Source of the DNA: an uncultured Solirubrobacteraceae bacterium
Lineage (GTDB): Bacteria > Actinomycetota > Thermoleophilia > Solirubrobacterales > Solirubrobacteraceae
DNA length: 64,000 bases
Assembly: GCA_902806205.1 (NCBI GenBank)
Contig: CADCVR010000053.1
Location: 1 to 64,000, forward strand
Direction of reading: 5' to 3'
How positions within the stretch are numbered: position 1 is the first letter of the stretch; each line of letters opens with the position of its first letter. The position numbers were made by a program, and so were the translations under genes. Below the pieces are notes generated by a model. The model had not been told where the DNA came from. It did not search any database and was given only the letters and a program-made list of their open reading frames with translations. Of this stretch, positions 1 through 64,000 are shown piece after piece.

Positions 1-55
1 CCTCGACGAGGAGGACGCGCAGCGGGGCGGACGTGTCCGGATCGACCGGCTCCAT
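1..55 (-). CDS. Partial CDS, start of a possible response-regulator receiver protein
   Basis: Only the first 18 codons lie in the window, read leftwards from an ATG at 55. They end in RVLLVE, which is how many CheY-like receiver domains begin just before their acidic pocket. A strong purine-rich ribosome-binding site (GGAGGAGGGAG) lies about 7 bases upstream of the ATG, which is the main reason to believe the gene. It is divergent from purB. The receiver assignment rests on very few residues. Confidence 0.45.
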   Translation of the reverse strand, partial: MEPVDPDTSAPLRVLLVE

Positions 56-147
56 CGCGCACTCCCTCCTCCCGTCGGTGCAGAAACGGTAGTCGGCCCG
101 CCCGCGGGTGCCGTCCTCGGCTGCGTCCCTGCTCCCGGGGGTGCCCG

Positions 148-153
148 TAGGCT
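148..153 (+). promoter_or_regulatory. -10-like element of a probable leaderless purB promoter
   Basis: TAGGCT lies 7 bases before the purB GTG. The same TANNNT-to-start spacing (6-9 bases) recurs in front of several genes in this window that lack a Shine-Dalgarno sequence. In actinobacteria this arrangement typically makes the transcript begin at the start codon. Confidence 0.45.
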
Positions 154-160
154 CGCCCGG

Positions 161-1591
161 GTGAGTGCCGCGATGGTCCCGAACGTGCTCGCCGCCCGGT
201 ACGCCTCCCCGCAGCTGACCGCGCTGTGGTCGCCGGAGCGCAAGGTCGCCCTGGAGCGCGGGCTCTGGATCGCCGTGCTCGCCGCGCAGCGGGAGCTCGG
301 CGTCGACGTGCCCGACGGCGTCATCGAGGACTACCGCGCGGTGGTCGACGACGTCGACCTGGCGTCGATCGCCGCCCGCGAGCGCGTCACCCGCCACGAC
401 GTCAAGGCGCGCATCGAGGAGTTCGACGCGCTCGCCGGCCACCAGCACGCCCACAAGGGCATGACCAGCCGCGACCTCACCGAGAACGTCGAGCAGCTGC
501 AGATCCGCGACTCGCTGCGCCTCGTCGCCGACAAGACCGTCGCCGTGCTCGCCCGGCTGGCCCGCCGCGCCGGCGAGTACGGCGAGCTCGTCATGGCCGG
601 GCGCAGCCACAACGTCGCCGCGCAGGCCACGACGCTGGGCAAGCGCTTCGCCACCGCCGCCGACGAGACCCTCGTGGCCCACCGGCGGCTCGTCGAGCTG
701 ATCGAGCGCTACCCGCTGCGCGGCATCAAGGGGCCGGTCGGCACGGCGCAGGACATGCTCGGGCTGCTCGGTGGGGACGCCGACAAGCTCGCGGAGCTGG
801 AGCGCCGGGTCGCCGCGCACCTGGGCTTCGGCGAGGTGCTCACCAGCGTCGGGCAGGTCTACCCCCGCTCGCTGGACCACGACGTGCTCTCCGCGCTCGT
901 GCAGCTCGCCGCCGGGCCGTCGTCGCTGGCCACCACCATCCGGCTCATGGCCGGCCAGGAGCTGGTCACCGAGGGCTTCCGCGCCGGGCAGGTCGGCTCC
1001 AGCGCGATGCCGCACAAGATGAACACCCGGTCGTGCGAGCGGGTCAACGGGCTCGCGGTGGTGCTGCGGGGCAACGCGGCGATGGTCGCCGAGCTCGCCG
1101 GCGCCCAGTGGAACGAGGGCGACGTCTCCGACTCCGTCGTGCGCCGCGTCGCCCTGCCCGACGCCTTCTTCGCGATCGACGGGCTGCTCGAGACGATCCT
1201 CACCGTGCTCGACGAGTTCGGCGCCTACCCGGCGGTGATCGCCCGCGAGCTCGACCGGTACCTGCCGTTCCTCGCGACGACGTCGGTCCTGATGGCCGCG
1301 GTGCGGGCCGGGGTGGGGCGCGAGACCGCGCACGAGGCGATCAAGGAGCACGCGATCGCGGCCGCCCTGGCGATGCGCGAGCAGGGCGCGGCCGAGAACG
1401 ACCTTGTCGCCCGCCTGGCCGCCGACGAGCGCCTCGACCTGCCGCCCGGCGCCCTCGACAGGTTGCTCGAGAAGCCGCTGCGCTTCACGGGCGCGGCCAC
1501 GACGCAGGTCGCAGCCGTCGGCCGGCGGGTCGCCGCGCTCGTCGCGGAGCACCCCGCCGCCGCGGCGTACATGCCCGACGCGATTCTCTAG
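161..1591 (+). CDS. purB: Adenylosuccinate lyase
   Basis: The 476-residue protein has the usual family length. The fumarase/aspartase superfamily signature GSSAMPHKMN sits near residues 279-288, and the GRSHNVAAQATT segment with its catalytic-type His is near residue 150. The enzyme cleaves SAICAR to AICAR and adenylosuccinate to AMP, releasing fumarate in the cytoplasm. It starts with GTG, has no Shine-Dalgarno sequence, and TAGGCT lies 7 bases upstream, so it is probably leaderless. It stands about 3.5 kb upstream of purC-S-Q-L on the same strand, separated by unrelated genes. Confidence 0.95.
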   Translation: MSAAMVPNVLAARYASPQLTALWSPERKVALERGLWIAVLAAQRELGVDVPDGVIEDYRAVVDDVDLASIAARERVTRHDVKARIEEFDALAGHQHAHKGMTSRDLTENVEQLQIRDSLRLVADKTVAVLARLARRAGEYGELVMAGRSHNVAAQATTLGKRFATAADETLVAHRRLVELIERYPLRGIKGPVGTAQDMLGLLGGDADKLAELERRVAAHLGFGEVLTSVGQVYPRSLDHDVLSALVQLAAGPSSLATTIRLMAGQELVTEGFRAGQVGSSAMPHKMNTRSCERVNGLAVVLRGNAAMVAELAGAQWNEGDVSDSVVRRVALPDAFFAIDGLLETILTVLDEFGAYPAVIARELDRYLPFLATTSVLMAAVRAGVGRETAHEAIKEHAIAAALAMREQGAAENDLVARLAADERLDLPPGALDRLLEKPLRFTGAATTQVAAVGRRVAALVAEHPAAAAYMPDAIL

Positions 1592-1724
1592 AAGTTCGAC
1601 CGGCCCGTAGGCCCTGGCCGTGGCCTCGGTGGACCGGTTCCGGTTGCCGGCGAGCACACGACAGTCACATCCTCGGGCTCGAATGTCGCCAGCCTTGGGT
1701 GACCACATCGACTCGGAGGCGAAT

Positions 1725-3209
1725 ATGCAGACCCGAAGGACGTTCCTTCGCCGCGGCGCGGTCACCGCCGGCGGCGCGCTGGCCCTCAGCCCCGCGGCCG
1801 CCCTGGCCAAGCCCGGCGGACAGGCCGGCTACGGACCCCTGATCGAGGACCGGGCCGGGTTGCTCGACCTGCCCCGCGGCTTCCGCTACCGGGTCGTGCA
1901 GAAGGTGGGCGACACGCTGTCCAACGGCGCGCCGGTGCCGGGCGCCTTCGACGGGATGGTGGCCTTCGACGGCCCGCGGAACGCGACGGTGCTCGTCCGC
2001 AACCACGAGATCCGCACCGCCGGCGCCGAGAGGCCGCCGGTGCAGGGGAGGAACCCGTACGACCCGGCCGCCGACGGCGGCACGACGGCGGTGGTGGTCG
2101 GACCCAACCGCAAGGTGGCCGAGTCCTACGTCTCCTCGTCGGGCACGAAGGTCAACTGCGCAGGCGGCGGCACGCCGTGGGGCACGTGGCTCACGTGTGA
2201 GGAGACCCAGGACACCGGTCACGGCTTCGTCTTCGAGGTCGATCCCCTCAGCCCGGAGGACACGCGCTCCAAGACGCCGATCAGGGCCATGGGCTTCTTC
2301 TCTCACGAGGCGGTCGACATCGACCCCCGCACGGGCATCGCCTACCTCACCGAGGACGACTTCCGCGGCGCGCAGGTGCCGGCCGATCAGGAGCGGCCGA
2401 CCGGGCCCGCGACGGGCCCGACGGCCCGTACGCGCTCGAGCTTCCTCTTCCGCTACCTGCCGAACAACCGGTCCCAGCGGCCAGGAGCGCTGCAGGACGG
2501 CGGCAAGCTGCAGGTGATGACCATCCAGGGACGCCCGCTCTACAACGTGGACCTCGGGAAGACCGGCGAGCGTTTCGGCGTCGTGTGGGTCGACGTCAGG
2601 GCCGAGTCGGCGCACGCCGACGCCCTGGAGCGAGGCGGCGCGCGGTTCCAGCGCTTGGAGGGCTGCCACTTCGCCGGCGGCGCATTCTGGTTCGACGACA
2701 CCTCCGGCGGCGAGAAGCGCTTCGGCCAGGTCTTCCGCCTGATTCCCTCCGGCGACCCGGCCGGCGGCGGAACCGACACGCTCGAGCTCTTCCTCGAGGG
2801 CGACAGCAAGGAGCAGATGGACGCGCCCGACAACCTCAACATCACCCCGTGGGGTGACATCTGGCTGGCCGAGGACGGCGGGGACGGCAACCGCATCGTC
2901 GGCCTCACCCCCAGCGGAGAGAACTACGTTTTCGCGTTCAACCGCCTCAACGACAGCGAGTTCGCGGGGCCGACGTTCTCCCGCGACGGCAGGACGTTCT
3001 TCGTGAACATCCAGGATCCCGGGCACACGTTCGCGATCTGGGGCCCGTGGCCGCGCCGCAACGCCGGTGGCCAGCGGGCGATGGCGGGCGCCCCGCCCAA
3101 GCACCGGTGGGCGCCGAAGGTCTCCGGCGAGCTGCGGGAGTACGCCGCCAAGAACGACGTGTCGCCCTACGAGGCGGCCGCCTACGAGCGCTTGGGGGCG
3201 TTCGCCTGA
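1725..3209 (+). CDS. PhoX-family (DUF839) secreted phosphatase-like protein
   Basis: The 494-residue protein starts at an ATG with GGAGG just upstream, although the frame stays open further 5'. It opens with a twin-arginine signal (TRRTFLRRG), a hydrophobic stretch and an AAALA-type cleavage site, so export by Tat is likely. The body matches PhoX/DUF839 proteins: GFRYRVV near the N-terminus, VRNHE, ACGG-like GTWLTCEE, GFFSHEAVDID, and AEDGGDGNRIVG near the C-terminus. PhoX enzymes are calcium/iron-dependent phosphomonoesterases, but many DUF839 members have no tested substrate. No phosphate-regulation genes are adjacent. Confidence 0.85.
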   Translation: MQTRRTFLRRGAVTAGGALALSPAAALAKPGGQAGYGPLIEDRAGLLDLPRGFRYRVVQKVGDTLSNGAPVPGAFDGMVAFDGPRNATVLVRNHEIRTAGAERPPVQGRNPYDPAADGGTTAVVVGPNRKVAESYVSSSGTKVNCAGGGTPWGTWLTCEETQDTGHGFVFEVDPLSPEDTRSKTPIRAMGFFSHEAVDIDPRTGIAYLTEDDFRGAQVPADQERPTGPATGPTARTRSSFLFRYLPNNRSQRPGALQDGGKLQVMTIQGRPLYNVDLGKTGERFGVVWVDVRAESAHADALERGGARFQRLEGCHFAGGAFWFDDTSGGEKRFGQVFRLIPSGDPAGGGTDTLELFLEGDSKEQMDAPDNLNITPWGDIWLAEDGGDGNRIVGLTPSGENYVFAFNRLNDSEFAGPTFSRDGRTFFVNIQDPGHTFAIWGPWPRRNAGGQRAMAGAPPKHRWAPKVSGELREYAAKNDVSPYEAAAYERLGAFA

Positions 3210-3281
3210 TCGAGCGGTTCCGGCGGGCGGAGGCGCGGAGGCGCCCCGTCCGCCGTCCGCCGTCCGCGGGAGGATTCCGGC

Positions 3282-4283
3282 GTGCTCGAGCAGCGCCGCG
3301 CCTTCACCTACGCCCGCCAGCGCCTCGGGCGCGCCGCCCCCGACGCGGCGACCGCCCTGCGCGACGTGGTCGCGGTCTACTCCTCGCACCCCAGCGCGCC
3401 GCTTGCGCTCGCCGCTCGCAGCGTCGCGATGACCCCGGACGACTTCCGCGCCGTCGCCACGGCCGCCCTGCGGGTTCCGGCGATGCGCGGCTCGATCCAC
3501 CTCATGCCGGCCGCGGCGGCTCGGCGCGCGTTCCGCGCACTCCCGGAGCCCGCTGCCGCACGCGCGGCGCGCCTGCGCGGGTTCGGCATCTCCGAGGAGC
3601 GCTACGCCGAGCTGCGCGCCCTGCTGCTCGACGCGGCGGCCGAGCCGCGCAGCCAGAAGGAGCTCGTGTCCGCGCTCGGTCTCCCGGCCCATGAGGTGAA
3701 GGGGGCGACCGCGGCCCTGACCCGCGAGGGCCTGCTCGTCCGCGTCGGCGCCGCCGGGCTGCGCTCCAACGCCCTCCGCTACGCCGCGTGCACGATCGGG
3801 GAAGCGGATCGCGACGCCGCTCTGAGCTGGCTGGCCGGGGAGTACCTGCGCACCCTGGGGCCCGCCCGGCGCGAGGACCTCGCGTGGTGGCTGGGCGTGC
3901 CCCGCGGGCGCGCCGACGCGGCGCTCGCCGAGCACGCGGTCGTCGACGTCGGCGACGGCCTGCTCCTCCTGGACGAGGACGAGGACGCATTCGCCGAGGC
4001 GCCCGTGCCCGCCGGTGTCGACCTGCTCGGCAAGTGGGACCCGCTGACCATGGGCCACGCGCCGGACGGCCGCACGCGCTGCGGGCTCGACGAGAACTGC
4101 TACGACTTCCGCGGCGACGGCCTGCCCGTCGCACTTGTCGACGGGGTCGCCGCCGGGACGTGGTCGATGACCGCGGAAGGTCGCCGCCTGGCGTTCTCGC
4201 TCGAGCCGTTCGAGACGCCCGGTGCCCGGCTGCGCAAAGCGATCGAGCGACGCGCGGAGGAGGTCAAGGCGCTGCTGGCCTAA
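3282..4283 (+). CDS. Winged-helix DNA-binding domain protein, AlkZ/YcaQ-like
   Basis: This 333-residue protein starts at GTG with GGGAGGA upstream. The AVYSSHPSAPLALAARS and RVPAMRGSIHLMP segments in the N-terminal third, and LLGKWDPLTMGH near residues 246-258, are the landmarks of the winged-helix family that includes the E. coli interstrand-crosslink glycosylase YcaQ (AlkZ). Actinobacterial members are mostly uncharacterised, and a glycosylase role cannot be read from sequence alone. Its stop overlaps the stop of the convergent PPK2 gene by four bases. Confidence 0.75.
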   Translation: MLEQRRAFTYARQRLGRAAPDAATALRDVVAVYSSHPSAPLALAARSVAMTPDDFRAVATAALRVPAMRGSIHLMPAAAARRAFRALPEPAAARAARLRGFGISEERYAELRALLLDAAAEPRSQKELVSALGLPAHEVKGATAALTREGLLVRVGAAGLRSNALRYAACTIGEADRDAALSWLAGEYLRTLGPARREDLAWWLGVPRGRADAALAEHAVVDVGDGLLLLDEDEDAFAEAPVPAGVDLLGKWDPLTMGHAPDGRTRCGLDENCYDFRGDGLPVALVDGVAAGTWSMTAEGRRLAFSLEPFETPGARLRKAIERRAEEVKALLA

Positions 4284-5098
4284 TCGATCGTGACGTCCTC
4301 GAGGCCGTCGGGCGCCGGCGGATACCGGGGGTCCATGTCTTGGAGGGTCTGGGTCAGCACCGTGAGGATCGCCCAGTCGCGGTACCACTTGCGGTCGGCG
4401 GGGATGACGTACCACGGCGCCTTGTCGGTGGTCGTCTGGGCGATCGCGTCGCGGAACGCGGCCTGGTACTCCGACCAGCGCTTGCGCTCGTCGAGGTCGC
4501 CGAGCTCGAACTTCCAGTGCTTGGCCGGGTCCTCGAGGCGCGACTGCAGCCGCTCGGCCTGCTCCTCGGAGGAGATGTGGAGGTAGAACTTCACGACGCG
4601 GGTGCCCGCGTCCGCGAGGTTCGCCTCGAACGCGCGGATGTGCCCGTAACGTGCCTTCACCACCTTCGCCGGCACGAGGTCGTGTACCCGCGCGACGAGC
4701 ACGTCCTCGTAGTGGGAGCGGTTGAAGACGGCGATCTGGCCCTTGCCGGGCGTCGCGCGGTGGATCCGCCAGAGGAAGTCGTGCGCGAGCTGCTCCTCGG
4801 TCGGCGCCTTGAAGGACGTGACGGTGACCCCCTGAGGGTTCACACCGGAGAACACGTTGCGGATCGCGCCGTCCTTGCCGCCGGTGTCCATGGCCTGGAG
4901 CACGACGAGCAGGCTCTGGCCCGATTCGGCGTACAGACGGGCCTGCTGCTCGACGAGCATCGTCCGCAGCTCGGCACTCGCCTCCCGCGTCTGCCTCTTG
5001 TCACCCGGCGCGTCGTCGGTGGAGCGCGTGTCGATGTTCGACAGCAGCAGGCGGCTGCCTTTACGCATGCGCCAGCCCTCGGCGGGGTCGGTGGTCAT
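4280..5098 (-). CDS. PPK2-family polyphosphate:nucleotide phosphotransferase
   Basis: The protein is 272 residues from the ATG at 5098; the longer in-frame reading from 5149 would run into purC. The Walker A-like AMDTGGKDGAIRNV, the FNRSHYEDVLVARVH block and YVIPADRKWYRDWA near the C-terminus are diagnostic of PPK2. These enzymes transfer phosphate from polyphosphate to nucleotides or the reverse; the preferred direction and nucleotide cannot be told here. The start lies 43 bases from the divergent purC start, so the two genes share a short promoter region. No Shine-Dalgarno sequence is visible. Confidence 0.9.
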   Translation of the reverse strand: MTTDPAEGWRMRKGSRLLLSNIDTRSTDDAPGDKRQTREASAELRTMLVEQQARLYAESGQSLLVVLQAMDTGGKDGAIRNVFSGVNPQGVTVTSFKAPTEEQLAHDFLWRIHRATPGKGQIAVFNRSHYEDVLVARVHDLVPAKVVKARYGHIRAFEANLADAGTRVVKFYLHISSEEQAERLQSRLEDPAKHWKFELGDLDERKRWSEYQAAFRDAIAQTTTDKAPWYVIPADRKWYRDWAILTVLTQTLQDMDPRYPPAPDGLEDVTID

Positions 5099-5104
5099 CC
5101 GACC

Positions 5105-5110
5105 GTCGTA
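5105..5110 (-). promoter_or_regulatory. -10-like element upstream of PPK2
   Basis: TACGAC on the minus strand lies 6 bases before the PPK2 ATG. It departs from TANNNT at the last base but has the leaderless spacing seen at neighbouring genes. Confidence 0.25.
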
Positions 5111-5127
5111 CCCGGGAAGCCGATCGG

Positions 5128-5133
5128 TAGCCT
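5128..5133 (+). promoter_or_regulatory. -10-like element of a probable leaderless purC promoter
   Basis: TAGCCT lies 8 bases before the purC GTG, with no Shine-Dalgarno sequence between them. It sits back to back with the PPK2 promoter region. Confidence 0.45.
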
Positions 5134-5141
5134 CCGGGCGC

Positions 5142-6026
5142 GTGACCACCGTTGCCGACCTGCCGCTCGTCCACCGTGGAAAGGTCCGGGAGCTCTACGA
5201 CCTGGGCGACGCACTGCTCATGGTCGCCTCTGATCGCATCTCGACCTACGACGTCGTCCACCCGAACCCCATCCCGGGCAAGGGCGCGGTCCTCACGGGT
5301 ATCTCGGCGTTCTGGTTCGAGCGCCTGAAGTCGATCGTGGCCCATCACGTCCTGAGCTACTCCGAGCGGGTCCCGCCGGAGGTCCGCGGCCGCGCGGTCG
5401 TCGTGCGCAAGCTCGAGATGCTGCCCGTGGAGTGCGTCGTGCGCGGGCACATCACCGGCTCGGGCTGGAAGGACTACCAGGCGACGGGCGAGGTCTCCGG
5501 GATCGCGCTGCCCGCGGGCCTGCAGGAGTCCGAGCGGCTGCCCGAGCCGATCTTCACGCCGTCGACCAAGGCGACCGCGGGCCACGACGAGGCCATCGAC
5601 TTCGAGGGCGCGGTGGCCGCGGTCGGCGATCGCGGGCTGATGGAGCGCGCGCGCGACGTCTCGCTGCAGCTCTACTCCACCGCGGCCGAGTACGCCGTCG
5701 CCCGGGGCCTCATCCTGGCCGACACGAAGTTCGAGCTCGGGCTGGACGACGGCGGCGGACTCGTGCTGGGCGACGAGGCGCTCACGCCCGACTCCTCGCG
5801 GTACTGGCCCGCCGACGGGTTCGCGGTCGGCCGCGGCCAGCCGAGCTTCGACAAGCAGTACGTGCGCGACTGGGCGGCGGGCTCGGGCTGGGACAAGGCG
5901 CCGCCCGCGCCCGCGCTCCCGGAGGAGATCGTCGCGGGCACGAGCAAGCGCTACGAGGAGGCGTACGCGAAGGTCACCGGAGAGCCGTTCTCGGCGTGGC
6001 TCGAACGGACGGGGGCGGCGGCGTGA
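5142..6026 (+). CDS. purC: SAICAR synthetase
   Basis: The protein is 294 residues from the GTG at 5142. The longer open frame upstream overlaps PPK2 and has no family similarity. It carries the ATP-binding start HRGKVRELYDLGD, then SDRISTYDVV, VRGHITGSGWKDY and SKATAGHDE-like PSTKATAGHDE, and a C-terminal DTKFELGLD. The enzyme joins CAIR and aspartate to make SAICAR in de novo purine synthesis. Its TGA overlaps the purS GTG, the first of several tight junctions that make purC-S-Q-L one operon. Confidence 0.95.
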   Translation: MTTVADLPLVHRGKVRELYDLGDALLMVASDRISTYDVVHPNPIPGKGAVLTGISAFWFERLKSIVAHHVLSYSERVPPEVRGRAVVVRKLEMLPVECVVRGHITGSGWKDYQATGEVSGIALPAGLQESERLPEPIFTPSTKATAGHDEAIDFEGAVAAVGDRGLMERARDVSLQLYSTAAEYAVARGLILADTKFELGLDDGGGLVLGDEALTPDSSRYWPADGFAVGRGQPSFDKQYVRDWAAGSGWDKAPPAPALPEEIVAGTSKRYEEAYAKVTGEPFSAWLERTGAAA

Positions 6027-6244
6027 AGGCGCGCGTGCTCATCCGCCCCAAGGCCGGCATCCTCGACCCGCAGGGCATCGCCGTCGAGCGGGCGCTGCCG
6101 GCGCTCGGCTTCACGGGGGTCTCGCAGGTGCACATCGGCCGGCTGGTGGAGCTCGAGGTGGAGGACTCCTCGCAGCTCGAGCCGATCTGCCGGACGCTGC
6201 TGGCCAACCCGCTGATCGAGGACTACGAGATCCAGGAGCCCTGA
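6023..6244 (+). CDS. purS: Phosphoribosylformylglycinamidine synthase subunit PurS
   Basis: This 73-residue protein starts at a GTG overlapping the purC stop (GTGA). Its beta-alpha-beta PurS fold is recognisable from ARVLIRPKAGILDPQG, VHIGRLVELEV and the end NPLIEDYEI. PurS bridges PurQ and PurL in the three-part FGAM synthase of Gram-positive bacteria. The gene is short, but its place between purC and purQ makes the call secure. Only one base separates its stop from the purQ start. Confidence 0.93.
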   Translation: MKARVLIRPKAGILDPQGIAVERALPALGFTGVSQVHIGRLVELEVEDSSQLEPICRTLLANPLIEDYEIQEP

Positions 6245-6245
6245 C

Positions 6246-6923
6246 GTGAGGTTCGGCGTCGTGCAGTTCCCCGGCACCTGCGACGACCGCGACGCGGTTC
6301 TGGCGTGCGAGCGCGTCGATGGCGCGGAGGCTGTGCTGCTGTGGCACGGCGAGCGGTCGCTGGACGGCATCGACGCCGTGGTCGTCCCGGGCGGCTTCTC
6401 CTACGGGGACTACCTGCGCGTGGGGGCGATCGCGCGCTTCAGTCCGATGATGGAGTCCGTGATCGCGTTCGCCTCAGCGGGCGGCAGCGTGCTCGGAATC
6501 TGCAACGGGTTTCAGGTGCTCTGCGAGGCCGGCCTGCTTCCCGGCGCGCTCCTGCCCAACGTCGGCCTCCGCTTCGTGTGCCGTCAGGTCGCGGTCGAGG
6601 TGGTCAACGCGGACACCCGCTTCACGCGTGCGTGCGCCCCGGGACAGGTCCTCTCGATTCCCGTCAAGCACACGACGGGGCGCTACTACGCGCCGGAGGT
6701 GGAACTCGAGAGCATGCAGGCACACGGGCAGATCGTCCTGCGTTATGCCCCGGATGGCAACCCGAACGGATCGTCGAACGACATCGCCGGGGTGATGAAC
6801 GCGGGCCAGAACGTGATGGGGCTCATGCCGCACCCCGAGCACGCGGTCGACGAGCTGACGGGCTCGGTCGACGGACTGACCCTCTTTGCCTCCATGGCTC
6901 TGGGGGCCCCGGCCCGTGCCTGA
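6246..6923 (+). CDS. purQ: FGAM synthase glutaminase subunit PurQ
   Basis: This 225-residue class I glutamine amidotransferase has the nucleophile Cys in GICNGFQVLCEAG (near residue 87) and the catalytic His/Glu in MPHPEHA near residue 198. VPGGFSYGDYLR near residue 43 is also typical. It releases ammonia from glutamine and passes it to PurL, which converts FGAR to FGAM. It starts at GTG one base after the purS stop, and its last 8 bases overlap the likely purL start. Confidence 0.95.
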   Translation: MRFGVVQFPGTCDDRDAVLACERVDGAEAVLLWHGERSLDGIDAVVVPGGFSYGDYLRVGAIARFSPMMESVIAFASAGGSVLGICNGFQVLCEAGLLPGALLPNVGLRFVCRQVAVEVVNADTRFTRACAPGQVLSIPVKHTTGRYYAPEVELESMQAHGQIVLRYAPDGNPNGSSNDIAGVMNAGQNVMGLMPHPEHAVDELTGSVDGLTLFASMALGAPARA

Positions 6924-9144
6924 CGCCACGCTGCCGACCGTCGAGGACGCCGTCGCACTCGGGCTCACCGGCGAGGAGTACGCCGAAGTCGTCGCCAAGC
7001 TGGGCCGTCCGCCCGGCCAGGTGGAGCTCGCGATGTTCTCGCTCATGTGGAGCGAGCACTGCGCCTACAAGCACTCCAAGAAGCTCTTGCGCACGCTGCC
7101 GACCGAGGGCGCCGCGGTCTTCATGGGGCCGGGCGAGAACGCGGGCGCGGTCCGCGTCTCCGGCGGGCTCGTGTGTGCCTTCAAGGTCGAGTCGCACAAC
7201 CACCCGTCGGCGGTCGAGCCCTTCCAGGGCGCGGCCACCGGGGTCGGCGGGATCCTGCGTGACATTTTCGCGCTCGGGGCGCGACCGGTCGCGATCCTCG
7301 ACTCGCTGCGCTTCGGGGAGCCCGACTCGTCGCGCACGCGGTACCTGCTCGATCGCGCCGTGGCCGGCATCGGGCACTACGGCAACTCGATCGGGGTGCC
7401 GACGATCGGCGGCGAGCTGTACTTCGAGGGGCCCTACGAGACGAACTGCCTGGTCAACGCGATGGCGCTCGGGCTCGCCGAGCCCGGCCGCATGATCAAG
7501 TCCGCGGCCGTCGGGGTGGGCAACGCGCTGGTGCTCTTCGGCGCTTCGACCGGCCGCGACGGGATCGGCGGAGCCTCGGTCCTGGCCTCCGCGGAGTTCG
7601 GCTCCGACGACGCGGACAAGCGGCCGTCGGTGCAGGTCGGCGACCCGTTTGCGGAGAAGAAGCTCCTGGAGTGCTCGCTCGAACTGCTGGAGCGCGGCCT
7701 GCTTGCGTCGCTGCAGGATCTCGGAGCGGCGGGGCTCACCTCGGCGGCGTCGGAGATGGCCTCCAAGGGGGAGGTCGGACTGGAGATCGACGTCGATGCG
7801 GTGCCTCTGCGGGAGGCCGACATGGAGCCCTTCGAGACGATGGTCTCCGAGTCGCAGGAGCGGATGCTCTGTGTGTGCGAGCCGTCGCGCGTCGCCGAGG
7901 TGCTCTCCGTATGCGAGAAGTGGGAGGTGCACGGCACCGCGATCGGCACGGTCATCCCCGAGCGCGTCATGCGGATCCTCCAGGGCGGCTCGACGGTCGG
8001 CGAGATGCCGGTCGAGGCGCTCGTCGACGAATGTCCGCTCTACGACCTCGCGCCCTCCAAACCCGTGGGACCGTTGTACCCCGCTCCCCCTGCCGTGCTC
8101 TCGGGCGACGCGGGGCTGCGCGCGACGCTGCTCGCCTTGCTCGGATCGCCGAACCTCGCGTCGCGGCTGCCGCTCTTCGAGCAGTACGACTGCATCGTGC
8201 AGTCGCGCACGGTGCGCCGCCCGGGGCAGGCCGACGCGGCGGTGCTCCAGCTCCCGGACGGAAGCGCGCTCGCCGCGTCGATCGACTGCAACGGGCGCCG
8301 CGTGGCGTGCGATCCCTACGTCGGCACGGTGGAGGCGGCGCTCGAGTGCGCCGCCAACCTCGCGTGCGTCGGGGCCGAGCCGCTGGGTGCGACGAACAAC
8401 CTGAACTTCGGCAATCCCGAGCGGCCCGAGGTCGCCTGGCAGCTCACCGAGGCGGTGCGGGGGCTCGGCGACGCGTGCCGCGCGCTCGACGCACCGATCG
8501 TCGGCGGGAACGTCTCCCTGTACAACGAGACCCGCCCCCCCGTCGACGGCCCGAGCTCACCGGCGTCTGAAGGTGGGCCCATCTACCCGACGCCCGTGGT
8601 CGGGATGGTGGGAGCGCTGCCCAGCGCCGCCGGCGCCGGGCGCCTCGGCTTCCTCCGCGCGGGCGACGCGATCGCGCTCGCCGGGTGGAACGTCACGCCG
8701 TCGCTCGAGGGCTCCGAGCTCGCGAAGCTCCGGGGCGACGAGCTGCCCGACGGCCTGCCGGGCTACGATCTGGCCCACGAGGTCCGGGCACTGGGGGTCC
8801 TCCGCGAGGCGGTGCGCGCCGGCGCGCTGTCGAGCGCACACGACATCGCGGAGGGCGGGCTGCTCGTCGCGATCGCGGAGTGCTGTCTGGCCGGCGGGCT
8901 CGGCGCGGACATGCACGCGATCCCGGCCGACGTCGAGCTCCTGATGGTCTTCGGCGAACGCAAGGGCGGCTTCGTGCTGAGCGGTTCGCTCGCGGCGCTC
9001 GCGGCGCTCGACGTGCCCCTCGACGTCTTCGGCACCGTGGGTGGCGACGCGCTTCGCGTCGGCGTGGAGGGCCGCGAAGCGGTCTCGTGGACGCTGGACG
9101 AGCTCGCCCACGCCCACGCCGCCCTCGGCCCGCTGTTTGCCTAG
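6916..9144 (+). CDS. purL: FGAM synthase large subunit PurL (small-type)
   Basis: The protein is 742 residues from the GTG at 6916, the size of small PurL proteins that need PurS and PurQ. SLMWSEHCAYKHSK near residue 44, the MGPGENAGAV and FKVESHNHPSAVEPF motifs, and a second AIRS-like half with GGNVSLYNET identify it. A TTG 30 bases upstream also opens the frame, but the 8-base overlap with purQ fits the tight spacing of the operon better. No purM or purD follows; the next gene is unrelated. Confidence 0.95.
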   Translation: MPDATLPTVEDAVALGLTGEEYAEVVAKLGRPPGQVELAMFSLMWSEHCAYKHSKKLLRTLPTEGAAVFMGPGENAGAVRVSGGLVCAFKVESHNHPSAVEPFQGAATGVGGILRDIFALGARPVAILDSLRFGEPDSSRTRYLLDRAVAGIGHYGNSIGVPTIGGELYFEGPYETNCLVNAMALGLAEPGRMIKSAAVGVGNALVLFGASTGRDGIGGASVLASAEFGSDDADKRPSVQVGDPFAEKKLLECSLELLERGLLASLQDLGAAGLTSAASEMASKGEVGLEIDVDAVPLREADMEPFETMVSESQERMLCVCEPSRVAEVLSVCEKWEVHGTAIGTVIPERVMRILQGGSTVGEMPVEALVDECPLYDLAPSKPVGPLYPAPPAVLSGDAGLRATLLALLGSPNLASRLPLFEQYDCIVQSRTVRRPGQADAAVLQLPDGSALAASIDCNGRRVACDPYVGTVEAALECAANLACVGAEPLGATNNLNFGNPERPEVAWQLTEAVRGLGDACRALDAPIVGGNVSLYNETRPPVDGPSSPASEGGPIYPTPVVGMVGALPSAAGAGRLGFLRAGDAIALAGWNVTPSLEGSELAKLRGDELPDGLPGYDLAHEVRALGVLREAVRAGALSSAHDIAEGGLLVAIAECCLAGGLGADMHAIPADVELLMVFGERKGGFVLSGSLAALAALDVPLDVFGTVGGDALRVGVEGREAVSWTLDELAHAHAALGPLFA

Positions 9145-9258
9145 AGCAGGGCTTGATCGGGTCGAACGCGTCCTCATGGCGCGCTCGATCGACCAGCGTG
9201 ATCGCACGGGTCACGCACTCTTCACACCCGCCCCTCCGCGGCAGGGGACCGTGGGGTC

Positions 9259-10500
9259 ATGTTCCCCACCTCCCTCCGCCAGGCCCTCGCCGTCGGCGCC
9301 GGCGTCACCGCCCTGCTCATGCCGACCACCGCGTCCGCGGACCAGGAGCGCGGCGCCCGCGGCGACCGCGGCGCCCCCAGCGAGCGCAGCGACCGCGGTC
9401 ACGGCGCAGGTCGAGGCAACCCCAGTCGCGGTCAGGGCGCGGATGGCGGCAACCCCGGTCGCGGTCACGGCGCGGATGGCGGCAGCCCCGGTCGCCGCGG
9501 TGAGCGGCGCCCGCTGATCATCGGCCATCGCGGCGCCTCGGGCTACCGCCCGGAGCACACGCTCGCGTCCTACGCGCTGGCCGCGCGCATGGGCGCCGAC
9601 TACATCGAGCCCGACCTCGTCTCGACCAAGGACGGCGTGCTCGTCGCCCGCCACGAGAACGCGATCAAGGAGACGACGAACGTCGCGGCGAAGCCGCAGT
9701 TCGCCGACCGCAAGACGACCAAGACCGTCGACGGGACCGTCATCCGCGACAACTGGTTCACCGAGGACTTCACCCTGGCCGAGCTCAAGACGCTGCGCGC
9801 CAAGGAGCGCATCCCGGACATCCGCCCGCGCAACACCGCCTTCGACGGCCGCTACACGATCCCGACCCTGCAGGAGGTCATCGACCTGCGCAGACGGCTC
9901 TCGCACGAGCTCCGCCGCGAGATCGGCATCTACCCCGAGACCAAGCACCCCACGTACTTCCGCGGGCTCGGCCTGCCGCTCGAGGAGCCGCTCGTCGAGG
10001 TGCTGCGCCGCAACGGCCTCGACCGCAAGAACGCGCCGGTCTACGTGCAGTCCTTCGAGACGGGGAACCTGAAGCTGCTCAACCGCACGCTGAAGGTGCC
10101 GATCGTGCAGCTGCTCAGCTCGCGCGGCGCGCCGTTCGACGTCGGCGCCGCGCCGACCTACGCGGAGCTCTCGCGCCCCGCGGGACTCGCGGGGATCGCC
10201 GAGTACGCCGACGGCGTCGGGCCGGCGAAGGACCAGATCGTGCCGCGCACCTCCACGGGCGCCTCGGGGCCGCCGACGTCGCTGATCACCGACGCACACG
10301 CCGCGGGGCTGGTCGTGCACCCGTACACGTTCCGCGCCGAGAACACGTTCCTCCCGCTCGAGCTGCGCTCCTCGGGCGACCCGGCCGCCTACGGCAACCT
10401 GTTCGCCGAGATCGAGCAGTTCTTCGGCCTGGGGGTCGACGGCGTGTTCACCGACAACCCCGACTTCGCCGTCGAGGTCCGCGACGGCGTCGAAGGCTAG
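9259..10500 (+). CDS. glpQ: Secreted glycerophosphodiester phosphodiesterase
   Basis: The 413-residue protein has a Sec-type signal peptide (hydrophobic stretch to about residue 27), a Gly/Arg/Asp-rich linker with three 11-residue repeats (about residues 46-78), and then a GDPD domain. The domain opens with IIGHRGASGYRPEHT, holding the catalytic His and Arg, followed by GADYIEPDLV and KDGVLVARHE with metal-binding acidic residues. It has GlpQ-like length. It should cleave glycerophosphodiesters outside the membrane to glycerol 3-phosphate and an alcohol. It is convergent with alkA. Confidence 0.9.
   Translation: MFPTSLRQALAVGAGVTALLMPTTASADQERGARGDRGAPSERSDRGHGAGRGNPSRGQGADGGNPGRGHGADGGSPGRRGERRPLIIGHRGASGYRPEHTLASYALAARMGADYIEPDLVSTKDGVLVARHENAIKETTNVAAKPQFADRKTTKTVDGTVIRDNWFTEDFTLAELKTLRAKERIPDIRPRNTAFDGRYTIPTLQEVIDLRRRLSHELRREIGIYPETKHPTYFRGLGLPLEEPLVEVLRRNGLDRKNAPVYVQSFETGNLKLLNRTLKVPIVQLLSSRGAPFDVGAAPTYAELSRPAGLAGIAEYADGVGPAKDQIVPRTSTGASGPPTSLITDAHAAGLVVHPYTFRAENTFLPLELRSSGDPAAYGNLFAEIEQFFGLGVDGVFTDNPDFAVEVRDGVEG
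9394..9492 (+). repeat. Three 33-bp tandem repeats inside the GDPD gene
   Basis: Three imperfect in-frame 33-bp units encode RGHGAGRGNPS, RGQGADGGNPG and RGHGADGGSPG. They form a flexible basic/glycine linker between the signal peptide and the catalytic domain. Confidence 0.75.
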
Positions 10501-10524
10501 CCCGAGCCCGCGCGTCCGCTGAGC

Positions 10525-10560
10525 GCCCATGCCCTTTCAGAAGGTCTGAGGCTCATGGGC
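10525..10560. terminator. Candidate bidirectional terminator between convergent genes
   Basis: GCCCATG (10525-10531) pairs with CATGGGC (10554-10560). Nested inside is a second stem, TCAGA-AGG-TCTGA (10537-10549). The structure lies between the GDPD stop and the alkA stop, which read towards each other. No clear U-run follows, so it is a candidate only. Confidence 0.4.
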
Positions 10561-11398
10561 CCTCGGGGTCTCCCAGCGTCGCCCAGAGGTGCATGACCGC
10601 GTAGGAGCGCCAGGGCCGCCAGCGCTCCGCGCGCTCGGGCTCCGCGCCGATGCGCGCGAGGCCGCGCCGTACGCCGACGTCCGTCGGCAGCCACGCGTCG
10701 GGATCCCCGAGCGCGCGCATCGCGACGTAGTCCGCCGTCCACGGCCCGATGCCCTTGAGCGCGAGCAAGCCGGCGCGCGCGGTCTCGCGGTCGGCGCCTG
10801 CGCGCAGGTCCAGGGCCCCGTCCTCGATCGCCGCCGCCGCGCGGGTCAGCGCGGCACCGCGGGCGCGCGGCATCCCGAAGGCCTCCGGCGGGAGCGCGGC
10901 GAGCGTCGCCGCGTCGGGGAAGAGGTGGGTCAGCTCGCCGTCGGGCCGGGGCAGCGGCGTTCCGTGCGCGGCCACGAGGCGGCCGGCGAGCGTCCGTGCG
11001 CCCGCGACGGAGACCTGCTGGCCGATGATCGCGCGCGTGACGAGCTCCGTCGGGTCCACGTGCCCCGGACGGCGCAGGCCCGGCCGCCGTGCGACGAGCC
11101 CGGAGAGGAGCCGATCCGTCGCGAGGTGTGCGTCGATGACGGCCGGGTCGGCGTCGAGGTCGAGCAGGTGGCGGCAGGTTGACACCGCCTCGTCGAGGTC
11201 GTCCGGGTGGACGTCGAGCCCTGCCCCCACGCCGCCCTCGTCGGGCCAGAGGCTCATGACGCCCGGGCCGCGCGCAAGCCGCAGCGTCCGGCGGTACACA
11301 CCGTCCGGCGTCAGCTCTTCGACGCCCGTGACCGCCCGCGCTCCGAGGAACGCGAGCAGGCCCGGGACGTCGACGGGCTTGCGCGTGGTGAGCAGCAA
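10553..11398 (-). CDS. alkA: DNA-3-methyladenine glycosylase II, AlkA type
   Basis: This 281-residue protein has an AlkA N-terminal domain (PVDVPGLLAFLGARAVTGVE at the start). Its helix-hairpin-helix and Gly/Pro-Asp loop follow: ALKGIGPWTADYVAMRALG, then LPTDVGV with the catalytic Asp. VTRAIIGQQVSVAGART is also typical. It excises alkylated bases in base-excision repair. The only start in the frame before an upstream stop at 11420 is TTG at 11398. Some AlkA proteins are fused to Ada; this one is not. Confidence 0.88.
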   Translation of the reverse strand: MLLTTRKPVDVPGLLAFLGARAVTGVEELTPDGVYRRTLRLARGPGVMSLWPDEGGVGAGLDVHPDDLDEAVSTCRHLLDLDADPAVIDAHLATDRLLSGLVARRPGLRRPGHVDPTELVTRAIIGQQVSVAGARTLAGRLVAAHGTPLPRPDGELTHLFPDAATLAALPPEAFGMPRARGAALTRAAAAIEDGALDLRAGADRETARAGLLALKGIGPWTADYVAMRALGDPDAWLPTDVGVRRGLARIGAEPERAERWRPWRSYAVMHLWATLGDPEGP

Positions 11399-11419
11399 GC
11401 CGCCGCGGCGAGCCGGGGC

Positions 11420-11929
11420 TCAGACCGGGCGATCCCGGTGGATCGCGGGGTCGACCGCCGCGGCGCGATCGTCGCGCCGATCGAAGTCCCGCACGGAGTC
11501 GTCGCCTCGGTCGCCGTCCCGCGGATCGGCCTCGTGAACCGTTCGCGCCCGCCGGTCGTCCTCTCCGGACAGGTCGATCTCGCCGTCGGCCATCCCCTGC
11601 TCGGTGCGGCTCGCAGTCGACCGGGAGACCTCGGCCTCCGCGCGCACCGCCGCGGCCTTCCGCTCGGCCATCTCGACCTCGGCACGCCGCGCCTCGGCCT
11701 GCCGTTCGGCCAGCTCGACCTCGGCGCGCTGTGCCTCGGCACGGTGCTCGATCTCCTGCGCGCGGGCGAGCTTGTCGTCGGCCTCGGCGTGGTGGCGGTC
11801 GGCCGCCAGCTGACGCCGGCCCTGCAACTGCTTCTCCTCGCGTGCGGCACGCAGGCGGGGCAGCGCCACGAGCAGCGCAACGAGGACGATCACGACGACC
11901 GCGATCAGCACGATGATGCTGGTGTCCAT
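11420..11929 (-). CDS. Membrane-anchored coiled-coil protein of unknown function
   Basis: The protein is 169 residues from an ATG with AAAGGA upstream. One hydrophobic helix (residues 3-24, rich in Ile/Val/Leu) is followed by about 90 residues of Arg/Glu/Ala-rich heptads (AEVELAERQAEARRAE and similar), a likely coiled coil. The tail is highly charged with many Asp-Arg pairs. The topology suggests a short membrane anchor with a cytoplasmic coiled coil, but no known family is recognised. It is divergent from purF, and its stop lies about 20 bases upstream of the alkA start. Confidence 0.7.
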   Translation of the reverse strand: MDTSIIVLIAVVVIVLVALLVALPRLRAAREEKQLQGRRQLAADRHHAEADDKLARAQEIEHRAEAQRAEVELAERQAEARRAEVEMAERKAAAVRAEAEVSRSTASRTEQGMADGEIDLSGEDDRRARTVHEADPRDGDRGDDSVRDFDRRDDRAAAVDPAIHRDRPV

Positions 11930-12047
11930 GGGATTCCTTTCGCTCTGGGTTGTCCACTCCCATGCCCTCGGGCCGTCGCGGGAAACGCCCGCCGGACCCA
12001 TTGCTAGCCTTCGTTGCGTCGCCGGGCCCGGCCCGCCGGCAGCTCTC

Positions 12048-13529
12048 ATGCCTCCCGCCTCCCCCCTCCTCGACGACCGCGAGGGTCCTCGCGACGAGTG
12101 CGGCGTGTTCGGGGTCTACGGACCTGACCACGACGTCTCCCGCCTGGCCTACTACGCGCTTCACGCGCTGCAGCACCGCGGGCAAGAGTCCGCGGGCATC
12201 GCGGCCTGCGACACGGGCGGCTACATCATCACCCAGCGCGCGATGGGCCTGGTCAACCAGGTCTTCAAGGAGCATGACCTCCGCGCGCTCGGTGGTGACC
12301 TCGCCATCGGCCACGTGCGCTACTCGACCACGGGCGCCAACGAGTGGGAGAACTCGCAGCCCGTGCACCGCAGCGCCGGCTCGGGCGGCAACCGCCGGGA
12401 GCTCGCGCTCGCCCACAACGGGAACCTCATCAACGCGATAGAGCTGCACTCCTCGCTGCGCGAGCAGGGCGTGTCGTTCACCTCGACGTCGGATTCGGAG
12501 ATCATCGCCGCGGCGCTCTCCGCGCACCCGGCGGGCACGATCGAGGACGCCGTGGCCGCCGTCGTCCCGACCCTCAAGGGCGCGTTCTCCACCGTGGTGA
12601 TGACGAAGGACCGCGTCGTCGCCTTCCGCGACCCCGCCGGGATCCGGCCGCTGGTGCTCGGCCAGCTCGGGGATCGCTACTGCGTTGCGAGCGAGTCGTG
12701 CGCCTTCGACATCATCGGCGCCACCCGCCTTCGAGACGTGCGTCCGGGGGAGATGGTCTCCATCTCCGAGCAGGGCCTCGAGTCGCGCATGGTCAGTGGC
12801 GGCGAGCGCGAGGCGTTCTGCGTCTTCGAGTACATCTACTTCGCGCGGCCCGACTCGCGGATGAACGGGACGGTCCTGCAGGCCGCCCGCGGGCGCATGG
12901 GGGAGAGCCTCGCGCGCGAGGCGCCCGCGCCGGACGCCGACCTCGTCATCCCCGTGCCCGACTCCGGCATCCCGGCCGCGCGGGGTTTCGCCCGCGTCTC
13001 GGGTCTGCCGCAGGACGACGGGCTGATCAAGAACCGCTACGTCGCGCGCACGTTCATCCAGCCCGGGCACGAGCTCAGGAAGCACGGCCTGCGGTTGAAG
13101 TTCAACCCGCTGCCGGAGATCGTCGGCGGCAAGCGCCTCGTGGTCGTCGACGACTCGATCGTGCGCGGCAACACGACGCGCCAGATCGTGCGGATGCTGC
13201 GCGACGCGGGCGCGGCGGAAGTCCACATGCGGATCTCCGCGCCGCCGATCAAGCACCCGTGCCACTACGGGGTCGACATGAGCACCCGCGAGGAGATGGT
13301 CGCCCATGGACGCACGGTCGAGGAGATCGCGGAGCATCTGGGCTGCGACACGCTCGCCTATCTGTCGATGAAGGGCGTCTACGACGCGGTACGCGGGTCG
13401 GCCGATCGGCACTGCGACGCCTGCTTCACCGGCAACTATCCCTTGGCGGGGACGACCGACGCGAACGACAAGTTCGCCCTCGAGCGGTCGCTGCCCGTGA
13501 TCCCCGCGGGCACGCCGACGCTCGCCTGA
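12048..13529 (+). CDS. purF: Amidophosphoribosyltransferase
   Basis: The 493-residue enzyme makes 5-phosphoribosylamine from PRPP and glutamine, the first step of purine synthesis. The N-terminal nucleophile Cys is in DECGVFGVYG near residue 17, preceded by a short propeptide as in processed PurF proteins. ALQHRGQESAGIA and IGHVRYSTTG belong to the glutaminase domain, and VVVDDSIVRGNTT is the PRPP-binding loop. The C-terminal CYGVDM/HCDAC-type cysteines resemble the iron-sulfur type of PurF. ATG at 12048 places the Cys correctly; the longer open frame upstream does not. Confidence 0.95.
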   Translation: MPPASPLLDDREGPRDECGVFGVYGPDHDVSRLAYYALHALQHRGQESAGIAACDTGGYIITQRAMGLVNQVFKEHDLRALGGDLAIGHVRYSTTGANEWENSQPVHRSAGSGGNRRELALAHNGNLINAIELHSSLREQGVSFTSTSDSEIIAAALSAHPAGTIEDAVAAVVPTLKGAFSTVVMTKDRVVAFRDPAGIRPLVLGQLGDRYCVASESCAFDIIGATRLRDVRPGEMVSISEQGLESRMVSGGEREAFCVFEYIYFARPDSRMNGTVLQAARGRMGESLAREAPAPDADLVIPVPDSGIPAARGFARVSGLPQDDGLIKNRYVARTFIQPGHELRKHGLRLKFNPLPEIVGGKRLVVVDDSIVRGNTTRQIVRMLRDAGAAEVHMRISAPPIKHPCHYGVDMSTREEMVAHGRTVEEIAEHLGCDTLAYLSMKGVYDAVRGSADRHCDACFTGNYPLAGTTDANDKFALERSLPVIPAGTPTLA

Positions 13530-13628
13530 GACCCCGGTTCGTCACGGGAGCGCGACGGACTGCGAAGAAGCTGCGCACCGATCGCGCCAGGGCACCCCTG
13601 CGCCCCGCCGGGCGCCGATCGCGCCCGT

Positions 13629-13634
13629 TATGGT
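13629..13634 (+). promoter_or_regulatory. -10-like element at the recQ start
   Basis: TATGGT overlaps the first annotated ATG of recQ and lies 7 bases before an in-frame TTG at 13642. This suggests that translation may really begin at that TTG on a leaderless message. Confidence 0.35.
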
Positions 13635-15483
13635 CGCCCTCTTGTCCGCGTCCGACCCACACGCCGCCCTCCGCGAGCACTTCGGCTTCTCGGCCTTCCG
13701 TCCCGGTCAGGAGCAGGCGGTTCGAGCCGCGCTCGACGGCCGCGACGTGCTCGTCGTCATGCCGACGGGCGCCGGCAAGTCGCTCTGCTACCAACTCCCG
13801 GCCCTCATGCGCGACGACCTGACGCTCGTGGTCTCGCCGCTCGTCTCGCTCATGGAGGACCAGGTGCAGGCGCTCGCGCGCCGCGTGCCCGGGTGCGTCG
13901 CCCTGGTCAACTCCCAGCAGGATCGCGGAGCCAACGACGCCGCGGTCGCCGCGGCCGCCCGCGGCGACGTGCGGGTGCTCTACGTCGCGCCCGAGCGGTT
14001 CTCGTCACCGGGCTTCGCACGGGCGCTCAAGGCTGCCGGTGTCGGCTTGTTCGTCGTCGACGAGGCGCACTGCGTCTCGCAGTGGGGGCACGACTTCCGG
14101 CCGGACTACTTCCGCCTGGCCGACGCGGCACGCTGGCTCGGGGCCAGTGCGATCGTCGCCTCGACGGCGACCGCCACGCCGTCGGTCGCAGCCGACATCG
14201 TCGCGCGCCTCGGGCTGCGAACGCCCGTCCGCGTCTCGACGGGCTTCGACCGGCCGAACCTCTCCTGGGCGGTCGTGCCGGGCACGCCGCGCACCAGGGA
14301 GCCTCAGCTCGTCGCGGCCCTTCGGGTTCCCGGCGCCACACCCGCGATCGTGTACACGGGGACGCGGCGCGCGGCCGATTGCCTCGCGGAGAAGCTCTCG
14401 GAAGCGCTCTGCAGGCCGGTGCTCGCGTACCACGCGGGGCTTCGCCGAGCGGCGCGCGCCGAGGCACAGCGGCGCTTCATGGCGGGCGAAGTCGATGTCG
14501 TCGTCGCCACGAACGCCTTCGGCATGGGCGTCGACAAGGCCGACGTGCGCACGGTCGTGCACGCGACGGTCCCGTCGTCGGTCGAGGCGTACTACCAGGA
14601 GGCCGGGCGCGCCGGCCGCGACGGGGCGCCGGCCCAAGCGCTGCTGCTCGCCGCGGTCGAGGACAAGGGGCTGCACGTCTTCTTCGTCCGGCGGGCGGCG
14701 GTCAGCGAGCAGCACATCGAGCGCGTCGCGCTGCGCCTCCAGGCCGCGGCGGGCGGGCCGCCCGCCCCCGGGCAAGAGCCGGCGCCGACCTTCGACGTCG
14801 CGGTCGGGGAACTCGTCGGCTGCTCGGGCGGTGCGTCGGTCGCCGGCGACGCGGACCGGATCAAGGCGGTCGTCGGGGCGCTCGCGCGGGCGGGGGTCAT
14901 CCAGCCCGCCCCGGCCGCGGTCGACCGCGTGCGGGGCCGGCTGCTCACCGCCTATGACGCGCGCGCTCGGGTGCTCTGCCGCACGATCGCGGGGGACGTG
15001 CAGCGCGCGCGGTGGCGTCAGTACCGGGCGATCTGGGGGTTCGTCGAGAGCGACCGCTGTCGCCGCGCGATGGTGCTGGCGCACTTCGGCGACGAGGCGT
15101 CGCCGGCACCGACGGTCGGCTGCTGCGACGTCTGCGATTCCACGCTGATCCCGGAGGCGCCAATCGGCGCGGGCGTGCCGCGGGAGCTGAGGACGACCCC
15201 GGGGCTCGACCTGCGCGGAGCGATCGTCGCAGTCGTCGACGGAGCCGAGCCGCAGATCGGGCGTGCTCGGATCGTCGAGGTGCTGCGCGGGAGCTCTTCG
15301 AAGGAGATCCTGCGCCACCGCTACGACGGGCTGCCCGGGTACGCCACCTTTGCGCAGCTCACCACCGGGGAGATCCTCGCCGCCGTCGACGCGCTCGTCC
15401 TGGCCGGCCGCCTCGTCTCGACGGGCGGGCCGGACCCGAAGCTTCGTGTCGACGCCGAGGCGCAGGAGCGGCTGGTCGCGTGA
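13630..15483 (+). CDS. recQ: ATP-dependent DNA helicase RecQ
   Basis: The 617-residue RecQ helicase unwinds DNA 3' to 5' in recombination and repair. FGFSAFRPGQEQAV is motif 0, MPTGAGKSLCYQLP is motif I, VVDEAHCVSQWGHDFRP is motif II with the aromatic-rich loop, STATAT is motif III and QEAGRAGRDG is motif VI. A zinc site (CRRA...CCDVCD) follows near residues 480-505, and the C-terminal tail holds a short winged-helix/HRDC-like part. ATG at 13630 is the first start, but the TTG at 13642 fits a leaderless promoter. Its stop overlaps the purN GTG. Confidence 0.92.
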   Translation: MVALLSASDPHAALREHFGFSAFRPGQEQAVRAALDGRDVLVVMPTGAGKSLCYQLPALMRDDLTLVVSPLVSLMEDQVQALARRVPGCVALVNSQQDRGANDAAVAAAARGDVRVLYVAPERFSSPGFARALKAAGVGLFVVDEAHCVSQWGHDFRPDYFRLADAARWLGASAIVASTATATPSVAADIVARLGLRTPVRVSTGFDRPNLSWAVVPGTPRTREPQLVAALRVPGATPAIVYTGTRRAADCLAEKLSEALCRPVLAYHAGLRRAARAEAQRRFMAGEVDVVVATNAFGMGVDKADVRTVVHATVPSSVEAYYQEAGRAGRDGAPAQALLLAAVEDKGLHVFFVRRAAVSEQHIERVALRLQAAAGGPPAPGQEPAPTFDVAVGELVGCSGGASVAGDADRIKAVVGALARAGVIQPAPAAVDRVRGRLLTAYDARARVLCRTIAGDVQRARWRQYRAIWGFVESDRCRRAMVLAHFGDEASPAPTVGCCDVCDSTLIPEAPIGAGVPRELRTTPGLDLRGAIVAVVDGAEPQIGRARIVEVLRGSSSKEILRHRYDGLPGYATFAQLTTGEILAAVDALVLAGRLVSTGGPDPKLRVDAEAQERLVA

Positions 15484-16088
15484 GGATCGCCGTGCTCGCT
15501 TCGGGGGAGGGGACGAACCTCCAGGCGCTGATCGACGAGTTGCACGCGCCGGGCGGCGCGGTCGAGCTCGTGGCCGTCGCGGCGGACAGGGTCGATGCGC
15601 CCGCGCTCGGGCGGGCGCAGGCCGCCGGTATCGACACCGAAGCGTTCCCGCGGGAACGCTTCTCCGACCGCCCCGCCCGCGACGCGGCGATCACCGCATG
15701 GCTGGAAGCGCACGGGGTCCAGCTTGTCGTCCTCGCGGGCTACATGGCGCTGCTCGACGCCGCCTTCGTGCGGCGCTGGGCGGGGAGCCTGGTCAACGTC
15801 CATCCGTCGCTGCTGCCCGCCTTCCCCGGCATGGGCGCGATCGAGCAGGCGCTCGACTACGGGGCCCCCCTGTTCGGCGTCACCGTGCACCTCGTCGACG
15901 AGGGGATCGACACCGGCCCGATCCTGCTGCAGGAGGCGGCGGCGCTGCCCGCGGCCAGGACGCCGGAGGAGGTGCACGCCGCGCTGCGGCCGATCGAGCA
16001 TCGCCTGCTCTGCGCGGCCGTGCGCGCGTTCGCCGACGGCGGAGTCCGCCCTGACCCCGGGCATCCGCGACGGTGGCTCGTGGGCTAG
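15480..16088 (+). CDS. purN: Phosphoribosylglycinamide formyltransferase
   Basis: The 202-residue enzyme transfers a formyl group from 10-formyl-THF to GAR. VLASGEGTNLQALID is the phosphate-binding start, VNVHPSLLPAFPG carries the catalytic Asn and His, and HLVDEGIDTGPI carries the catalytic Asp. It starts at a GTG overlapping the recQ stop as GTGA, so it is probably translationally coupled to recQ, an unusual partner. Confidence 0.93.
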   Translation: MRIAVLASGEGTNLQALIDELHAPGGAVELVAVAADRVDAPALGRAQAAGIDTEAFPRERFSDRPARDAAITAWLEAHGVQLVVLAGYMALLDAAFVRRWAGSLVNVHPSLLPAFPGMGAIEQALDYGAPLFGVTVHLVDEGIDTGPILLQEAAALPAARTPEEVHAALRPIEHRLLCAAVRAFADGGVRPDPGHPRRWLVG

Positions 16089-16132
16089 CGGTTCTGCCCA
16101 CGGAGTCACTGTCGACCACGATCGGCGGCTGA

Positions 16133-16321
16133 CGAGGTTCTTCGGAGGCGTGCACGGGTCTGATCGAGGCAGCGTGGCGACGCGACGCCGGGATCGTCGG
16201 CGCCCACCCACTCCCGGACCTCGAACCATCGATCGGCGTGCTGCGCAAGCTCGGGTTCGCTCCGTCCTCCTCCCCCGAGCCGGGCGTCCTGGCCTTCACC
16301 CTTCGCCGCTCGCGCGAATGA
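16133..16321 (+). pseudogene. Remnant of a GNAT acetyltransferase (C-terminal part)
   Basis: A 62-codon open stretch after a stop at 16130 has no credible start. It contains EACTGLIEAAWRR, then GAHPLPDLEPSIGVLRKLGF, then FTLRR near the end. This is the acetyl-CoA-binding C-terminal half of RimJ/RimL-like GNAT proteins, where an SI-VL-K-GF core is usual. The N-terminal half is missing, so the gene is broken. Confidence 0.55.
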
Positions 16322-16349
16322 CCGAGAGCGACCCCCCGGGGTGGCCTGA

Positions 16350-16604
16350 TCAGGTCGGGTTCCCGAGCTCCTCGTCGACGGGCTCGTCGCTGTCGCCGTC
16401 GGCTTCCTCGCCGGTCGCGCCGGCCGGGTCGTCGCCGCCGTGGTGGTCGTGCTCGTCCTCCCACTCCCCGGCCACGTCGTCGGCGTTGCCCGCGGCCTCC
16501 TTGCTGCCCTCGAGCTTCTTCTCCGCGTCGGCGATGTTGTCCTCGAGCTTGTGGAGGTCGTCCTCCATCTCGCCGGAGCGGTCCTCTGTCTTCGGGTCGT
16601 CCAT
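16350..16604 (-). CDS. Small acidic coiled-coil protein of unknown function
   Basis: This 84-residue, strongly acidic protein has no hydrophobic segment. Residues 10-40 (MEDDLHKLEDNIADAEKKLE) should form a short coiled coil, and the second half is low-complexity Asp/Glu/Gly/His. The ATG at 16604 faces purH (start at 16650), so the two share a 45-base divergent promoter region. No family assigned. Confidence 0.6.
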   Translation of the reverse strand: MDDPKTEDRSGEMEDDLHKLEDNIADAEKKLEGSKEAAGNADDVAGEWEDEHDHHGGDDPAGATGEEADGDSDEPVDEELGNPT

Positions 16605-16634
16605 GCCGGGAAGGTTCCCCGAGGCGCGCCCGAA

Positions 16635-16640
16635 TAAGCT
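16635..16640 (+). promoter_or_regulatory. -10-like element of a probable leaderless purH promoter
   Basis: TAAGCT lies 9 bases before the purH ATG, with no Shine-Dalgarno sequence. Confidence 0.35.
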
Positions 16641-16649
16641 CTGATCGCG

Positions 16650-18242
16650 ATGCCGGACCCCGCGCTGCCCCGTCCCGCCCCCAGCGCCCCGGGGGACGTA
16701 CGCATCGCCCGCGCGCTGCTCTCCGTCTCGGACAAGCGCGGTGTCGTCGACTTCGCGCGCGGCCTCGTCGACCTCGGCGTCGAGCTGGTCTCCACCGGGG
16801 GGACCGCGACCGTGCTGGCCCAGGCCGGGCTGCCCGTCCGCACGATCGAAGACTTCACGGGCTTCCCGGAGATGATGGACGGGCGCGTCAAGACCCTGCA
16901 CCCGAAGCTCTACGCCGGCCTGCTGGCCCTCCGCGACAACCCCGAGCACCTCGACGCCGCCGCGGCGAACGACATCGAATGGGTCGATCTGGTGTGCGTG
17001 AACCTGTACCCGTTCGAGCAGACGGCTGCCCGGCGCGGTGTCCCGGAATCCGAGGTCATCGAGAACATCGACATCGGGGGCCCGACGATGATCCGCGCCG
17101 CCGCGAAGAACCACGCGTTCGTCGCGGTCGTCGTGCGCCCCGAGGCCTACGACGCGCTGCTCGAGGAGCTGCGCGACACCGGTGGAACGATCGCGATGCC
17201 GACGCGCGAGGCGCTTGCCGCCGACGCGTTCGCGCTCACTGCACGCTACGACACCGCGATCTCACGCTGGTTTGCGGAGAAGAGCGAGGACTTCCCGCCC
17301 CTGTACATCCGCGCCTACGAGAAGGTCACCGACCTCTCCTACGGCGAGAACCCGCACCAGCGCGCGGCCTATTACCAGCAGGTCGGAGCCCGCTCGCATC
17401 TCATGGCGATGGTGCGCCAGCACCACGGCAAGCAGCTCTCGTTCAACAATCTGCTCGATCTGGAGAGTGCCCGCACGATCTCCCGCGACTTCGAGGTGCC
17501 GACCTGCGCGATCGTCAAGCACAACAACCCGTGCGGGGTCGCGCTCGGAACCAGCCTGAACGAGGCCTACCGTGGAGCGCTCGCCTGTGACCCGATGAGC
17601 GCGTTCGGCGGTGTCGTCGCGCTCAACCGCGAGGTCGACGAGCCGCTCGCGCGGGAGCTGCACCAGCAGTTCGTCGAGGTGCTGTTCGCCCCGGGCTACA
17701 CCGAAGCTGCGCTCGCCGTGCTCGCCCAGAAGCAGAACATCCGCATCCTGCAGGACGACGATCGCCGCTCCCGGACTCCCGGCGAGCCCGTGGTGCGCCA
17801 GGTCATGGGGGGTCTGCTCGTACAGGACGCCGACGCGGTGCGCGACGACCGCGAGGCGATGGAGGTCGTCACCCGGCGGCAGCCCACGGAGGCCGAGTGG
17901 GGGGACCTGCTCTTCGCCTGGCGCGTGGCCAAGCACGTCAAGTCCAACGCGATCGTGCTCGTCAAGGACCTCGCGACGGTGGGCATCGGCGCCGGGCAGA
18001 TGAGCCGGCTCGATTCGGTGCGGCTGTCGATCGAGAAGGCGCAGCTCGACTCGCTCGCGGGGACCGCGCTCGCCTCGGATGCGTTCTTCCCCTTCGCCGA
18101 CGGCCCGGAGCTCGCGATCCAGGCGGGCGTCACGGCGGTGATGCAGCCCGGCGGGTCCGTCCGCGACGAAGAGGTGATCGCGGCCGCCGACGACGCGGGC
18201 GTCGCCATGGTCCTCACGCGCCGCCGGCACTTCCGCCATTAG
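16650..18242 (+). CDS. purH: Bifunctional AICAR transformylase/IMP cyclohydrolase
   Basis: The 530-residue protein catalyses the last two steps to IMP. The N-terminal MGS-like cyclohydrolase domain has SVSDKRGVVDFARGL and GGRVKTLHPK-like MDGRVKTLHPKLYAGLL. The transformylase half has KHNNPCGVALG with the catalytic Lys-His, YGENPHQRAAYY, and SDAFFPFADGPE near the C-terminus. Length and domain order are standard. It is the last purine gene in the window; purM, purD, purE and purK are not here. Confidence 0.95.
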   Translation: MPDPALPRPAPSAPGDVRIARALLSVSDKRGVVDFARGLVDLGVELVSTGGTATVLAQAGLPVRTIEDFTGFPEMMDGRVKTLHPKLYAGLLALRDNPEHLDAAAANDIEWVDLVCVNLYPFEQTAARRGVPESEVIENIDIGGPTMIRAAAKNHAFVAVVVRPEAYDALLEELRDTGGTIAMPTREALAADAFALTARYDTAISRWFAEKSEDFPPLYIRAYEKVTDLSYGENPHQRAAYYQQVGARSHLMAMVRQHHGKQLSFNNLLDLESARTISRDFEVPTCAIVKHNNPCGVALGTSLNEAYRGALACDPMSAFGGVVALNREVDEPLARELHQQFVEVLFAPGYTEAALAVLAQKQNIRILQDDDRRSRTPGEPVVRQVMGGLLVQDADAVRDDREAMEVVTRRQPTEAEWGDLLFAWRVAKHVKSNAIVLVKDLATVGIGAGQMSRLDSVRLSIEKAQLDSLAGTALASDAFFPFADGPELAIQAGVTAVMQPGGSVRDEEVIAAADDAGVAMVLTRRRHFRH

Positions 18243-18304
18243 CCCATGAAGCCTCCGGCCGGGATCTGTCGTCTGCGTGCCCTGACCGGCGGAGCCCAGG
18301 GCCG

Positions 18305-18691
18305 TTGATCGAGCGCTTCGGATCCGGCGGACCGTACGAGGCGCTCGTGGGCTACTCCCGGACGGTGCGAGCCGGCGGGTTCGTCTTCGTATCGGGCTGC
18401 ACGGCGACGAGCACGGACGGCGTGGTCCTCGGCCCGGGTGACCCGCGGGTCCAGGCGGGCGAGGCGCTCGACGCGTGCGAGCGGGCGCTCGCCCTGGCCG
18501 GCGCGACGCTTGCCGACGTCGTGCGCACGCGCATCTACGTCGTCGATATCACCCAGTGGGAGGTTGTCGGCCGCGCCCACGCAGAGCGCTTCGGGGACGT
18601 CCGGCCCGCGACGACGATGGTCGGGGTCTCCTCGCTGCTCGACCCGCGCCTGCTGGTCGAGATCGACGCCGACGCGTACCTCCCGCGCTGA
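18305..18691 (+). CDS. RidA/YjgF-family protein
   Basis: The 128-residue protein starts at TTG (LIERFGSGGPYEALVGYSR), with GGAG upstream. FVSGCTA, a central VVRTRIYVVDI and the C-terminal LLVEIDADAYLPR give the chorismate-mutase-like RidA fold. Classical RidA enamine/imine deaminases have an Arg in the R-S/T-C-V strand. Here the matching strand reads PATTMVGVSSLL without that Arg, so deaminase activity is doubtful and this may be another Rid subfamily. It could be co-transcribed with purH. Confidence 0.8.
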   Translation: MIERFGSGGPYEALVGYSRTVRAGGFVFVSGCTATSTDGVVLGPGDPRVQAGEALDACERALALAGATLADVVRTRIYVVDITQWEVVGRAHAERFGDVRPATTMVGVSSLLDPRLLVEIDADAYLPR

Positions 18692-18776
18692 GCCGAAGCG
18701 GTCCGTCCCCCGGAAAGCGGCACCTTGCAGGCCCCTCCGTGCCGTCCGATCGGTTCCCCACCATGCCTCTTCCTCC

Positions 18777-20414
18777 ATGCCCGCGCCGAGACGAACACCC
18801 GACGCCGGCCTGCGCCCCTGGCAGGTTCGCGCCCTGGAGACCATGGACCGGTGGCACGGCGGGTCGTTCCTGGTCTCGGCGGCGCCCGGCGCCGGTAAGA
18901 CGCGGCCGTCGATCGAGGTCGCCAAGCGGCTGCTGCGCCAGGGGAAGGTCACCCGCGTCGTGCTCGTCTGCCCGACCACGCCGCTCACCCGCCAGTGGGC
19001 GCTGGCCGCCGGGCGTGGCGGGCTGCACCTCATGCCCGACGCGGAAGGACCGCGGCCACCGCGGGACTTCCACGGCGTCGCGGTGACCTACGCGCGGATC
19101 GCGAGCAACCCGCAGAGCTGGGCCCGGGCGTGCGCGCCCGGCACGCTGGTGATCGCCGACGAGGCGCACCACCTGGGCGAGGAGCTCGCGTGGGGCGAGA
19201 GCTTCACCGAGGCGTTCAAGGCGGCCGGCCGCTGGCTGCTGCTCTCCGGGACGCCGTTTCGCTCCGACGCCGCCGCGATCTCCGGCGTCACGTACGACCG
19301 CGACGGCGTCTGCGTCCCGGACGTCTCCTACTCCTACGCCGACGCGGTCAAGGACGGCGTCTGCCGACCCGTCGCCTTCGTCACCTACGACGGAACGCTC
19401 TCCTGGCGTTCGGGCGACGACGTCATCGAGGCGGGCTTCGACACCGTGCTGACCGGCCGGGAGGCGAGTCGCCGCTACCGCACCGCGATCTCCACCGAAC
19501 TGCCCGACGGGCTGCCGCGCATCCTGCACGAGGCGCACGCGAAGCTGATCGGCGTCCGCGCCGAGGGCCACCGGGACGCGGGCGGGCTCGTCGTCGCCGC
19601 CGACGGCACCCACGCGCGGAAGATCGCAGGGCTCCTGCACGAGGTCACGGGCAAGGCGCCGACCGTCGTGCTCCACACGGAGGCGGCGGCGGCCAAGACA
19701 CTTCAGGCCTTCACCGCCGGCCGCGAGGAGTGGATCGTCGCAGTCAACATGGTCTCCGAAGGGGTCGACGTCCCGCGCCTGCGCGTCGGCGTGTATGCGA
19801 CCGCGGCAAAGACGCCGCTGATCTTCCGGCAGATCGTCGGGCGCTTCGTCCGCACGATCCCCGGCCGCCCGCAGGAGCTCTCGTGGCTCTACCTCCCGGC
19901 CGACCCGATCCTCCGCGACCACGCCGCGAACGTCGAGGCCGAGCTGCGGCACGTTCTCAGGCTCCGCACCGACGACCAGGACGGTGCCGGGGACAAGGAG
20001 CCGCGCGAGCGCAAGCCGCCCGGCGAGCCGGTCACCCAGCTCGAGTTCGTCCCGCTCGCTGCGGACGTCGCGCCGCAGATGGCGCTCTTCGGCCCGCCGC
20101 CCGGGGTCCGCGGCGGCTCGGCGGCACCGAGGGTCAGCTTCCCCCGCTCGTTTCCCACCGCCGTCGACGCCCCGGACGTCGCCCCGGAATCCGAGCGCGC
20201 CGGCCCGAGCGCCTTCGAACGTCGCGCGCTGCTGCGTGACAAGCGCCACGCGCTCGTCGCCGAGCTTCGCCGCCGCGACGGCCGCCAGCCTCGCGAGATC
20301 AACGCCTGGCTCAACCGGGAGGTCGGTGTCGCCAAGGTCGCCGACGCGACGCTCGAGCAGCTCGAGCGCTGCTGCGCGCTGCTGCTCGACGAGCTGACGG
20401 GCGCTCGCCGCTGA
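18777..20414 (+). CDS. SF2 DEAD/DEAH-box helicase
   Basis: The 545-residue protein has Walker A SAAPGAGKTRPS near residue 35, DEAH box VIADEAHHLGEE near residue 125, motif III LLLSGTPFR, and motif VI RQIVGRFVRT near residue 350. The C-terminal 130 residues form a charged extension with RDKRHALVAELRRRDGR and a helical end. The layout resembles type III restriction/UvsW-like helicases, but no nuclease or methylase is next to it, so its role (DNA repair or phage-derived) is open. The ATG at 18777 lies within a longer open frame; the helicase homology begins right after it. Confidence 0.8.
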   Translation: MPAPRRTPDAGLRPWQVRALETMDRWHGGSFLVSAAPGAGKTRPSIEVAKRLLRQGKVTRVVLVCPTTPLTRQWALAAGRGGLHLMPDAEGPRPPRDFHGVAVTYARIASNPQSWARACAPGTLVIADEAHHLGEELAWGESFTEAFKAAGRWLLLSGTPFRSDAAAISGVTYDRDGVCVPDVSYSYADAVKDGVCRPVAFVTYDGTLSWRSGDDVIEAGFDTVLTGREASRRYRTAISTELPDGLPRILHEAHAKLIGVRAEGHRDAGGLVVAADGTHARKIAGLLHEVTGKAPTVVLHTEAAAAKTLQAFTAGREEWIVAVNMVSEGVDVPRLRVGVYATAAKTPLIFRQIVGRFVRTIPGRPQELSWLYLPADPILRDHAANVEAELRHVLRLRTDDQDGAGDKEPRERKPPGEPVTQLEFVPLAADVAPQMALFGPPPGVRGGSAAPRVSFPRSFPTAVDAPDVAPESERAGPSAFERRALLRDKRHALVAELRRRDGRQPREINAWLNREVGVAKVADATLEQLERCCALLLDELTGARR

Positions 20415-20471
20415 CGTACCGCCGGCGAGGGCTCGAATCTTCGGCGCAACGGGCGCGTGGGACTGCCGCCA

Positions 20472-20544
20472 TGGGCCGCCTGGGAGTCGAACCCAGATCT
20501 CAGAGCTTAAAAGGCTCGTGCGTTGACCGTTACGCCAGCAGCCC
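20472..20544 (-). tRNA. tRNA-Lys(TTT)
   Basis: Acceptor arms GGGCTGC and GCGGCCC pair over seven positions (one G-U). The T arm is CTGGG-TTCGACT-CCCAG. The anticodon loop CTTTTAA gives TTT. CCA is not encoded. Confidence 0.9.
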
Positions 20545-20685
20545 GCCACGACATCGTACGGGCTGGCGCGCACGTCGAGCAATCACCCATCCCACGCATC
20601 AGTCGGCGGCAAATCGCTCGTAGATGACGCCGAGTTCGCTGGTAGCCGAGCCGGTTATCAGGGTTGCGCTCGGCGTCGCGTGCCA

Positions 20686-20757
20686 TACCCCGTGCGGGAA
20701 TCGAACCCGCCTTACCGGCGTGAAAGGCCGGCGTCCTGACCGATAGACGAACGGGGC
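20686..20757 (-). tRNA. tRNA-Glu(TTC)
   Basis: Acceptor GCCCCGT pairs with ACGGGGT. The T arm is GCGGG-TTCGATT-CCCGC. The anticodon loop CTTTCAC gives TTC. It lies about 140 bases from tRNA-Lys on the same strand. Confidence 0.9.
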
Positions 20758-20990
20758 GCGACGGTGATTGTAGGCGTGGCCCGGGCGAGCCCCGGCGAGC
20801 CTCGATCCTTACGAGGTCCGAAGGGCTCGCTTACGGACGGTTGAGGTTGATGTCGCACACTGCTCGTACGTCGATTGGACCCCTACGACGTACCCCATAG
20901 GCCGGCGTTGCTCGCCGGTCGCCCTCCGCCCGCTTTGCCCGGCCCGCCGCTCCCTCCCTACCGATGCGGGCCGGGTGAAGTCTTCTCCGC

Positions 20991-21737
20991 CTAGAACACC
21001 GAGCGCGTCTTGCCGCCGTCCACGGCGAGCGTCTCGCCCGTGATGTAGCTCGCGCGCGCGGAGCAGAGGAACACCGCCGCCGCGGCAAACTCCTTCGGCT
21101 CGCCGAGCCGCTCGATCGGGAGCGTCCGGCGTGCGTCCTCCTCGATCTGTTCACGGGGACCCAGATCGAGGATCCGCGCCGTGGCGAAGTGCCCCGGCAG
21201 CAGCGTGTTGAGCGTCACGCCGTCAGGGGCGACCTCGACCGCGATCGTCTTGAACGCGGTGACCATCGCGGCGCGGTGGCTGTTGGAGAGCATCAGCTGG
21301 CCGATGGGTTCGCGGACGCTCGTCGACGCCACGTTGACGATGCGGCCACAACCCCGAGCCCGCATCCCGGGCAGCGCGTGCTCCACCAGCGCCATCGGCG
21401 CCAGGACGAGTGAACGGTAGGCGGCCTCCCACTGCGCTCGAGTGAAGCCGAGCGGGTCGCCTCGCGGCGGGCCGCCCGTGTTCGTCACCAGCACGTCGAC
21501 GGGGCCGAGTTCGACGGCCACCGTGTCGAGCAGCCCGGCGGCGGCATCGACGTCGGCCGTGTCCCACACAAATCCCGTGGCGCCGATCTCGCCCGCCGTC
21601 GCGTCGATGCGCATCCGGCTGCGTGAGGCGATCGCCACGGTCGCCCCCTCCGCGACGAGCTCGGCGGCGATGGCGCGCCCGAGCCCCGCCGACGCGCCGC
21701 TGACGAACGCGACCTTGCCGTGCAGCCCGAGGTCCAT
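20991..21737 (-). CDS. SDR-family oxidoreductase-like protein lacking the YxxxK motif
   Basis: The protein is 248 residues from the ATG at 21737. VSGASAGLGRAIA near residue 12 is the NAD(P)-binding glycine motif, VTNTGGPP replaces NAGG, and VNVASTSVREP carries the catalytic-type Ser. At the YxxxK position the chain reads SNSHR, so both Tyr and Lys are absent. SDRs with an LSN...R segment at this place form a recognised divergent group whose chemistry is poorly known. The C-terminal TGETLAVDGG is typical of FabG relatives. It sits between tRNA genes, with tRNA-Val immediately upstream. Confidence 0.82.
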   Translation of the reverse strand: MDLGLHGKVAFVSGASAGLGRAIAAELVAEGATVAIASRSRMRIDATAGEIGATGFVWDTADVDAAAGLLDTVAVELGPVDVLVTNTGGPPRGDPLGFTRAQWEAAYRSLVLAPMALVEHALPGMRARGCGRIVNVASTSVREPIGQLMLSNSHRAAMVTAFKTIAVEVAPDGVTLNTLLPGHFATARILDLGPREQIEEDARRTLPIERLGEPKEFAAAAVFLCSARASYITGETLAVDGGKTRSVF

Positions 21738-21763
21738 CCAGGGATCCTGCCAAGCGGCGGGCA

Positions 21764-21837
21764 TGGGCGGTGAGGGGCTCGAACCCCCGACTTCCTCGTT
21801 GTAAGCGAGGCGCTCTGACCAGCTGAGCTAACCGCCC
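21764..21837 (-). tRNA. tRNA-Val(TAC)
   Basis: Acceptor GGGCGGT pairs perfectly with ACCGCCC. The D arm begins TAGCTCAGC, the T arm is CGGGGGTTCGAGCCCCT-like, and the anticodon loop CTTACAA gives TAC. Confidence 0.92.
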
Positions 21838-22064
21838 GCCGACAGGACGGTACCGGCCGCCGATCCTCGAGGCGGCGGAGCGACATCCTCCGGGCTCTGG
21901 ATGAGTGATTCCACGGATCCGGTGCCGCCCGCTCGACGTTCCGGCTGGCACCTGACACCACCCGTCCTGTGCCGATCCGTAGACGATCGGCTGTGGAAAT
22001 CGTGCGGCGTCAGCCATCCACCCGAACCGCCGATCGACGGGACCACCCCGTGGAATCGATCATC

Positions 22065-22070
22065 TAGGCT
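22065..22070 (+). promoter_or_regulatory. -10-like element of a probable leaderless promoter
   Basis: TAGGCT lies 8 bases before the GTG of the following glycosyltransferase; there is no Shine-Dalgarno sequence. Confidence 0.4.
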
Positions 22071-22078
22071 GCGGCGCC

Positions 22079-22987
22079 GTGCCCGCCGGCGTCATCGTCC
22101 CCGTCCACGGCTTCGCGCCGTACCTCGCCGAGGCGCTCGACACCGTGTTGGACGGGGACCCGGCCGCCGTCGTCGTCGTCGACGACGCGTCGTCGCTGGC
22201 GCTGGAGTTGCACCCCGACCACGCGGCCGCCGGCGTGCGGCTTGTCCGCCGCGAGGTGCATGGCGGCCCGGCGGAGGCCCGTGCCACCGGGCTCGAGGCG
22301 CTGGCGTCGGAGATCGATCTCGTCGCGCTGTGCGACGCCGACGACGCGTGGACGCCCGGGTCGCTCGCCGCGCTCACCCGTGCGCTCACCGCCGACTCCG
22401 AGGCGGGCTGGGCGTTCGGGCGGGCGCTGGTCGTCGGGCCCGACGGCCGCGCCACGGGGGAGCAGTGGGCGCGTCCTGCCGGCGGTCGGCACCCGGCGGG
22501 CGCGTTCGCCCAGGAGCTCTACGCGGCCAACCCGATCCCGACCTCGAGCGTCGTGCTGCGGCGCTCGGCACTTCGAGCGGCCGGCGGCTTTGCGGGACCG
22601 GTCCGCGTCGCGGAGGACTGGGAACTCTGGCTGCGCCTCTCGCGCGCCGGGCAGGACGCGCTCTGTGTGCCCGAGGCGACGGTCCGCTATCGCCGCCACC
22701 CGGCCGGCTTGACCGCGGACGTCGCGCGCCTGGCGCGCGCGCAACTCGCGCTCCATGCCGCTCACGCGGACCTCGTCTCCCCGGACGCGCACGCGGCAGC
22801 CGAGGCACGGGACCTCGCCGCGCTCGCCGACGGCCTCGCGCGGGACGGCGATCGCCGCGGTGCGCGGGCCGCCTGGGAGCAGGTGGCGGCGCGCCGCCGG
22901 CTGAGCGGGCGAGAGCGGGCGAAGCGCGCGGCGCTCGGGGTGGCGGGTGGCGGACGCTTGCTGGGCCGCGCCGACCCGTACCGATGA
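22079..22987 (+). CDS. Family 2 glycosyltransferase
   Basis: The 302-residue protein has a GT-A fold start (VIVPVHGFAPYLAEALD), VVVDDASS near residue 32, LCDADDAWTP (DxD-type metal site) near residue 80, and a VAEDWELWLRLS acceptor-side motif near residue 178. No transmembrane segment is visible. It should add a sugar from a nucleotide donor to a surface glycan or lipid; the substrate is unknown. It is tail to tail with another GT2 gene, with 14 bases between the stops. Confidence 0.85.
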   Translation: MPAGVIVPVHGFAPYLAEALDTVLDGDPAAVVVVDDASSLALELHPDHAAAGVRLVRREVHGGPAEARATGLEALASEIDLVALCDADDAWTPGSLAALTRALTADSEAGWAFGRALVVGPDGRATGEQWARPAGGRHPAGAFAQELYAANPIPTSSVVLRRSALRAAGGFAGPVRVAEDWELWLRLSRAGQDALCVPEATVRYRRHPAGLTADVARLARAQLALHAAHADLVSPDAHAAAEARDLAALADGLARDGDRRGARAAWEQVAARRRLSGRERAKRAALGVAGGGRLLGRADPYR

Positions 22988-23001
22988 GCCTCAGGATTGC
23001 G

Positions 23002-23919
23002 CTACCGGGTTCCGGCGTTCGCCTGCTGCCGGCACGCTGGCGGAGGGCGGACAGCGCCACGCCGCAGCGGCCGGTTCGGCACACGGCGTCCGAGCTCGAA
23101 GGCCCACACCGCCGGACCGTCGAGCAGACCGAGGACGGCCGCGTCGCGATCACCGCGCGCGAGTGCGCCCGCCCCCGCGAACGCCCGCGCGAGCCCCCAG
23201 CGCAGCAGGCCGGGCCAGCGGCGCGCAGGCAGCGCTCCCGGCCAGCGCGACGCGAGCCACCCGGCGCCCGTGCCGTGGCGGAAGCGCTGAGCGAGAAGTC
23301 CGCTCACGCGGTCGCGGTTCGTGTGCACGACCCGCGCCTCCGGGCGCGACTCGAGCGCCCACCCCGCCGCGCGCAGCCGCCAGCAGAGGTCCGCGTCCCC
23401 GCCCGAGCGCACCCCCGGGCAGAAGCCGCCCACCGCGGTGAATGCGCTGCGCCGCACCGCAGCGTTCGCCGTCTGCGCGAAGGACCACGGGCCGTGCGCG
23501 AGCACGGTCTCCTGTGACATCGCCCGTTTCGAGGAGGCGAAGCGCACCGCGATTCCCGCGTCGGGAGCAGCCGGCAGGTCGGCGATCGCGCCGGCCAGCA
23601 CGCCGACCGACGGCTCCGGCCGCGGCTCGAAGAGCGCCTCCAGCAGCCCCGCCGTGGGCGTGACGTCCGCGTCCAGGAAGAGCAGCCAATCCGCAGTTCC
23701 GCGTGCGGCGCCGCGGTTGCGCGCGTAGTACGACGTCCGGACCTCCGGCGCCACGACCACGTCGGGATCGCGGACCCCGAGGCCGCGGTTGTCCACGACG
23801 GTGAGCGTGTCGTCCGGCCTGAGCGCGAGCGTGGCTCGCAGACGCGCCACCACTGCGCCCAACTCGGTGCCGTTCGCGGCGGCGACCGGCACCACCACGT
23901 CGACTGCGGGGCGTTGCAT
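23002..23919 (-). CDS. Family 2 glycosyltransferase
   Basis: The 305-residue protein begins VDVVVPVAAANG and has LTVVDNRG, ARNRGAARGTADWLLFLDADVTP (DxD near residue 82) and GGDADLCWRLRAAGW near residue 170, all standard GT2 features. A His/Asn-containing VVHTNRDR follows. The C-terminus is Arg/Pro-rich without a clear membrane helix. ATG start; TAGGGT lies 9 bases upstream on the minus strand, so it is probably leaderless. Substrate unknown. Confidence 0.85.
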   Translation of the reverse strand: MQRPAVDVVVPVAAANGTELGAVVARLRATLALRPDDTLTVVDNRGLGVRDPDVVVAPEVRTSYYARNRGAARGTADWLLFLDADVTPTAGLLEALFEPRPEPSVGVLAGAIADLPAAPDAGIAVRFASSKRAMSQETVLAHGPWSFAQTANAAVRRSAFTAVGGFCPGVRSGGDADLCWRLRAAGWALESRPEARVVHTNRDRVSGLLAQRFRHGTGAGWLASRWPGALPARRWPGLLRWGLARAFAGAGALARGDRDAAVLGLLDGPAVWAFELGRRVPNRPLRRGAVRPPPACRQQANAGTR

Positions 23920-23928
23920 CCGGCGCGA

Positions 23929-23934
23929 ACCCTA
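23929..23934 (-). promoter_or_regulatory. -10-like element of a probable leaderless promoter
   Basis: TAGGGT on the minus strand lies 9 bases before the ATG of the glycosyltransferase at 23919. Confidence 0.35.
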
Positions 23935-24069
23935 GACCGTCGGCAACGGCGGCGACGGGTCACCGGGCGGCATGCGTCCCCTGCCCGTGCTCTCCGCCGG
24001 ATGGCCGGCCGGGCGTCGTTTCGCGAAGGCCGCCGCTCCCCGCGATCCTTGGCATACTGATCTCCCCTC

Positions 24070-24144
<75 letters not shown>

Positions 24145-24213
24145 CTCACGAAGACCCTGCTAACACCAGGGTTTTCGCGTTTCTCAGGGACTCCGCAGCG
24201 GCGTCGTCGGAGC

Positions 24214-24237
24214 ATTGGGGGACACGATTGGGGGACA
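24214..24237 (+). repeat. Left arm-type repeats, two copies of ATTGGGGGACA
   Basis: Two perfect copies start at 24214 and 24227 (13 bases apart), 70 bases inside attL. The same 11-mer recurs four times near attR. Position, spacing and orientation fit integrase or excisionase arm-binding sites. Confidence 0.65.
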
Positions 24238-24274
24238 AACGCGGCCGAATCCGTCGACCGCGAGGTGCTCGCCG

Positions 24275-24625
24275 ATGGTCGCGGGTTCAATCAGCTGGGC
24301 AAACCGCCCTGCGTCGCAGACCCTGACGTACGCTCGGCGCACATGGACGTCAACGCCCTCTAACTCGGCGCACGCCGTCGACAAGGTCGCAGCGCACGGG
24401 CTGACGATGGCCGAGGTGGAGCAGACCGCGCGCAACGGCGCGGTGGTGGTCGCCAACCCGCATCCGCGGATCGAAGGTTCCAGGCTCATGATCGGCCCAA
24501 CCGACGGGGGGCGGATCGTCACGGTGGTCATCGACCCGACGCTCGACCCGACGACGTGGGAGGTGCGGACCGCCTGGCCGGCGACCGACGCCCAGGCCGG
24601 GCACTACCGCCGGCATCGCCGCTGA
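24275..24625 (+). CDS. Putative DUF4258/toxin-like small protein, possibly frameshifted
   Basis: The C-terminal 85 residues look like a compact globular domain: SAHAVDKVAAHGLTMAEVEQ, then LMIGPTDGGRIVTVVIDPT, then WEVRTAWPATD. This HA-xx-HGLT...GRTxGG...V-I pattern is reminiscent of DUF4258/BrnT-type toxins. The N-terminal 30 residues from the in-frame ATG at 24275 look non-coding. A nearby ATG at 24343 begins MDVNA in another frame and would run straight into SNSAHAV if one C of a CCC run were absent, so the present copy may be frameshifted. The next gene, 6 bases on, is a plausible partner. Confidence 0.4.
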   Translation: MVAGSISWANRPASQTLTYARRTWTSTPSNSAHAVDKVAAHGLTMAEVEQTARNGAVVVANPHPRIEGSRLMIGPTDGGRIVTVVIDPTLDPTTWEVRTAWPATDAQAGHYRRHRR

Positions 24626-24631
24626 GGCATC

Positions 24632-24904
24632 ATGGGCGACATCGAACACGCAGACCACAGCTGGGACCCGGACTTCACCGACGCGCCGCTCGGCGAGCCG
24701 CTTGACGTAACGATCTCACCGGACATCCGGGTGGTGCGGATCGACGACCTCGTTGACCTCGAGGCGTCCCTCGAACGCAGCATCGCGGCCGCCGAGCGCA
24801 TCCGGGAGACGATCGCGGAGCACGAGGGCGATCCCGCATTCCGGGCGCGCCTGAAACGTGTGCGCGAGCGCGAGCGCGAGCTGCGCGACCGCCTCACGAG
24901 CTGA
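24632..24904 (+). CDS. Small coiled-coil protein, possible antitoxin partner
   Basis: The 90-residue acidic protein has an N-terminal extended part (DVTISPDIRVVRIDDL) and a C-terminal Arg/Glu-rich helix (RARLKRVRERERELRDRLTS) suited to a coiled coil. It starts at ATG six bases after the toxin-like gene, so the two are probably co-transcribed. No known family is recognised; the antitoxin role is inferred only from size and position. Confidence 0.5.
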   Translation: MGDIEHADHSWDPDFTDAPLGEPLDVTISPDIRVVRIDDLVDLEASLERSIAAAERIRETIAEHEGDPAFRARLKRVRERERELRDRLTS

Positions 24905-25024
24905 CCCGGGAGGGCTCGTGCTCGCGTCCCGGGGGAGGCGGGCGAGTTCGGCGGCCGCCAATCCGGCCTGCGGCACGCTGCGACGCTGGGAAAGCACCCG
25001 CCCCGACCGGATCGGCGGGCGTGT

Positions 25025-25285
25025 TCAGGATGCGCGGCGCGCGGTGCGTTCGTCGTCGAGCATCCACGATTCGAGCTCTTGGCAAATGAAGCGGCGGGCG
25101 CGCCCGAAGCGCCTTGACGGGATGCTTCCGGCCTTCGCCCAGGCCATCACCGTCGAGCGTGCCACGCCGAGCAGCTCGGCGGCCTCGTCGGCGGTCATCA
25201 CGTCCGCGCGGGTGAGCGGCCGTCCGTAGCGGTACGGCTCGATCTGAGCTGCTGCTCGTCCGTTTGCGGTGCCGAGCTGGGTCAT
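25025..25285 (-). CDS. Excisionase-family HTH DNA-binding protein
   Basis: The 86-residue protein has a MerR-like winged helix (MTADEAAELLGVARSTVMAW, AGSIPSRRFGRARRF), the standard excisionase-family DNA-binding domain. Such proteins bend att DNA as recombination directionality factors or act as small regulators. Its ATG lies two bases after the relaxase stop, so it is the last gene of a relaxase-xis operon. The GGGGGACA repeats near both ends are candidate binding sites for it or the integrase. Confidence 0.78.
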   Translation of the reverse strand: MTQLGTANGRAAAQIEPYRYGRPLTRADVMTADEAAELLGVARSTVMAWAKAGSIPSRRFGRARRFICQELESWMLDDERTARRAS

Positions 25286-25287
25286 CG

Positions 25288-27750
25288 TCAGAGCCCGAGG
25301 TCGAGGCCGTCGTGTTCGAGTTCTAGGTGCTGCGTGAGCGGTTCCCGCTCGAGCGGGCTGCGCGCGAGAGTGTCCAGGCGGGCAGCGGCGTGCTCGTGCG
25401 CGGCCTCACGGACGCGGAGCTCGTGATCGACGGCGAGGAAGCGCGTCGCGTCCGGCCCGTGCGTATTCAGCCAGTCGTGGTCGCTGGTCTTGGCGGCCGT
25501 GACCGTGGCGACGGTCTTCTGCAGGTCGGCTGCGCGTTGCTGCTGCTCATCGAGGTTGCGTTCGAGCAGGTCGTCGACGTCGGCGCGTGCGCCTCGGTCC
25601 CGCCACCTAAGGCGTTCGCGCCGTTCGCGCAGAAGCCGCTCGCGCTCGCGTGCGTTCTCGAGGCCGTGGACGTCGGCCTCCAGCTCGCGCTTTTCGACGT
25701 GCGGAAGCCGGCGCGGCGGCGGCTGGTCGGAGAGCTGTCCGCGGAGCCGGCGGCGCTCTTGCTCGAGTTGCTCGCGGTCGGCCTGGGGCAGCGACTCGAG
25801 CGCGAGCTGCTTGGCATGGCTGCGCTGCATCAGCTTGGCGATGCCGGAGACCAGCGGGTCGCCCGGTGGGGGAAGCTCGGGGTCAGGGTGCAGGTCGCCG
25901 CGTGCGACGTAGAAGCGACCCTGCTCGCGGTGGCGGGAGAGCGCGGTGTAGCCCCACTCGCGGTAGAGCTCCTCGCTGCCGAGCACGAACGTCCGGTCGA
26001 CGGTTGCGCCCTGCGCGCGGTGGGCGGTGATCGCGTACCCGTGATCGAGATGGCCGGCGTCGAGGTAGTCGGGGCCGAGCCGGATGCTGCGGCCGTCGTC
26101 GAGCGCGACGTCGACGCTGCGCTGTACGGCGTCGGTGGCGCTGATCGCGCCGCGCTGGCCGTTGAGGATCCCGGCCCGGCGGTCGTTGCGCGCGCCGATG
26201 ACACGGTCACCTGTGGCGAACCCCCGGACCCCGACCGTGAGCTCGTCGGGACCGAGGTCGCCTTGGTCCTGGAGGAGCTGGCGGGCACGATGGTTGAGGT
26301 CTGCGACGTCGTCGCGGCGCGCGGCGATCATCAGGCGGTCGCCGCCGGCGCGCGACCAGTCGTTGACCAGAGCTGCGCGCACGGCTTCGGCGGAGTCGCC
26401 GACGGTGATCTGGCCGTGATCACGGTACGCGCGCGCCCAGCGTTCGACCTCGCCGCTGCGCAGCGCGTCGAGCGCCTGACGGTCCCAGCCGTGGTGCTGG
26501 CAGTCGGTCGAGCGCGTGGAGCGGTCGACGAGATCCTGCTCGATGTCGAGCAGCTCCCCGGTGGTGAAGCGCGCCTCCGTCAGCCCGGCCGGGACCCGCC
26601 CATGCGGCAGCGGGACGATCTCGCGGTCGGTGAGCATCGCGTCGGCGACCTGCTCAAGGTTGGCGATCGACGCGCCGCGCGGTTGGGCCCCGGCGAGTGC
26701 TTGCAGCAACTCGGCACGGCCGAACACGCTCACCTCCCGCGTCAGCGCCTCCGGCCCGACGGCTGTCACCCACGGGACGGCGCGATCGCCGGGCTGCAGG
26801 ACGCGCTCGAGGGCCGGCGCGGTGAGGCCGTGCTCGGCGGCGCGGGCGCGCCACTGCTCCCGGAGCCGGTCGACGCTGAGGTCCTGCTTCGTCCTGCGGG
26901 TCTCGAGCGCCGCGATCTGCGCCGACTGCGCCGAGCGGCCGCCGTGCGCGGCCATCTGCTCGAGGACCTCGGCGCGGCGCTGGGAGAAGTGCTCGATCAC
27001 CTCTCGCGGCACGCCTTCGATGTCGGCGGTCCCGCGCTCGACCGGCTCCCACTCCAGCCCGAGCCGCAGGGTCAACTCTCGCCGTAGCTCGGCCTGATAG
27101 AGAAACCCGGCCGTCTTGGCGTGCCGATACAGATGCCGAGCGTCGAGCGCCGTCCAACGATCGTCGGGGCCTCGGGTCAGGTTGCCGGCCACGACATGGG
27201 TATGAAGCAACGGGTCACCGGCGCGCGAGGCGCGGTGCCGGAACGCCGCGGCGACGAACCCCCTGCCCTCGACCTGGATCCCGCCGCCCGCGCCACGCCT
27301 GGCTCGGCATGCTTCGCCCTCGAGGTAGCCGAGCGCCGTCTCGACCGCGGCGTCGTGCGCCTCACCGAGCTGCTTCGTGACCGCGGGATCGGCGATGCCC
27401 CAGAGAACGCTGACCGACTTCGGGGCGCGGAAGGTCAGATCGAACCCGGCAACCGCGCCGTCCCTGACCGGTTGGCGCAGCCCCCCGCCGGCCAGAAGCT
27501 GGTCGAACTCGCCAGGCTCGACGCGTCCTTGGAGGCCGGCCGCGGGGGCGCCGCTACCGGTCCAGCGGCCAGGTGCCTCGCCCTCGCCGTCGTAGTAGTC
27601 CTCACGGCCAGATGCGACCTGATCGGTGTAGTACCTGGCCGCCTGCGGGCCCGCCGCGATCTTGCCGAGCGACAGCATCTCCCCGCTAGGTCGCGCGAGC
27701 GACGCAAGGCCCCCTGGAAGATCTCGGCGGTCGAACCAGAATCGCTCCAT
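25288..27750 (-). CDS. MobF/TrwC-type relaxase lacking its helicase Walker motifs
   Basis: The 820-residue protein has a MobF relaxase domain: MLSLGKIAAG near residue 25, tyrosines in ARYYTDQV and EDYY, LTFRAPKSVSVLWG, and the three-His metal site in RHRASRAGDPLLHTHVV near residue 180. It should nick oriT and stay bound to the 5' end. The TraI-like helicase that normally follows is cut short: DIEQDLVDRSTRST is followed at once by GWDRQALDALRSG, so the roughly 180 residues with Walker A and B are missing, while the end YTALSRHREQGR (motif VI) remains. The reading frame is kept. The tail is coiled coil. A start at MLSLG (27678) is also possible. Confidence 0.85.
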   Translation of the reverse strand: MERFWFDRRDLPGGLASLARPSGEMLSLGKIAAGPQAARYYTDQVASGREDYYDGEGEAPGRWTGSGAPAAGLQGRVEPGEFDQLLAGGGLRQPVRDGAVAGFDLTFRAPKSVSVLWGIADPAVTKQLGEAHDAAVETALGYLEGEACRARRGAGGGIQVEGRGFVAAAFRHRASRAGDPLLHTHVVAGNLTRGPDDRWTALDARHLYRHAKTAGFLYQAELRRELTLRLGLEWEPVERGTADIEGVPREVIEHFSQRRAEVLEQMAAHGGRSAQSAQIAALETRRTKQDLSVDRLREQWRARAAEHGLTAPALERVLQPGDRAVPWVTAVGPEALTREVSVFGRAELLQALAGAQPRGASIANLEQVADAMLTDREIVPLPHGRVPAGLTEARFTTGELLDIEQDLVDRSTRSTDCQHHGWDRQALDALRSGEVERWARAYRDHGQITVGDSAEAVRAALVNDWSRAGGDRLMIAARRDDVADLNHRARQLLQDQGDLGPDELTVGVRGFATGDRVIGARNDRRAGILNGQRGAISATDAVQRSVDVALDDGRSIRLGPDYLDAGHLDHGYAITAHRAQGATVDRTFVLGSEELYREWGYTALSRHREQGRFYVARGDLHPDPELPPPGDPLVSGIAKLMQRSHAKQLALESLPQADREQLEQERRRLRGQLSDQPPPRRLPHVEKRELEADVHGLENARERERLLRERRERLRWRDRGARADVDDLLERNLDEQQQRAADLQKTVATVTAAKTSDHDWLNTHGPDATRFLAVDHELRVREAAHEHAAARLDTLARSPLEREPLTQHLELEHDGLDLGL

Positions 27751-28161
27751 GACCACGATGCGCCACGGAGGACCGAGGCGTCAACGCGAGCCGGACGATC
27801 GGGGCCCTGTGGGCCCCTGGGCGCCGAGCCCGCCGCCGACGCGATCTACCACGCCCGCACCCCCGCCGTTCACAGCGGTGACGCCGACGACGGCGTGCGC
27901 GACACCGCTACGGCCGCGCACCACCAGGCGCTCTACTCGCCCTGATGTCATTGCACACGGACCCGCCGATGTGGTCGAGGGTCACACGGCGAAAGCGGCC
28001 CTGGTCGACTACGCCGTCGCCGGGGCGCGCTCGGCGACACGAGTTAGCTAGTGCTATGCCGGTACCGGCATAGCAGTGCAACTCTGTGTTCCGTTGCTGT
28101 GGTGGTTGAGGAGGCGCTCGTCTGGGGTGGGTGCCGGTGGCTCTGCCACGATGGCGGCGGC
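27751..28161. other. Intergenic region between relaxase and RelA-like gene; possible oriT or operator
   Basis: About 410 bases without a convincing gene separate the leftward relaxase from the rightward RelA-domain gene. It holds a perfect 24-bp palindrome at 28052-28075. A region beside a relaxase gene with an inverted repeat is where oriT is often found, but no known nic site is recognised. Confidence 0.35.
28052..28075. promoter_or_regulatory. Perfect 24-bp palindrome upstream of the RelA-like gene
   Basis: The half-site TGCTATGCCGGT is followed directly by its exact reverse complement. It lies 86 bases before the RelA-like GTG. It could be an operator for an autoregulating TA-like pair or part of oriT. 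Confidence 0.45.
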
Positions 28162-28935
28162 GTGGCGGAGCGACCCTCGAAGGAGCGGGTGAAGCGGGCG
28201 GGTGAGCGGCTTCGTGCTCATCAGAGCGGTGAGCGGGCGATGGCGTTGGAGGCGCTGCTCGTCGAGCTCGATGTGGTCGGTCGGTGGCGTGCGGCGCACG
28301 CCGCGCCGCTGACGCGGGTCGCCGCGAACCTCCGGTACTACGTCGCCGACGCTTCGGGCGGGTCCTTCGTCGTCGGTCAGCGGCTCAAGCGGATGGAGAC
28401 GATCCGCGACAAGCTGGACCGCGAGCCGCAGATGGAGCTCTCACGGATGCACGACATCGCCGGCGCCCGCGCCGTGCTCGCCGACGACGGTGCGGTCGAC
28501 CAGGTCCTGGCGCGACTGCGCGAGCAGCGCCGCTGCACCTCTCGCCGCGGACGTGGGACTACGTCGCCGAAGTCGGACGGCTACCGTGCCAAGCATGTCG
28601 TGGTCCGTACGGACGGCGTGCTCATCGAGGTGCAGCTTCGGACGGCCGCCCAGCACGCCTGGGCCGAGCTCGTCGAGCAGCTCGACCGCGACTACGGACT
28701 CCAACTGAAGGCGGGGCGCGCCGATCCGCTGGTCTCCGCCACGCTGCAGCGCGCAAGCGAGACGTTCGCCCAGCTCGAGGCAGGGACCCTGGACAGGAGT
28801 GCCGACACTGAAGCAAGGCGGCGAGCTGCTTCCCGAGCTGCCCGAGGGGACGACGATGACGAAAGCCACCCGCTATTTCCTTCTGACCTTCCGCGTCGCG
28901 GACCGGTCCGTCGACGTCGAGGACTTCGGCGCTGA
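28162..28935 (+). CDS. RelA/SpoT-domain protein (ToxSAS-like), probably with local frame damage
   Basis: From the GTG at 28162 the protein is 257 residues. RLKRMETIRDKL, MHDIAGARAVL, SDGYRAKHVVV and IEVQLRTAAQHAWAELV follow the (p)ppGpp synthetase fold of small alarmone synthetases and toxic ToxSAS enzymes. Between residues about 125 and 137 the frame reads CTSRRGRGTTS, but the same DNA in another frame (28539-28568) reads LSPRTWDYVA with uniformly GC third positions, the motif expected before PKSDGYRA. Two compensating indels are therefore likely, and activity is doubtful. The C-terminal tail overlaps the next gene out of frame. Confidence 0.7.
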   Translation: MAERPSKERVKRAGERLRAHQSGERAMALEALLVELDVVGRWRAAHAAPLTRVAANLRYYVADASGGSFVVGQRLKRMETIRDKLDREPQMELSRMHDIAGARAVLADDGAVDQVLARLREQRRCTSRRGRGTTSPKSDGYRAKHVVVRTDGVLIEVQLRTAAQHAWAELVEQLDRDYGLQLKAGRADPLVSATLQRASETFAQLEAGTLDRSADTEARRRAASRAARGDDDDESHPLFPSDLPRRGPVRRRRGLRR

Positions 28936-29125
28936 CGAGACGGCGGCGACGGACGCCTACTCCCGGCAGGAGCTGGAGGTCGGCGAGGACGGCGATGTTG
29001 AGATCGTCCTGGTTGGTTCCGACTCGCTGGAGAGCGTCCGCAAGACGCACTCGCACTACTTCTCCGCAGACGAGGATGTCCTCGCCTCCGTGGAGAAGAA
29101 TCTGCTTGTCCTCGGGGGACGCTGA
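28856..29125 (+). CDS. Small protein of unknown function, partner of the RelA-like gene
   Basis: The 89-residue acidic protein starts at ATG with GAGGGG six bases upstream. Sequence features: KATRYFLLTFRVADRSVDVEDFG at the start looks like paired beta strands, followed by Asp/Glu-rich turns, VEIVLVGSDSLESV, and FSADEDVLASVEKN. It overlaps the end of the RelA-like gene. ToxSAS toxins are usually paired with an adjacent small antitoxin, so that role is plausible but unproven. Confidence 0.6.
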   Translation: MTKATRYFLLTFRVADRSVDVEDFGADETAATDAYSRQELEVGEDGDVEIVLVGSDSLESVRKTHSHYFSADEDVLASVEKNLLVLGGR

Positions 29126-29546
29126 CGCTCGTTTTGCCGGGCCGTCGACTGCTGGTGTAGGACGTTCCGCCTGTTCGGCGCTCACACTGGATCGGGATCG
29201 GCCGTGGTGCCGCCTCGACTGCTTCGGTCCTGCGACTCCCCGCTGGCGGCTGGATTACGCATGCCGAGCGGCGTGACCCAGATGGCTGCTGCCGGCTGGA
29301 AGCACACGTTCGGAAATGTCCGTGTTCCGCAGGCATGATCGGCGAGAGCCCGTCGACTCACGTTGGACGTTTCCACGCTGACGAGGATTCGTCATGGCGC
29401 AGCTTCGCGGCACGGGCCCGGCACAGGACGGGGTGTTAGGCGCCGGCGGCTACGCCGGCTAGGAGGCGGTTTTGGGCAGCCGGATGGCGGCGGTCCCGAT
29501 TGTCGTCGCGCCCGAGAAGCAAAAAGGCGAAGCCCAAGCTCGTTAG
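29126..29546. other. No convincing gene; short decayed coding stretches
   Basis: Only short open frames without family features occur here. One ATG at 29394 with GAGGA upstream gives a 22-codon frame ending at 29462, perhaps a leftover start of the truncated gene that follows. Confidence 0.3.
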
Positions 29547-29984
29547 GCCGCTGACTTCCTCCTTCGAGGCTGGGGGCAATCGCTCGAACGCGACATCTAC
29601 CAGCCGATGAAGCACCAGATCCGTGCAGCGATCCGTAGCGGGGCCAACATCGCGCGAATCGTCGAAGTGCTCGCCCGTGGCGTTATAGAAGTCGCCCAAA
29701 CCAACGAGACGGTTGGGAGCGACCTCCTCTTGACGGTGCTCCCGAAGGCGAGTGGATCGAAGGCGGGCTCGGGAATCAGTCTCTCCGATGAAATCTCGAG
29801 CGAACAGCCAACGTGCCTGTTCGCAGGCGGTGCGGGGAACGCGCGCTCCGTCCGGGCACCGCACTACGTTGGCGGAGGACTTAGCGTCGCCGACGTCGAG
29901 GTGCACGATCGAGCGTTGAGCCCCAAAGAGGTCCGGGAGCGGTTTCTTAAGGGGAAAGCCGAGATGGATCGCTGGAAGGATTGA
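29547..29984 (+). pseudogene. 5'-truncated gene, C-terminal part of an uncharacterised protein
   Basis: An open frame of 145 codons begins right after a TAG at 29544. It reads ADFLLRGWGQSLERD, then IVEVLARGVIEVAQTNETVG, LLLTVLPKA, and a conserved-looking YVGGGLSVADVEV near the end. The TVG...VLP and GGG-L pattern recalls the C-terminus of some Ntn-hydrolase-like (proteasome-fold) bacterial proteins; this is a weak impression. The N-terminal part is gone. Downstream it abuts the IS1182-like element. Confidence 0.4.
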
Positions 29985-30049
29985 CACGGTCACGCCGATG
30001 GCGGGCCAACGGGTCGCAGAGGCGAGGACGACGACTACCGCTTCGGACG

Positions 30050-31594
30050 GAGGCTGTCGCGCAAAGTGGGGTGTCGTCCGGGCTGGCGGGGACGATTCGG
30101 TGATGCGCAGAACTTCGTCGGCTGTGATCGTGAGCAGGAACTTCTGCTGCCGCCGAGCCTTCGCGAGTGGCTACCGGAGGGCCATCTGGCGTGGTTTGTG
30201 ATCGACGCGGTCGAGGCGATGAACCTCGACGCGTTCTACGCCTCCTACCGGGCCGACGGTCACGGGCGGGCGGCGCTTGATCCGTCGATGATGCTGGCCC
30301 TTGTGCTGTACGCGTACTCGACGGGGCAGCGGTCCTCGCGGGCGATCGAGCGGCGCTGCAGTGACGACGTCGCGTTCCGGGTGATCACCGCAAACCAGAC
30401 CCCGGATCACGCGACGATCGCCCGATTCCGCGTCCGCCACCAGCGCGCCTTGGGCGAGCTGTTCGGTGAGGGTGCTAGCGCTCTGCGCGAAGGCCGGGCT
30501 GGTCTACGTTGGGGTGATCGCCCTGGACAGTACGAAGCTGCACGCCAACGCCTCCGACCGGGCGAATCGTGAGTACCAGCGGATCGCGGAGGAGATCCTC
30601 GCCGAAGCCGGACAGGTCGATGCCGAGGAGGACGCGCGGTTCGGTGAGCGCCGCGGCGATGAGCTGCCCGCGGAACTTTCGAACTCGAATGATCGGCGCC
30701 AGCGCCTGCGCGACGCGCGGCACGCGCTGGAGGCCGAGCGCGCCGGCCGCCAGCGGCCGGTCCCGGGTGATCGGCAGGGCCGGTTGTTGATGGCTCGCGA
30801 CCGGCTGGCCGAAGACCACGCGCTCGAGTCACGGGTCATCGAGGAGCACAACGCCTGGCGCGCGACCGGAGTCGCGCGGGACGGCTCGCGCCGGATGAGC
30901 CGGGCCCCCGCCCAGCTCGAGCCGCCGCCCGCGCCGACCGGTCAGGCCAACACGACCGACCCGGACTCCCGGAAGGTCAAGGCCACGCGCGGCTATCTGC
31001 AGGGCTACAACGCGCAGGCCGTGACCACCGAGCAGCAGATCGTCATCGCCGCCGAGCTGACCGTCGAGACCGACGTCGCGCAGCTTGCCCCGATGATCAG
31101 CCACGCGCGCCGCGAGCTCACCGCCGCCGGCATCAACCAGGCGCCCAGAACGGTGCTCGCCGACGCCGGCTACTGGAACGCCGCCCAGATCCAGCAACTC
31201 GAAGCCGACGGCAGCCAAGTCCTCGTTCCGCCCGACGCGCTCAAGGCCAGCAAGCCGAGGCCGGGACGCGTCGGCGAGCTCTACACCGCGATGCGAGAAG
31301 CGCTCAGCACCGACACCGGCACCGGCCTCTACTCCCAGCGACAATGGATGGTCGAGCCGGTCTTCGCCGACATCAAGTTCAACCGCCGCGCCGACCGCTT
31401 CCAACGCCGAGGCAGAGCCGCCTGCCGCTCAGAATGGCGGCTGATGACCGCCACGCACAACCTCCTTAAGCTCTACCGCCACACCACCCCGAGCCTGGCC
31501 TGACGGCCATACGGGTCACGCTACGCCCAACCCTTCGCGCTGCGCGCCGCGGGCCTCACCGGCCACGGGACCCGGACCTTTCTGCGACAGCCTC
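30050..31594 (+). mobile_element. IS1182-family-like insertion sequence
   Basis: The 1545-base element is bounded by inverted repeats: GAGGCTGTCGC at 30050-30060 and its complement at 31584-31594. The match continues inward with AAAG after two mismatches. GACG flanks it on both sides (30046-30049 and 31595-31598), a candidate 4-bp target duplication. It contains one transposase gene broken by a frameshift. Confidence 0.7.
30066..31503 (+). pseudogene. IS1182-family transposase, frameshifted
   Basis: The first frame carries LLLPPSLREWLPEGHLAWFV, LDPSMMLALVLYAYSTGQRSS and RTTPDHATIARFR-like NQTPDHATIARFRVRHQ. The second, from about 30470, carries VIALDSTKLHANAS, YLQGYNAQAVTTEQQ, VLADAGYW and a C-terminal VEPVFADIKFNRRADRF with the acidic catalytic residue. 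The two join if one G is removed from GAGGGTG near 30470 (LGELFGE then VLALCAKAG). A +1 shift with no slippery site argues for mutation rather than programmed frameshifting. Confidence 0.8.
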
Positions 31595-31671
31595 GACGAA
31601 GAGCGCTGCTTGTCGTAGCTACGTGAGTTTCGACCTATCGGCGTCTGGCCGACGCGGGCCGGCCCGGTGGC

Positions 31672-33132
31672 TCAGGCCCTTCCGAACCACCGCTGGAGCG
31701 ACTCGGGGAGGCCGGCCGCGTTTCCCTCGCCGACCCAGGCGACGTAGCCGTCCGGGCGGAGGAGGACCGCGGTCGGCGCGGGGACCGCGCCGAGGACCGG
31801 CAGCTCCCACGGGCCGTCGCAGCCCGCGACGACTCGCTGCACGCGGCCGGGCAGCGGGAGCTCCAGGCCGCCCGGCGTCTCCAGGTCGAGCAGCAGCGGC
31901 CGGGCGTCGTGGAGCAGCTCGAAGACCCGGAGCGGCCCGTCGTTGGTCTTGAGGTTGAGGTCGGGCATTCGGCGGCCCAGGAGCGGGTGCCCTTCCCCGA
32001 GGTCGTAGTGGATGTCGAGGCCGGAAACGAGACCGGCGATCCGCTTGCGCGGCTCGTCGAGGGTCGCGATGTCGGAGACCAGCTCGACGAGCGCGAGCTG
32101 GCGCTCGTCGCGGCGCTGGAGCGCGGCCTGGGCCATCGTGTGTCGAAGCGCCCGGGCGGCGACCGGGTGGCGCTCGTCGTGGTAGGTGTCAAGGAGCCCG
32201 TCGGGCGAGGTGCCGTTTATGACCTGGGCGAGCTTCCAGCCTAGGTTCATCGCGTCCTGCACCCCGAGGCTGAGGCCCTGGCCGCCCGCGGGGTAGTGCA
32301 CGTGCGCGGCGTCGCCCGCGAGCAGCACGCGGCCGGCGCGGTAGGCCTCGGCCTGGCGGGTCATGTCGGTGAAGCGGGAGATCCAGGTGGCGGAATGGAC
32401 CCCGAAGTCTGTCCCGAACACCCGGACGAGCCCGTTTCGCACGTCCTGCAGCGTGGGCCGCCCGCCGGTCTGGACCTCGGGCTCGGTGAGGATCGCCCGG
32501 TACGTCTTGTCGTCGCCCATCGGCCCGATCGCGTGGATCCCGTGCTCGTCCATCCGGACGCCCGCAGCCGGCTCCCCCGTCACCTCGACCTCCGCAATGA
32601 GGTTGCTTCGGGTCGCCTCCCAGCCCGGGAACGCGATGCCGGCCGCTTTGCGTATGAGGCTCCGTCCGCCGTCACAGCCGACGAGGAACCGAGCCCCTAG
32701 CCGCCCGCCGTCGGCCAGCTCGACATCGACGCCGTCCTGGTCCTGCGCGAAGGCCGTCACCTCGCGGCCGTAGCGGACACGCACGGGCAGCCCAGCGACC
32801 CAGTGGGCGAGCAGCCGCTCGATCTCGTTCTGGTACAGCGCGAGCGAGTACGGGTGCCGCGTCGGGAAGTCGCCCATGTCGAGGACGGTCGTCCCGAGCA
32901 TGGCCGCCTGCGCGGGCGTCCCCGCCTCGAGGAACCGCTCGGCGATCCCTCGCTGGTCGAGCACTTCAATCGTCCGTGCGTGAAGACCGCCGGCCCGCGA
33001 GCCTGTCAGCACGTGGTCCTCCCGTGCCTCGACCACCGTCACGTCGACTCCCGCCAGTGCCAGCTCGCCCGCCAGCACCATCCCGGCCGGGCCACCCCCG
33101 ACGACTATCACGTCGTGCTCTTCCACTCGCAT
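31672..33132 (-). CDS. FAD-dependent monooxygenase, rifampicin-monooxygenase-like
   Basis: The 486-residue protein starts at ATG with AGGAGG upstream; the longer frame is ignored. It has the Rossmann GxGxxG start DVIVVGGGPAGMVLAGEL, the DG motif VGCDGGRSLIRKAAG near residue 155, and the FAD-contacting GRVLLAGDAAHVHYPAGGQG near residue 280. A thioredoxin-like C-terminal domain (about residues 380-480) is typical of the PheA/TfdB class. Overall pattern (RAGGLHARTIEVLDQRG near residue 45) resembles rifampicin monooxygenases, which hydroxylate and linearise rifamycins, but other aromatic substrates are possible. It lies downstream of the IS1182-like element in the cargo zone. Confidence 0.85.
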   Translation of the reverse strand: MRVEEHDVIVVGGGPAGMVLAGELALAGVDVTVVEAREDHVLTGSRAGGLHARTIEVLDQRGIAERFLEAGTPAQAAMLGTTVLDMGDFPTRHPYSLALYQNEIERLLAHWVAGLPVRVRYGREVTAFAQDQDGVDVELADGGRLGARFLVGCDGGRSLIRKAAGIAFPGWEATRSNLIAEVEVTGEPAAGVRMDEHGIHAIGPMGDDKTYRAILTEPEVQTGGRPTLQDVRNGLVRVFGTDFGVHSATWISRFTDMTRQAEAYRAGRVLLAGDAAHVHYPAGGQGLSLGVQDAMNLGWKLAQVINGTSPDGLLDTYHDERHPVAARALRHTMAQAALQRRDERQLALVELVSDIATLDEPRKRIAGLVSGLDIHYDLGEGHPLLGRRMPDLNLKTNDGPLRVFELLHDARPLLLDLETPGGLELPLPGRVQRVVAGCDGPWELPVLGAVPAPTAVLLRPDGYVAWVGEGNAAGLPESLQRWFGRA

Positions 33133-33937
33133 CTCAGACCTCCTCGTCGCGTTCGTCGTGCCGTGCGACGGGCGAGTATGCGGGACGATCGAGCGCCTCA
33201 TGAGGCCCTCTCGCGCGGTATAAGTTGGTTCTGGCGGGGAATTGCCCCTCGTGCTTGTGGACGGGCGGACGAGGCGGTCCGCTGTCGATGTGATTGGCCC
33301 GGCGAGCCGCTTCTCGGTCTTCGCCGCGCTCACCTCGTCGTCGGGCACGACGACGAGGTCGTCGGCCCCGGCATCTCCAGGTTCTCGAGGCGACGGTGAC
33401 AAAGCGCATTCAACGCCCTCTGGAGCCGTCCGCGACGAGGGGCTGCGGTGATTCCGCGTAGGCGGAGGCCGCCGCTGGGAGCGACAGCACAACTGACATC
33501 AGCGGGCCAAGCGCTATCCGTACTCAGGCAAATGAGCGCTTAGGACGAGAAGCGCAGGTCCCGATCGGCTCGCCTCAGGCTGAGGCTTCAGCGGGACGTG
33601 GCGCCGGCACAGGAGGACCCGCCGAAGCCTTTCGAAGGACCCGGGGCCAATCCGGATTCGAGCCCCGAGCTACTCCTTTTCCCCTGGCCGGGACGACCGT
33701 CGCCGACATCGCTGCCCGCCGACAGGGTGACGGAACGGCGATGGGATGCATTTCAGACCCGCGCGAAGGGTGCCCGTCGCGCGCCGAGCGACAGAGAGGG
33801 AAGGGACGTCTGCTGGGTCTCATGCTCCCGCCCGACGTCCTGCTCCGCGCACGATCGTCGAGCCCGGCCGGCGCGGCGCGGGACCGAACGTCCCGCCTGC
33901 ACCCTCTCCGCGCCGACGAGCCGCTGGGCCCGTGGGG
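33133..33937. other. 805-base stretch without a recognised gene
   Basis: Several overlapping frames are open, but none has family features, a credible start or consistent codon bias. It contains one copy of the 28-nt hairpin repeat (33528-33555) and a short CCTCAG-G-CTGAGG inverted repeat near 33577. Confidence 0.4.
33528..33555 (+). repeat. 28-nt hairpin repeat, copy 1
   Basis: The stem GCGCTT/AAGCGC closes the loop AGGACGAG (33536-33555). It is 24/28 identical to 36812-36839, and all four differences are transitions; the two copies bracket katG-furA. Confidence 0.6.
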
Positions 33938-36175
33938 CTACTGCACGTCGTAGCGGTCCAGCATCATGACCTTGTCCCAGGCGTCAACGAAGTCGTGGAC
34001 GAACTTCTCCTTCGCGTCGTCGGCCGAGTACACCTCGACGATGCCGCGCAGGATCGAGTTCGAGCCGAAGACCAGGTCGGCCGCGGTCGCGGTGCGGACC
34101 ACCTGCCCGGAGGCGTCGAGGCCCTCGTACAGGCCGTCGTCGTCCGTGGAAGTGCGCCACGAGATGCCGAGGTCGAGCACGTTCTTGAAGAAGTCCTGTG
34201 ACAGGACCCCAACGTCCTCGGTGAACACGCCGTGCCGCACCCCGCTGGTGTTCGCGCCGAGCACGCGCAGACCCCCGATGAGGACGGTCATCTCCTTCGG
34301 GGTCATCTCGAGCATGTAGGCACGGTCGATCAGCAGCGTCTCCGGGGACAGCTTCGGTCCGGGCTTGACCCAGTTGCGGAAGCCGTCCGCGCGCGGCTCA
34401 AGCCACCGGAAGCTCTCGACGTCCGTCATCTCCTGCGAGGCGTCGGTACGGCCGGGCGTGAACGGAACCGTGATATGCACGCCGGCCTCCGCCGCGGCCT
34501 TCTCGACTGCCGCGCAGCCGCCGAGGACGATCGTGTCCGCGAGCGAGATCGGCTTCGCGAAGGCAGACCGGATCTCGTCGAGCCTCGCGATGACGTCGCC
34601 GGTGCCGGCGTTGACCGCCCAGGACGCCTGCGGCTCCAGACGCAGACGGGCGCCGTTGGCGCCACCGCGCTTGTCGGTGCTGCGGTACGACGCGGCCGCC
34701 GACCATGCCGTGTGCACGAGCTGCGGCACCGTGAGGCCGGACGCGAGGATCTGCTCCTTCAGCTCGGCGACCTCGGATTCGGCCACCAACTCGTGCTCGA
34801 CAGGCGGCACGGAGTCCTGCCAGACCTGCGGCTGCTGCGGGACCCACGGGCCGACGTAGCGCGCCACCGGGCCCATGTCGCGGTGCAGCAGCTTGTACCA
34901 AGCACTGCGGTAGGCGTCGGAGAACTCCTCGGGGTTGTCCCGGAACCGCTCGCCGATCTTGCGAAATTCCGGGTCCGCGCGAAGCGCCATGTCGGCCGTG
35001 GTCATCATCGGGCGGTGCATCACGCCCGGGCGGTGCGCGTCCGGCACCGTCTCGGAGGCGGGGTCCGTGGGCTGCCACTGCTTGGCGCCGGCCGGCGATT
35101 CGACCAGCTCCCACTCCCAGCCGAAGAGGGTGTCCCAGTAGCTGTTGTCCCACTGGGTGGGCGTCGGCGTCCAGGCCCCCTCGATGCCCGAGGTGATGGT
35201 GTACTCGGCGTTCCCCGTGCCCTCCGGGTTGATCCAGCCGAGGCCGTTGCCGTGCACGGGGCAGCCTTCGGGCTCTGGGCCGAGCTTGGTGGCATCGCCG
35301 GCGCCGTGGCTCTTGCCGAAGGTGTGGCCGCCGGCGACGAGGGCGACCGTCTCCTCGTCGTTCATCGACATGCGGCTGAAGGTCACGCGGATGTCGTGGC
35401 CCGATCCGACGGGGTCCGGCTGGCCCTTCGGACCCTCCGGGTTGACGTAGATCAGGCCCATAGTGACGTTCGCGAGATCCCCCTCTTCGAGGTCGAGCGG
35501 GTCGTCGCCGCGGTAGCGCTCGTCGCCCAGCCAGGTGTCCTCCGGTCCCCAGAAGATCTCCTCCGGCTGCCACACGTCCTCACGGCCGAAGGCAAAGCCG
35601 AGGGTCGGGAAGCCCATGTCGTCGTGCGCGACGTTGCCTGCCAGCACGATCAGGTCGGCCCAGGACAGCGAGCGACCGTACTTCTGCTTGACCGGCAGCA
35701 GCAGGCGGCGTGCCTTGTCCAGGTTGGCGTTGTCCGGCCAGCTGTTGAGCGGAGCGAATCGCTGCTCCCCCGAGCCCGCGCCGCCGCGGCCATCAGCGGT
35801 GCGGTAGGTGCCGGCGGCGTGCCAGGCCATGCGGATGAACAGCGGGCCGTAGTGGCCGAAGTCGGCCGGCCACCAATCCTGCGAGGTGCGCATGACGGAC
35901 ACGAGGTCGGCCTTGACCGCCTCGACGTCCAGAGCCTCGACGGCCGTCTTGTAGTCGAACTCCTCACCCAGCGGGTCGGAGCTCGCCGCCGGGCGGTTCA
36001 GGATGCCCAGATCGACCTGGTTCGGCCACCAGTCGCGGTTCGTGCGTGGCCGCTGATCGGTGTGCGCCGTTGGCGCGGCGATGACCGGGTTCTCGCTCTC
36101 GCTGTTGCTGGCGGTGGTGTCGGTGCCCTGCGGGCTGGCGCTGGCGTCCCGGGGCTTCGGGTCGTTCTGGGTCAT
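33938..36175 (-). CDS. katG: Catalase-peroxidase
   Basis: The 745-residue enzyme removes hydrogen peroxide as catalase and peroxidase. The distal haem pocket is in [10 protein letters not shown] near residue 108 (Arg, Trp, His), with the Tyr of YVNPEGP for the Met-Tyr-Trp crosslink. The proximal His is in [10 protein letters not shown] near residue 270. A second, non-haem-binding peroxidase-like half follows. It starts at ATG with AGAGAGG upstream, 11 bases after the fur gene stop, so it forms a furA-katG operon. The C-terminal residues [11 protein letters not shown] are typical. Confidence 0.96.
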
Positions 36176-36186
36176 GTCGTGCCTCT

Positions 36187-36639
36187 CTACTGGCGTGCGT
36201 CGTGGTGGGGGATCTCGCTGCTGGTCGCGCAATTGGGGCACTGCCCCCAGTAGGTGACCTCGGCCTCGTCGACCGTGAAGCCCGCGTCGTCGGACGGCGT
36301 CAAGCACAGGGTGTGACCCACTGCGCAGTCGACGTCGGCGATCGAGCCGCAAGAGCGGCAGACCGCGTGGTGGTGATTGTCGCCTACCCGCGCCTCGTAG
36401 CGGGCGACGGACCCGGCCGGTTGGATTCGGCGAAGCAGCCCCGCTTCAGTGAGGGCGCGCAGCACGTCGTACACCGCTTGGTGCGAGACCGAACCCATGC
36501 TCTCCCGGACTGCGCCGATCAGCGTCTCGGTGTCGGCGTGCGGCCGGTCGTGCGCGGCAAGCAAGACCGCGACCCGGGGGCGGGTCACCCGCAACGAGGC
36601 GGAACGCAGCGCTTCCTCGGCATCGGTGCGGGTGGTCAC
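36187..36639 (-). CDS. furA: Fur-family regulator (FurA/PerR-like) of katG
   Basis: The 150-residue protein has a winged-helix DNA-binding half ([33 protein letters not shown]) and a metal-binding half with [10 protein letters not shown] and a second CPNC near residue 137 (structural zinc). It starts at GTG. It lies directly upstream of katG, the arrangement of mycobacterial and streptomycete FurA, which represses the operon until peroxide oxidises it. A 7-1-7 palindrome 22 bases upstream of the GTG is a likely operator. Confidence 0.9.
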
Positions 36640-36661
36640 GGCTTGGAGACTGCCCTACTCC

Positions 36662-36676
36662 CTTGAATGATTCAAG
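36662..36676. promoter_or_regulatory. Fur-type operator (7-1-7 palindrome) for furA-katG
   Basis: CTTGAAT-G-ATTCAAG is a perfect 15-bp inverted repeat, unusually AT-rich for this region. It lies 22 bases upstream of the furA GTG, with a possible -10 (TAGGGC) between, so a bound repressor would block the promoter. Confidence 0.7.
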
Positions 36677-36811
36677 TCGCGACCACCATGCCGCGGCAGC
36701 GGAACCTCCAGACGACCGACATGTCCTGGTAGGGCCCCAGGAGCGTCGCCGAGCGCGATAAGAGGCCGACCATGCTGCCCCACTCCATGCAAGCGCCGTC
36801 TCGGCTTGCCA

Positions 36812-36839
36812 GCGAATGGGTGCTTAGGACGAAAAGCGC
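36812..36839 (+). repeat. 28-nt hairpin repeat, copy 2
   Basis: The stem GTGCTT/AAGCGC (one G-U) closes the loop AGGACGAA (36820-36839). The C-to-T change in the stem keeps pairing as RNA. Confidence 0.6.
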
Positions 36840-36939
36840 GCCCGGGGCGGTCACTAGCGGAGGGCGGCGTTGGCGGGGAGGACGGGTGGTGGGCGGGCGC
36901 TCGGCTTGTGGTGCGGGGGCTTTCGGCCGATGATGTCGT

Positions 36940-39066
36940 GTGCGCCGTGCGGGCATCATCGTGCTGTTGTGCCTGGCCGGCGTGGGCGGGGGCGCGGACG
37001 CGCGCGCGGGCACCGTGCCGCTCGACGTCACCTCAAGGGGCGACCACCACATCGTGTATCCGCCCTACGCCTCGCCGGACCGCTCGAACCCGAGCGCGCT
37101 GGCTGCGGGTGTGGGCGACGTCGACGGCGACGGCCTCGAGGACGTCGCGATGGTCCTCGACAGCTTCGAGCCGAGCTACCCCAACGGCGCGTACGTCTCT
37201 TTCGGCTCGGCGGTCCCGGGCACCGTCACGCAGGCCGGGGCGCCGGGATGGCGTGGCTTTCGAATAGTCGGGGAGCACCTGCACCCTGGCCTGGCGGGGC
37301 TCGGCGACGTCAACGGCGACGGCCGCGGAGAGATCGCCGTCACGGACTACGACGGGGTAGCGGTGGTTTTCGGCCGCGCGGACGGCCAGACCGTCGACGT
37401 GCGCTCCGCAGGCGACTGGGGCTTTCGGATTCGCAACGCCGGCGCGTCGAGCTGGTCAGGTTTCGGGACGACCTCCGGCGGTCTGGCTTCGGTCAACACG
37501 GTGCTCGCCGACGCAGGCGATCAGAATGGAGACGGCCGCCCGGACCTTGCGATGGTGGCCCGGGGCGACGTGGTTGTCGTCTACACGCCGCCGCTCGCCG
37601 CCGGGACGGAGCTCGACGCAGCAGCCCTCGGGACTCAGGGCTTCAGGCTCGTCCTTCCGGGGCGGCGCGATCAGGCCAGCCCTTCCGTCAGCCGGGCGGG
37701 CGACCTGAACGGCGATGGCCGCCAGGACCTGACGTTGACTTGGGATGAGCGCGACCCCCGAACGGGCCGCGCGGCCGGTGTGGTTTCCCCCGGCCCCGGG
37801 GCCACGGTCGAGGTCGGGCGGGTCGCCGAGAACGCCGCGGGTTGGGAGCTCGACGCCCCGGGCGCTTACCTCGAGAACGGCTTGGCTGTTGGTGATCAGA
37901 ACGCCGACGGCCGGCGCGACGTGCTGCTCGTCGCCGTCGGCGAGGCGAACCGCGAGGGCCTGCTGGCCTACGCCCCGCCGCTGGGGGCCGAGCGGACGGT
38001 GCGGCCGTTTCGCTCCGGTGAGGGCGAGCGCATCGAGGTCTACAACGGCAATGTCGTCGACGTCGGCGATCAGGACGGCGACGGACGCAGCGACCTCGCG
38101 TTCGGCAACTACGTGCGCGGCAGCGCGACGGGCGCCATCACGTCCGCCGCGGCGCCGACGTTCGCGGACGCCTTCGGCAGCGTGCGCCAGCTCTTTCTGT
38201 CCGGCAACTCCATCGTGGTCTCCTCCGTGGCCGACGTCAACGCCGACGGCAAGCGGGAGCTCGTCACGGTCGAGAGTGCGCCCACGAGCTTCGACGCCCC
38301 GTACGCGGCCAACTGGAAGCTCGACGTGTTCGCCAGCGCCCCTGTGCCGCTCCCGCTCGACATCCCGGTGCCGACCGTCCTGTCCGACGCCGTCGACTTC
38401 GCGGCGACGTTCGCGGCAGGCACCGCGCAGGCGGCGGCAGGCCGGCTGCTCGTCGAGATCGATCGGCCCGGGCAAGGGCGCGTCACCTTCAGCGCCCCGC
38501 AGGTCGCCCGTCAGGAGGGTGGCCGGGTGCGAGCGGGACTGCGCGTCGCCCAGCAGGCCGCGGGCCTTGTGCCGGGGCAGCGCTACGGCTACAAGGTGCT
38601 GCTCGAGAATGGATGGGGCCTCGTCGGTGCGAGCCCGCCCGGGAGCTTTACCTTCGGCGCCGGGACGGCGCCCGCCCCGGGCACCGCAACGCCGCCCCCC
38701 GCGGGCCGCCGCGTCCTCGCTCCTACCGGGACGGGAACGCTCACGAGCGCCCTCCGGGTCTTCGTCGGCACGCGTCGCGGCGACCGCCTGATCGGCACCG
38801 CCGGGAGAGACCGTCTTCGCGGCTTCGGCGGCGCCGACCGCCTTCGCGGCCTGGCGGGTGACGACCACCTCGAGGGCGGAGCCGGGAACGACCGACTCGA
38901 CGGCGGCCCCGGCCGCGACCGACTCTCGGGCGGCCCGGGCGCCGATCTGCTGCGCGCCCGGGACGCCACACCTGACGTCGTCGCGTGCGGGACCGGACGC
39001 AAGGACGTCGCGCTGGTCGACCGTCGCGACCGGGTCTCGGGCTGCGAGACCGTCAAACGACGCTAA
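36940..39066 (+). CDS. Secreted FG-GAP/RTX-repeat protein
   Basis: The 708-residue protein begins with a signal peptide (AGIIVLLCLAGVGGGADA). Residues about 50-430 hold FG-GAP/VCBS-type calcium-binding repeats (GDVDGDGLEDVAMV, GDVNGDGRGEIAV, GDQNGDGRPDLAMV, GDLNGDGRQDLTL, GDQDGDGRSDLAF), as in beta-propeller integrin-like proteins. A fibronectin-like region follows, and the C-terminal 100 residues hold RTX-type GGxGxD repeats (GGAGNDRLDGGPGRDRLSGG). It is probably an exported calcium-stabilised surface protein. Start GTG. It is divergent from furA inside the mobile element. Confidence 0.85.
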   Translation: MRRAGIIVLLCLAGVGGGADARAGTVPLDVTSRGDHHIVYPPYASPDRSNPSALAAGVGDVDGDGLEDVAMVLDSFEPSYPNGAYVSFGSAVPGTVTQAGAPGWRGFRIVGEHLHPGLAGLGDVNGDGRGEIAVTDYDGVAVVFGRADGQTVDVRSAGDWGFRIRNAGASSWSGFGTTSGGLASVNTVLADAGDQNGDGRPDLAMVARGDVVVVYTPPLAAGTELDAAALGTQGFRLVLPGRRDQASPSVSRAGDLNGDGRQDLTLTWDERDPRTGRAAGVVSPGPGATVEVGRVAENAAGWELDAPGAYLENGLAVGDQNADGRRDVLLVAVGEANREGLLAYAPPLGAERTVRPFRSGEGERIEVYNGNVVDVGDQDGDGRSDLAFGNYVRGSATGAITSAAAPTFADAFGSVRQLFLSGNSIVVSSVADVNADGKRELVTVESAPTSFDAPYAANWKLDVFASAPVPLPLDIPVPTVLSDAVDFAATFAAGTAQAAAGRLLVEIDRPGQGRVTFSAPQVARQEGGRVRAGLRVAQQAAGLVPGQRYGYKVLLENGWGLVGASPPGSFTFGAGTAPAPGTATPPPAGRRVLAPTGTGTLTSALRVFVGTRRGDRLIGTAGRDRLRGFGGADRLRGLAGDDHLEGGAGNDRLDGGPGRDRLSGGPGADLLRARDATPDVVACGTGRKDVALVDRRDRVSGCETVKRR

Positions 39067-39123
39067 CCAGGCCCGCCAGGGTCGCCTGCTACAGCGCCGC
39101 GGCGCGTGGTAACAGCCGGTTCG

Positions 39124-39142
39124 ACGAATGAGCGCTTTGGAC
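39124..39142 (+). repeat. Partial third copy of the 28-nt repeat
   Basis: The segment matches the first part of the two hairpin repeats (CGAATGAGCGCTTTGGAC, one difference) but lacks the returning stem. It lies between the RTX gene and the IS110-like transposase. Confidence 0.45.
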
Positions 39143-39221
39143 TGCGATGAAGGCGGGCCGCCTTTGCGGGGAACGCTCTGTCTGTCACCAACTTCGCGGT
39201 CGCAGAGGAGGCCCGAGAGCA

Positions 39222-40270
39222 ATGTTGCACGTTGGGTTGGATCTCAGTCGCAAGCGGATCGACGTCTGCTTGATTGGCTCTGAGGGGGAGGTGGTCGGCG
39301 AGTTCGCGGTGCCCGCCGACGCCGACGGCCTGCGCGGCCTGGTCTGCCGCGTCGGCCCTGTTCGGGTGCGGGCGGTGATCGAGTCGATGAGCGGCGCGCG
39401 CTTCGTGCACGACGCGCTCGAGCAGCTCGGCCGGGAGGTGCTCATCGCGGACGCGCAGAAGGTCAAAGGCCTCGCCCCGCTCGCCTGCAAAACCGACCGC
39501 ATCGACGCCCGAGTGCTGGCGGTCCTGTCCCTCCGGGACTTGATCCCGGCGATCTGGCTGCCCGACCCGCGCGTGCGCGCGGAGCGCGAGCAGGCGCGCT
39601 TCCGGATGCACCTCGTCAAGCACCGCTCGATGCTCAAGCAGCGCATCCACTCGGTGCTGATCAACTGGGGCAAGCCCTGCCCGGTCAGCGACTTGTTCGG
39701 CGTCGAGGGCCGCCGGCTGCTCGACGAGCTGCAGGTCCCGGACTGTGGCGCGGCTCGATCGACGCCAGCTTGATCTTGATCGACGACCTCGACGAGCAGA
39801 TCGCCAAGATCAGCGCCGAGCTCAAGCTCAGCGGTGTTGAACACCGCTACACGCCATTACTGATGACGGCGCCGGGAATCGGCTGGGTGCTCGGGCACAC
39901 GATCGGCGCAGAGATCGGCGAGATCGAACGCTTCGCCAGCCCGAAGAAGCTCGTTGGCTACACCGGCCTCTGTTCGCGGGTCTACCAGTCCGGTGAGAAG
40001 GACCGCCGCGGCGCGCTGACCAAGGCGGGCCCGAAGTACCTGCGCTGGGCGATGCTCGAAGCCACGATGCACGCCTGCCGCCATCCGGTCTACCGCGACC
40101 GCTACCAGGCCACCAAGAAGCGCCTCGGCCGCCAGCGCGGCGCGAAAGTCGCGCAAGTCGACTGCGCCCGCCGCCTGACCGAAGCGATTTGGCACATGCT
40201 TATGCTCGAGCAGCCCTTCAACCCCAAGACCCCCGCTGCGGGAGGCGCCGCTTTTCGTCTGGCCGCCTGA
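39222..40270 (+). mobile_element. IS110-family element (coding part; ends not defined)
   Basis: The transposase region identifies an IS110-type element. These elements lack clear terminal inverted repeats, so the boundaries cannot be placed from one copy. The flanking non-coding stretches 39143-39221 and 40271-40440 are the likely ends and could encode the guide (bridge) RNA known from this family. Confidence 0.55.
39222..40270 (+). pseudogene. IS110-family transposase, frameshifted
   Basis: Frame one, from ATG 39222, carries the DEDD RuvC-like domain: HVGLDLSRKRIDVCLI (Asp), VIESMSGARFVHD (Glu) and ACKTDRIDARVLA (Asp, Asp). Frame two, from about 39755, carries the Transposase_20 half: TAPGIGWVLGHTIGAEIG, KKLVGYTGLCSRVYQSG with the conserved Ser, and RRGALTKAGPKYLRW. 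The two join as DELQVPD to WRGSIDASL if one base is restored near 39740. No slippery heptamer is seen, so the gene is probably inactive. Confidence 0.8.
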
Positions 40271-40581
40271 CGGCCCTTTTGGAATTGCGCCCCCGCAGCC
40301 GGCCTCCCATCTCGCCTGGTCCTCCCACCGAGGAGGCGATAGAGACATGAGCGCCGCTCCCCACAACCCGCCCCACCACGACACGGGCGGCCCGAGACGA
40401 TGCCCTTGACAGCACCAACACCTTCATAGAGACGACACGCAGCAGCCCATGCCGCGCCGACGAGAGCGCTCGTTTGCGCGAGAAGCAGCGCTCTTACCGC
40501 GACGAGTGAGAGCGCCGGTTCTGCCTTGCAAGGAGCAGCGAGCCGGTAGAAGCGCCTCGACGTCGTACGGCCGGTCGTCGT
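40271..40581. other. Non-coding stretch between IS110 transposase and response regulator
   Basis: About 310 bases with no gene. It should contain the IS110 right end. A stem GAGCGCT/AGCGCTC near 40465-40494 encloses a GC-rich loop, either a terminator for the leftward response-regulator gene or part of the IS end. Confidence 0.4.
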
Positions 40582-41229
40582 TCAGGTGTGGTGGGCTGCG
40601 CCAAGATAGGCGAGGACGGCGAGCACGCGGCGATGGCCGTCCTCGCTGTCGGTTATGTCGAGCTTGGTGAGGATGTGGCGTATGTGGGCTTCGACGGTGC
40701 GTTCGCTGACCACGAGCCGGTTGGCGATGGCGGCGTTGGTGAGCCCTTGGGCCATGAGCTCCAGCACCCCGCGTTCGCGCTCGGAGAGCCGCCCGACGGG
40801 ACCATGGTCCACCGGGGCGACAAGGTTGCCGACGACCATCGGGTCGAGGGCCGAGCCGCCGGCGGCGACCCGTTCGGCGGTGGCGAGGAACTCGCCGACT
40901 TCAAGGACGCGGTCTTTGAGGAGGTAACCGAACCCGCCGAGGGCCACGAGGTTCACGGCGTGGGCGGTTTCGATGTGCTGGGACAGGACGAGCACGCCCA
41001 CGCCGGGGTGCTGCTCTTTGATCGTGCGGGCGGCGCGGGCGCCTTCGTCGGTGAAGGTGGGCGGCATGCGGATGTCGACGACGGTGAGATCGGGCTGTTC
41101 CCGTGCGACGGTGGCGAGCAGCTCCTGGGCGTCGCGGAGCGTGGAGACCACCTGATGGCCGCCGTCTTGGAAGAGGCGGGTGAGGCCTTCGCGCAACAGC
41201 GCCTGGTCTTCGGCGATCACGACGCGCAC
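40582..41229 (-). CDS. NarL/LuxR-family response regulator
   Basis: The 215-residue protein has a receiver domain (VVIAEDQALLREGL, phospho-acceptor Asp in TVVDIRMPP, Lys in YLLKDRV) and a LuxR-type HTH (LSERERGVLELMAQGLTNAAIA, VSERTVEAHIRHILTKL). GTG start. It overlaps the end of the histidine kinase gene upstream by 13 bases, so the two are co-expressed. The divergent membrane-protein operon from 43354 is the obvious target. Confidence 0.92.
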   Translation of the reverse strand: MRVVIAEDQALLREGLTRLFQDGGHQVVSTLRDAQELLATVAREQPDLTVVDIRMPPTFTDEGARAARTIKEQHPGVGVLVLSQHIETAHAVNLVALGGFGYLLKDRVLEVGEFLATAERVAAGGSALDPMVVGNLVAPVDHGPVGRLSERERGVLELMAQGLTNAAIANRLVVSERTVEAHIRHILTKLDITDSEDGHRRVLAVLAYLGAAHHT

Positions 41230-43190
41230 GGGAACACCGCCAGGAGGGTGGTGCCGTGGCCGGCGGCGCTGTCGATACGGAGGGTGCCGCCGCGGGCGGC
41301 GACGCGGTCGGACAGGCCGGTGAGTCCCGACCTGTTGGTGGGGAGGGCGCCGCCGACGCCGTCGTCGACCACGGAGACGACGAGCCTGCCGTCCTCATGG
41401 AACGCGCGGAGCACGACCTTGGTGGCGCGGGCGTGCTTGATGGCGTTGGTGAGCCCTTCGCAAGCGGTGAAGTAGGCGGCGGTCTCGACGTCGGCCGGGA
41501 AGCGGTCGCTGTTGACGTCGACCTCGACTGGCAAGGGTGCCCGCCGGGCCAGGTCCCGCAGGGCGGGTCCGACGCCGCCTTCGAGCTGGGCTGGCCGCAG
41601 TCCGCCGGCCAGGCCCCGCAGCTCGTCGATGGCTACGGTGATCTCGGCGACCGCATCGTCCAGGGTGCGGTTGACCTCGGTCTCGACCGCCGAGCCAAGG
41701 GCGTGTTGGGCATGGCGGAGAGCAAGGCCGATCGACACGAGGCGTTGTTGGGCGCCGTCGTGCAGGTCGCGCTCGAGTCGCCGTCGCTCCTCGTCGGCGG
41801 CGACGACGATCCGGGCCCGTGAGGCTTCGACCGCCTCGAGTTGATGCCGGAGCCCGACCCGCAGTCGGGCGATCTCGATGGCGAGCGCGCCAGCGTCGAG
41901 CACCTTCGCGACCAGCGCGCCGTTCTGCGAGTGCTCTGCAGGGATCAGGAGGGTGCCGAGGGTGGTGCCGGCGTGTCGGATCGGCCAGCGCCGCCGCCCG
42001 TCGCCGGGGTCGTCGGCCACTGGCGTGCCCGACAGGTCGACCGCGAGCCCGCTGTCGGGGAGGAACAGGCGAACCTCGAGGTCGTCGACGGCGAGCGCGG
42101 CGCGCAGAGCCCGCTCCACCTCCTCGGGTGCGGCGCGGCCGGCCCGTAGATCGTCAAGAAAGACGGTCATCTGCTGCAGGGCGGCGAAGCGGGCCCGGTT
42201 GAATCGGCGGTCGACTACGTCTTGAACACGGCGCCGGAGCGGGCCGAACGCGGCCGCGACCGCGAGGGTGGCCCCAGCGGTCGCCCACGCCGAGTCGCGC
42301 CCGGCGGCGGCGCCGATCACCACCACGCTCGCCGCGTAGGTCGCGGCGAGGAACACGGTGAGGACGCCGTAGGCCAGGGTGCGGCTGATGACGACATCGA
42401 TGTCGTAGAGCCGGTAGCGGAGGATGGCGATGCAGGTCGCGATCGGCACCGCGGTCGCGGCGACGGCCACCAGGGGCCGCACGACCGGCGTCACGTTCCA
42501 CAGGATCGGCGAGGGCGCCAGGATGATGACCGTCCAGACTGCGGCGAACGCGAACAGCTTGAGCTGTTGCCGCTCGAGCCCGGTCGAGCGTCGCAAGCGC
42601 TGCGTGAGCGGCACGACCGAGGCGGCGAAGGAGCCGAGGAACAGCGTTGTCCCGATCACCCGCAGGGCGGCGGTCACCGGGTTGTCGACGGCGTACGGGT
42701 TGGTGTTCGCCACGAAGTCGGGTCCGAGGTCGGCGCTCACCGCCCACCCCGGCGTGGCCAACAGGATCCCCAGCACTTGGACCCAGACCAGGATGCGCCA
42801 GGCGGGCCGCAGCAGGCGGCCGTCGGGGAACAGCAGGAACGTCAACACGATGGCGAGCCCGCTCGGCATCCAGCTCGTCAGGGCGATGACTTCGCCGACG
42901 GTGCCGCCCGACCACCCTGACTCGGCGGCGCGCAGTCCCCACCCCTGGGCCACATCGGCCGCCAGCGCGTTCCACAGCGCAGCCACGCAGAACAACCACC
43001 CAATCGGGTTGGCGGGATGGCGAGAGGCGATTAGCGCGCCCGCCCCCGCCGACGTCAACGCGTACACGGCATAGACCGCGGTGTCGTAGCTCGGCTTCAA
43101 ACCCCACGTCAGGGCGACCGCCGCGACCTCCGAGGCGAGCGTCGCCGCGAACAACCCGGCCGGCACTCGACGTAGCTGCAGATGCCTCAC
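41217..43190 (-). CDS. Membrane sensor histidine kinase (HisKA_3 type)
   Basis: The protein is 657 residues from the GTG at 43190. About ten hydrophobic segments fill residues 1-320, followed by a GAF-like region. The dimerisation/phospho-acceptor motif DEERRRLERDLHDGAQQRLVS carries the His near residue 455, and the C-terminal ATPase has VVDDGVGG and GLTGLSDRVAARGG. The multi-helix N-terminus suggests sensing of a membrane-soluble compound or membrane state. It pairs with the overlapping NarL-type regulator. Confidence 0.9.
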   Translation of the reverse strand: MRHLQLRRVPAGLFAATLASEVAAVALTWGLKPSYDTAVYAVYALTSAGAGALIASRHPANPIGWLFCVAALWNALAADVAQGWGLRAAESGWSGGTVGEVIALTSWMPSGLAIVLTFLLFPDGRLLRPAWRILVWVQVLGILLATPGWAVSADLGPDFVANTNPYAVDNPVTAALRVIGTTLFLGSFAASVVPLTQRLRRSTGLERQQLKLFAFAAVWTVIILAPSPILWNVTPVVRPLVAVAATAVPIATCIAILRYRLYDIDVVISRTLAYGVLTVFLAATYAASVVVIGAAAGRDSAWATAGATLAVAAAFGPLRRRVQDVVDRRFNRARFAALQQMTVFLDDLRAGRAAPEEVERALRAALAVDDLEVRLFLPDSGLAVDLSGTPVADDPGDGRRRWPIRHAGTTLGTLLIPAEHSQNGALVAKVLDAGALAIEIARLRVGLRHQLEAVEASRARIVVAADEERRRLERDLHDGAQQRLVSIGLALRHAQHALGSAVETEVNRTLDDAVAEITVAIDELRGLAGGLRPAQLEGGVGPALRDLARRAPLPVEVDVNSDRFPADVETAAYFTACEGLTNAIKHARATKVVLRAFHEDGRLVVSVVDDGVGGALPTNRSGLTGLSDRVAARGGTLRIDSAAGHGTTLLAVFPCAS

Positions 43191-43353
43191 TGGTACCGAT
43201 TGTCCCGACGAACTACCGGTCCGGCAACCGTGCTGGCGCGCAACGACGATCAGTGCTGGCGCGTACCGCACATTCCGTCCCTGCCCTGATGACGCGCCCG
43301 CGGGCCCTCCGTACGGTCATCTCGACAGACAACCGACCACACAGGAGGACACC

Positions 43354-44124
43354 ATGGCTCGAGCCACCCGTGAAGGAACGATCGACCGACGTGACCACCG
43401 GCGCGAACGCATCGCCGCCCTCAGCGGGGCGGTGTTCGTGGCGCTGCTGGTCGTCCACGCAGCCATCCAGTCCAGCGGAATGCCCTCGCTGCAGGACCCG
43501 GCCGACAAGATCGTGGGCTACCTCGCCGACAAGAACCTTGAGATCCAGATCGGCACCTACTTGCAAGGCCTGGCGATGGTGGCGTACGTGTGGTTCCTCG
43601 GCAGCCTCTGGCAACTCCTGCGCCCAGCCGAGGGCGGGCCCGGCCGGCTCTCGGTCACCGCCGTGGCCGCCACCGGAACTTCGCTCGCGCTGGTGGGCAT
43701 CCACATCGCCATCCTCACCGGGCTCTCCCTGCGCGCCGACACAGGCGTCGACCCAGAGGTGGCCTCGGTCCTGTACCTCATCGCTTTCGTCGTGCTCGGC
43801 ATGGCGAGCTTCGCCAACGCCGCGCTCATGGGCGCACTCGGCACGCTCATTCTGCGCACCATGACACTGCCCAGATGGTTGGGGCACTTCGGCGTTGGCT
43901 CGGCCATCCTCTGGCTGTTCGCTGGCGTTGCCGCCACAACCGACAGCGACGTCTGGGGAGCCGCCGGGTTCCTCGCCTTCCTCGTGTGGCTCGCATGGAC
44001 CGCCACCGCCAGCATCGCCGTCGCTCGCCGAGTCGGCAGCGTCCACTCGGCCGCTGCTGACAACGACGATGGACACGCCGGCGTGGCCACCGTGCCAGCA
44101 GGGCGGCCCACAGCGCGCGTATGA
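43354..44124 (+). CDS. Six-helix membrane protein of unknown function
   Basis: The 256-residue protein starts at ATG with AGGAGG upstream. Six hydrophobic helices are visible (about residues 24-44, 68-92, 103-128, 135-166, 172-192, 200-222), with a hydrophilic C-terminal tail. No known family is recognised with confidence. It is divergent from the histidine kinase (163 bases between starts), and its stop overlaps the next ATG, so it heads a three-gene operon likely controlled by the two-component system. Confidence 0.75.
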   Translation: MARATREGTIDRRDHRRERIAALSGAVFVALLVVHAAIQSSGMPSLQDPADKIVGYLADKNLEIQIGTYLQGLAMVAYVWFLGSLWQLLRPAEGGPGRLSVTAVAATGTSLALVGIHIAILTGLSLRADTGVDPEVASVLYLIAFVVLGMASFANAALMGALGTLILRTMTLPRWLGHFGVGSAILWLFAGVAATTDSDVWGAAGFLAFLVWLAWTATASIAVARRVGSVHSAAADNDDGHAGVATVPAGRPTARV

Positions 44125-44387
44125 GGGCAGCTGCCCATGTGAGCACCTCGTCGCCGCTGAGCGGGCCAGCTGGCCGCCGTCTGGCCGGCGCTGCCGACCT
44201 ACTCCCGGCAGAGGCGGTCGGGCGGCTGGCAGCGACGCACGGTGTGCCGCTGCGCCGGCCGGCCGACGGCGCGACTGGTTTCGAGGAGCTCTTCCTCGAC
44301 CTCACTCGACGCCGCGGTACGCGTCAAGAACTTGGCTTCGTCAGACGGCGGCTTGATCTCTGTGACCCTGCAACTCCGCGAATCTGA
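44121..44387 (+). CDS. Small protein, possibly a remnant of an ABC-transporter ATPase tail
   Basis: The 88-residue protein starts with an ATGA overlap to the previous gene. Its middle, EAVGRLAATHGVPLRR then GFEELFLDLT, resembles the last residues of ABC-2-type ATPases, whose C-termini often end in EE-FL-LT. The ATPase core is absent. It may be a truncated remnant or an unrelated small coupled protein. Its TGA overlaps the next ATG. Confidence 0.4.
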   Translation: MRAAAHVSTSSPLSGPAGRRLAGAADLLPAEAVGRLAATHGVPLRRPADGATGFEELFLDLTRRRGTRQELGFVRRRLDLCDPATPRI

Positions 44388-44908
44388 TGCGCTCTTGTGG
44401 AACTAACAGGAAGAGCGTCACCTGGGCAGCCGACACGTGGCGGGTGCCGGCGTGGCTCTGGACCGGTGTTACGGCGATGGCCGTCGCGCTGCTGCACATC
44501 CTGATTGACATGGGCGTGGGGCTATTCGACATGCAGGGCAGGCTCACGGTGGGGGTCGGCTCAGTACTAATCGTGATCGTCCTGATCCACATCTGGTGGG
44601 TGCTGTCCTTTGTTGCCGGCACACATGGCCGGGGCGGCGGCATCCTCAGCGCGGCTATTCTGGCGCTTGGCTGGACGACGATGATGAACGGCTATCCGAT
44701 CGTGTTCTGCCCGCCGACGTGCGTGCCGGGTTCCCCGCTGTCCGACATTGCCCACATCGGCAGCCTCGTTCTCGGGCCGCTCGCTGTGCTAGCTGCGCTT
44801 TGGGCGCTGTTGCGTGGGCGCCCGAAGTTGGGCTGGGTGCTGCCGGTCGGTGCTGTACTGCTGGTCATCGCGATGCTCGCGGCGTTCAGCAGCACGCCGA
44901 TCGACTAG
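44387..44908 (+). CDS. Five-helix membrane protein of unknown function
   Basis: The 173-residue protein starts at an ATG overlapping the previous stop (TGATG). Five hydrophobic helices are visible (about residues 24-47, 54-79, 87-109, 120-142, 148-168). A His-rich pair of helices (LLHILIDMG, VLIHIWWVL) and a Cys-containing loop (VFCPPTCVPG) stand out, but no family is recognised. Last gene of the putative operon beginning at 43354. Confidence 0.65.
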   Translation: MRSCGTNRKSVTWAADTWRVPAWLWTGVTAMAVALLHILIDMGVGLFDMQGRLTVGVGSVLIVIVLIHIWWVLSFVAGTHGRGGGILSAAILALGWTTMMNGYPIVFCPPTCVPGSPLSDIAHIGSLVLGPLAVLAALWALLRGRPKLGWVLPVGAVLLVIAMLAAFSSTPID

Positions 44909-45143
44909 AAGCCCTTGAGGCGCGGCAGATGCGCGCGACCCGCGGCATTGTCGGTTTTCCCGCGCCCGACAGCGGCATGAGCGGACGACGCCGCCTACGG
45001 CTCCAGCGTGTCCGCGATGAGGAGTTCGGATTGCGTGATCGCCGAGACCCGCCGTCTGCACTGAACGACTTCATCGCGCTGTCTACTTGAACTACCCGGT
45101 CCGGACCCAGCCCCGTACAGCGCTCGACCTCGTCTCGCACGGG

Positions 45144-46553
45144 TCACTCGTCATGCGTGGAGATCGCGGGGTCGTCGACCGCTGCGGCGCCGAAGACCTT
45201 GGAGAACCGTGCTGCGGTCATGGTGGCGGGACGGGCGTGGAGGTAGCGCTCGGTCGTCGAGATCCGGAAGTGGCCCATCGCGGCCTTGATCGTCACGAGG
45301 TCCTCGCCGCCTGCGGCCAGCAGGCTGCCGAAGGTGTGTCTCAGGCCGTGCCACGGCAGGACGGGGACGCCGGCGGCCAACTGGGCGCGGCGGTAGCGGC
45401 GGCGTAGGGCGGACTCCTCGACGCGGCCACCGGTCCGTGAGCAGATCACGTACTCGTCGGGGCCGATGAAGTCCGCGCGGCGCGAGAGGCGGTCGAGGCT
45501 AGCCAAGGCGGCGTCGGCGAGTGGCACCTCGCGGGTGCGGCCGGACTTGGTGGAGTCGACGAGCGTGCCGCCGCTGACGGTTCGCCGGACGGTGAGCTTG
45601 GCGGCGGCGAAGTTCACGTCGCGCCAGCGCAGCGCGCGCAGCTCGCCGGCGCGTAGGCCCGTGTAGGCGGCGAGGCGCACCGCCTCGGCGTCTTGGGCGT
45701 CCTCGAGCGCGGCGGCGTTGCGCTCGTGCTCCTGCACGCCGACTGAGCGGGGGTCGCGGTGGAGACCGGCGCCGAGCGTGCGGGCGAGCGCCTCGACCTG
45801 CTCGACGCAGTAATAGTCGCGCGTGGCCGGTGGTGCTTCTCGGCGGCGGTCGGCATCGCGCACCGGGTTCTCAGGCAGCGCGAACGTCGAGGCGCGGCAG
45901 CCGTAGGCGAAGATCGCGTCCATCACGTTGCGTGCCTTGTTCACGGTCCGGGGCCCGGCGCCCGAGGCGGCGACCTTGGAGAGCGCCGCCTCTATTTGTC
46001 GCGTGGTGACCGTGGCCGCAGGCAGGTCGCCGAGTGCGCCCATCACGACGCCGGCCGAGGCGCCGCCGCCGCGCTTGTGCGGGGTACCGGGCTCGGCGAG
46101 CACGTAGCGGCGAGCACGTAGCGGCGAGCACGTAGCGGCGAGCACGTAGCGGCGAGCACGTAGCGGCGAGCACGTAGCGGTGGTCGCGCAGCGTCGACGG
46201 CTTGACGCCCTTGACCGTCGCCAACCACTCAAGCCACGCCTCGGTGACCTCGCGGAACGTCGGCGCGGTGCGGCCCGCACGCCGCTCGATCTCGCGCAGC
46301 TCGAGCTCGACGGTGCGCACCAGCGCCTCCGCGGCCACGTGCGCCGCGCGCGCATCGAGGTGTCCGACCTTGGGGCGTCCTGGACGCTTGGTCCACGCGC
46401 CGTCGGCGGACTGGTCCATCCACGCGGGGCCGACGCGGCGCTTGAGCTTGCGGCGCCCGCGCCCGGCTTGGAGTGGCGCCACGCGACCTCCCAGCACGCG
46501 CCCGCGGCGGCGCCCCGGACTGAGAGGTGGAGGACGGGTGCGGCGTCGGCCAT
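45144..46553 (-). pseudogene. Tyrosine integrase with two mutually compensating frameshifts
   Basis: An ATG at 46553 with GGAGG five bases upstream opens a 469-codon frame. Its start (CWEVAWRHSKPG) and its second half are integrase-like: TGLRAGELRALRW (catalytic Arg), LPWHGLRHTFGSLL (His and Arg), MGHFRISTTERYLH (His and Tyr). Between about 46470 and 46100 this frame is Ser/Arg-rich nonsense, while another frame encodes the expected core-binding domain (TFREVTEAWLEWLATVKG, KPSTLRDHRYVLA). One missing base near 46470 and five extra copies of a 14-bp repeat (70 bases) cancel each other. Product likely inactive. Confidence 0.8.
46094..46180 (+). repeat. 14-bp tandem repeat (6.2 copies) inside the integrase gene
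   Basis: The unit GAGCACGTAGCGGC is repeated six times with period 14. One unit belongs to the ancestral gene (it encodes RYVLA on the minus strand); five extra units add 70 bases. Only copy numbers 1, 4, 7 and so on would keep the original frame across the tract. Confidence 0.9.
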
Positions 46554-46590
46554 GCGCCTCCAACGTACCAGTCAGTTGGCGCGTTGCCAC

Positions 46591-46652
46591 ATTGGGGGAC
46601 ACATTGGGGGACAACCTTTGCGCGCCAACATTGGGGGACAGATCGGGGGACA
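46591..46652 (+). repeat. Right arm-type repeats, four copies of ATTGGGGGACA
   Basis: Copies start at 46591, 46603, 46630 and 46642; the last has one T-to-C change. They form two pairs with 12-base spacing, 82 bases inside attR and upstream of the integrase start. The same 11-mer occurs twice near attL, in the same orientation. Confidence 0.68.
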
Positions 46653-46733
46653 AACGAGGCCTTACGAGCCGCAAATACGTCCTTTCTGGGTCCGCAGAAC
46701 TCCGCATGAATGCTCGGCCTGGCCGCCTTCCCA

Positions 46734-46780
46734 CGGCCTGTCACGCCGGAGGTCGCGGGTTCGAGTCCCGTCGCTCCCGC
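46734..46780 (+). repeat. attR: 47-bp direct repeat of the tRNA-Asp 3' part
   Basis: The segment is identical to 24098-24144. It lacks the 5' half of the tRNA, so it is not a functional tRNA gene. It marks the right end of the integrated element. Confidence 0.92.
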
Positions 46781-47005
46781 TCCCCGGAAGGCCCGCTCCG
46801 GCGGGAGGGAGCTGCGAGACCGGCGGCCTGGCGGCACCGAGTACACGCCGAGTGCCCGCGCCGGCTTCCGCGCCCCTACCGGCCGGCCGGCGAGACGCAC
46901 GGTGATTGCCGTCCGGGTCAAGCTCGCGACGCCGGATGCCGATGGACACCGCGACTACTAGTCAGCCGCCGGGCTCGGACAGCCCCTCTTCGGAGGAGCC
47001 CGTTC

Positions 47006-49597
47006 ATGTCCCGTCTGCGGTTGTCGTCCTGCCGTCTAACCAAGGTCCTTTGCGCCGCAGTGCTCGGCTGTGGCTTTGGGATCGGCGGCTTCGGGCCGGC
47101 CGTCGGATCCGCCGCCGCTGCTTCGACGACCATGGTCGACCTCGGTCAGGCGTCGACCTACGCGGTCTTGAGCGGCGCCTCTGTCGGCAACACGGTCAGC
47201 GCCCTCGGTGCCCCGCACACCACGCTCCGGGGCAACCTCGGTGTGAAGGCCGACGCGCAGCCCACCGGCTTTCCGCCCGGCGTGGTCACCGGCACGGTCG
47301 AAGTCGGCAACACGGCCGCGGCCCAAGCTCACACCGACCTCGTCGCGGCCTACACGGAAGTCGCCGCTCGGACCGGCGGCACGGTGCTCGCCGGCGCGCT
47401 GGCCGGCGCGACCATCCGGCCGGGCCTGCACACCATCGCCGGCGCCGTGTCGAACACCGCAACGGTGACCCTCGACGGTGGGGGCGATCCGAACGCCGTC
47501 TTCGTCTTTCAGGTCGACGGCGCCATGGCGATGGCCGCCGGAAGCCATGTCGTACTGACAAACGGCGCCCGGGCATCGCGGGTCTTCTGGCAGGTCAACG
47601 GTGCCGGCGCCATCGGCGCCAACGCCGATTTCGCGGGAACCCTCATGGCGCTTGACGCGGTCGCGGTGGGCAACGGGAGCCTGGTCAACGGCCGCGCCTT
47701 CGCTCGCAACGGCGCTCTCACGCTCGACGCCAACGAGCTCTACAGCGCCCCGCCCGCGGTCACCATCGCCGATGGGGCGACCGCGATGACGACCGATACG
47801 ACCCCGACGATCAGGGGCACGACCGACGTCGCGGCACCGGCGGTCGTCACCGTGACGGTGAACGGGCAGACCCTGACCGCGACCCCCTCCGACGGCGCAT
47901 GGTCGGTGACCTCGGCGATCCTGGCGAACGGCACCTACCCGGTCGTCGCCTCCGTCCGCGACGGAGCCGGCAACCCGGGAAGCGCCACCCAGCAGCTGAC
48001 CGTCGACACGGTGCTGCCCGTCGTCACCATCGACGGCGGCGCATCGGTGACGACGAACGACCCGACCCCGACGATCGCCGGTACCAGCGACGTCGCGCCA
48101 GGCACGCTCGTCCGGGTGACCGTCGGCTCGCAGACCCTGACCGCACTCGTGCAGTCAGGGGGAACGTGGAACGTCAGGCCGGCCGCGCTGACCGACGGCA
48201 GCCGCACCGTCACCGCCTCCGTCAGCGATCCGGCCGGCAACCGAGGCACCGACAGTCAGGAGTTGTCCGTCGACACCGCCGCACCCGCGGTGACGATCGC
48301 CGGTGGGGCGAACGCGCTGACCAACGATCCGACACCGGAGATCTCCGGCACGGCGGACGTCGCGCCCGGCACCACCGTGACCGTCACTCTCAGCGACGAG
48401 ACGCTGAGAGTGCCCGCCCTGAGCAGCGGGTCGTGGTCCGCGACCGCGGCCGCTCTCTCCGACGGCCCGCATCGCGTCGTCATGTCGGTCTCCGACGCGG
48501 CCGGGAACACCGCCACCTCCACCCAGACGCTCACGGTCGACACGGTGGCACCCGTCGTCACGATCACCGGCGGGGCGACGGCGACGACCAACGACGTCGA
48601 CCCGACCATCGTGGGGACCTCCACCGCTGCGCCCGGCACGACCGTCACGGTCTCGATCGCGGGCCAGACGATGACGACGCTCCTGCAAGCCAACGGCACG
48701 TGGAACGCGACCCCGACCTTCGTCGGTGAGGGCGCGTGGCCGATCGTTGCCTCCGCTCCGGATCCCGCCGGAAACGTGGGCCGCGCCGCGCAGATCCTGA
48801 CCATCCAGATCGACACGGCCGCGCCGCGGACGTCGATCGATTCGGGTGTGTCGGGGACGACGGCGTCTTCTTCGCCGAGCTTCTCCTTCTCCTCCTCGGA
48901 GGCGGGATCGAGCTTCGAGTGCAGGCTCGACGGTCCCGGCACCGAGAAAGGCAGCTACGGATCGTGCTCGTCACCCAGGAGCTACGCGGACTTGGCCGAC
49001 GGCGGCTACACCCTGTCGGTCCGCGCGACCGACCGAGCCGGCAACACCGATCCGACGGGCGCGACCAGAAGCTTCACGGTCGACACCGCTCAGCCCGCCC
49101 CGCCGCCGCCTGCGCCCGCGCCGTCCCCTGAGCCTGCGCCCGCGCCGTCCCCTGAACCTGCGCCCGCGCCGTCTGCGCCCGCGCCCGCGCCGCCCGCACC
49201 CGAGTCCTCCTTGTCGCCCGCGCCCCCGGCCGGGCGAGTCGACGGCACCCCACCAGTCGCCACGCTCACCGGAAGCACACGGCAGAAACTCGGCAAGAGC
49301 GTCCGCGTGGACGTCGCCTGCCCGAGGGAAACCTGTGTCGCGAAGGTCGGCGGTACCGTCCGCGTCTCGAGGATCGGAGCCGCGAAGGCCAGGCTCTTCA
49401 AGCTCACACCGATCACCACCAAGCTCAAGAAGGCGGCCAGGACCACGCTGAGGCCACAGCTCTCCAGGACCGCTCAGACGGCGATCCGGCGGGCGCTCGC
49501 GCGCGGTCGCCGGATCACCGTCAAGCTCACGATCTCGGTCACGGACGCTAGTAAGAACACAAGGACGCTGACGCGATACGTCAAGCTCAAGCGCTGA
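47006..49597 (+). CDS. Ice-binding-like (DUF3494) adhesin with Ig-like repeats
   Basis: The protein is 863 residues from an ATG with GGAGG upstream; the longer open frame crosses attR and is not real. A signal peptide (to about residue 38) precedes a DUF3494 domain (ASTYAVLSGASVGNT, LRGNLGVK, PNAVFVFQVDGAM, FWQVNGAGAIG, GRAFARNGALTLD). Four Ig-like repeats of about 89 residues follow, each ending near LTVDT-x-P, then a fifth related domain, a Pro/Ala/Glu-rich stalk and a basic C-terminal domain. DUF3494 proteins bind ice in cold-adapted microbes, but the fold also serves as a general adhesin. It lies just outside attR. Confidence 0.85.
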   Translation: MSRLRLSSCRLTKVLCAAVLGCGFGIGGFGPAVGSAAAASTTMVDLGQASTYAVLSGASVGNTVSALGAPHTTLRGNLGVKADAQPTGFPPGVVTGTVEVGNTAAAQAHTDLVAAYTEVAARTGGTVLAGALAGATIRPGLHTIAGAVSNTATVTLDGGGDPNAVFVFQVDGAMAMAAGSHVVLTNGARASRVFWQVNGAGAIGANADFAGTLMALDAVAVGNGSLVNGRAFARNGALTLDANELYSAPPAVTIADGATAMTTDTTPTIRGTTDVAAPAVVTVTVNGQTLTATPSDGAWSVTSAILANGTYPVVASVRDGAGNPGSATQQLTVDTVLPVVTIDGGASVTTNDPTPTIAGTSDVAPGTLVRVTVGSQTLTALVQSGGTWNVRPAALTDGSRTVTASVSDPAGNRGTDSQELSVDTAAPAVTIAGGANALTNDPTPEISGTADVAPGTTVTVTLSDETLRVPALSSGSWSATAAALSDGPHRVVMSVSDAAGNTATSTQTLTVDTVAPVVTITGGATATTNDVDPTIVGTSTAAPGTTVTVSIAGQTMTTLLQANGTWNATPTFVGEGAWPIVASAPDPAGNVGRAAQILTIQIDTAAPRTSIDSGVSGTTASSSPSFSFSSSEAGSSFECRLDGPGTEKGSYGSCSSPRSYADLADGGYTLSVRATDRAGNTDPTGATRSFTVDTAQPAPPPPAPAPSPEPAPAPSPEPAPAPSAPAPAPPAPESSLSPAPPAGRVDGTPPVATLTGSTRQKLGKSVRVDVACPRETCVAKVGGTVRVSRIGAAKARLFKLTPITTKLKKAARTTLRPQLSRTAQTAIRRALARGRRITVKLTISVTDASKNTRTLTRYVKLKR

Positions 49598-49675
49598 ATC
49601 ATCCAAGGCGGGCGCGGCACGACCGCGCGCGAACAGAATCCGGCGCGTCGTCTCGACAGAGCCGCGGGAGCGCGC

Positions 49676-49681
49676 TACCGT
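49676..49681 (+). promoter_or_regulatory. -10-like element supporting the TTG start of the Kelch protein
   Basis: TACCGT lies 6 bases before the TTG at 49688. The same hexamer precedes the SGNH hydrolase at 52816 by 7 bases. Confidence 0.35.
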
Positions 49682-49687
49682 GGCTCC

Positions 49688-51259
49688 TTGGTCACGGACA
49701 CCTGCCGATCGCCTGTCCGCTCGAGAGCGCGACGCTGGGCAAGCGTCATGCTCGTCGTCGCGGCAAGCAGCGGACTGGCGGCCGGCGCCGCCGACGCAGC
49801 GACGCCGTGGACGGAGATCGACTGGTTCACGGCCGCGTCGCAACCGTTCGGCAACGCCGAGGCCCAGCGCGCGGTGGTCGGCGGCAAGCTCTTCTCCTTC
49901 GGCGGCTTCGACGCGACGAAGGGCTGCTGCACACCGACCGCACGGGCCTACGCCTTCGACCCGGCGAGCAACGCGTGGACGGCCATCCGCCCGATGCCGG
50001 CGATGAACGGAACCGGGCACGGGGGGGTGACCCACGCCGGTATGACCGCAGACGGGGGCGCGATCTACTTCGCCGGCGGCTACACGTCCGACGCCGGCGG
50101 AACCGGGCAGATCTTCGGCACGAAGGAGGCGTGGCGCTACGACGTGGCGGCCGACACGTACTCCCGGCTTCCGGACCTCCCGGCGGCACGTGCCGCCGGG
50201 CAACTCGAACTGCTCGACGGCAGGTTGCACTTCTTCGGCGGGACGAACCTCACGCGGACCACCGACACGCCGGAGCACTACGTCTTGAGCCTCGCCAACC
50301 TCGCGGCCGGCTGGGTGACCAAGGCGCCGCTGCCCAACGCGCGCAACCACCTGGGCTCGGCGGTGCTCGACGGCAAGGTCTACGCGATCGGCGGCCAGCG
50401 CGGTCACGACGCCGCGCTCGTCACCCAGGCTGCGGTCCACGCGTATGACCCCGCGACCGATACCTGGACGGCCCGCGCCGACCTGCCGCGGGGACTGGGC
50501 CACATCAGCGGCGCGTCGTTCGCGATGGACGGGAACATCGTCGTCCTCGGCGGAGAGACCTCGCACGGCGTCTCGACCGCCGCGACCGAGGCGTACGACC
50601 CCGCGGGCAACGCCTGGCGCGCGTTGACCTCGCTGCCCGCCCCCCGCCACTCCGGCATCGCCGGAGCGATCGGTGGATCGATCTTCTACTCCACCGGCAA
50701 CCACAGCAACCTCACCTGGCGCGGAGTGCCGCGCGCGGCGGCGGTGGGCTTCTCGAAGCTGGTGAACTTCCAGCCGTCGGCGTCGGCGGTCCCGTCGGGG
50801 TATGTGAAGGATTCGGGGTTGGGCTTCGATGCGGGGCGCGGGTTCGGCTGGGTGACCGAGGCGTCGTTGTCCTCGGCGTCGCATACGCCGCTGGACGTGT
50901 CGCCGAACGCGCGCGATCGCGAGGCGCTGACCGACCAGCGCCTGGATACGTTCATCCACATGCAATATCCGGCGTCGGTGTCCAGCACGACGGCGGTCAA
51001 GACGCCGGCGGCGTGGGAGCTCGCGGTGCCCGACGGGTCCTACGCGGTGACGGTGTCGGTCGGCGACGCGACGACGACCGATTCGACGCATCGCATCCGC
51101 GTCGAGGGTGACGTGGCGATCGCCGGGTTCCAGCCGACGACCACGACGCGCTTCATGCAGGCGACGCGGACGGTGACCGTCAGCGACGGGCGCCTGACCG
51201 TGGACGCCAGCGGCGGCACGAACACCAAGCTCGACTACGTCGAGGTGTCGACGCCGTAG
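49688..51259 (+). CDS. Secreted Kelch-repeat protein
   Basis: The 523-residue protein has a basic n-region and hydrophobic signal peptide ending near ADA (residue 37). Kelch beta-propeller repeats follow, seen as LFSFGGFDATKG, YFAGGYTS, LHFFGGTNL, VYAIGGQRG and IVVLGGETS, each about 50 residues. The C-terminal 170 residues form a malectin/carbohydrate-binding-like domain (DGSYAVTVSVGDA, KLDYVEVS). The TTG start gives the full signal peptide and fits the leaderless spacing. Probably an extracellular glycan-interacting protein; ligand unknown. Confidence 0.82.
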   Translation: MVTDTCRSPVRSRARRWASVMLVVAASSGLAAGAADAATPWTEIDWFTAASQPFGNAEAQRAVVGGKLFSFGGFDATKGCCTPTARAYAFDPASNAWTAIRPMPAMNGTGHGGVTHAGMTADGGAIYFAGGYTSDAGGTGQIFGTKEAWRYDVAADTYSRLPDLPAARAAGQLELLDGRLHFFGGTNLTRTTDTPEHYVLSLANLAAGWVTKAPLPNARNHLGSAVLDGKVYAIGGQRGHDAALVTQAAVHAYDPATDTWTARADLPRGLGHISGASFAMDGNIVVLGGETSHGVSTAATEAYDPAGNAWRALTSLPAPRHSGIAGAIGGSIFYSTGNHSNLTWRGVPRAAAVGFSKLVNFQPSASAVPSGYVKDSGLGFDAGRGFGWVTEASLSSASHTPLDVSPNARDREALTDQRLDTFIHMQYPASVSSTTAVKTPAAWELAVPDGSYAVTVSVGDATTTDSTHRIRVEGDVAIAGFQPTTTTRFMQATRTVTVSDGRLTVDASGGTNTKLDYVEVSTP

Positions 51260-51382
51260 CCGCCGCCCCGCGGCGGGTGGCCGGGGGGAGAAGCGGCGCC
51301 ACCCGAGCCACTCCGGCTCGCCCCCGAGGACGCGGCGTGCAGTCGAGGTGGCCGCAGAGAGCCCGTCGTTCGTCGCGCGGCG

Positions 51383-52816
51383 TCAGCGTGCCGCGCGCCG
51401 GACGCGGACCGTCCGGGTGGCGCTGCTGCGGTAGCCCGAGCGCCTGGCGACCGCGGAGGCCTTTCCTCGTGCGAGCAGCGCGCAGAGCACGACGCGGCCG
51501 TTCGTGGCGGTCCGGCCGCGGCGGCCGGCGAAGCGGACCGCGGCGCCGCGGACCGGCCTGCCGGCGGCGCGGACGCTGAACGTCACACAGGTCCGGCCCG
51601 ATCGGCGCACCCTCCGCAGGACGCCGAGGTGCAGCCGGGGTGTGGCCTTGCCCCGTCCCGGGGCGGCGAACGTCGCGGTCTGCTCGACCGTCATCGCCTC
51701 GGGCCCCCTGCCCGGCGTGTTGGTGCACTTGAAGGCGCCGGCCGGCCGGGCGAACACCTGGCCCACGCAGGAGGCGAGGGCCATCTGGCCGTAGGCGTTG
51801 GGGTGGAAGGCCTCCTGCAGGTCGCCCTGCAGAACGACGCTCGCGCCGAGGAAGCGCCCCCATTCGCTCGCGACCGGTGACGGCGGGTGGAGCGGATCGG
51901 CCAGCGCGGTGGTCCGGGCGCAGAGCTCCCTGCCCTGGAAGGCGTCGCCGAGGTCGAGCAGCTCGACACCGCGGTTGATCGCCGCGGTCTTGACCACCCC
52001 GCCGATCTGCTGCGAGGCGCTGTCGCGGCCCCAGGTGAGGTCGGCGTCCAGAAACGGGCAGACGTTCGCCCGGACCGGGTCGTTCTCGGTGTAGCGCGTT
52101 TCGCCCGCCCGCGGGACGACGCTCGGGTACGTCTGCAGGATGAGGCGGTAATCGCCTGGTTCGTAGCCCGCCTGGGCCATCACCGCACGTACCTCGTCGA
52201 TCGCCTTCTCGACGTCGGCGATGACCCTGGGCTTGGCGGCGTCGAGTTTGGCCTGCTCGGTCTCGTTGCACGGCGTGCTCCTGGTGGCGTACGCCCGCAG
52301 GCAGGCGGCGACGATGCTCGCGAAGCCCAGGTCGTTGCCGCCGACCGAGATCTGCACGAGCCGGACGTCCTTGGCCTTGGCGACGGCGAGCAGCTGGTCG
52401 GCCTGGGGCTGCTCGCCGTTCTGACCGATGCCACCGCTCGCCGCGCGAAAGATGTTCCTGGTCACGCCGCCGGAGCAGGCGAGGTTGACGCGCTCGGCGA
52501 CCGGCAGCGACGCCGTGAGGATCTCCGCCACGTCGGAGCGGTGGCACCCGTTGACGTCGGTGCCGCCGACGTAGACCTTCCCCTTGTCGACAGAGCACAA
52601 CCGACCGCCCGTACACGCGCGGTCGGTGCCGTCGTTGCCGGGCGCCACGGAGAAGCTGTTGCCCTGCCAGCGCCCCGCCTCTCCGGAGATGTAGGAGTCC
52701 CCGAGCGCGACGGCGGTGGTGGGCCCGGTGCCGGGGCCCCCGAACGCGGGGCTCGGCGCGGCGCCGCAGAGCACGCCGCACAGGACGACGGGGAGCAGGC
52801 GCCGGAGGGGCAGCAT
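51383..52816 (-). CDS. Secreted SGNH/GDSL esterase
   Basis: The protein is 477 residues from ATG 52816. A signal peptide (PLRRLLPVVLCGVLCGAAPSPA) is followed by block I AVALGDSYISGEAGRW with the nucleophile Ser, block III ISVGGNDLGF (Asn), and block V FHPNAYGQM (catalytic His) near residue 348. Many Cys residues suggest disulfides, as in Streptomyces secreted esterases. The last 80 residues form a small Ig/CarDB-like basic domain (RRSGRTCVTFSVRAAGRPV). It should hydrolyse esters or lipids outside the cell. Confidence 0.88.
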   Translation of the reverse strand: MLPLRRLLPVVLCGVLCGAAPSPAFGGPGTGPTTAVALGDSYISGEAGRWQGNSFSVAPGNDGTDRACTGGRLCSVDKGKVYVGGTDVNGCHRSDVAEILTASLPVAERVNLACSGGVTRNIFRAASGGIGQNGEQPQADQLLAVAKAKDVRLVQISVGGNDLGFASIVAACLRAYATRSTPCNETEQAKLDAAKPRVIADVEKAIDEVRAVMAQAGYEPGDYRLILQTYPSVVPRAGETRYTENDPVRANVCPFLDADLTWGRDSASQQIGGVVKTAAINRGVELLDLGDAFQGRELCARTTALADPLHPPSPVASEWGRFLGASVVLQGDLQEAFHPNAYGQMALASCVGQVFARPAGAFKCTNTPGRGPEAMTVEQTATFAAPGRGKATPRLHLGVLRRVRRSGRTCVTFSVRAAGRPVRGAAVRFAGRRGRTATNGRVVLCALLARGKASAVARRSGYRSSATRTVRVRRAAR

Positions 52817-52823
52817 CCCCGCG

Positions 52824-52829
52824 ACGGTA
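52824..52829 (-). promoter_or_regulatory. -10-like element of the SGNH esterase
   Basis: TACCGT on the minus strand lies 7 bases before the ATG at 52816. Confidence 0.35.
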
Positions 52830-52897
52830 GCGGCGCCGGGCCCTGTTCGCTCCGGTTCCCGGTCTTTCCGACAGGTGAGGGCGCACGGGTTGGTCAC

Positions 52898-53419
52898 TCA
52901 GATCACCGGCCCAGGGCCCGAGGACTCGGGTGAACGGTGGGCCGGCGTCCCGGCCACCTCCGCGCCCGCAGGCACGTCGCGGGTGCAGACGGACTGCGCG
53001 AGCACCGTGGCCCCGGCGCCGACCGTGACGCCGCGGAGGACGGCGACCCGCGGGCCGAGCAGCGCGCCGGCCGCGAGCCGGACGGGTGCGGCGCGGTGAC
53101 CCTGCTCCCGGATCGGGCGCTCGACGTCCTCGACGACCAAGTCGGCGTCGATCAGCACGCACTCCGAGCCGAGCCGCGCGCCGGCTTCCACGGTGATCGC
53201 CTGCTGCGCCACGAGCCGGCAGCCCTCGTCGAGCGTGCCCTCGACGACGATGACCGCGCCGGGAGCCGCGCGCAGCACGCAGCGGTCACCGACCACCGCG
53301 GCCGGGCCGAGGACTATGCGCCCGCCGCCCCCGGCCGCGAGCACGACCCCGCGGCCGACCCGTGCGCCCCGGGCACGTTCGACCCCCCGGAGCCTCTGGA
53401 AGAATCCACGCACCCGCAC
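52898..53419 (-). CDS. Left-handed beta-helix (hexapeptide-repeat) acetyltransferase-like protein
   Basis: The 173-residue protein has imperfect [LIV]-G-x4 hexapeptides, for example IVLGPAAVVGDRCVL, VEGTLDEGCRLVA and GALLGPRVAVLRGVTVGAGATVLA, ending in AEVAGTPAH, the usual tail of LpxA-fold acyltransferases. A catalytic His is not obvious, and the N-terminus is unusually Gly/Arg-rich, so it may be a divergent or structural member. Start GTG 53419 (a second in-frame GTG is 6 bases on). It lies just upstream of the SGNH esterase on the same strand and could act in surface-polysaccharide modification. Confidence 0.75.
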   Translation of the reverse strand: MRVRGFFQRLRGVERARGARVGRGVVLAAGGGGRIVLGPAAVVGDRCVLRAAPGAVIVVEGTLDEGCRLVAQQAITVEAGARLGSECVLIDADLVVEDVERPIREQGHRAAPVRLAAGALLGPRVAVLRGVTVGAGATVLAQSVCTRDVPAGAEVAGTPAHRSPESSGPGPVI

Positions 53420-53458
53420 GCGGCTATCGATCGACGGATCCCTCGGCGTCGCGGCGCC

Positions 53459-54127
53459 TCACGCGCGCCGTCGCTCGGATGCCCGTCGCCACGCCTCGCG
53501 CACCCACATGCGCCTCCAGTCCAGCGCGCAACGGATCTCGGCGCGGCGCGAAGGGTTCGGTGGCGTGCGCGCGCTCGGGAGGCGCACCGCGTCAAGCGCC
53601 CGTGCCGCCCGGTCGGCGATCTCGAGCTGGCCGAGCGCCGTGGGGTGGACGGCGTCGGGAAGCATCCAGCGCGGACCTCGGAGATCGTCGAGCGCCACCA
53701 CCGTCGCGCCGACCGCGGCGGCCGCCGCGCGGATCGAGGCGTTCGCCGTGCCGACCTTCGCACCGGCGCGCGGTCGTCCCAGATCACGCGGAAGCGTCAG
53801 CAGCAGCAGGCGGTCGCAGCGGGTCGCCAGGCCCTCGGCGGCCCCGCGTACGTCGCGGTCGTAGGCCGCGAGGTCGAAGTCGCGGTCGCGGACGTCGTTG
53901 ACGCCGATGTAGAGCACGCCGGTGTCGTACGACCGCCGCACCCGTGCCAGCTGGTCGGCGAGCACGTCGGGCGCGCGGGCGCCGCACGCCGCGTAGTTCG
54001 TGTAGGGCAGGTCCAGCGCCTGGGCGAGCCAGAGCGCCCACGAGCGCCCGTCGACGCCGAGGACGATCCCGCCCTCGCCGTAGGTGATGGAGTCGCCGAG
54101 GGCGACGAGTCCGGAGCGCTCGCTCAT
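53459..54127 (-). CDS. Cytoplasmic SGNH/GDSL hydrolase
   Basis: The 222-residue protein has no signal peptide. Block I is LVALGDSITYGEGG with the nucleophile Ser, block III is LYIGVNDV (Asn), and block V is DAVHPTALGQ with the Asp/His pair near residue 165. It resembles small GDSL lipases/esterases. ATG start. It precedes the hexapeptide protein on the same strand with about 40 bases between, so the three downstream minus-strand genes may form one unit. Confidence 0.85.
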   Translation of the reverse strand: MSERSGLVALGDSITYGEGGIVLGVDGRSWALWLAQALDLPYTNYAACGARAPDVLADQLARVRRSYDTGVLYIGVNDVRDRDFDLAAYDRDVRGAAEGLATRCDRLLLLTLPRDLGRPRAGAKVGTANASIRAAAAAVGATVVALDDLRGPRWMLPDAVHPTALGQLEIADRAARALDAVRLPSARTPPNPSRRAEIRCALDWRRMWVREAWRRASERRRA

Positions 54128-54225
54128 CCGGTCAGGATTGTCGCGGACGCGACGCCCCCGGGGCTCAGCGGCGGGCGTGAGCGGGCCCCGGAGCAGCCGA
54201 GTCGCGCGTCACCGCGCCCGGCCGC

Positions 54226-54307
54226 GGCGGCGTGTGCTTCGTTGCACGCCATAGGTGGATTGGAGCACACGCCGCCACGATCCGCCGAGCACACGCCGCC
54301 ATCATCC
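54226..54307. repeat. Three copies of a GAGCACACGCCGCCA-type repeat
   Basis: Two direct copies (54263-54283 and 54287-54307, 19 of 21 identical, 24 bases apart) and one inverted 13-base copy (54226-54238) lie between malQ and the SGNH hydrolase gene. The inverted copy can pair with either direct copy to form a stem. The second direct copy overlaps the malQ stop. Confidence 0.55.
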
Positions 54308-55534
54308 CGCCAGCCGCCTCGCCTCCTGCGTCGCCGCACGCAGCCGCTGCGCGTGCCCGGCGGTGAGCTGGCCGGGCTCGAGCTTCCAGCGCCACGACCG
54401 GCCCTTCGTCCCCGGCACGTTCATCCGCGCCTGCGAGCCCAGCCCGAGCACGTCCTGGGCGGCGAGCATCGCGACCGGGCACGGCGAGGCGAACGCCAGG
54501 CGGATGAGCGCCCAGGAGGGCTCCTCCTCCTCGATCCCGGCCGCGGCCAGCGCCGCGTCGAGCGCCGCGCGCTGCTCGCCGGACGCGTCGGCGAACCAGC
54601 CTGCCGCGGTGTCCGTGTCGTGGGTGGAGACGTAGATCCAGCGGTCTGAGGTGTGGTTCTCCGGCCGGTGCGGGCCGTCCGGGTCGTCCGGATCGAAGCC
54701 GAACAGGGTCACGAGCATCCCGGGAAAGCCGAGCCGCCGGCGTAACCGGGTGACGGGCTCGGTGATGAGCCCGAGATCTTCCGCGATGACTTCGAGCGTG
54801 CCGAGCTCGCGGGCGGCCGCGTCGAAGACCGCACGTCCCGGACCGCGCCGCCAGCGGCCGTCGACCGCGGTCTCCGCCTCGCTCGGCACCGCCCAGTAGG
54901 CGACGAACGCCCGGAAGTGGTCGATGCGGGTGACGTCGAAGAGGTCGAACGTGCGGCGCAGGCGCTCGGTCCACCAGCGGTACCCGCGGCGCTGCAGCGC
55001 GGGCCAGTCGTAGAGCGGGTTGCCCCAGAGCTGGCCGTCGGAGGCCAGCGCGTCGGGGGGCGCGCCGGCCTGGCCGTCGTCGAGGAACAGCTCGGGCCAC
55101 GTCTGGTGGTCCGCGCCTCCCGGCGCGACGTAGATCGGCACGTCGCCGACGAGCCGCACGCCCCGCGACTCGGCGTGGTCGCGCAATGCCGCCCACTCGC
55201 GGTCGAAGCGCACCTGGTCCGCGACGGCGCCAGGACCAGCGTGGCGTTCCCACCCCTCGATCCAGTAGGCGTGCTGCCGGCGGAACGCGGCGACCTCCGA
55301 CGGCTCGACGGGCGCGTCGGGCACGGCCAGGAGCCCGTTCCAGGCGGCGAAGGCGCTCGCGGCCTTGTAGGGCGAGCGGTGCTCGTCGGGCGGCCCGAGC
55401 GGCAGGATCTGCCAGTAGGTCTGTCCCGCCTCGGCCAGCCAGTCCACGAAGGCGTGAGCCGACGGGCCCAAGCGTCCGTCGGGCAGGGCGGTGAGGTGAA
55501 GCTGCACGCCGGAGGCGCGGGACACGGAAGGCAT
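54302..55534 (-). CDS. malQ: 4-alpha-glucanotransferase
   Basis: The 410-residue GH77 enzyme has YWQILPLGPP and SPYKAASAFA near the N-terminus, nucleophile Asp in VTRIDHFRAF near residue 210, acid/base Glu in VIAEDLGLIT near residue 258, and third Asp in STHDTDT near residue 310. It is about 80-100 residues shorter than E. coli-type MalQ but has all catalytic parts. It disproportionates malto-oligosaccharides, feeding the adjacent GlgE/TreS glucan genes. GGAGGAG precedes the ATG. Confidence 0.9.
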   Translation of the reverse strand: MPSVSRASGVQLHLTALPDGRLGPSAHAFVDWLAEAGQTYWQILPLGPPDEHRSPYKAASAFAAWNGLLAVPDAPVEPSEVAAFRRQHAYWIEGWERHAGPGAVADQVRFDREWAALRDHAESRGVRLVGDVPIYVAPGGADHQTWPELFLDDGQAGAPPDALASDGQLWGNPLYDWPALQRRGYRWWTERLRRTFDLFDVTRIDHFRAFVAYWAVPSEAETAVDGRWRRGPGRAVFDAAARELGTLEVIAEDLGLITEPVTRLRRRLGFPGMLVTLFGFDPDDPDGPHRPENHTSDRWIYVSTHDTDTAAGWFADASGEQRAALDAALAAAGIEEEEPSWALIRLAFASPCPVAMLAAQDVLGLGSQARMNVPGTKGRSWRWKLEPGQLTAGHAQRLRAATQEARRLAG

Positions 55535-55570
55535 CGGAGCTCCTCCTGCCCGTCCACGGGAAGCGCCTCA

Positions 55571-55580
55571 CACGATCGTG
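55571..55580. promoter_or_regulatory. Short palindrome between divergent malQ and glgE
   Basis: CACGATCGTG is a perfect 10-bp palindrome in the 142-base divergent region; a similar ATCGTGCGTCA follows near 55625. Possible regulator site, weak evidence. Confidence 0.2.
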
Positions 55581-55676
55581 ACGCCGGTCCACCGTCTCAG
55601 CGGCTCTGACGACGGAGCACCCTTGATCACGGGATCGTGCGTCATCGAGCCGCCAAGTGGATAAGGCTCAAGGTCG

Positions 55677-57575
55677 ATGCCTGCCCCCGACTCCCGCCGA
55701 CCGCCTGCGCGGATCCTGATCGAGCGCCCTCGGCCCAGCGTCGACTGCGGGCGTTATCCCGCCAAGGCGTGCGTGGGTGACGAGGTGCCCGTCAGCGCGG
55801 ACGTCCTGCGCGACGGCCACGAGGTGCTGCGGGCCGTCGTGCGCTTCCGCGCTCCGGGGGAGAAGGGCTGGGCCGAGGCGCCGCTGGCACCCTACGACGC
55901 CCACGCCGGCGGCAACGGCTTCGAGGGCGCGTTCCCGGTCGACCGGCAGGGGCGCTGGAGCTTCGTCTTCGAGGCGTGGGCCGACACGTTCGGTTCCTGG
56001 CGAACGGAGGTGACGCGCAAGCTCGACGCTCAGCAGGAGGATCTTTCGAGCGAGCTGCTCGAGGGCAGGGCGATCGTCGAGAGCACCGTCGCGCGCGCCA
56101 AGGGCGCCGATCGCAAGCGCCTGACCGTCGCGCTGACCGAGTGGACGCTCGACGAGGCGATCTCGGTCGACGTCGCCCAGGCCGTCATGCGCTGGCCCGA
56201 CCGCTCCCAGGCGACGCGCTCGGACGTCCTCGAGATGGAGGTCGACCGCGCGCGCGCCCGCTACGGCGCCTGGTACGAGCTCTTCCCCCGCTCCTGGGGC
56301 GGTCTGAAGGGCACCACCGCCGTGGTTCCGCAGCTCGCGGCGCTCGGCTTCGACGTCCTCTACCTGCCGCCGATCCACCCCATCGGCGTCAAGAACCGCA
56401 AGGGCCGCAACAACGCGGTGACCGCTGCTGCGAAGGACCCGGGCTCGCCGTGGGCGATCGGCTCGCCCGACGGCGGGCACACCGCGATCCACCCCCAGCT
56501 CGGGACCCAGGAGGACTTCGACGCGCTCGTCACGGCCTGCGGCGAGCACGGGATGGACCTCGCGCTGGACTTCGCGATCCAGTGCTCGGCCGACCACCCG
56601 TGGCTGGCCGAGCACCCCGACTGGTTCTCCCAGCGCCCCGACGGGACGCTGAAGTACGCCGAGAACCCGCCGAAGAAGTACCAGGACATCTACAACGTCA
56701 ACTGGGACACCGACGACTGGCGCGGCCTCTGGCAGGCGCTTCTGGAGGTCGTGCAGCACTGGGTGGGCAAGGGCGTCCGCGTCTTCCGCGTCGACAACCC
56801 GCACACGAAGCCCTTCGGCTTCTGGGAGTGGCTCATCAAGGAGATCCGCGACGAGCAACCCGACGTGGTGTTCCTCGCCGAAGCGTTCACCAAGGCGGCG
56901 GTCATGCGGGCGCTGGCGAAGATCGGCTTCAGCCAGAGCTACACGTACTTCACCTGGAAGACCTCCCGCCAGGAGCTCACCGACTACGTCGTGGAGCTTG
57001 CCACGAGCGGCATGCAGGACTACTACCGCCCGAACTTCTTCGCCAACACGCCGGACATCCTGGGGGAGGATCTCCAGCACGGCGGGCCCCCGGCCTTTCA
57101 CGCGCGCCTCGTGCTCGCCGCGACGCTCTCGCCGACCTACGGCATCTACTCGGGCTTCGAGCGCTTCGAGAACGTGCCGGTCAAGCCGGGCTCGGAGGAG
57201 TACCTCGACTCGGAGAAGTACGAGGCCAAGGAGCGCCGCCTCGACGGTCCGCTGCTGCCCGTCGTCCACAAGCTCAACACGCTCCGCCGCGCGCACCCTG
57301 CGCTGCAGCAGCTGGCCGACGTCCGCTTCCTCGGCACGGAGAACGACCAGCTCATCGCCTACCTCAAGCGCCACGGCGGCGATACGGTCATCACGGTGGT
57401 CAACCTCGACCCGTTCGCCGTGCACGAAGGGATCGCCGAGGTGCCCTACGAGAGCGGGCTGCCGGCCACCTACGAGGTCCGCGACGGCCTCACCGGCGAG
57501 CAGTTCACCTGGTACGTCGGGCGCAACTTCGTCCGTCTGAACCCGGGTGGTGCCCACGTCCTCGAGGTTCTCTGA
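55677..57575 (+). CDS. glgE: Maltosyltransferase GlgE (maltose-1-phosphate dependent)
   Basis: The 632-residue protein has an N-terminal beta-sandwich domain, then a GH13_3 barrel. The entry motif YELFPRSWGGLKG is near residue 200, IHPIGVKNRKGRNN near residue 232, nucleophile Asp in VFRVDNPHTKPFGFWEW near residue 376, acid/base Glu in VFLAEAFTK near residue 402, and YGIYSGFE with EEYLDSEKYE near residue 490-510. GlgE transfers maltose from maltose 1-phosphate to growing alpha-1,4-glucan. With treS, maltokinase and glgB downstream this completes the GlgE pathway. Confidence 0.95.
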   Translation: MPAPDSRRPPARILIERPRPSVDCGRYPAKACVGDEVPVSADVLRDGHEVLRAVVRFRAPGEKGWAEAPLAPYDAHAGGNGFEGAFPVDRQGRWSFVFEAWADTFGSWRTEVTRKLDAQQEDLSSELLEGRAIVESTVARAKGADRKRLTVALTEWTLDEAISVDVAQAVMRWPDRSQATRSDVLEMEVDRARARYGAWYELFPRSWGGLKGTTAVVPQLAALGFDVLYLPPIHPIGVKNRKGRNNAVTAAAKDPGSPWAIGSPDGGHTAIHPQLGTQEDFDALVTACGEHGMDLALDFAIQCSADHPWLAEHPDWFSQRPDGTLKYAENPPKKYQDIYNVNWDTDDWRGLWQALLEVVQHWVGKGVRVFRVDNPHTKPFGFWEWLIKEIRDEQPDVVFLAEAFTKAAVMRALAKIGFSQSYTYFTWKTSRQELTDYVVELATSGMQDYYRPNFFANTPDILGEDLQHGGPPAFHARLVLAATLSPTYGIYSGFERFENVPVKPGSEEYLDSEKYEAKERRLDGPLLPVVHKLNTLRRAHPALQQLADVRFLGTENDQLIAYLKRHGGDTVITVVNLDPFAVHEGIAEVPYESGLPATYEVRDGLTGEQFTWYVGRNFVRLNPGGAHVLEVL

Positions 57576-57619
57576 AAGACCGGTGACGCCGAGGCCGGCC
57601 TGCCTGCGCGCGGCCGGCC

Positions 57620-58828
57620 TCAGCCGCCGACCTGCACGCCGTGCACGCCGCCGCGACCGGCGCGCCCGGGGGATCGTCGGGGAACGGCGATCGCCACGGC
57701 GATCGCGCCGACGACGAGCGTGGCCTGCAGTACGACCATCAGCGCACGCGTGCCGCCCTCCGGATCCTGGACGGCGCCCGTGAGCATGCCGGCGAGGACG
57801 CCGCCGACGAGGCCCGCCAGACGGCAGTCGCCGGCGTAGGCCTCCGGGGAGACGCGGGCGAACGAGCGGCCGAGCACCGCGCCGACGACGCCCAGGACGG
57901 CCCCCTGCAGCAGCGACTCGTGGCCGGTCAGCCCGCCGAGGTCCTTCAGCGCGACGTAGAGGACGGCCCCCAGGCCACCCGCGACCGCGCCGCCGCCGAG
58001 CCCGAGGAGCAGGGGGCCCAGGACGCCTCCGTCGCGGCTCGCGCGCCGGATCACCACCGCACCGGCGAAGACGGCGAACCCCACGACGAGGGCCCAGATG
58101 ACGGCGCGCTCGGGCGCGAGGTACTGCAGGCGTTCGCCGGCGCCGGCGAGGCGGTCGGCGAACGCACTCGGCGACGCGAACGCGGGACGCGCCGCCTTGA
58201 GTTCGGCGGTGGCCAGCGCCGCGACGTAGGCGGCAAGCGCCCCGGCCGCGACCATCGCACCCCCCGCGGCGACGAGGCGCCGGGCCGGCTCGGAGCTGCG
58301 GGGGATCGCCGGGCGCTCGTCGTCCTGCAGTCGGCGCCGTTCGTGTTCGATGGTGGACTCGCCCAGCACGCTGCGCAGTCGTCGGCACAGCACCTCGACG
58401 TCGTAGTCCCACCGCGTGTCGGTCAGCTCGGCGGCGTTGCGGCGCGAGAGCGCGCGCAGGCCTTCGGGGAGCTCGTCTTCACCGGGCATCCGCGCGCCGT
58501 CGACGAGCACGGGGATCACGTGCACGTCTTGGCGCTGGAGTGCACGCTCGATCTCGAGGCGCACGAGGTCGTCCGCATTGTCCAGGCGGCGACGACCGTC
58601 GGCGGTCGTGGCGCTCGCCCAGCGCGGGCCGATCACGGCGATGCAGACCTCGCAGGCGTCCATGACGCGCTCGATGTGCTCGACGTAGTCGACGCCGGGC
58701 TCGATCGCGACGTCGCGGAACACCCGCTCCTCGCCGAAGCGGTCGGCCACGTCGCCGTGGAGTTGGCGGGCCCAGCCCGCGGAGTCCGATCGCCGGTAGT
58801 TGATGAAGATGCGGGCGCTGCTGGTCAT
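57620..58828 (-). CDS. TIR-domain protein with multi-helix membrane domain
   Basis: In this 402-residue protein residues 4-150 are a bacterial TIR domain: RIFINYRRSDSAGWARQL, VFRDVAIEPGVDYVE, VCIAVIGPRWA, and DDLVRLEIERAL with a Glu at the place of the NADase catalytic Glu. A charged linker leads to about six transmembrane helices (residues 190-395). Bacterial TIR enzymes cleave NAD or make cyclic ADP-ribose signals in anti-phage immunity. Its ATG overlaps the stop of the DUF4231 gene by four bases, so the two are translationally coupled. They sit on the opposite strand between glgE and treS. Confidence 0.85.
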   Translation of the reverse strand: MTSSARIFINYRRSDSAGWARQLHGDVADRFGEERVFRDVAIEPGVDYVEHIERVMDACEVCIAVIGPRWASATTADGRRRLDNADDLVRLEIERALQRQDVHVIPVLVDGARMPGEDELPEGLRALSRRNAAELTDTRWDYDVEVLCRRLRSVLGESTIEHERRRLQDDERPAIPRSSEPARRLVAAGGAMVAAGALAAYVAALATAELKAARPAFASPSAFADRLAGAGERLQYLAPERAVIWALVVGFAVFAGAVVIRRASRDGGVLGPLLLGLGGGAVAGGLGAVLYVALKDLGGLTGHESLLQGAVLGVVGAVLGRSFARVSPEAYAGDCRLAGLVGGVLAGMLTGAVQDPEGGTRALMVVLQATLVVGAIAVAIAVPRRSPGRAGRGGVHGVQVGG

Positions 58829-59319
58829 CTCTGGACCCCCGTGCGCTGGATGGTCTCGCGCTGCTCGTTGACCCAGGCCGCGTGCTCCGTCGAGACGCGC
58901 GCCTCGACGCGCTCGGCGAGGACGGCGTCGCGCTCGATGCCGGCGCGGTACGGGCCGGCGTGGGAGAGGTAGAGGAACTTCTCGTGCTTGAGGGCCTCGG
59001 CGGTGGCGCGGTAGCCCGTCCAGTTCTGCTGATACTGAAAGAGCTGCTGCAGCCCCTCGAGCACGACGATCACCGCGCCGAGGCAGCCGGCGACCGCTGC
59101 CTCGGCACCGAGCGCGGCGACGACGGGGATCGAGGCGGCGACGACGAGTTGCAGCACCTTGAGCACGAGAAACCAGCGCTTGCAGTGCGCGCTCGCGTGG
59201 TCGTACCAGGCGAGCTGATCCTCCAGCCGCTCCCAGGCGGCCGAGCCGGGCGGCCCACGGGTCGGACCCGGCGGCGCCAGCGCCCCTGGGATCTGGACCT
59301 CGACCTTTCCTCCTGCCAT
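58825..59319 (-). CDS. DUF4231 (SLATT-type) two-helix membrane protein
   Basis: The protein is 164 residues from ATG 59319, with GAGGAGG upstream. The pattern LAWYDHASAHCKRWFLVLKV, two adjacent transmembrane helices (about residues 48-85), LEGLQQLFQYQQNWTGYRATAE and LKHEKFLYLSHAGPY is that of DUF4231, a member of the SLATT superfamily. SLATT proteins are predicted pore-forming effectors that act with nucleotide-signal or NAD-based defence modules. Here the partner is a TIR protein, read from the same transcript. The C-terminal helix (VEARVSTEHAAWVNEQRE) is typical. Confidence 0.85.
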   Translation of the reverse strand: MAGGKVEVQIPGALAPPGPTRGPPGSAAWERLEDQLAWYDHASAHCKRWFLVLKVLQLVVAASIPVVAALGAEAAVAGCLGAVIVVLEGLQQLFQYQQNWTGYRATAEALKHEKFLYLSHAGPYRAGIERDAVLAERVEARVSTEHAAWVNEQRETIQRTGVQR

Positions 59320-59439
59320 CGGCGACCTCCTCGTGCGAGTCCTACCGCCTCCGCGCTGATTCGTCAAACGCGCAGTTCTCCACAACGGTGCACACCGCAC
59401 ACGAGTGGATCGGCCGCCTGATGGATAGATCAAGACCCT

Positions 59440-61167
59440 GTGACCTCCGACGAGCAACCCGTGGGCGCACCGGCCGCCACGCATGCCCCGCACCACTGGT
59501 TCGAGTCCGAGCCGCTCTGGTTCAAGACGGCCGTCTTCTACGAGATCCACCTGCGGGGGTTCTTCGACGGCAACGGCGACGGCTCGGGCGACTTCCGCGG
59601 ACTGACGGAGAAGCTCGACTACCTCCAGTGGCTCGGAGTGGACTGCATCTGGCTGCTGCCGATGTACGAGAGCCCGCTGCGTGACGGCGGCTACGACATC
59701 GCCGACTTCTACAAGGTGCACGCCGACTACGGGACGATGGACGACGTCAAGGTGTTCATCGACGCCGCCCACGAGCGGGGCATCCGGGTGATCGCCGACC
59801 TCGTGATGAACCACACGTCGTCGGACCACGCGTGGTTCCAGGAGTCACGGAAGGGCAAGGACAACGCCAAGTCCGACTACTACGTCTGGTCGGACACCGA
59901 CGACCGCTACCCCGACGCGCGGATCATCTTCACCGACACGGAGCCCTCCAACTGGACGTGGGACCCCGTGCGCGGCCAGTACTTCTGGCATCGCTTCTTC
60001 TCCCACCAGCCCGATCTCAACTACGAGAACGAGGAGGTGCACGAGGCGATGCTCGACGCCCTGCGCTTCTGGCTGGACCTCGGCCTCGACGGCTTCCGCC
60101 TCGACGCGGTCCCCTACCTCTACGTCCGCGACGGGACCAACGGCGAGAACCTGCCGCAGACCCACGAGTTCCTCAAGAAGGTCCGCGCGACGGTGGATGC
60201 GGAGTACCCCGACAAGGTGCTCCTCGCCGAGGCGAACCAGTGGCCCGAGGACGTCGTGGAGTACTTCGGCGACGGCGACGAGTGCCACATGGCCTTCCAC
60301 TTCCCCGTGATGCCCCGCATGTTCATGGCGGTGCGCCGCGAGGAGGCCACGCCGATCTATGAGATCCTGCGCCGCACCCCGGACATCCCGGCGAACTGCC
60401 AGTGGGGTCTGTTCCTGCGCAACCACGACGAGCTGACCCTCGAGATGGTCACCGACGAGGAACGTGACTACATGTACACGGAGTACGCCAAGGACCCGCG
60501 GATGAAGCTCAACCTCGGCATCCGCCGGCGCCTGGCGCCGCTCTTGGACAACGGTCGTGACGAGATCGCGCTGATGACGGCGATCATGTTCTCCCTCCCG
60601 GGCTCACCGGTCCTCTACTACGGCGACGAGATCGCCATGGGCGACAACGTCTACCTCGGTGACCGCGACGGCGTGCGCACCCCGATGCAGTGGACCGGCG
60701 ACCGCAACGGCGGCTTCTCGCGCGCGGACTTCGCGCAGCTCTACGCGCCGCCGCTGATGGACCCGGTCTACGGCTACCAGGCGGTCAACGTCGAGGCGCA
60801 GCTGCGCACCTCCAACTCGCTGCTGCGCTGGCTTCAGCGGTTCATCGCGCTGCGCAAGGAGCACCCCGTGTTCGGCTTTGGCACCTACGAGCCGCTGGCG
60901 ACGAGCAACCATCGCATCTTCGCGCACGTGCGTCGCTACGAGGACGACCTCGTCCTCTGCGTCCACAACCTCGCGCGGACGGCGCAGGCCGTCGAGCTCG
61001 ACCTCGGGGAGTTCGAGGGCCGCTACCCCGAGGAGATGTTCGGCCGGGTGCGCTTCCCGCGCATCGGCCGGTGGCCGTACCTGCTCACGCTGGCGCCGCG
61101 CGGCTTCTTCTGGTTCGTGCTCACAACCCCCGAGGACGAGGGAGACCATCGCAATGGCCGCCGTTGA
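59440..61167 (+). CDS. treS: Trehalose synthase (maltose alpha-D-glucosyltransferase)
   Basis: The 575-residue GH13_16 enzyme has [19 protein letters not shown] near residue 34, [17 protein letters not shown] near residue 112, nucleophile Asp in [10 protein letters not shown] near residue 218, acid/base Glu in [12 protein letters not shown], and [12 protein letters not shown] near residue 327. It interconverts maltose and trehalose and in the GlgE pathway supplies maltose to the maltokinase. GTG start; no Shine-Dalgarno sequence. The maltokinase ATG lies 14 bases before its stop. Confidence 0.95.
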
Positions 61168-62539
61168 CGCGCAGTTCCTGGGGAGCTGGCTCGTCGAGCA
61201 GCGCTGGTTCGCGTCGAAGTCACGTGACCCGAGCGCGGTCAACCTGCTCGAGACCCTGACCCTGCGAGCGTCGGAGGATCAGCCGCTCGTGCTCGCTCTG
61301 GTGGAGGCACGCTTCGCCACGGGCACCCACGAGCTGTACCAGGTGCTGCTCGGCGCGCGCCGCCAGACCGCCTCCGAGGAGGAGGGCACGATCCACGAGG
61401 CAGGTGGCTGGGAGCTGTACGACGCCGTGGTGGATCCGGAGCAGGGTGGCGTGCTGGCCGGGTTCTTCGACGGCGGGGGCGAGATCGACGGCGAGCACGG
61501 CTGCGTGCGCTTCCACCGCACCGAGGGCGCCCCGCCCCTGGGCGCGCACCCGCGCGTGCGGCCGATGGGCGCCGAGCAGTCCAACTCGTCGGTGATCGTC
61601 GACGACAAGTACGTGTTGAAGGTCTTCCGGCGCCTGGAGGCCGGGGACAACCCGGAGCTCGAGATGCTCTCCTACCTCACCGAGCAGGGCTTTGAGAACA
61701 TCGCCCGGCTCCAGGGCTGGTACGACTACTCCGGCGAGTTGATGGACGCGACGCTCGGCGTCGTGCAGGACTACGTCGCCGACGCGACCGACGGCTGGGA
61801 TCTCGCGCTCAGGGCCATCGGCGCCGGCGACGACGCACTCATCGACAGCCTGCGTGACCTCGGCGCCGTCACGGGCGACATGCATCGGGTGCTCGGCTCG
61901 AGCGGAAGCAACCCGAGCTTCTCTCCGGACCAGCCCAGCGAGGACGCGCTGGCGCTCTTGACCGCGACGATCGACGAGCAGATCGAGCGCGTGTGGGTCG
62001 ACCTCCCGCAGAACGACCCGGCCGTCGAGCCGATCCTGCACCGCGGCCAGGAGATCCGCGACCGGCTGCAGTCCATGAGCCACGTCGGCGTGGGTGGCCG
62101 CCAGATCCGCCACCACGGCGACTTCCACCTGGGGCAGACGCTCGCCCGGCCTGACGGCCGCTGGGTGATCCTCGACTTCGAGGGAGAGCCCGCGCGCGCG
62201 CTGCGCGACCGGCGCCGCAAGCGCTCTCCGCTGCGCGACGTGGCGGGCATGCTGCGCTCGTTCGCCTACGCGGCCAGCGCGAGCGAGCTGCTGCACGCGA
62301 AGCCCGCGCCCCGAGACTGGGAGCAGCGGGCCCGGGCGGCGTTCCTCGAGGGCTACTACGAGCACGTCGACGCAGCGCTGCTGCCCGCCGGCCAGGCCGC
62401 CATCGACAAGCTGCTGACCATCTTCGAACTGGAGAAGGCCGTCTACGAACTGCGCTACGAGGTCGAGAACCGTCCGGAGTGGGTGAGGATCCCGGTGGCC
62501 GGGATCGCCCGCCTGCTCGAGGAGCCGCTGCCCGCATGA
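61154..62539 (+). CDS. mak: Maltokinase (Pep2/Mak1 type)
   Basis: The 461-residue aminoglycoside-phosphotransferase-like kinase makes maltose 1-phosphate for Glg[15 protein letters not shown] is the hallmark start, [13 protein letters not shown] near residue 153 carries the ATP-site Lys, and [13 protein letters not shown] with [11 protein letters not shown] near residues 318-345 carries the catalytic Asp and metal-binding residues. [18 protein letters not shown] follows. It overlaps treS by 14 bases; its TGA overlaps the glgB ATG (ATGA). In many actinobacteria it is fused to TreS; here it is separate. Confidence 0.93.
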
Positions 62540-64000
62540 GCACCGGCGCGAAGGAGCCGGACTCCGAGGCCGTCTTCTCGGCGGTGGTGGACGGCACGCT
62601 GGCCGACCCGCACTCCGTGCTCGGTGCCCATCCCGTCGCGGGCGGTGTGGTGATCTGCGCCTTCCGTCCCGACGCCGTGAGCGTGACGGCGCTGACCGGA
62701 GCCTCCGACGACCTGGAGCTCGAGCAGTTGCATCACGGCGGCGTCTTCGCGGGAGAGCTCCAGGGCGCCTCCCTACCGCTGCACTACGAACTGCAGGTCA
62801 CCTACCCCGACGGCCAGACGTTCAGGCTGACCGATCCCTACGCCTACCCTCCGACCCTCGGCGAGCTGGACATCCACCTCGCCGGGGAGGGCCGTCACGA
62901 GGAGATCTACGCGCACCTCGGTGCGCACGTGCGCGAGATCGACGGCGTGTCGGGGACCGCGTTCGCCGTGTGGGCGCCGAGCGCGGCCTCCGTGGCGGTC
63001 GTCGGGGACTTCAACTCCTGGGACGGGCGGCTGCACCGCATGCGCACGCTCGGCGCAAGCGGCATCTGGGAGCTGTTCCTTCCCGGCGCGGGGGACGGCG
63101 ATCGCTACAAGTTCGAGATCCGCACCCACTCCGGCGGCGTCGTGCTCAAAGCCGACCCGTACGCGTTCGAGACCGAGCATCCGCCGCAGACCTCGAGCGT
63201 CGTGCACACGCCGCGGCACTCGTGGGCCGACGACGAGTGGATGGCGGCCCGCCGCGCGGCAGGCCGCCCGCCGCTCGACGCGCCGATCTCCGTCTACGAG
63301 GTGCACCTCGGATCGTGGCGGCGCAGCCCCGACGACCCCGACGAGCCCCTCGACTACGAGACCCTCGCCCGTGACCTCGCCGCCTACGTGAAGGACATGG
63401 GCTTCACCCACGTCGAGTTGCTGCCGGTGATGGGGCACCCCTACGCGCCGTCGTGGGGCTATCAGGTGACCTCGTACTTCGCCCCCACGCCGCGCTACGG
63501 CACGCCGGACCAGTTCCGCGCGTTCGTCGACCACCTGCACGCCGAGGGCATCGGCGTGCTGCTCGACTGGGTGCCCGCGCACTTCCCCAAGGACGCCTGG
63601 GCACTCGCGGAGTTCGACGGGAGCAAGCTCTACGAGCACGCCGACCCGCGACGCGGCGCGCACCCGGACTGGGGCACGCTCGTCTTCAACTCCGGGCGCA
63701 ACGAGGTCCGCAACTTCCTGCTGGCCAGCGCGCTGTTCTGGGCCCGTGAGTATCACGCGGACGGCATCCGCGTCGACGCCGTGGCCTCGATGCTCTACCT
63801 CGACTACTCGCGCGAGGAGGGCCAGTGGGTGCCCAACGAGTTCGGCGGCAACGAGGACTTGGAGGCCGTCGCGCTGCTCAAGGAGCTCAACGAGGTGCTC
63901 CATGCCCGCGAGCCCGGGGTGATCTCCGCCGCGGAGGAGTCCACCGCGTGGCCCGGCGTCTCCCGGCCGACCTACCTCGGCGGGTTGGGCTTCGGCTTCA
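62536..64000 (+). CDS. glgB: 1,4-alpha-glucan branching enzyme (3' end outside the window)
   Basis: The first 488 codons are present. An N-terminal beta-sandwich domain (HSVLGAHPVAGGVVI) is followed by a CBM48 domain (AFAVWAPSAASVAVVGDFNSWD) and then the GH13_9 barrel. The barrel shows YEVHLGSWRR, VELLPVMGHPYAPSWGYQ, nucleophile Asp in DGIRVDAVASMLYLDYSR near residue 410, and the acid/base Glu in ISAAEESTAWPGV near residue 466. It introduces alpha-1,6 branches into glucan. Start is ATG overlapping the maltokinase stop, so it belongs to the treS-mak-glgB operon. Confidence 0.95.
   Translation, partial: MSTGAKEPDSEAVFSAVVDGTLADPHSVLGAHPVAGGVVICAFRPDAVSVTALTGASDDLELEQLHHGGVFAGELQGASLPLHYELQVTYPDGQTFRLTDPYAYPPTLGELDIHLAGEGRHEEIYAHLGAHVREIDGVSGTAFAVWAPSAASVAVVGDFNSWDGRLHRMRTLGASGIWELFLPGAGDGDRYKFEIRTHSGGVVLKADPYAFETEHPPQTSSVVHTPRHSWADDEWMAARRAAGRPPLDAPISVYEVHLGSWRRSPDDPDEPLDYETLARDLAAYVKDMGFTHVELLPVMGHPYAPSWGYQVTSYFAPTPRYGTPDQFRAFVDHLHAEGIGVLLDWVPAHFPKDAWALAEFDGSKLYEHADPRRGAHPDWGTLVFNSGRNEVRNFLLASALFWAREYHADGIRVDAVASMLYLDYSREEGQWVPNEFGGNEDLEAVALLKELNEVLHAREPGVISAAEESTAWPGVSRPTYLGGLGFGF

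Follow-up and report, generated by a model that had tools for sequence, protein, structure and literature searches.

Two genes, encoding a DUF4231/SLATT membrane protein and a TIR protein with a membrane-spanning tail, are inserted between glgE and treS in the genome of an uncultured Solirubrobacteraceae bacterium. They lie in a stretch of 64 000 nucleotides (contig CADCVR010000053.1 of assembly GCA_902806205.1, positions 1 to 64 000), hereafter the window. That the pair is a defence cassette appears probable: the insertion site is empty in all 12 testable relatives, DUF4231 is lacking from seven other same-genus genomes, and all six intact SLATT genes of the class sample adjoin a TIR gene among differing neighbours. 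The fuller proposal of a horizontally acquired two-gene anti-phage cassette, in which a TIR signal would act on SLATT, is somewhat favoured on sequence, models and analogy together; the step from TIR signal to SLATT membrane effector, considered by itself, stands at about even chances. By analogy, the best reading of the pair is a Thoeris-like one, whereby TIR would make an NAD-derived signal and SLATT would perturb the membrane.

Both frames are open and form an operon on the minus strand. The first gene (58825..59319) encodes a two-transmembrane (TM) protein of 164 aa, the second (57620..58828) a TIR protein of 402 aa with a C-terminal TM region, and their stop and start codons overlap by 4 nt (58825..58828). 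Pfam places the first product in DUF4231 (PF14015, E = 5.7e-24; 85 bits versus a cut-off of 24.7), with SLATT_3 barely above its cut-off (26.5 versus 26.3) and SLATT_1 slightly below (24.5 versus 26.3). By this curated profile match and its two TM helices, the protein belongs to SLATT, which was reportedly defined by Burroughs et al. in 2015. The second product is a TIR_2 protein (PF13676, E = 1e-10). Hydropathy gives a single long run for the SLATT protein (residues 48-94; 59038..59178, minus strand), in which the structure model places both TM helices, and six TM stretches for the TIR protein (residues 184-384; 57677..58279, minus strand), modelled as about six helices at low confidence. Open reading frames, Pfam and hydropathy thereby bear out the sequence-only reading, which had described a two-TM DUF4231 protein and a TIR protein with about six TM helices in an operon with a four-base overlap. 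The home genome (3.38 Mb) has one DUF4231 match and one TIR_2 match, side by side; as this arrangement repeats in all six class genomes with an intact SLATT gene, the adjacency goes beyond chance.

The TIR protein has the features of a catalytic-type TIR domain, namely a predicted TIR fold and an active-site Glu. Its model reaches block-mean pLDDT values of 81-97 over residues 11-150 (39-71 in the TM part), and the nearest solved fold is that of the animal NAD+ hydrolase SARM1 (Foldseek 7.2e-6; VIA Z 18.7, rmsd 1.8 over 135 residues), which differs in its domain architecture and is not a defence operon. In a profile alignment, Glu92 (codon 58553..58555, minus strand; the Glu of VRLEIERAL) falls opposite the Glu in DWVHKEIVTAL of SARM1, which we take to be the catalytic E642, in keeping with how entry 7cm7 is titled (E642A). 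All 10 aligned TIRs have this residue, the four that come from phages and a plasmid among them, as do all 15 TIR_2 domains. The initial remark that the TIR copy retains its Glu was therefore well founded, and homologues without it, which would have spoken for a housekeeping role, were not met in these alignments.

The model of the SLATT protein (pLDDT 88.9) consists of helices 27-69, 74-94, 96-118 and 130-160: the N-terminal one is long and continues as TM1, TM2 comes next, and two further helices follow. Five residues are invariant in 61 sequences (E108, L110, K111, E113 and W149), all in the helices after TM2, making these a plausible candidate for a ligand-binding side. Among solved structures, Foldseek gave the model no relative within E = 0.001, nor did a profile search within E = 1; against a viral library there was no match at 0.001, the best hits being weak and some of them to proteins named SLATT. 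We know of no ligand pocket in SLATT, which, together with the lack of a solved relative in these searches, weakens the proposed explanation. In its support stand the alignment of Glu92 with SARM1 E642, the Z of 18.7 and the position of the invariant SLATT residues.

Under the signal-effector reading, infection would activate the TIR domain, probably via oligomerization at the membrane, and the active enzyme would cleave NAD+ to yield an ADP-ribose-type product. Released beside the membrane, this product would bind the conserved helices after TM2 of SLATT, which would then cluster or open, so that the cell depolarizes and the infection is aborted. The TM tail of the TIR protein would hold enzyme and effector in one membrane and thus give the signal a short path.

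Several known systems favour such a step, by their published accounts as far as the available text goes. Thoeris TIRs make ADPR-type signals, and in type II His-ADPR leads to TM-macro oligomerization and membrane disturbance (PMC12948488, PMC11204291, PMC12847820); type II Thoeris, with its TM-macro ThsA, resembles the window in that a TIR enzyme gene adjoins a membrane effector gene. SLATT is a predicted pore in GTPase-centred systems that can contain TIR domains (PMC7159879). Deletion of SLATT abolishes defence by DRT10 (PMC12632851), a system of reverse transcriptase, ncRNA and SLATT that shares a SLATT-domain protein, whether or not of the DUF4231 family, with the window; the partner is a reverse transcriptase there and a TIR here. 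The AC1 locus of a P2-like phage, with TIR and TM-protein genes, protects Escherichia coli (Rousset et al. 2022, PMC9122126); it too has a TIR with separate TM-protein genes, but comprises three genes, and its TM proteins may or may not be SLATT.

The closest counterpart is the TIR-SLATT neighbourhood published for Firmicute phages, in which SLATT is predicted to be a membrane effector regulated by ADPr derivatives (Iyer et al. 2022, PMC9503650). In the phages examined here, the SLATT gene precedes the TIR gene as it does in the window, and the predicted logic is the same. However, the phage TIRs of this type belong to the ThsB Pfam class and, at 132-197 aa, are too short for a six-TM tail, whereas the window TIR, a chromosomal one, is of the TIR_2 class and has about six TM helices fused to it.

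Assignment to the established systems gave the following. The window has the defining feature of a TIR-SLATT pair, a SLATT gene adjoining a TIR gene. Thoeris by name was rejected, the partner having no ThsA effector feature (SIR2-SLOG, TM-macro or caspase-like). At E up to 0.1, Pfam found only DUF4231/SLATT in the SLATT protein, with no macro, SIR2, SLOG or caspase domain, and the TIR protein matched the PADLOC ThsB model partially and weakly (E = 1.5e-4) with no ThsB_TIR Pfam match at E up to 0.1. This position outside the ThsB Pfam type weakens the proposed explanation. No UG17 reverse transcriptase gene, as in DRT10, lies beside the pair, and the two-gene operon, flanked by GlgE and alpha-amylase, contains neither the CD-NTase of CBASS nor the pyrimidine cyclase of Pycsar. 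The statement that this is not a named system holds in so far as no PADLOC-DB 2.0.0 model matches the SLATT protein at E up to 10; it does not extend to the arrangement itself, TIR-SLATT neighbourhoods being already in print in the available text of PMC9503650. Literature searches, with most subscription papers outside their scope, gave no naming or test of a DUF4231-TIR pair among the matches listed.

Beyond the class, a SLATT profile retrieved 74 loci across bacteria and archaea, from many phyla. TIR was found in the flanking sequence of 52 of them by models partly built from the same loci, hence biased toward classes already seen; in 17 it was on the SLATT strand and no more than 300 nt away, and in 19 a ThsB-type TIR lay about 2380 nt downstream of SLATT. 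The flanks of the other 22, some of them short, contained no TIR. A Pfam check covering 10 of the 17 adjacent same-strand partners, chosen by eye as TIR-like, assigned all ten to TIR_2 or ThsB_TIR; the neighbour of the L092 SLATT gene had no Pfam match and that of L038 was a TGT. On a tree made by a quick method, with many weak branches and 11 of the 19 cassettes described below as rows, partner classes cluster but switch repeatedly (22 changes versus a shuffled mean of 45). These several changes of partner class suggest that one SLATT family has teamed up with different TIR classes.

Of 50 697 phage records, 33 carried a relative; every one of them bears a Staphylococcus, Streptococcus or Enterococcus name. 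In the four phages examined (L130, L131, L132 and L135), a ThsB-class TIR gene immediately follows SLATT. The two genes are separated by 16 nt in L135 and overlap by 4-7 nt in the other three, as they also do in L133. Such SLATT and ThsB-type TIR pairs occur on phages, a satellite and a plasmid, with integrase and repressor genes nearby. In Streptococcus phage Javan199 (L131, 3408-3803), the TIR gene after SLATT is unannotated in the record. Plasmid records gave four matches in 72 556; of two examined, the Staphylococcus one carries SLATT-TIR. In the other, of Halocatena marina, a DUF4231 gene (L134, 3971-4411) adjoins SAVED and type III-A CRISPR genes, and the 8.4 kb read carry no TIR annotation. 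Scans of IMG/VR gave two SLATT relatives, L126 and L127, whose TIR resembles the one in Staphylococcus phage SN10, and five TIR relatives, none with SLATT in the DNA at hand. The proposed search for co-occurrence thus had a positive outcome, the pairing recurring in several phyla, phages, satellites and plasmids. At five acidobacterial loci (L041, L068, L070, L087 and L092), SLATT follows a gene that resembles, by eye, a phage-type lysozyme, and in all of these except L041 a TIR_2 domain lies about 0.7-2.1 kb from SLATT.

The main rival to the signal-effector reading is NAD+ depletion by TIR with SLATT as regulator. TIR would then be the killer, a SARM1-like NADase, and SLATT a membrane sensor or brake, as in toxin-antitoxin-like or sensor-effector pairs. 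The closest solved fold and the retained catalytic Glu agree with this, and the translational coupling with SLATT first resembles co-produced regulator and toxin pairs. However, a single SLATT family combined with various TIR classes better fits a shared effector than a bespoke inhibitor, and the association of SLATT with a reverse transcriptase in DRT10 (in the available text) and of DUF4231 with SAVED and type III CRISPR genes is an effector-like position. Moreover, SLATT-free members of the TIR family exist in the class (in genome G118, and in four copies in G045), which is incompatible with a needed antitoxin. We regard this rival as unlikely. The SLATT-free TIRs, together with the 22 of 74 SLATT loci without a flanking TIR, weaken the signal-effector reading as well.

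A further arrangement emerged from the 74 loci. In 19 of them (L034, L038, L039, L040, L042, L043, L046-L051, L056, L057, L060, L064, L069, L073 and L076), five genes stand on one strand in the order SLATT, TGT-like, Ogg-HhH, QueC and ThsB TIR. Relatives of TGT, OGG and QueC were found in this order in 19 of 19 cassettes versus none of the 55 other SLATT loci; those 55 also lacked HsdM or HsdR relatives (type I restriction), which accompany 10 of the 19 cassettes. Domains were checked with Pfam in L038 and L048 (ThsB in these two of the 19) and restriction subunits in L048. The cassette TIR starts with MGG in all 19, 93-99 nt ahead of the TIR domain, as called by a start-choosing script that favoured starts followed by Gly; in L050 an upstream start was picked, with the MGG start at the usual place. 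The same start is present in both rhizobial plasmid cases (L141, 6273-6740; L142, 6266-6739), and in none of 11 ThsB-class TIRs outside cassettes, which have no in-frame start followed by GG.

In type IV CBASS, according to the available text of PMC11996544, QueC- and TGT-like enzymes attach deazaguanine to the CD-NTase N-terminus. The cassette carries the accessory set described there, with TIR in the position of the CD-NTase, and this analogy suggests that the MGG tail of the cassette TIR may be the target of deazaguanylation chemistry. Two papers on QueC contain no occurrence of TIR, SLATT, TGT or OGG. On an Agrobacterium plasmid (L142, 3584-8162), the gene for a TGT-matching protein annotated as TIR (perhaps a fusion) is followed, in one run, by a gene in the OGG position, QueC, a ThsB-like TIR, DUF4231 and a further TIR gene; in L141 a DUF4231 gene is nearby on the other strand.

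We tentatively propose, as a possibility that falls short of an even chance, that SLATT/DUF4231-TIR forms a class of its own, so far unnamed, within TIR immune signalling, with swappable TIRs. In the window lineage, the enzyme would be built into the membrane beside its effector, one membrane complex both making the signal and opening the pore with no diffusible messenger; mainly in proteobacteria, SLATT would instead be driven by a ThsB-like TIR whose N-terminal Gly is conjugated to 7-deazaguanine by QueC- and TGT-like enzymes, as is reported of the CD-NTase N-terminus in type IV CBASS.

The idea of TIR-SLATT is itself already in print; what is new here is that the partner is a SARM1-like TIR embedded in the membrane, that the pair is inserted into the chromosome in this class of actinobacteria, and that a single SLATT family has exchanged TIR classes. 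In several defence systems SLATT proteins are predicted to act as pores, and a minimal TIR-SLATT pair would make their opening testable with two genes and NAD+ chemistry. With a TIR fused to the membrane, local TIR signalling could be told apart from diffusible signalling. Judging by the related cassettes, the accessory enzymes of type IV CBASS may serve TIR signalling too, and this side finding of 19 cassettes may outweigh the window pair.

Within the class, the SLATT query matched 8 of 249 sampled genomes, the home genome included: six with an intact gene (G000, G190, G196, G169, G041 and G138), one with mere fragments of both genes, scored as a remnant (G103), and one (G132, E = 8.3e-4) that was unsupported by the 61-sequence profile and removed from the count. 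Each of the six intact SLATT genes adjoins a TIR gene of the same family on the same strand, among flanking genes that vary between genomes (neighbourhoods here and at the acidobacterial loci were called with a home-made gene caller). SLATT comes first with a 4-nt overlap in four of the six; G169 has a 3-nt gap and in G138 TIR is first. The 4-nt overlap recurs in L021, L022 and L024, and in L035, a seventh pair. Three loci of the wider survey apparently represent the same contigs as class genomes and are to be counted once (L032 and G190, L044 and G041, L086 and G138). In L024 (G041, 11170-15678), genes for a patatin-like phospholipase, a subtilase-domain protein and a metallo-beta-lactamase-fold protein stand in a row beside the pair. 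In a phylum sample, the TIR profile at 1e-25 matched 5 of 296 genomes, two of which (G271 and G424) have a distant SLATT about 1.2-1.4 kb away. Over seven pairs, SLATT and TIR pairwise identities are moderately correlated (r 0.60, permutation p 0.0375), and this moderate strength counts against the proposed explanation.

The TM tail is in frame in L035 and in five of the six class TIRs; in the sixth, that of G190, the reading frame stops before the tail and DNA resembling the TM part continues in another frame. The shortened frame of G190 and the fragments of G103 weaken the explanation, and they are also what would be expected of a mobile passenger of defence ancestry that is functionless here at present. 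This alternative is very improbable: both window frames are intact, and although overall identity to relatives is about 35-55%, the pair still has the active-site Glu and the signature residues of SLATT.

At the locus itself, the pair interrupts a cluster of housekeeping glucan genes on the opposite strand, as the sequence-only reading had it. The TIR gene is tail-to-tail with glgE (55773..57575, plus strand; Pfam) and the SLATT gene head-to-head with a trehalose-synthase-type alpha-amylase (59440..61167, plus strand; Alpha-amylase and Malt_amylase_C, the name TreS resting on gene order and length), downstream of which lies a maltokinase-like gene (maltokinase cap domain, Pfam). The empty-site test comprised 31 genomes (the home genome and 30 relatives), of which 13, the home genome included, matched treS with E no higher than 1e-200; the 18 without such a match fall outside the test. 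In all 12 other treS-bearing genomes, glgE and treS adjoin directly: their matched ends lie no more than about 125 nt apart, versus 1.86 kb in the window (57576..59439), and neither SLATT nor TIR is matched there. The closest relative (G252, L107), of the same genus, has a treS about 94% identical and is without the pair, and DUF4231 is absent from seven of seven other same-genus genomes, some of them incomplete. Strict conservation at the locus would have pointed to housekeeping; the outcome is the opposite, with an empty site and a patchy distribution (6 of the 249 class genomes have an intact SLATT gene, and the seven same-genus ones have no DUF4231). A housekeeping or envelope-stress pair without a phage role, for which the glgE-treS location and the lack of defence neighbours could be invoked, is most unlikely given the site empty in 12 of 12 relatives, on which a role tied to the glucan cluster was rejected, the absence of DUF4231 from seven other same-genus genomes, the other neighbours elsewhere, the strand opposite to the operon and the G103 remnant. 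Enrichment in defence islands, which had been put forward as a check, was not borne out, as the neighbours at the window locus are housekeeping genes; this too weakens the defence explanation.

The insertion ends show no clear target-site duplication, and near the pair neither a sigma-70-type promoter nor an intrinsic terminator was called; these absences carry little weight. An inverted repeat (57588..57624; I16, 13-nt arms, 92%) between the convergent ends of glgE and the TIR gene is possibly their shared terminator, with no intrinsic terminator call there. About 11.5 kb off the pair, the window also encodes a phage-type tyrosine integrase (45144-46103, minus strand; PF00589, E = 1.6e-28).
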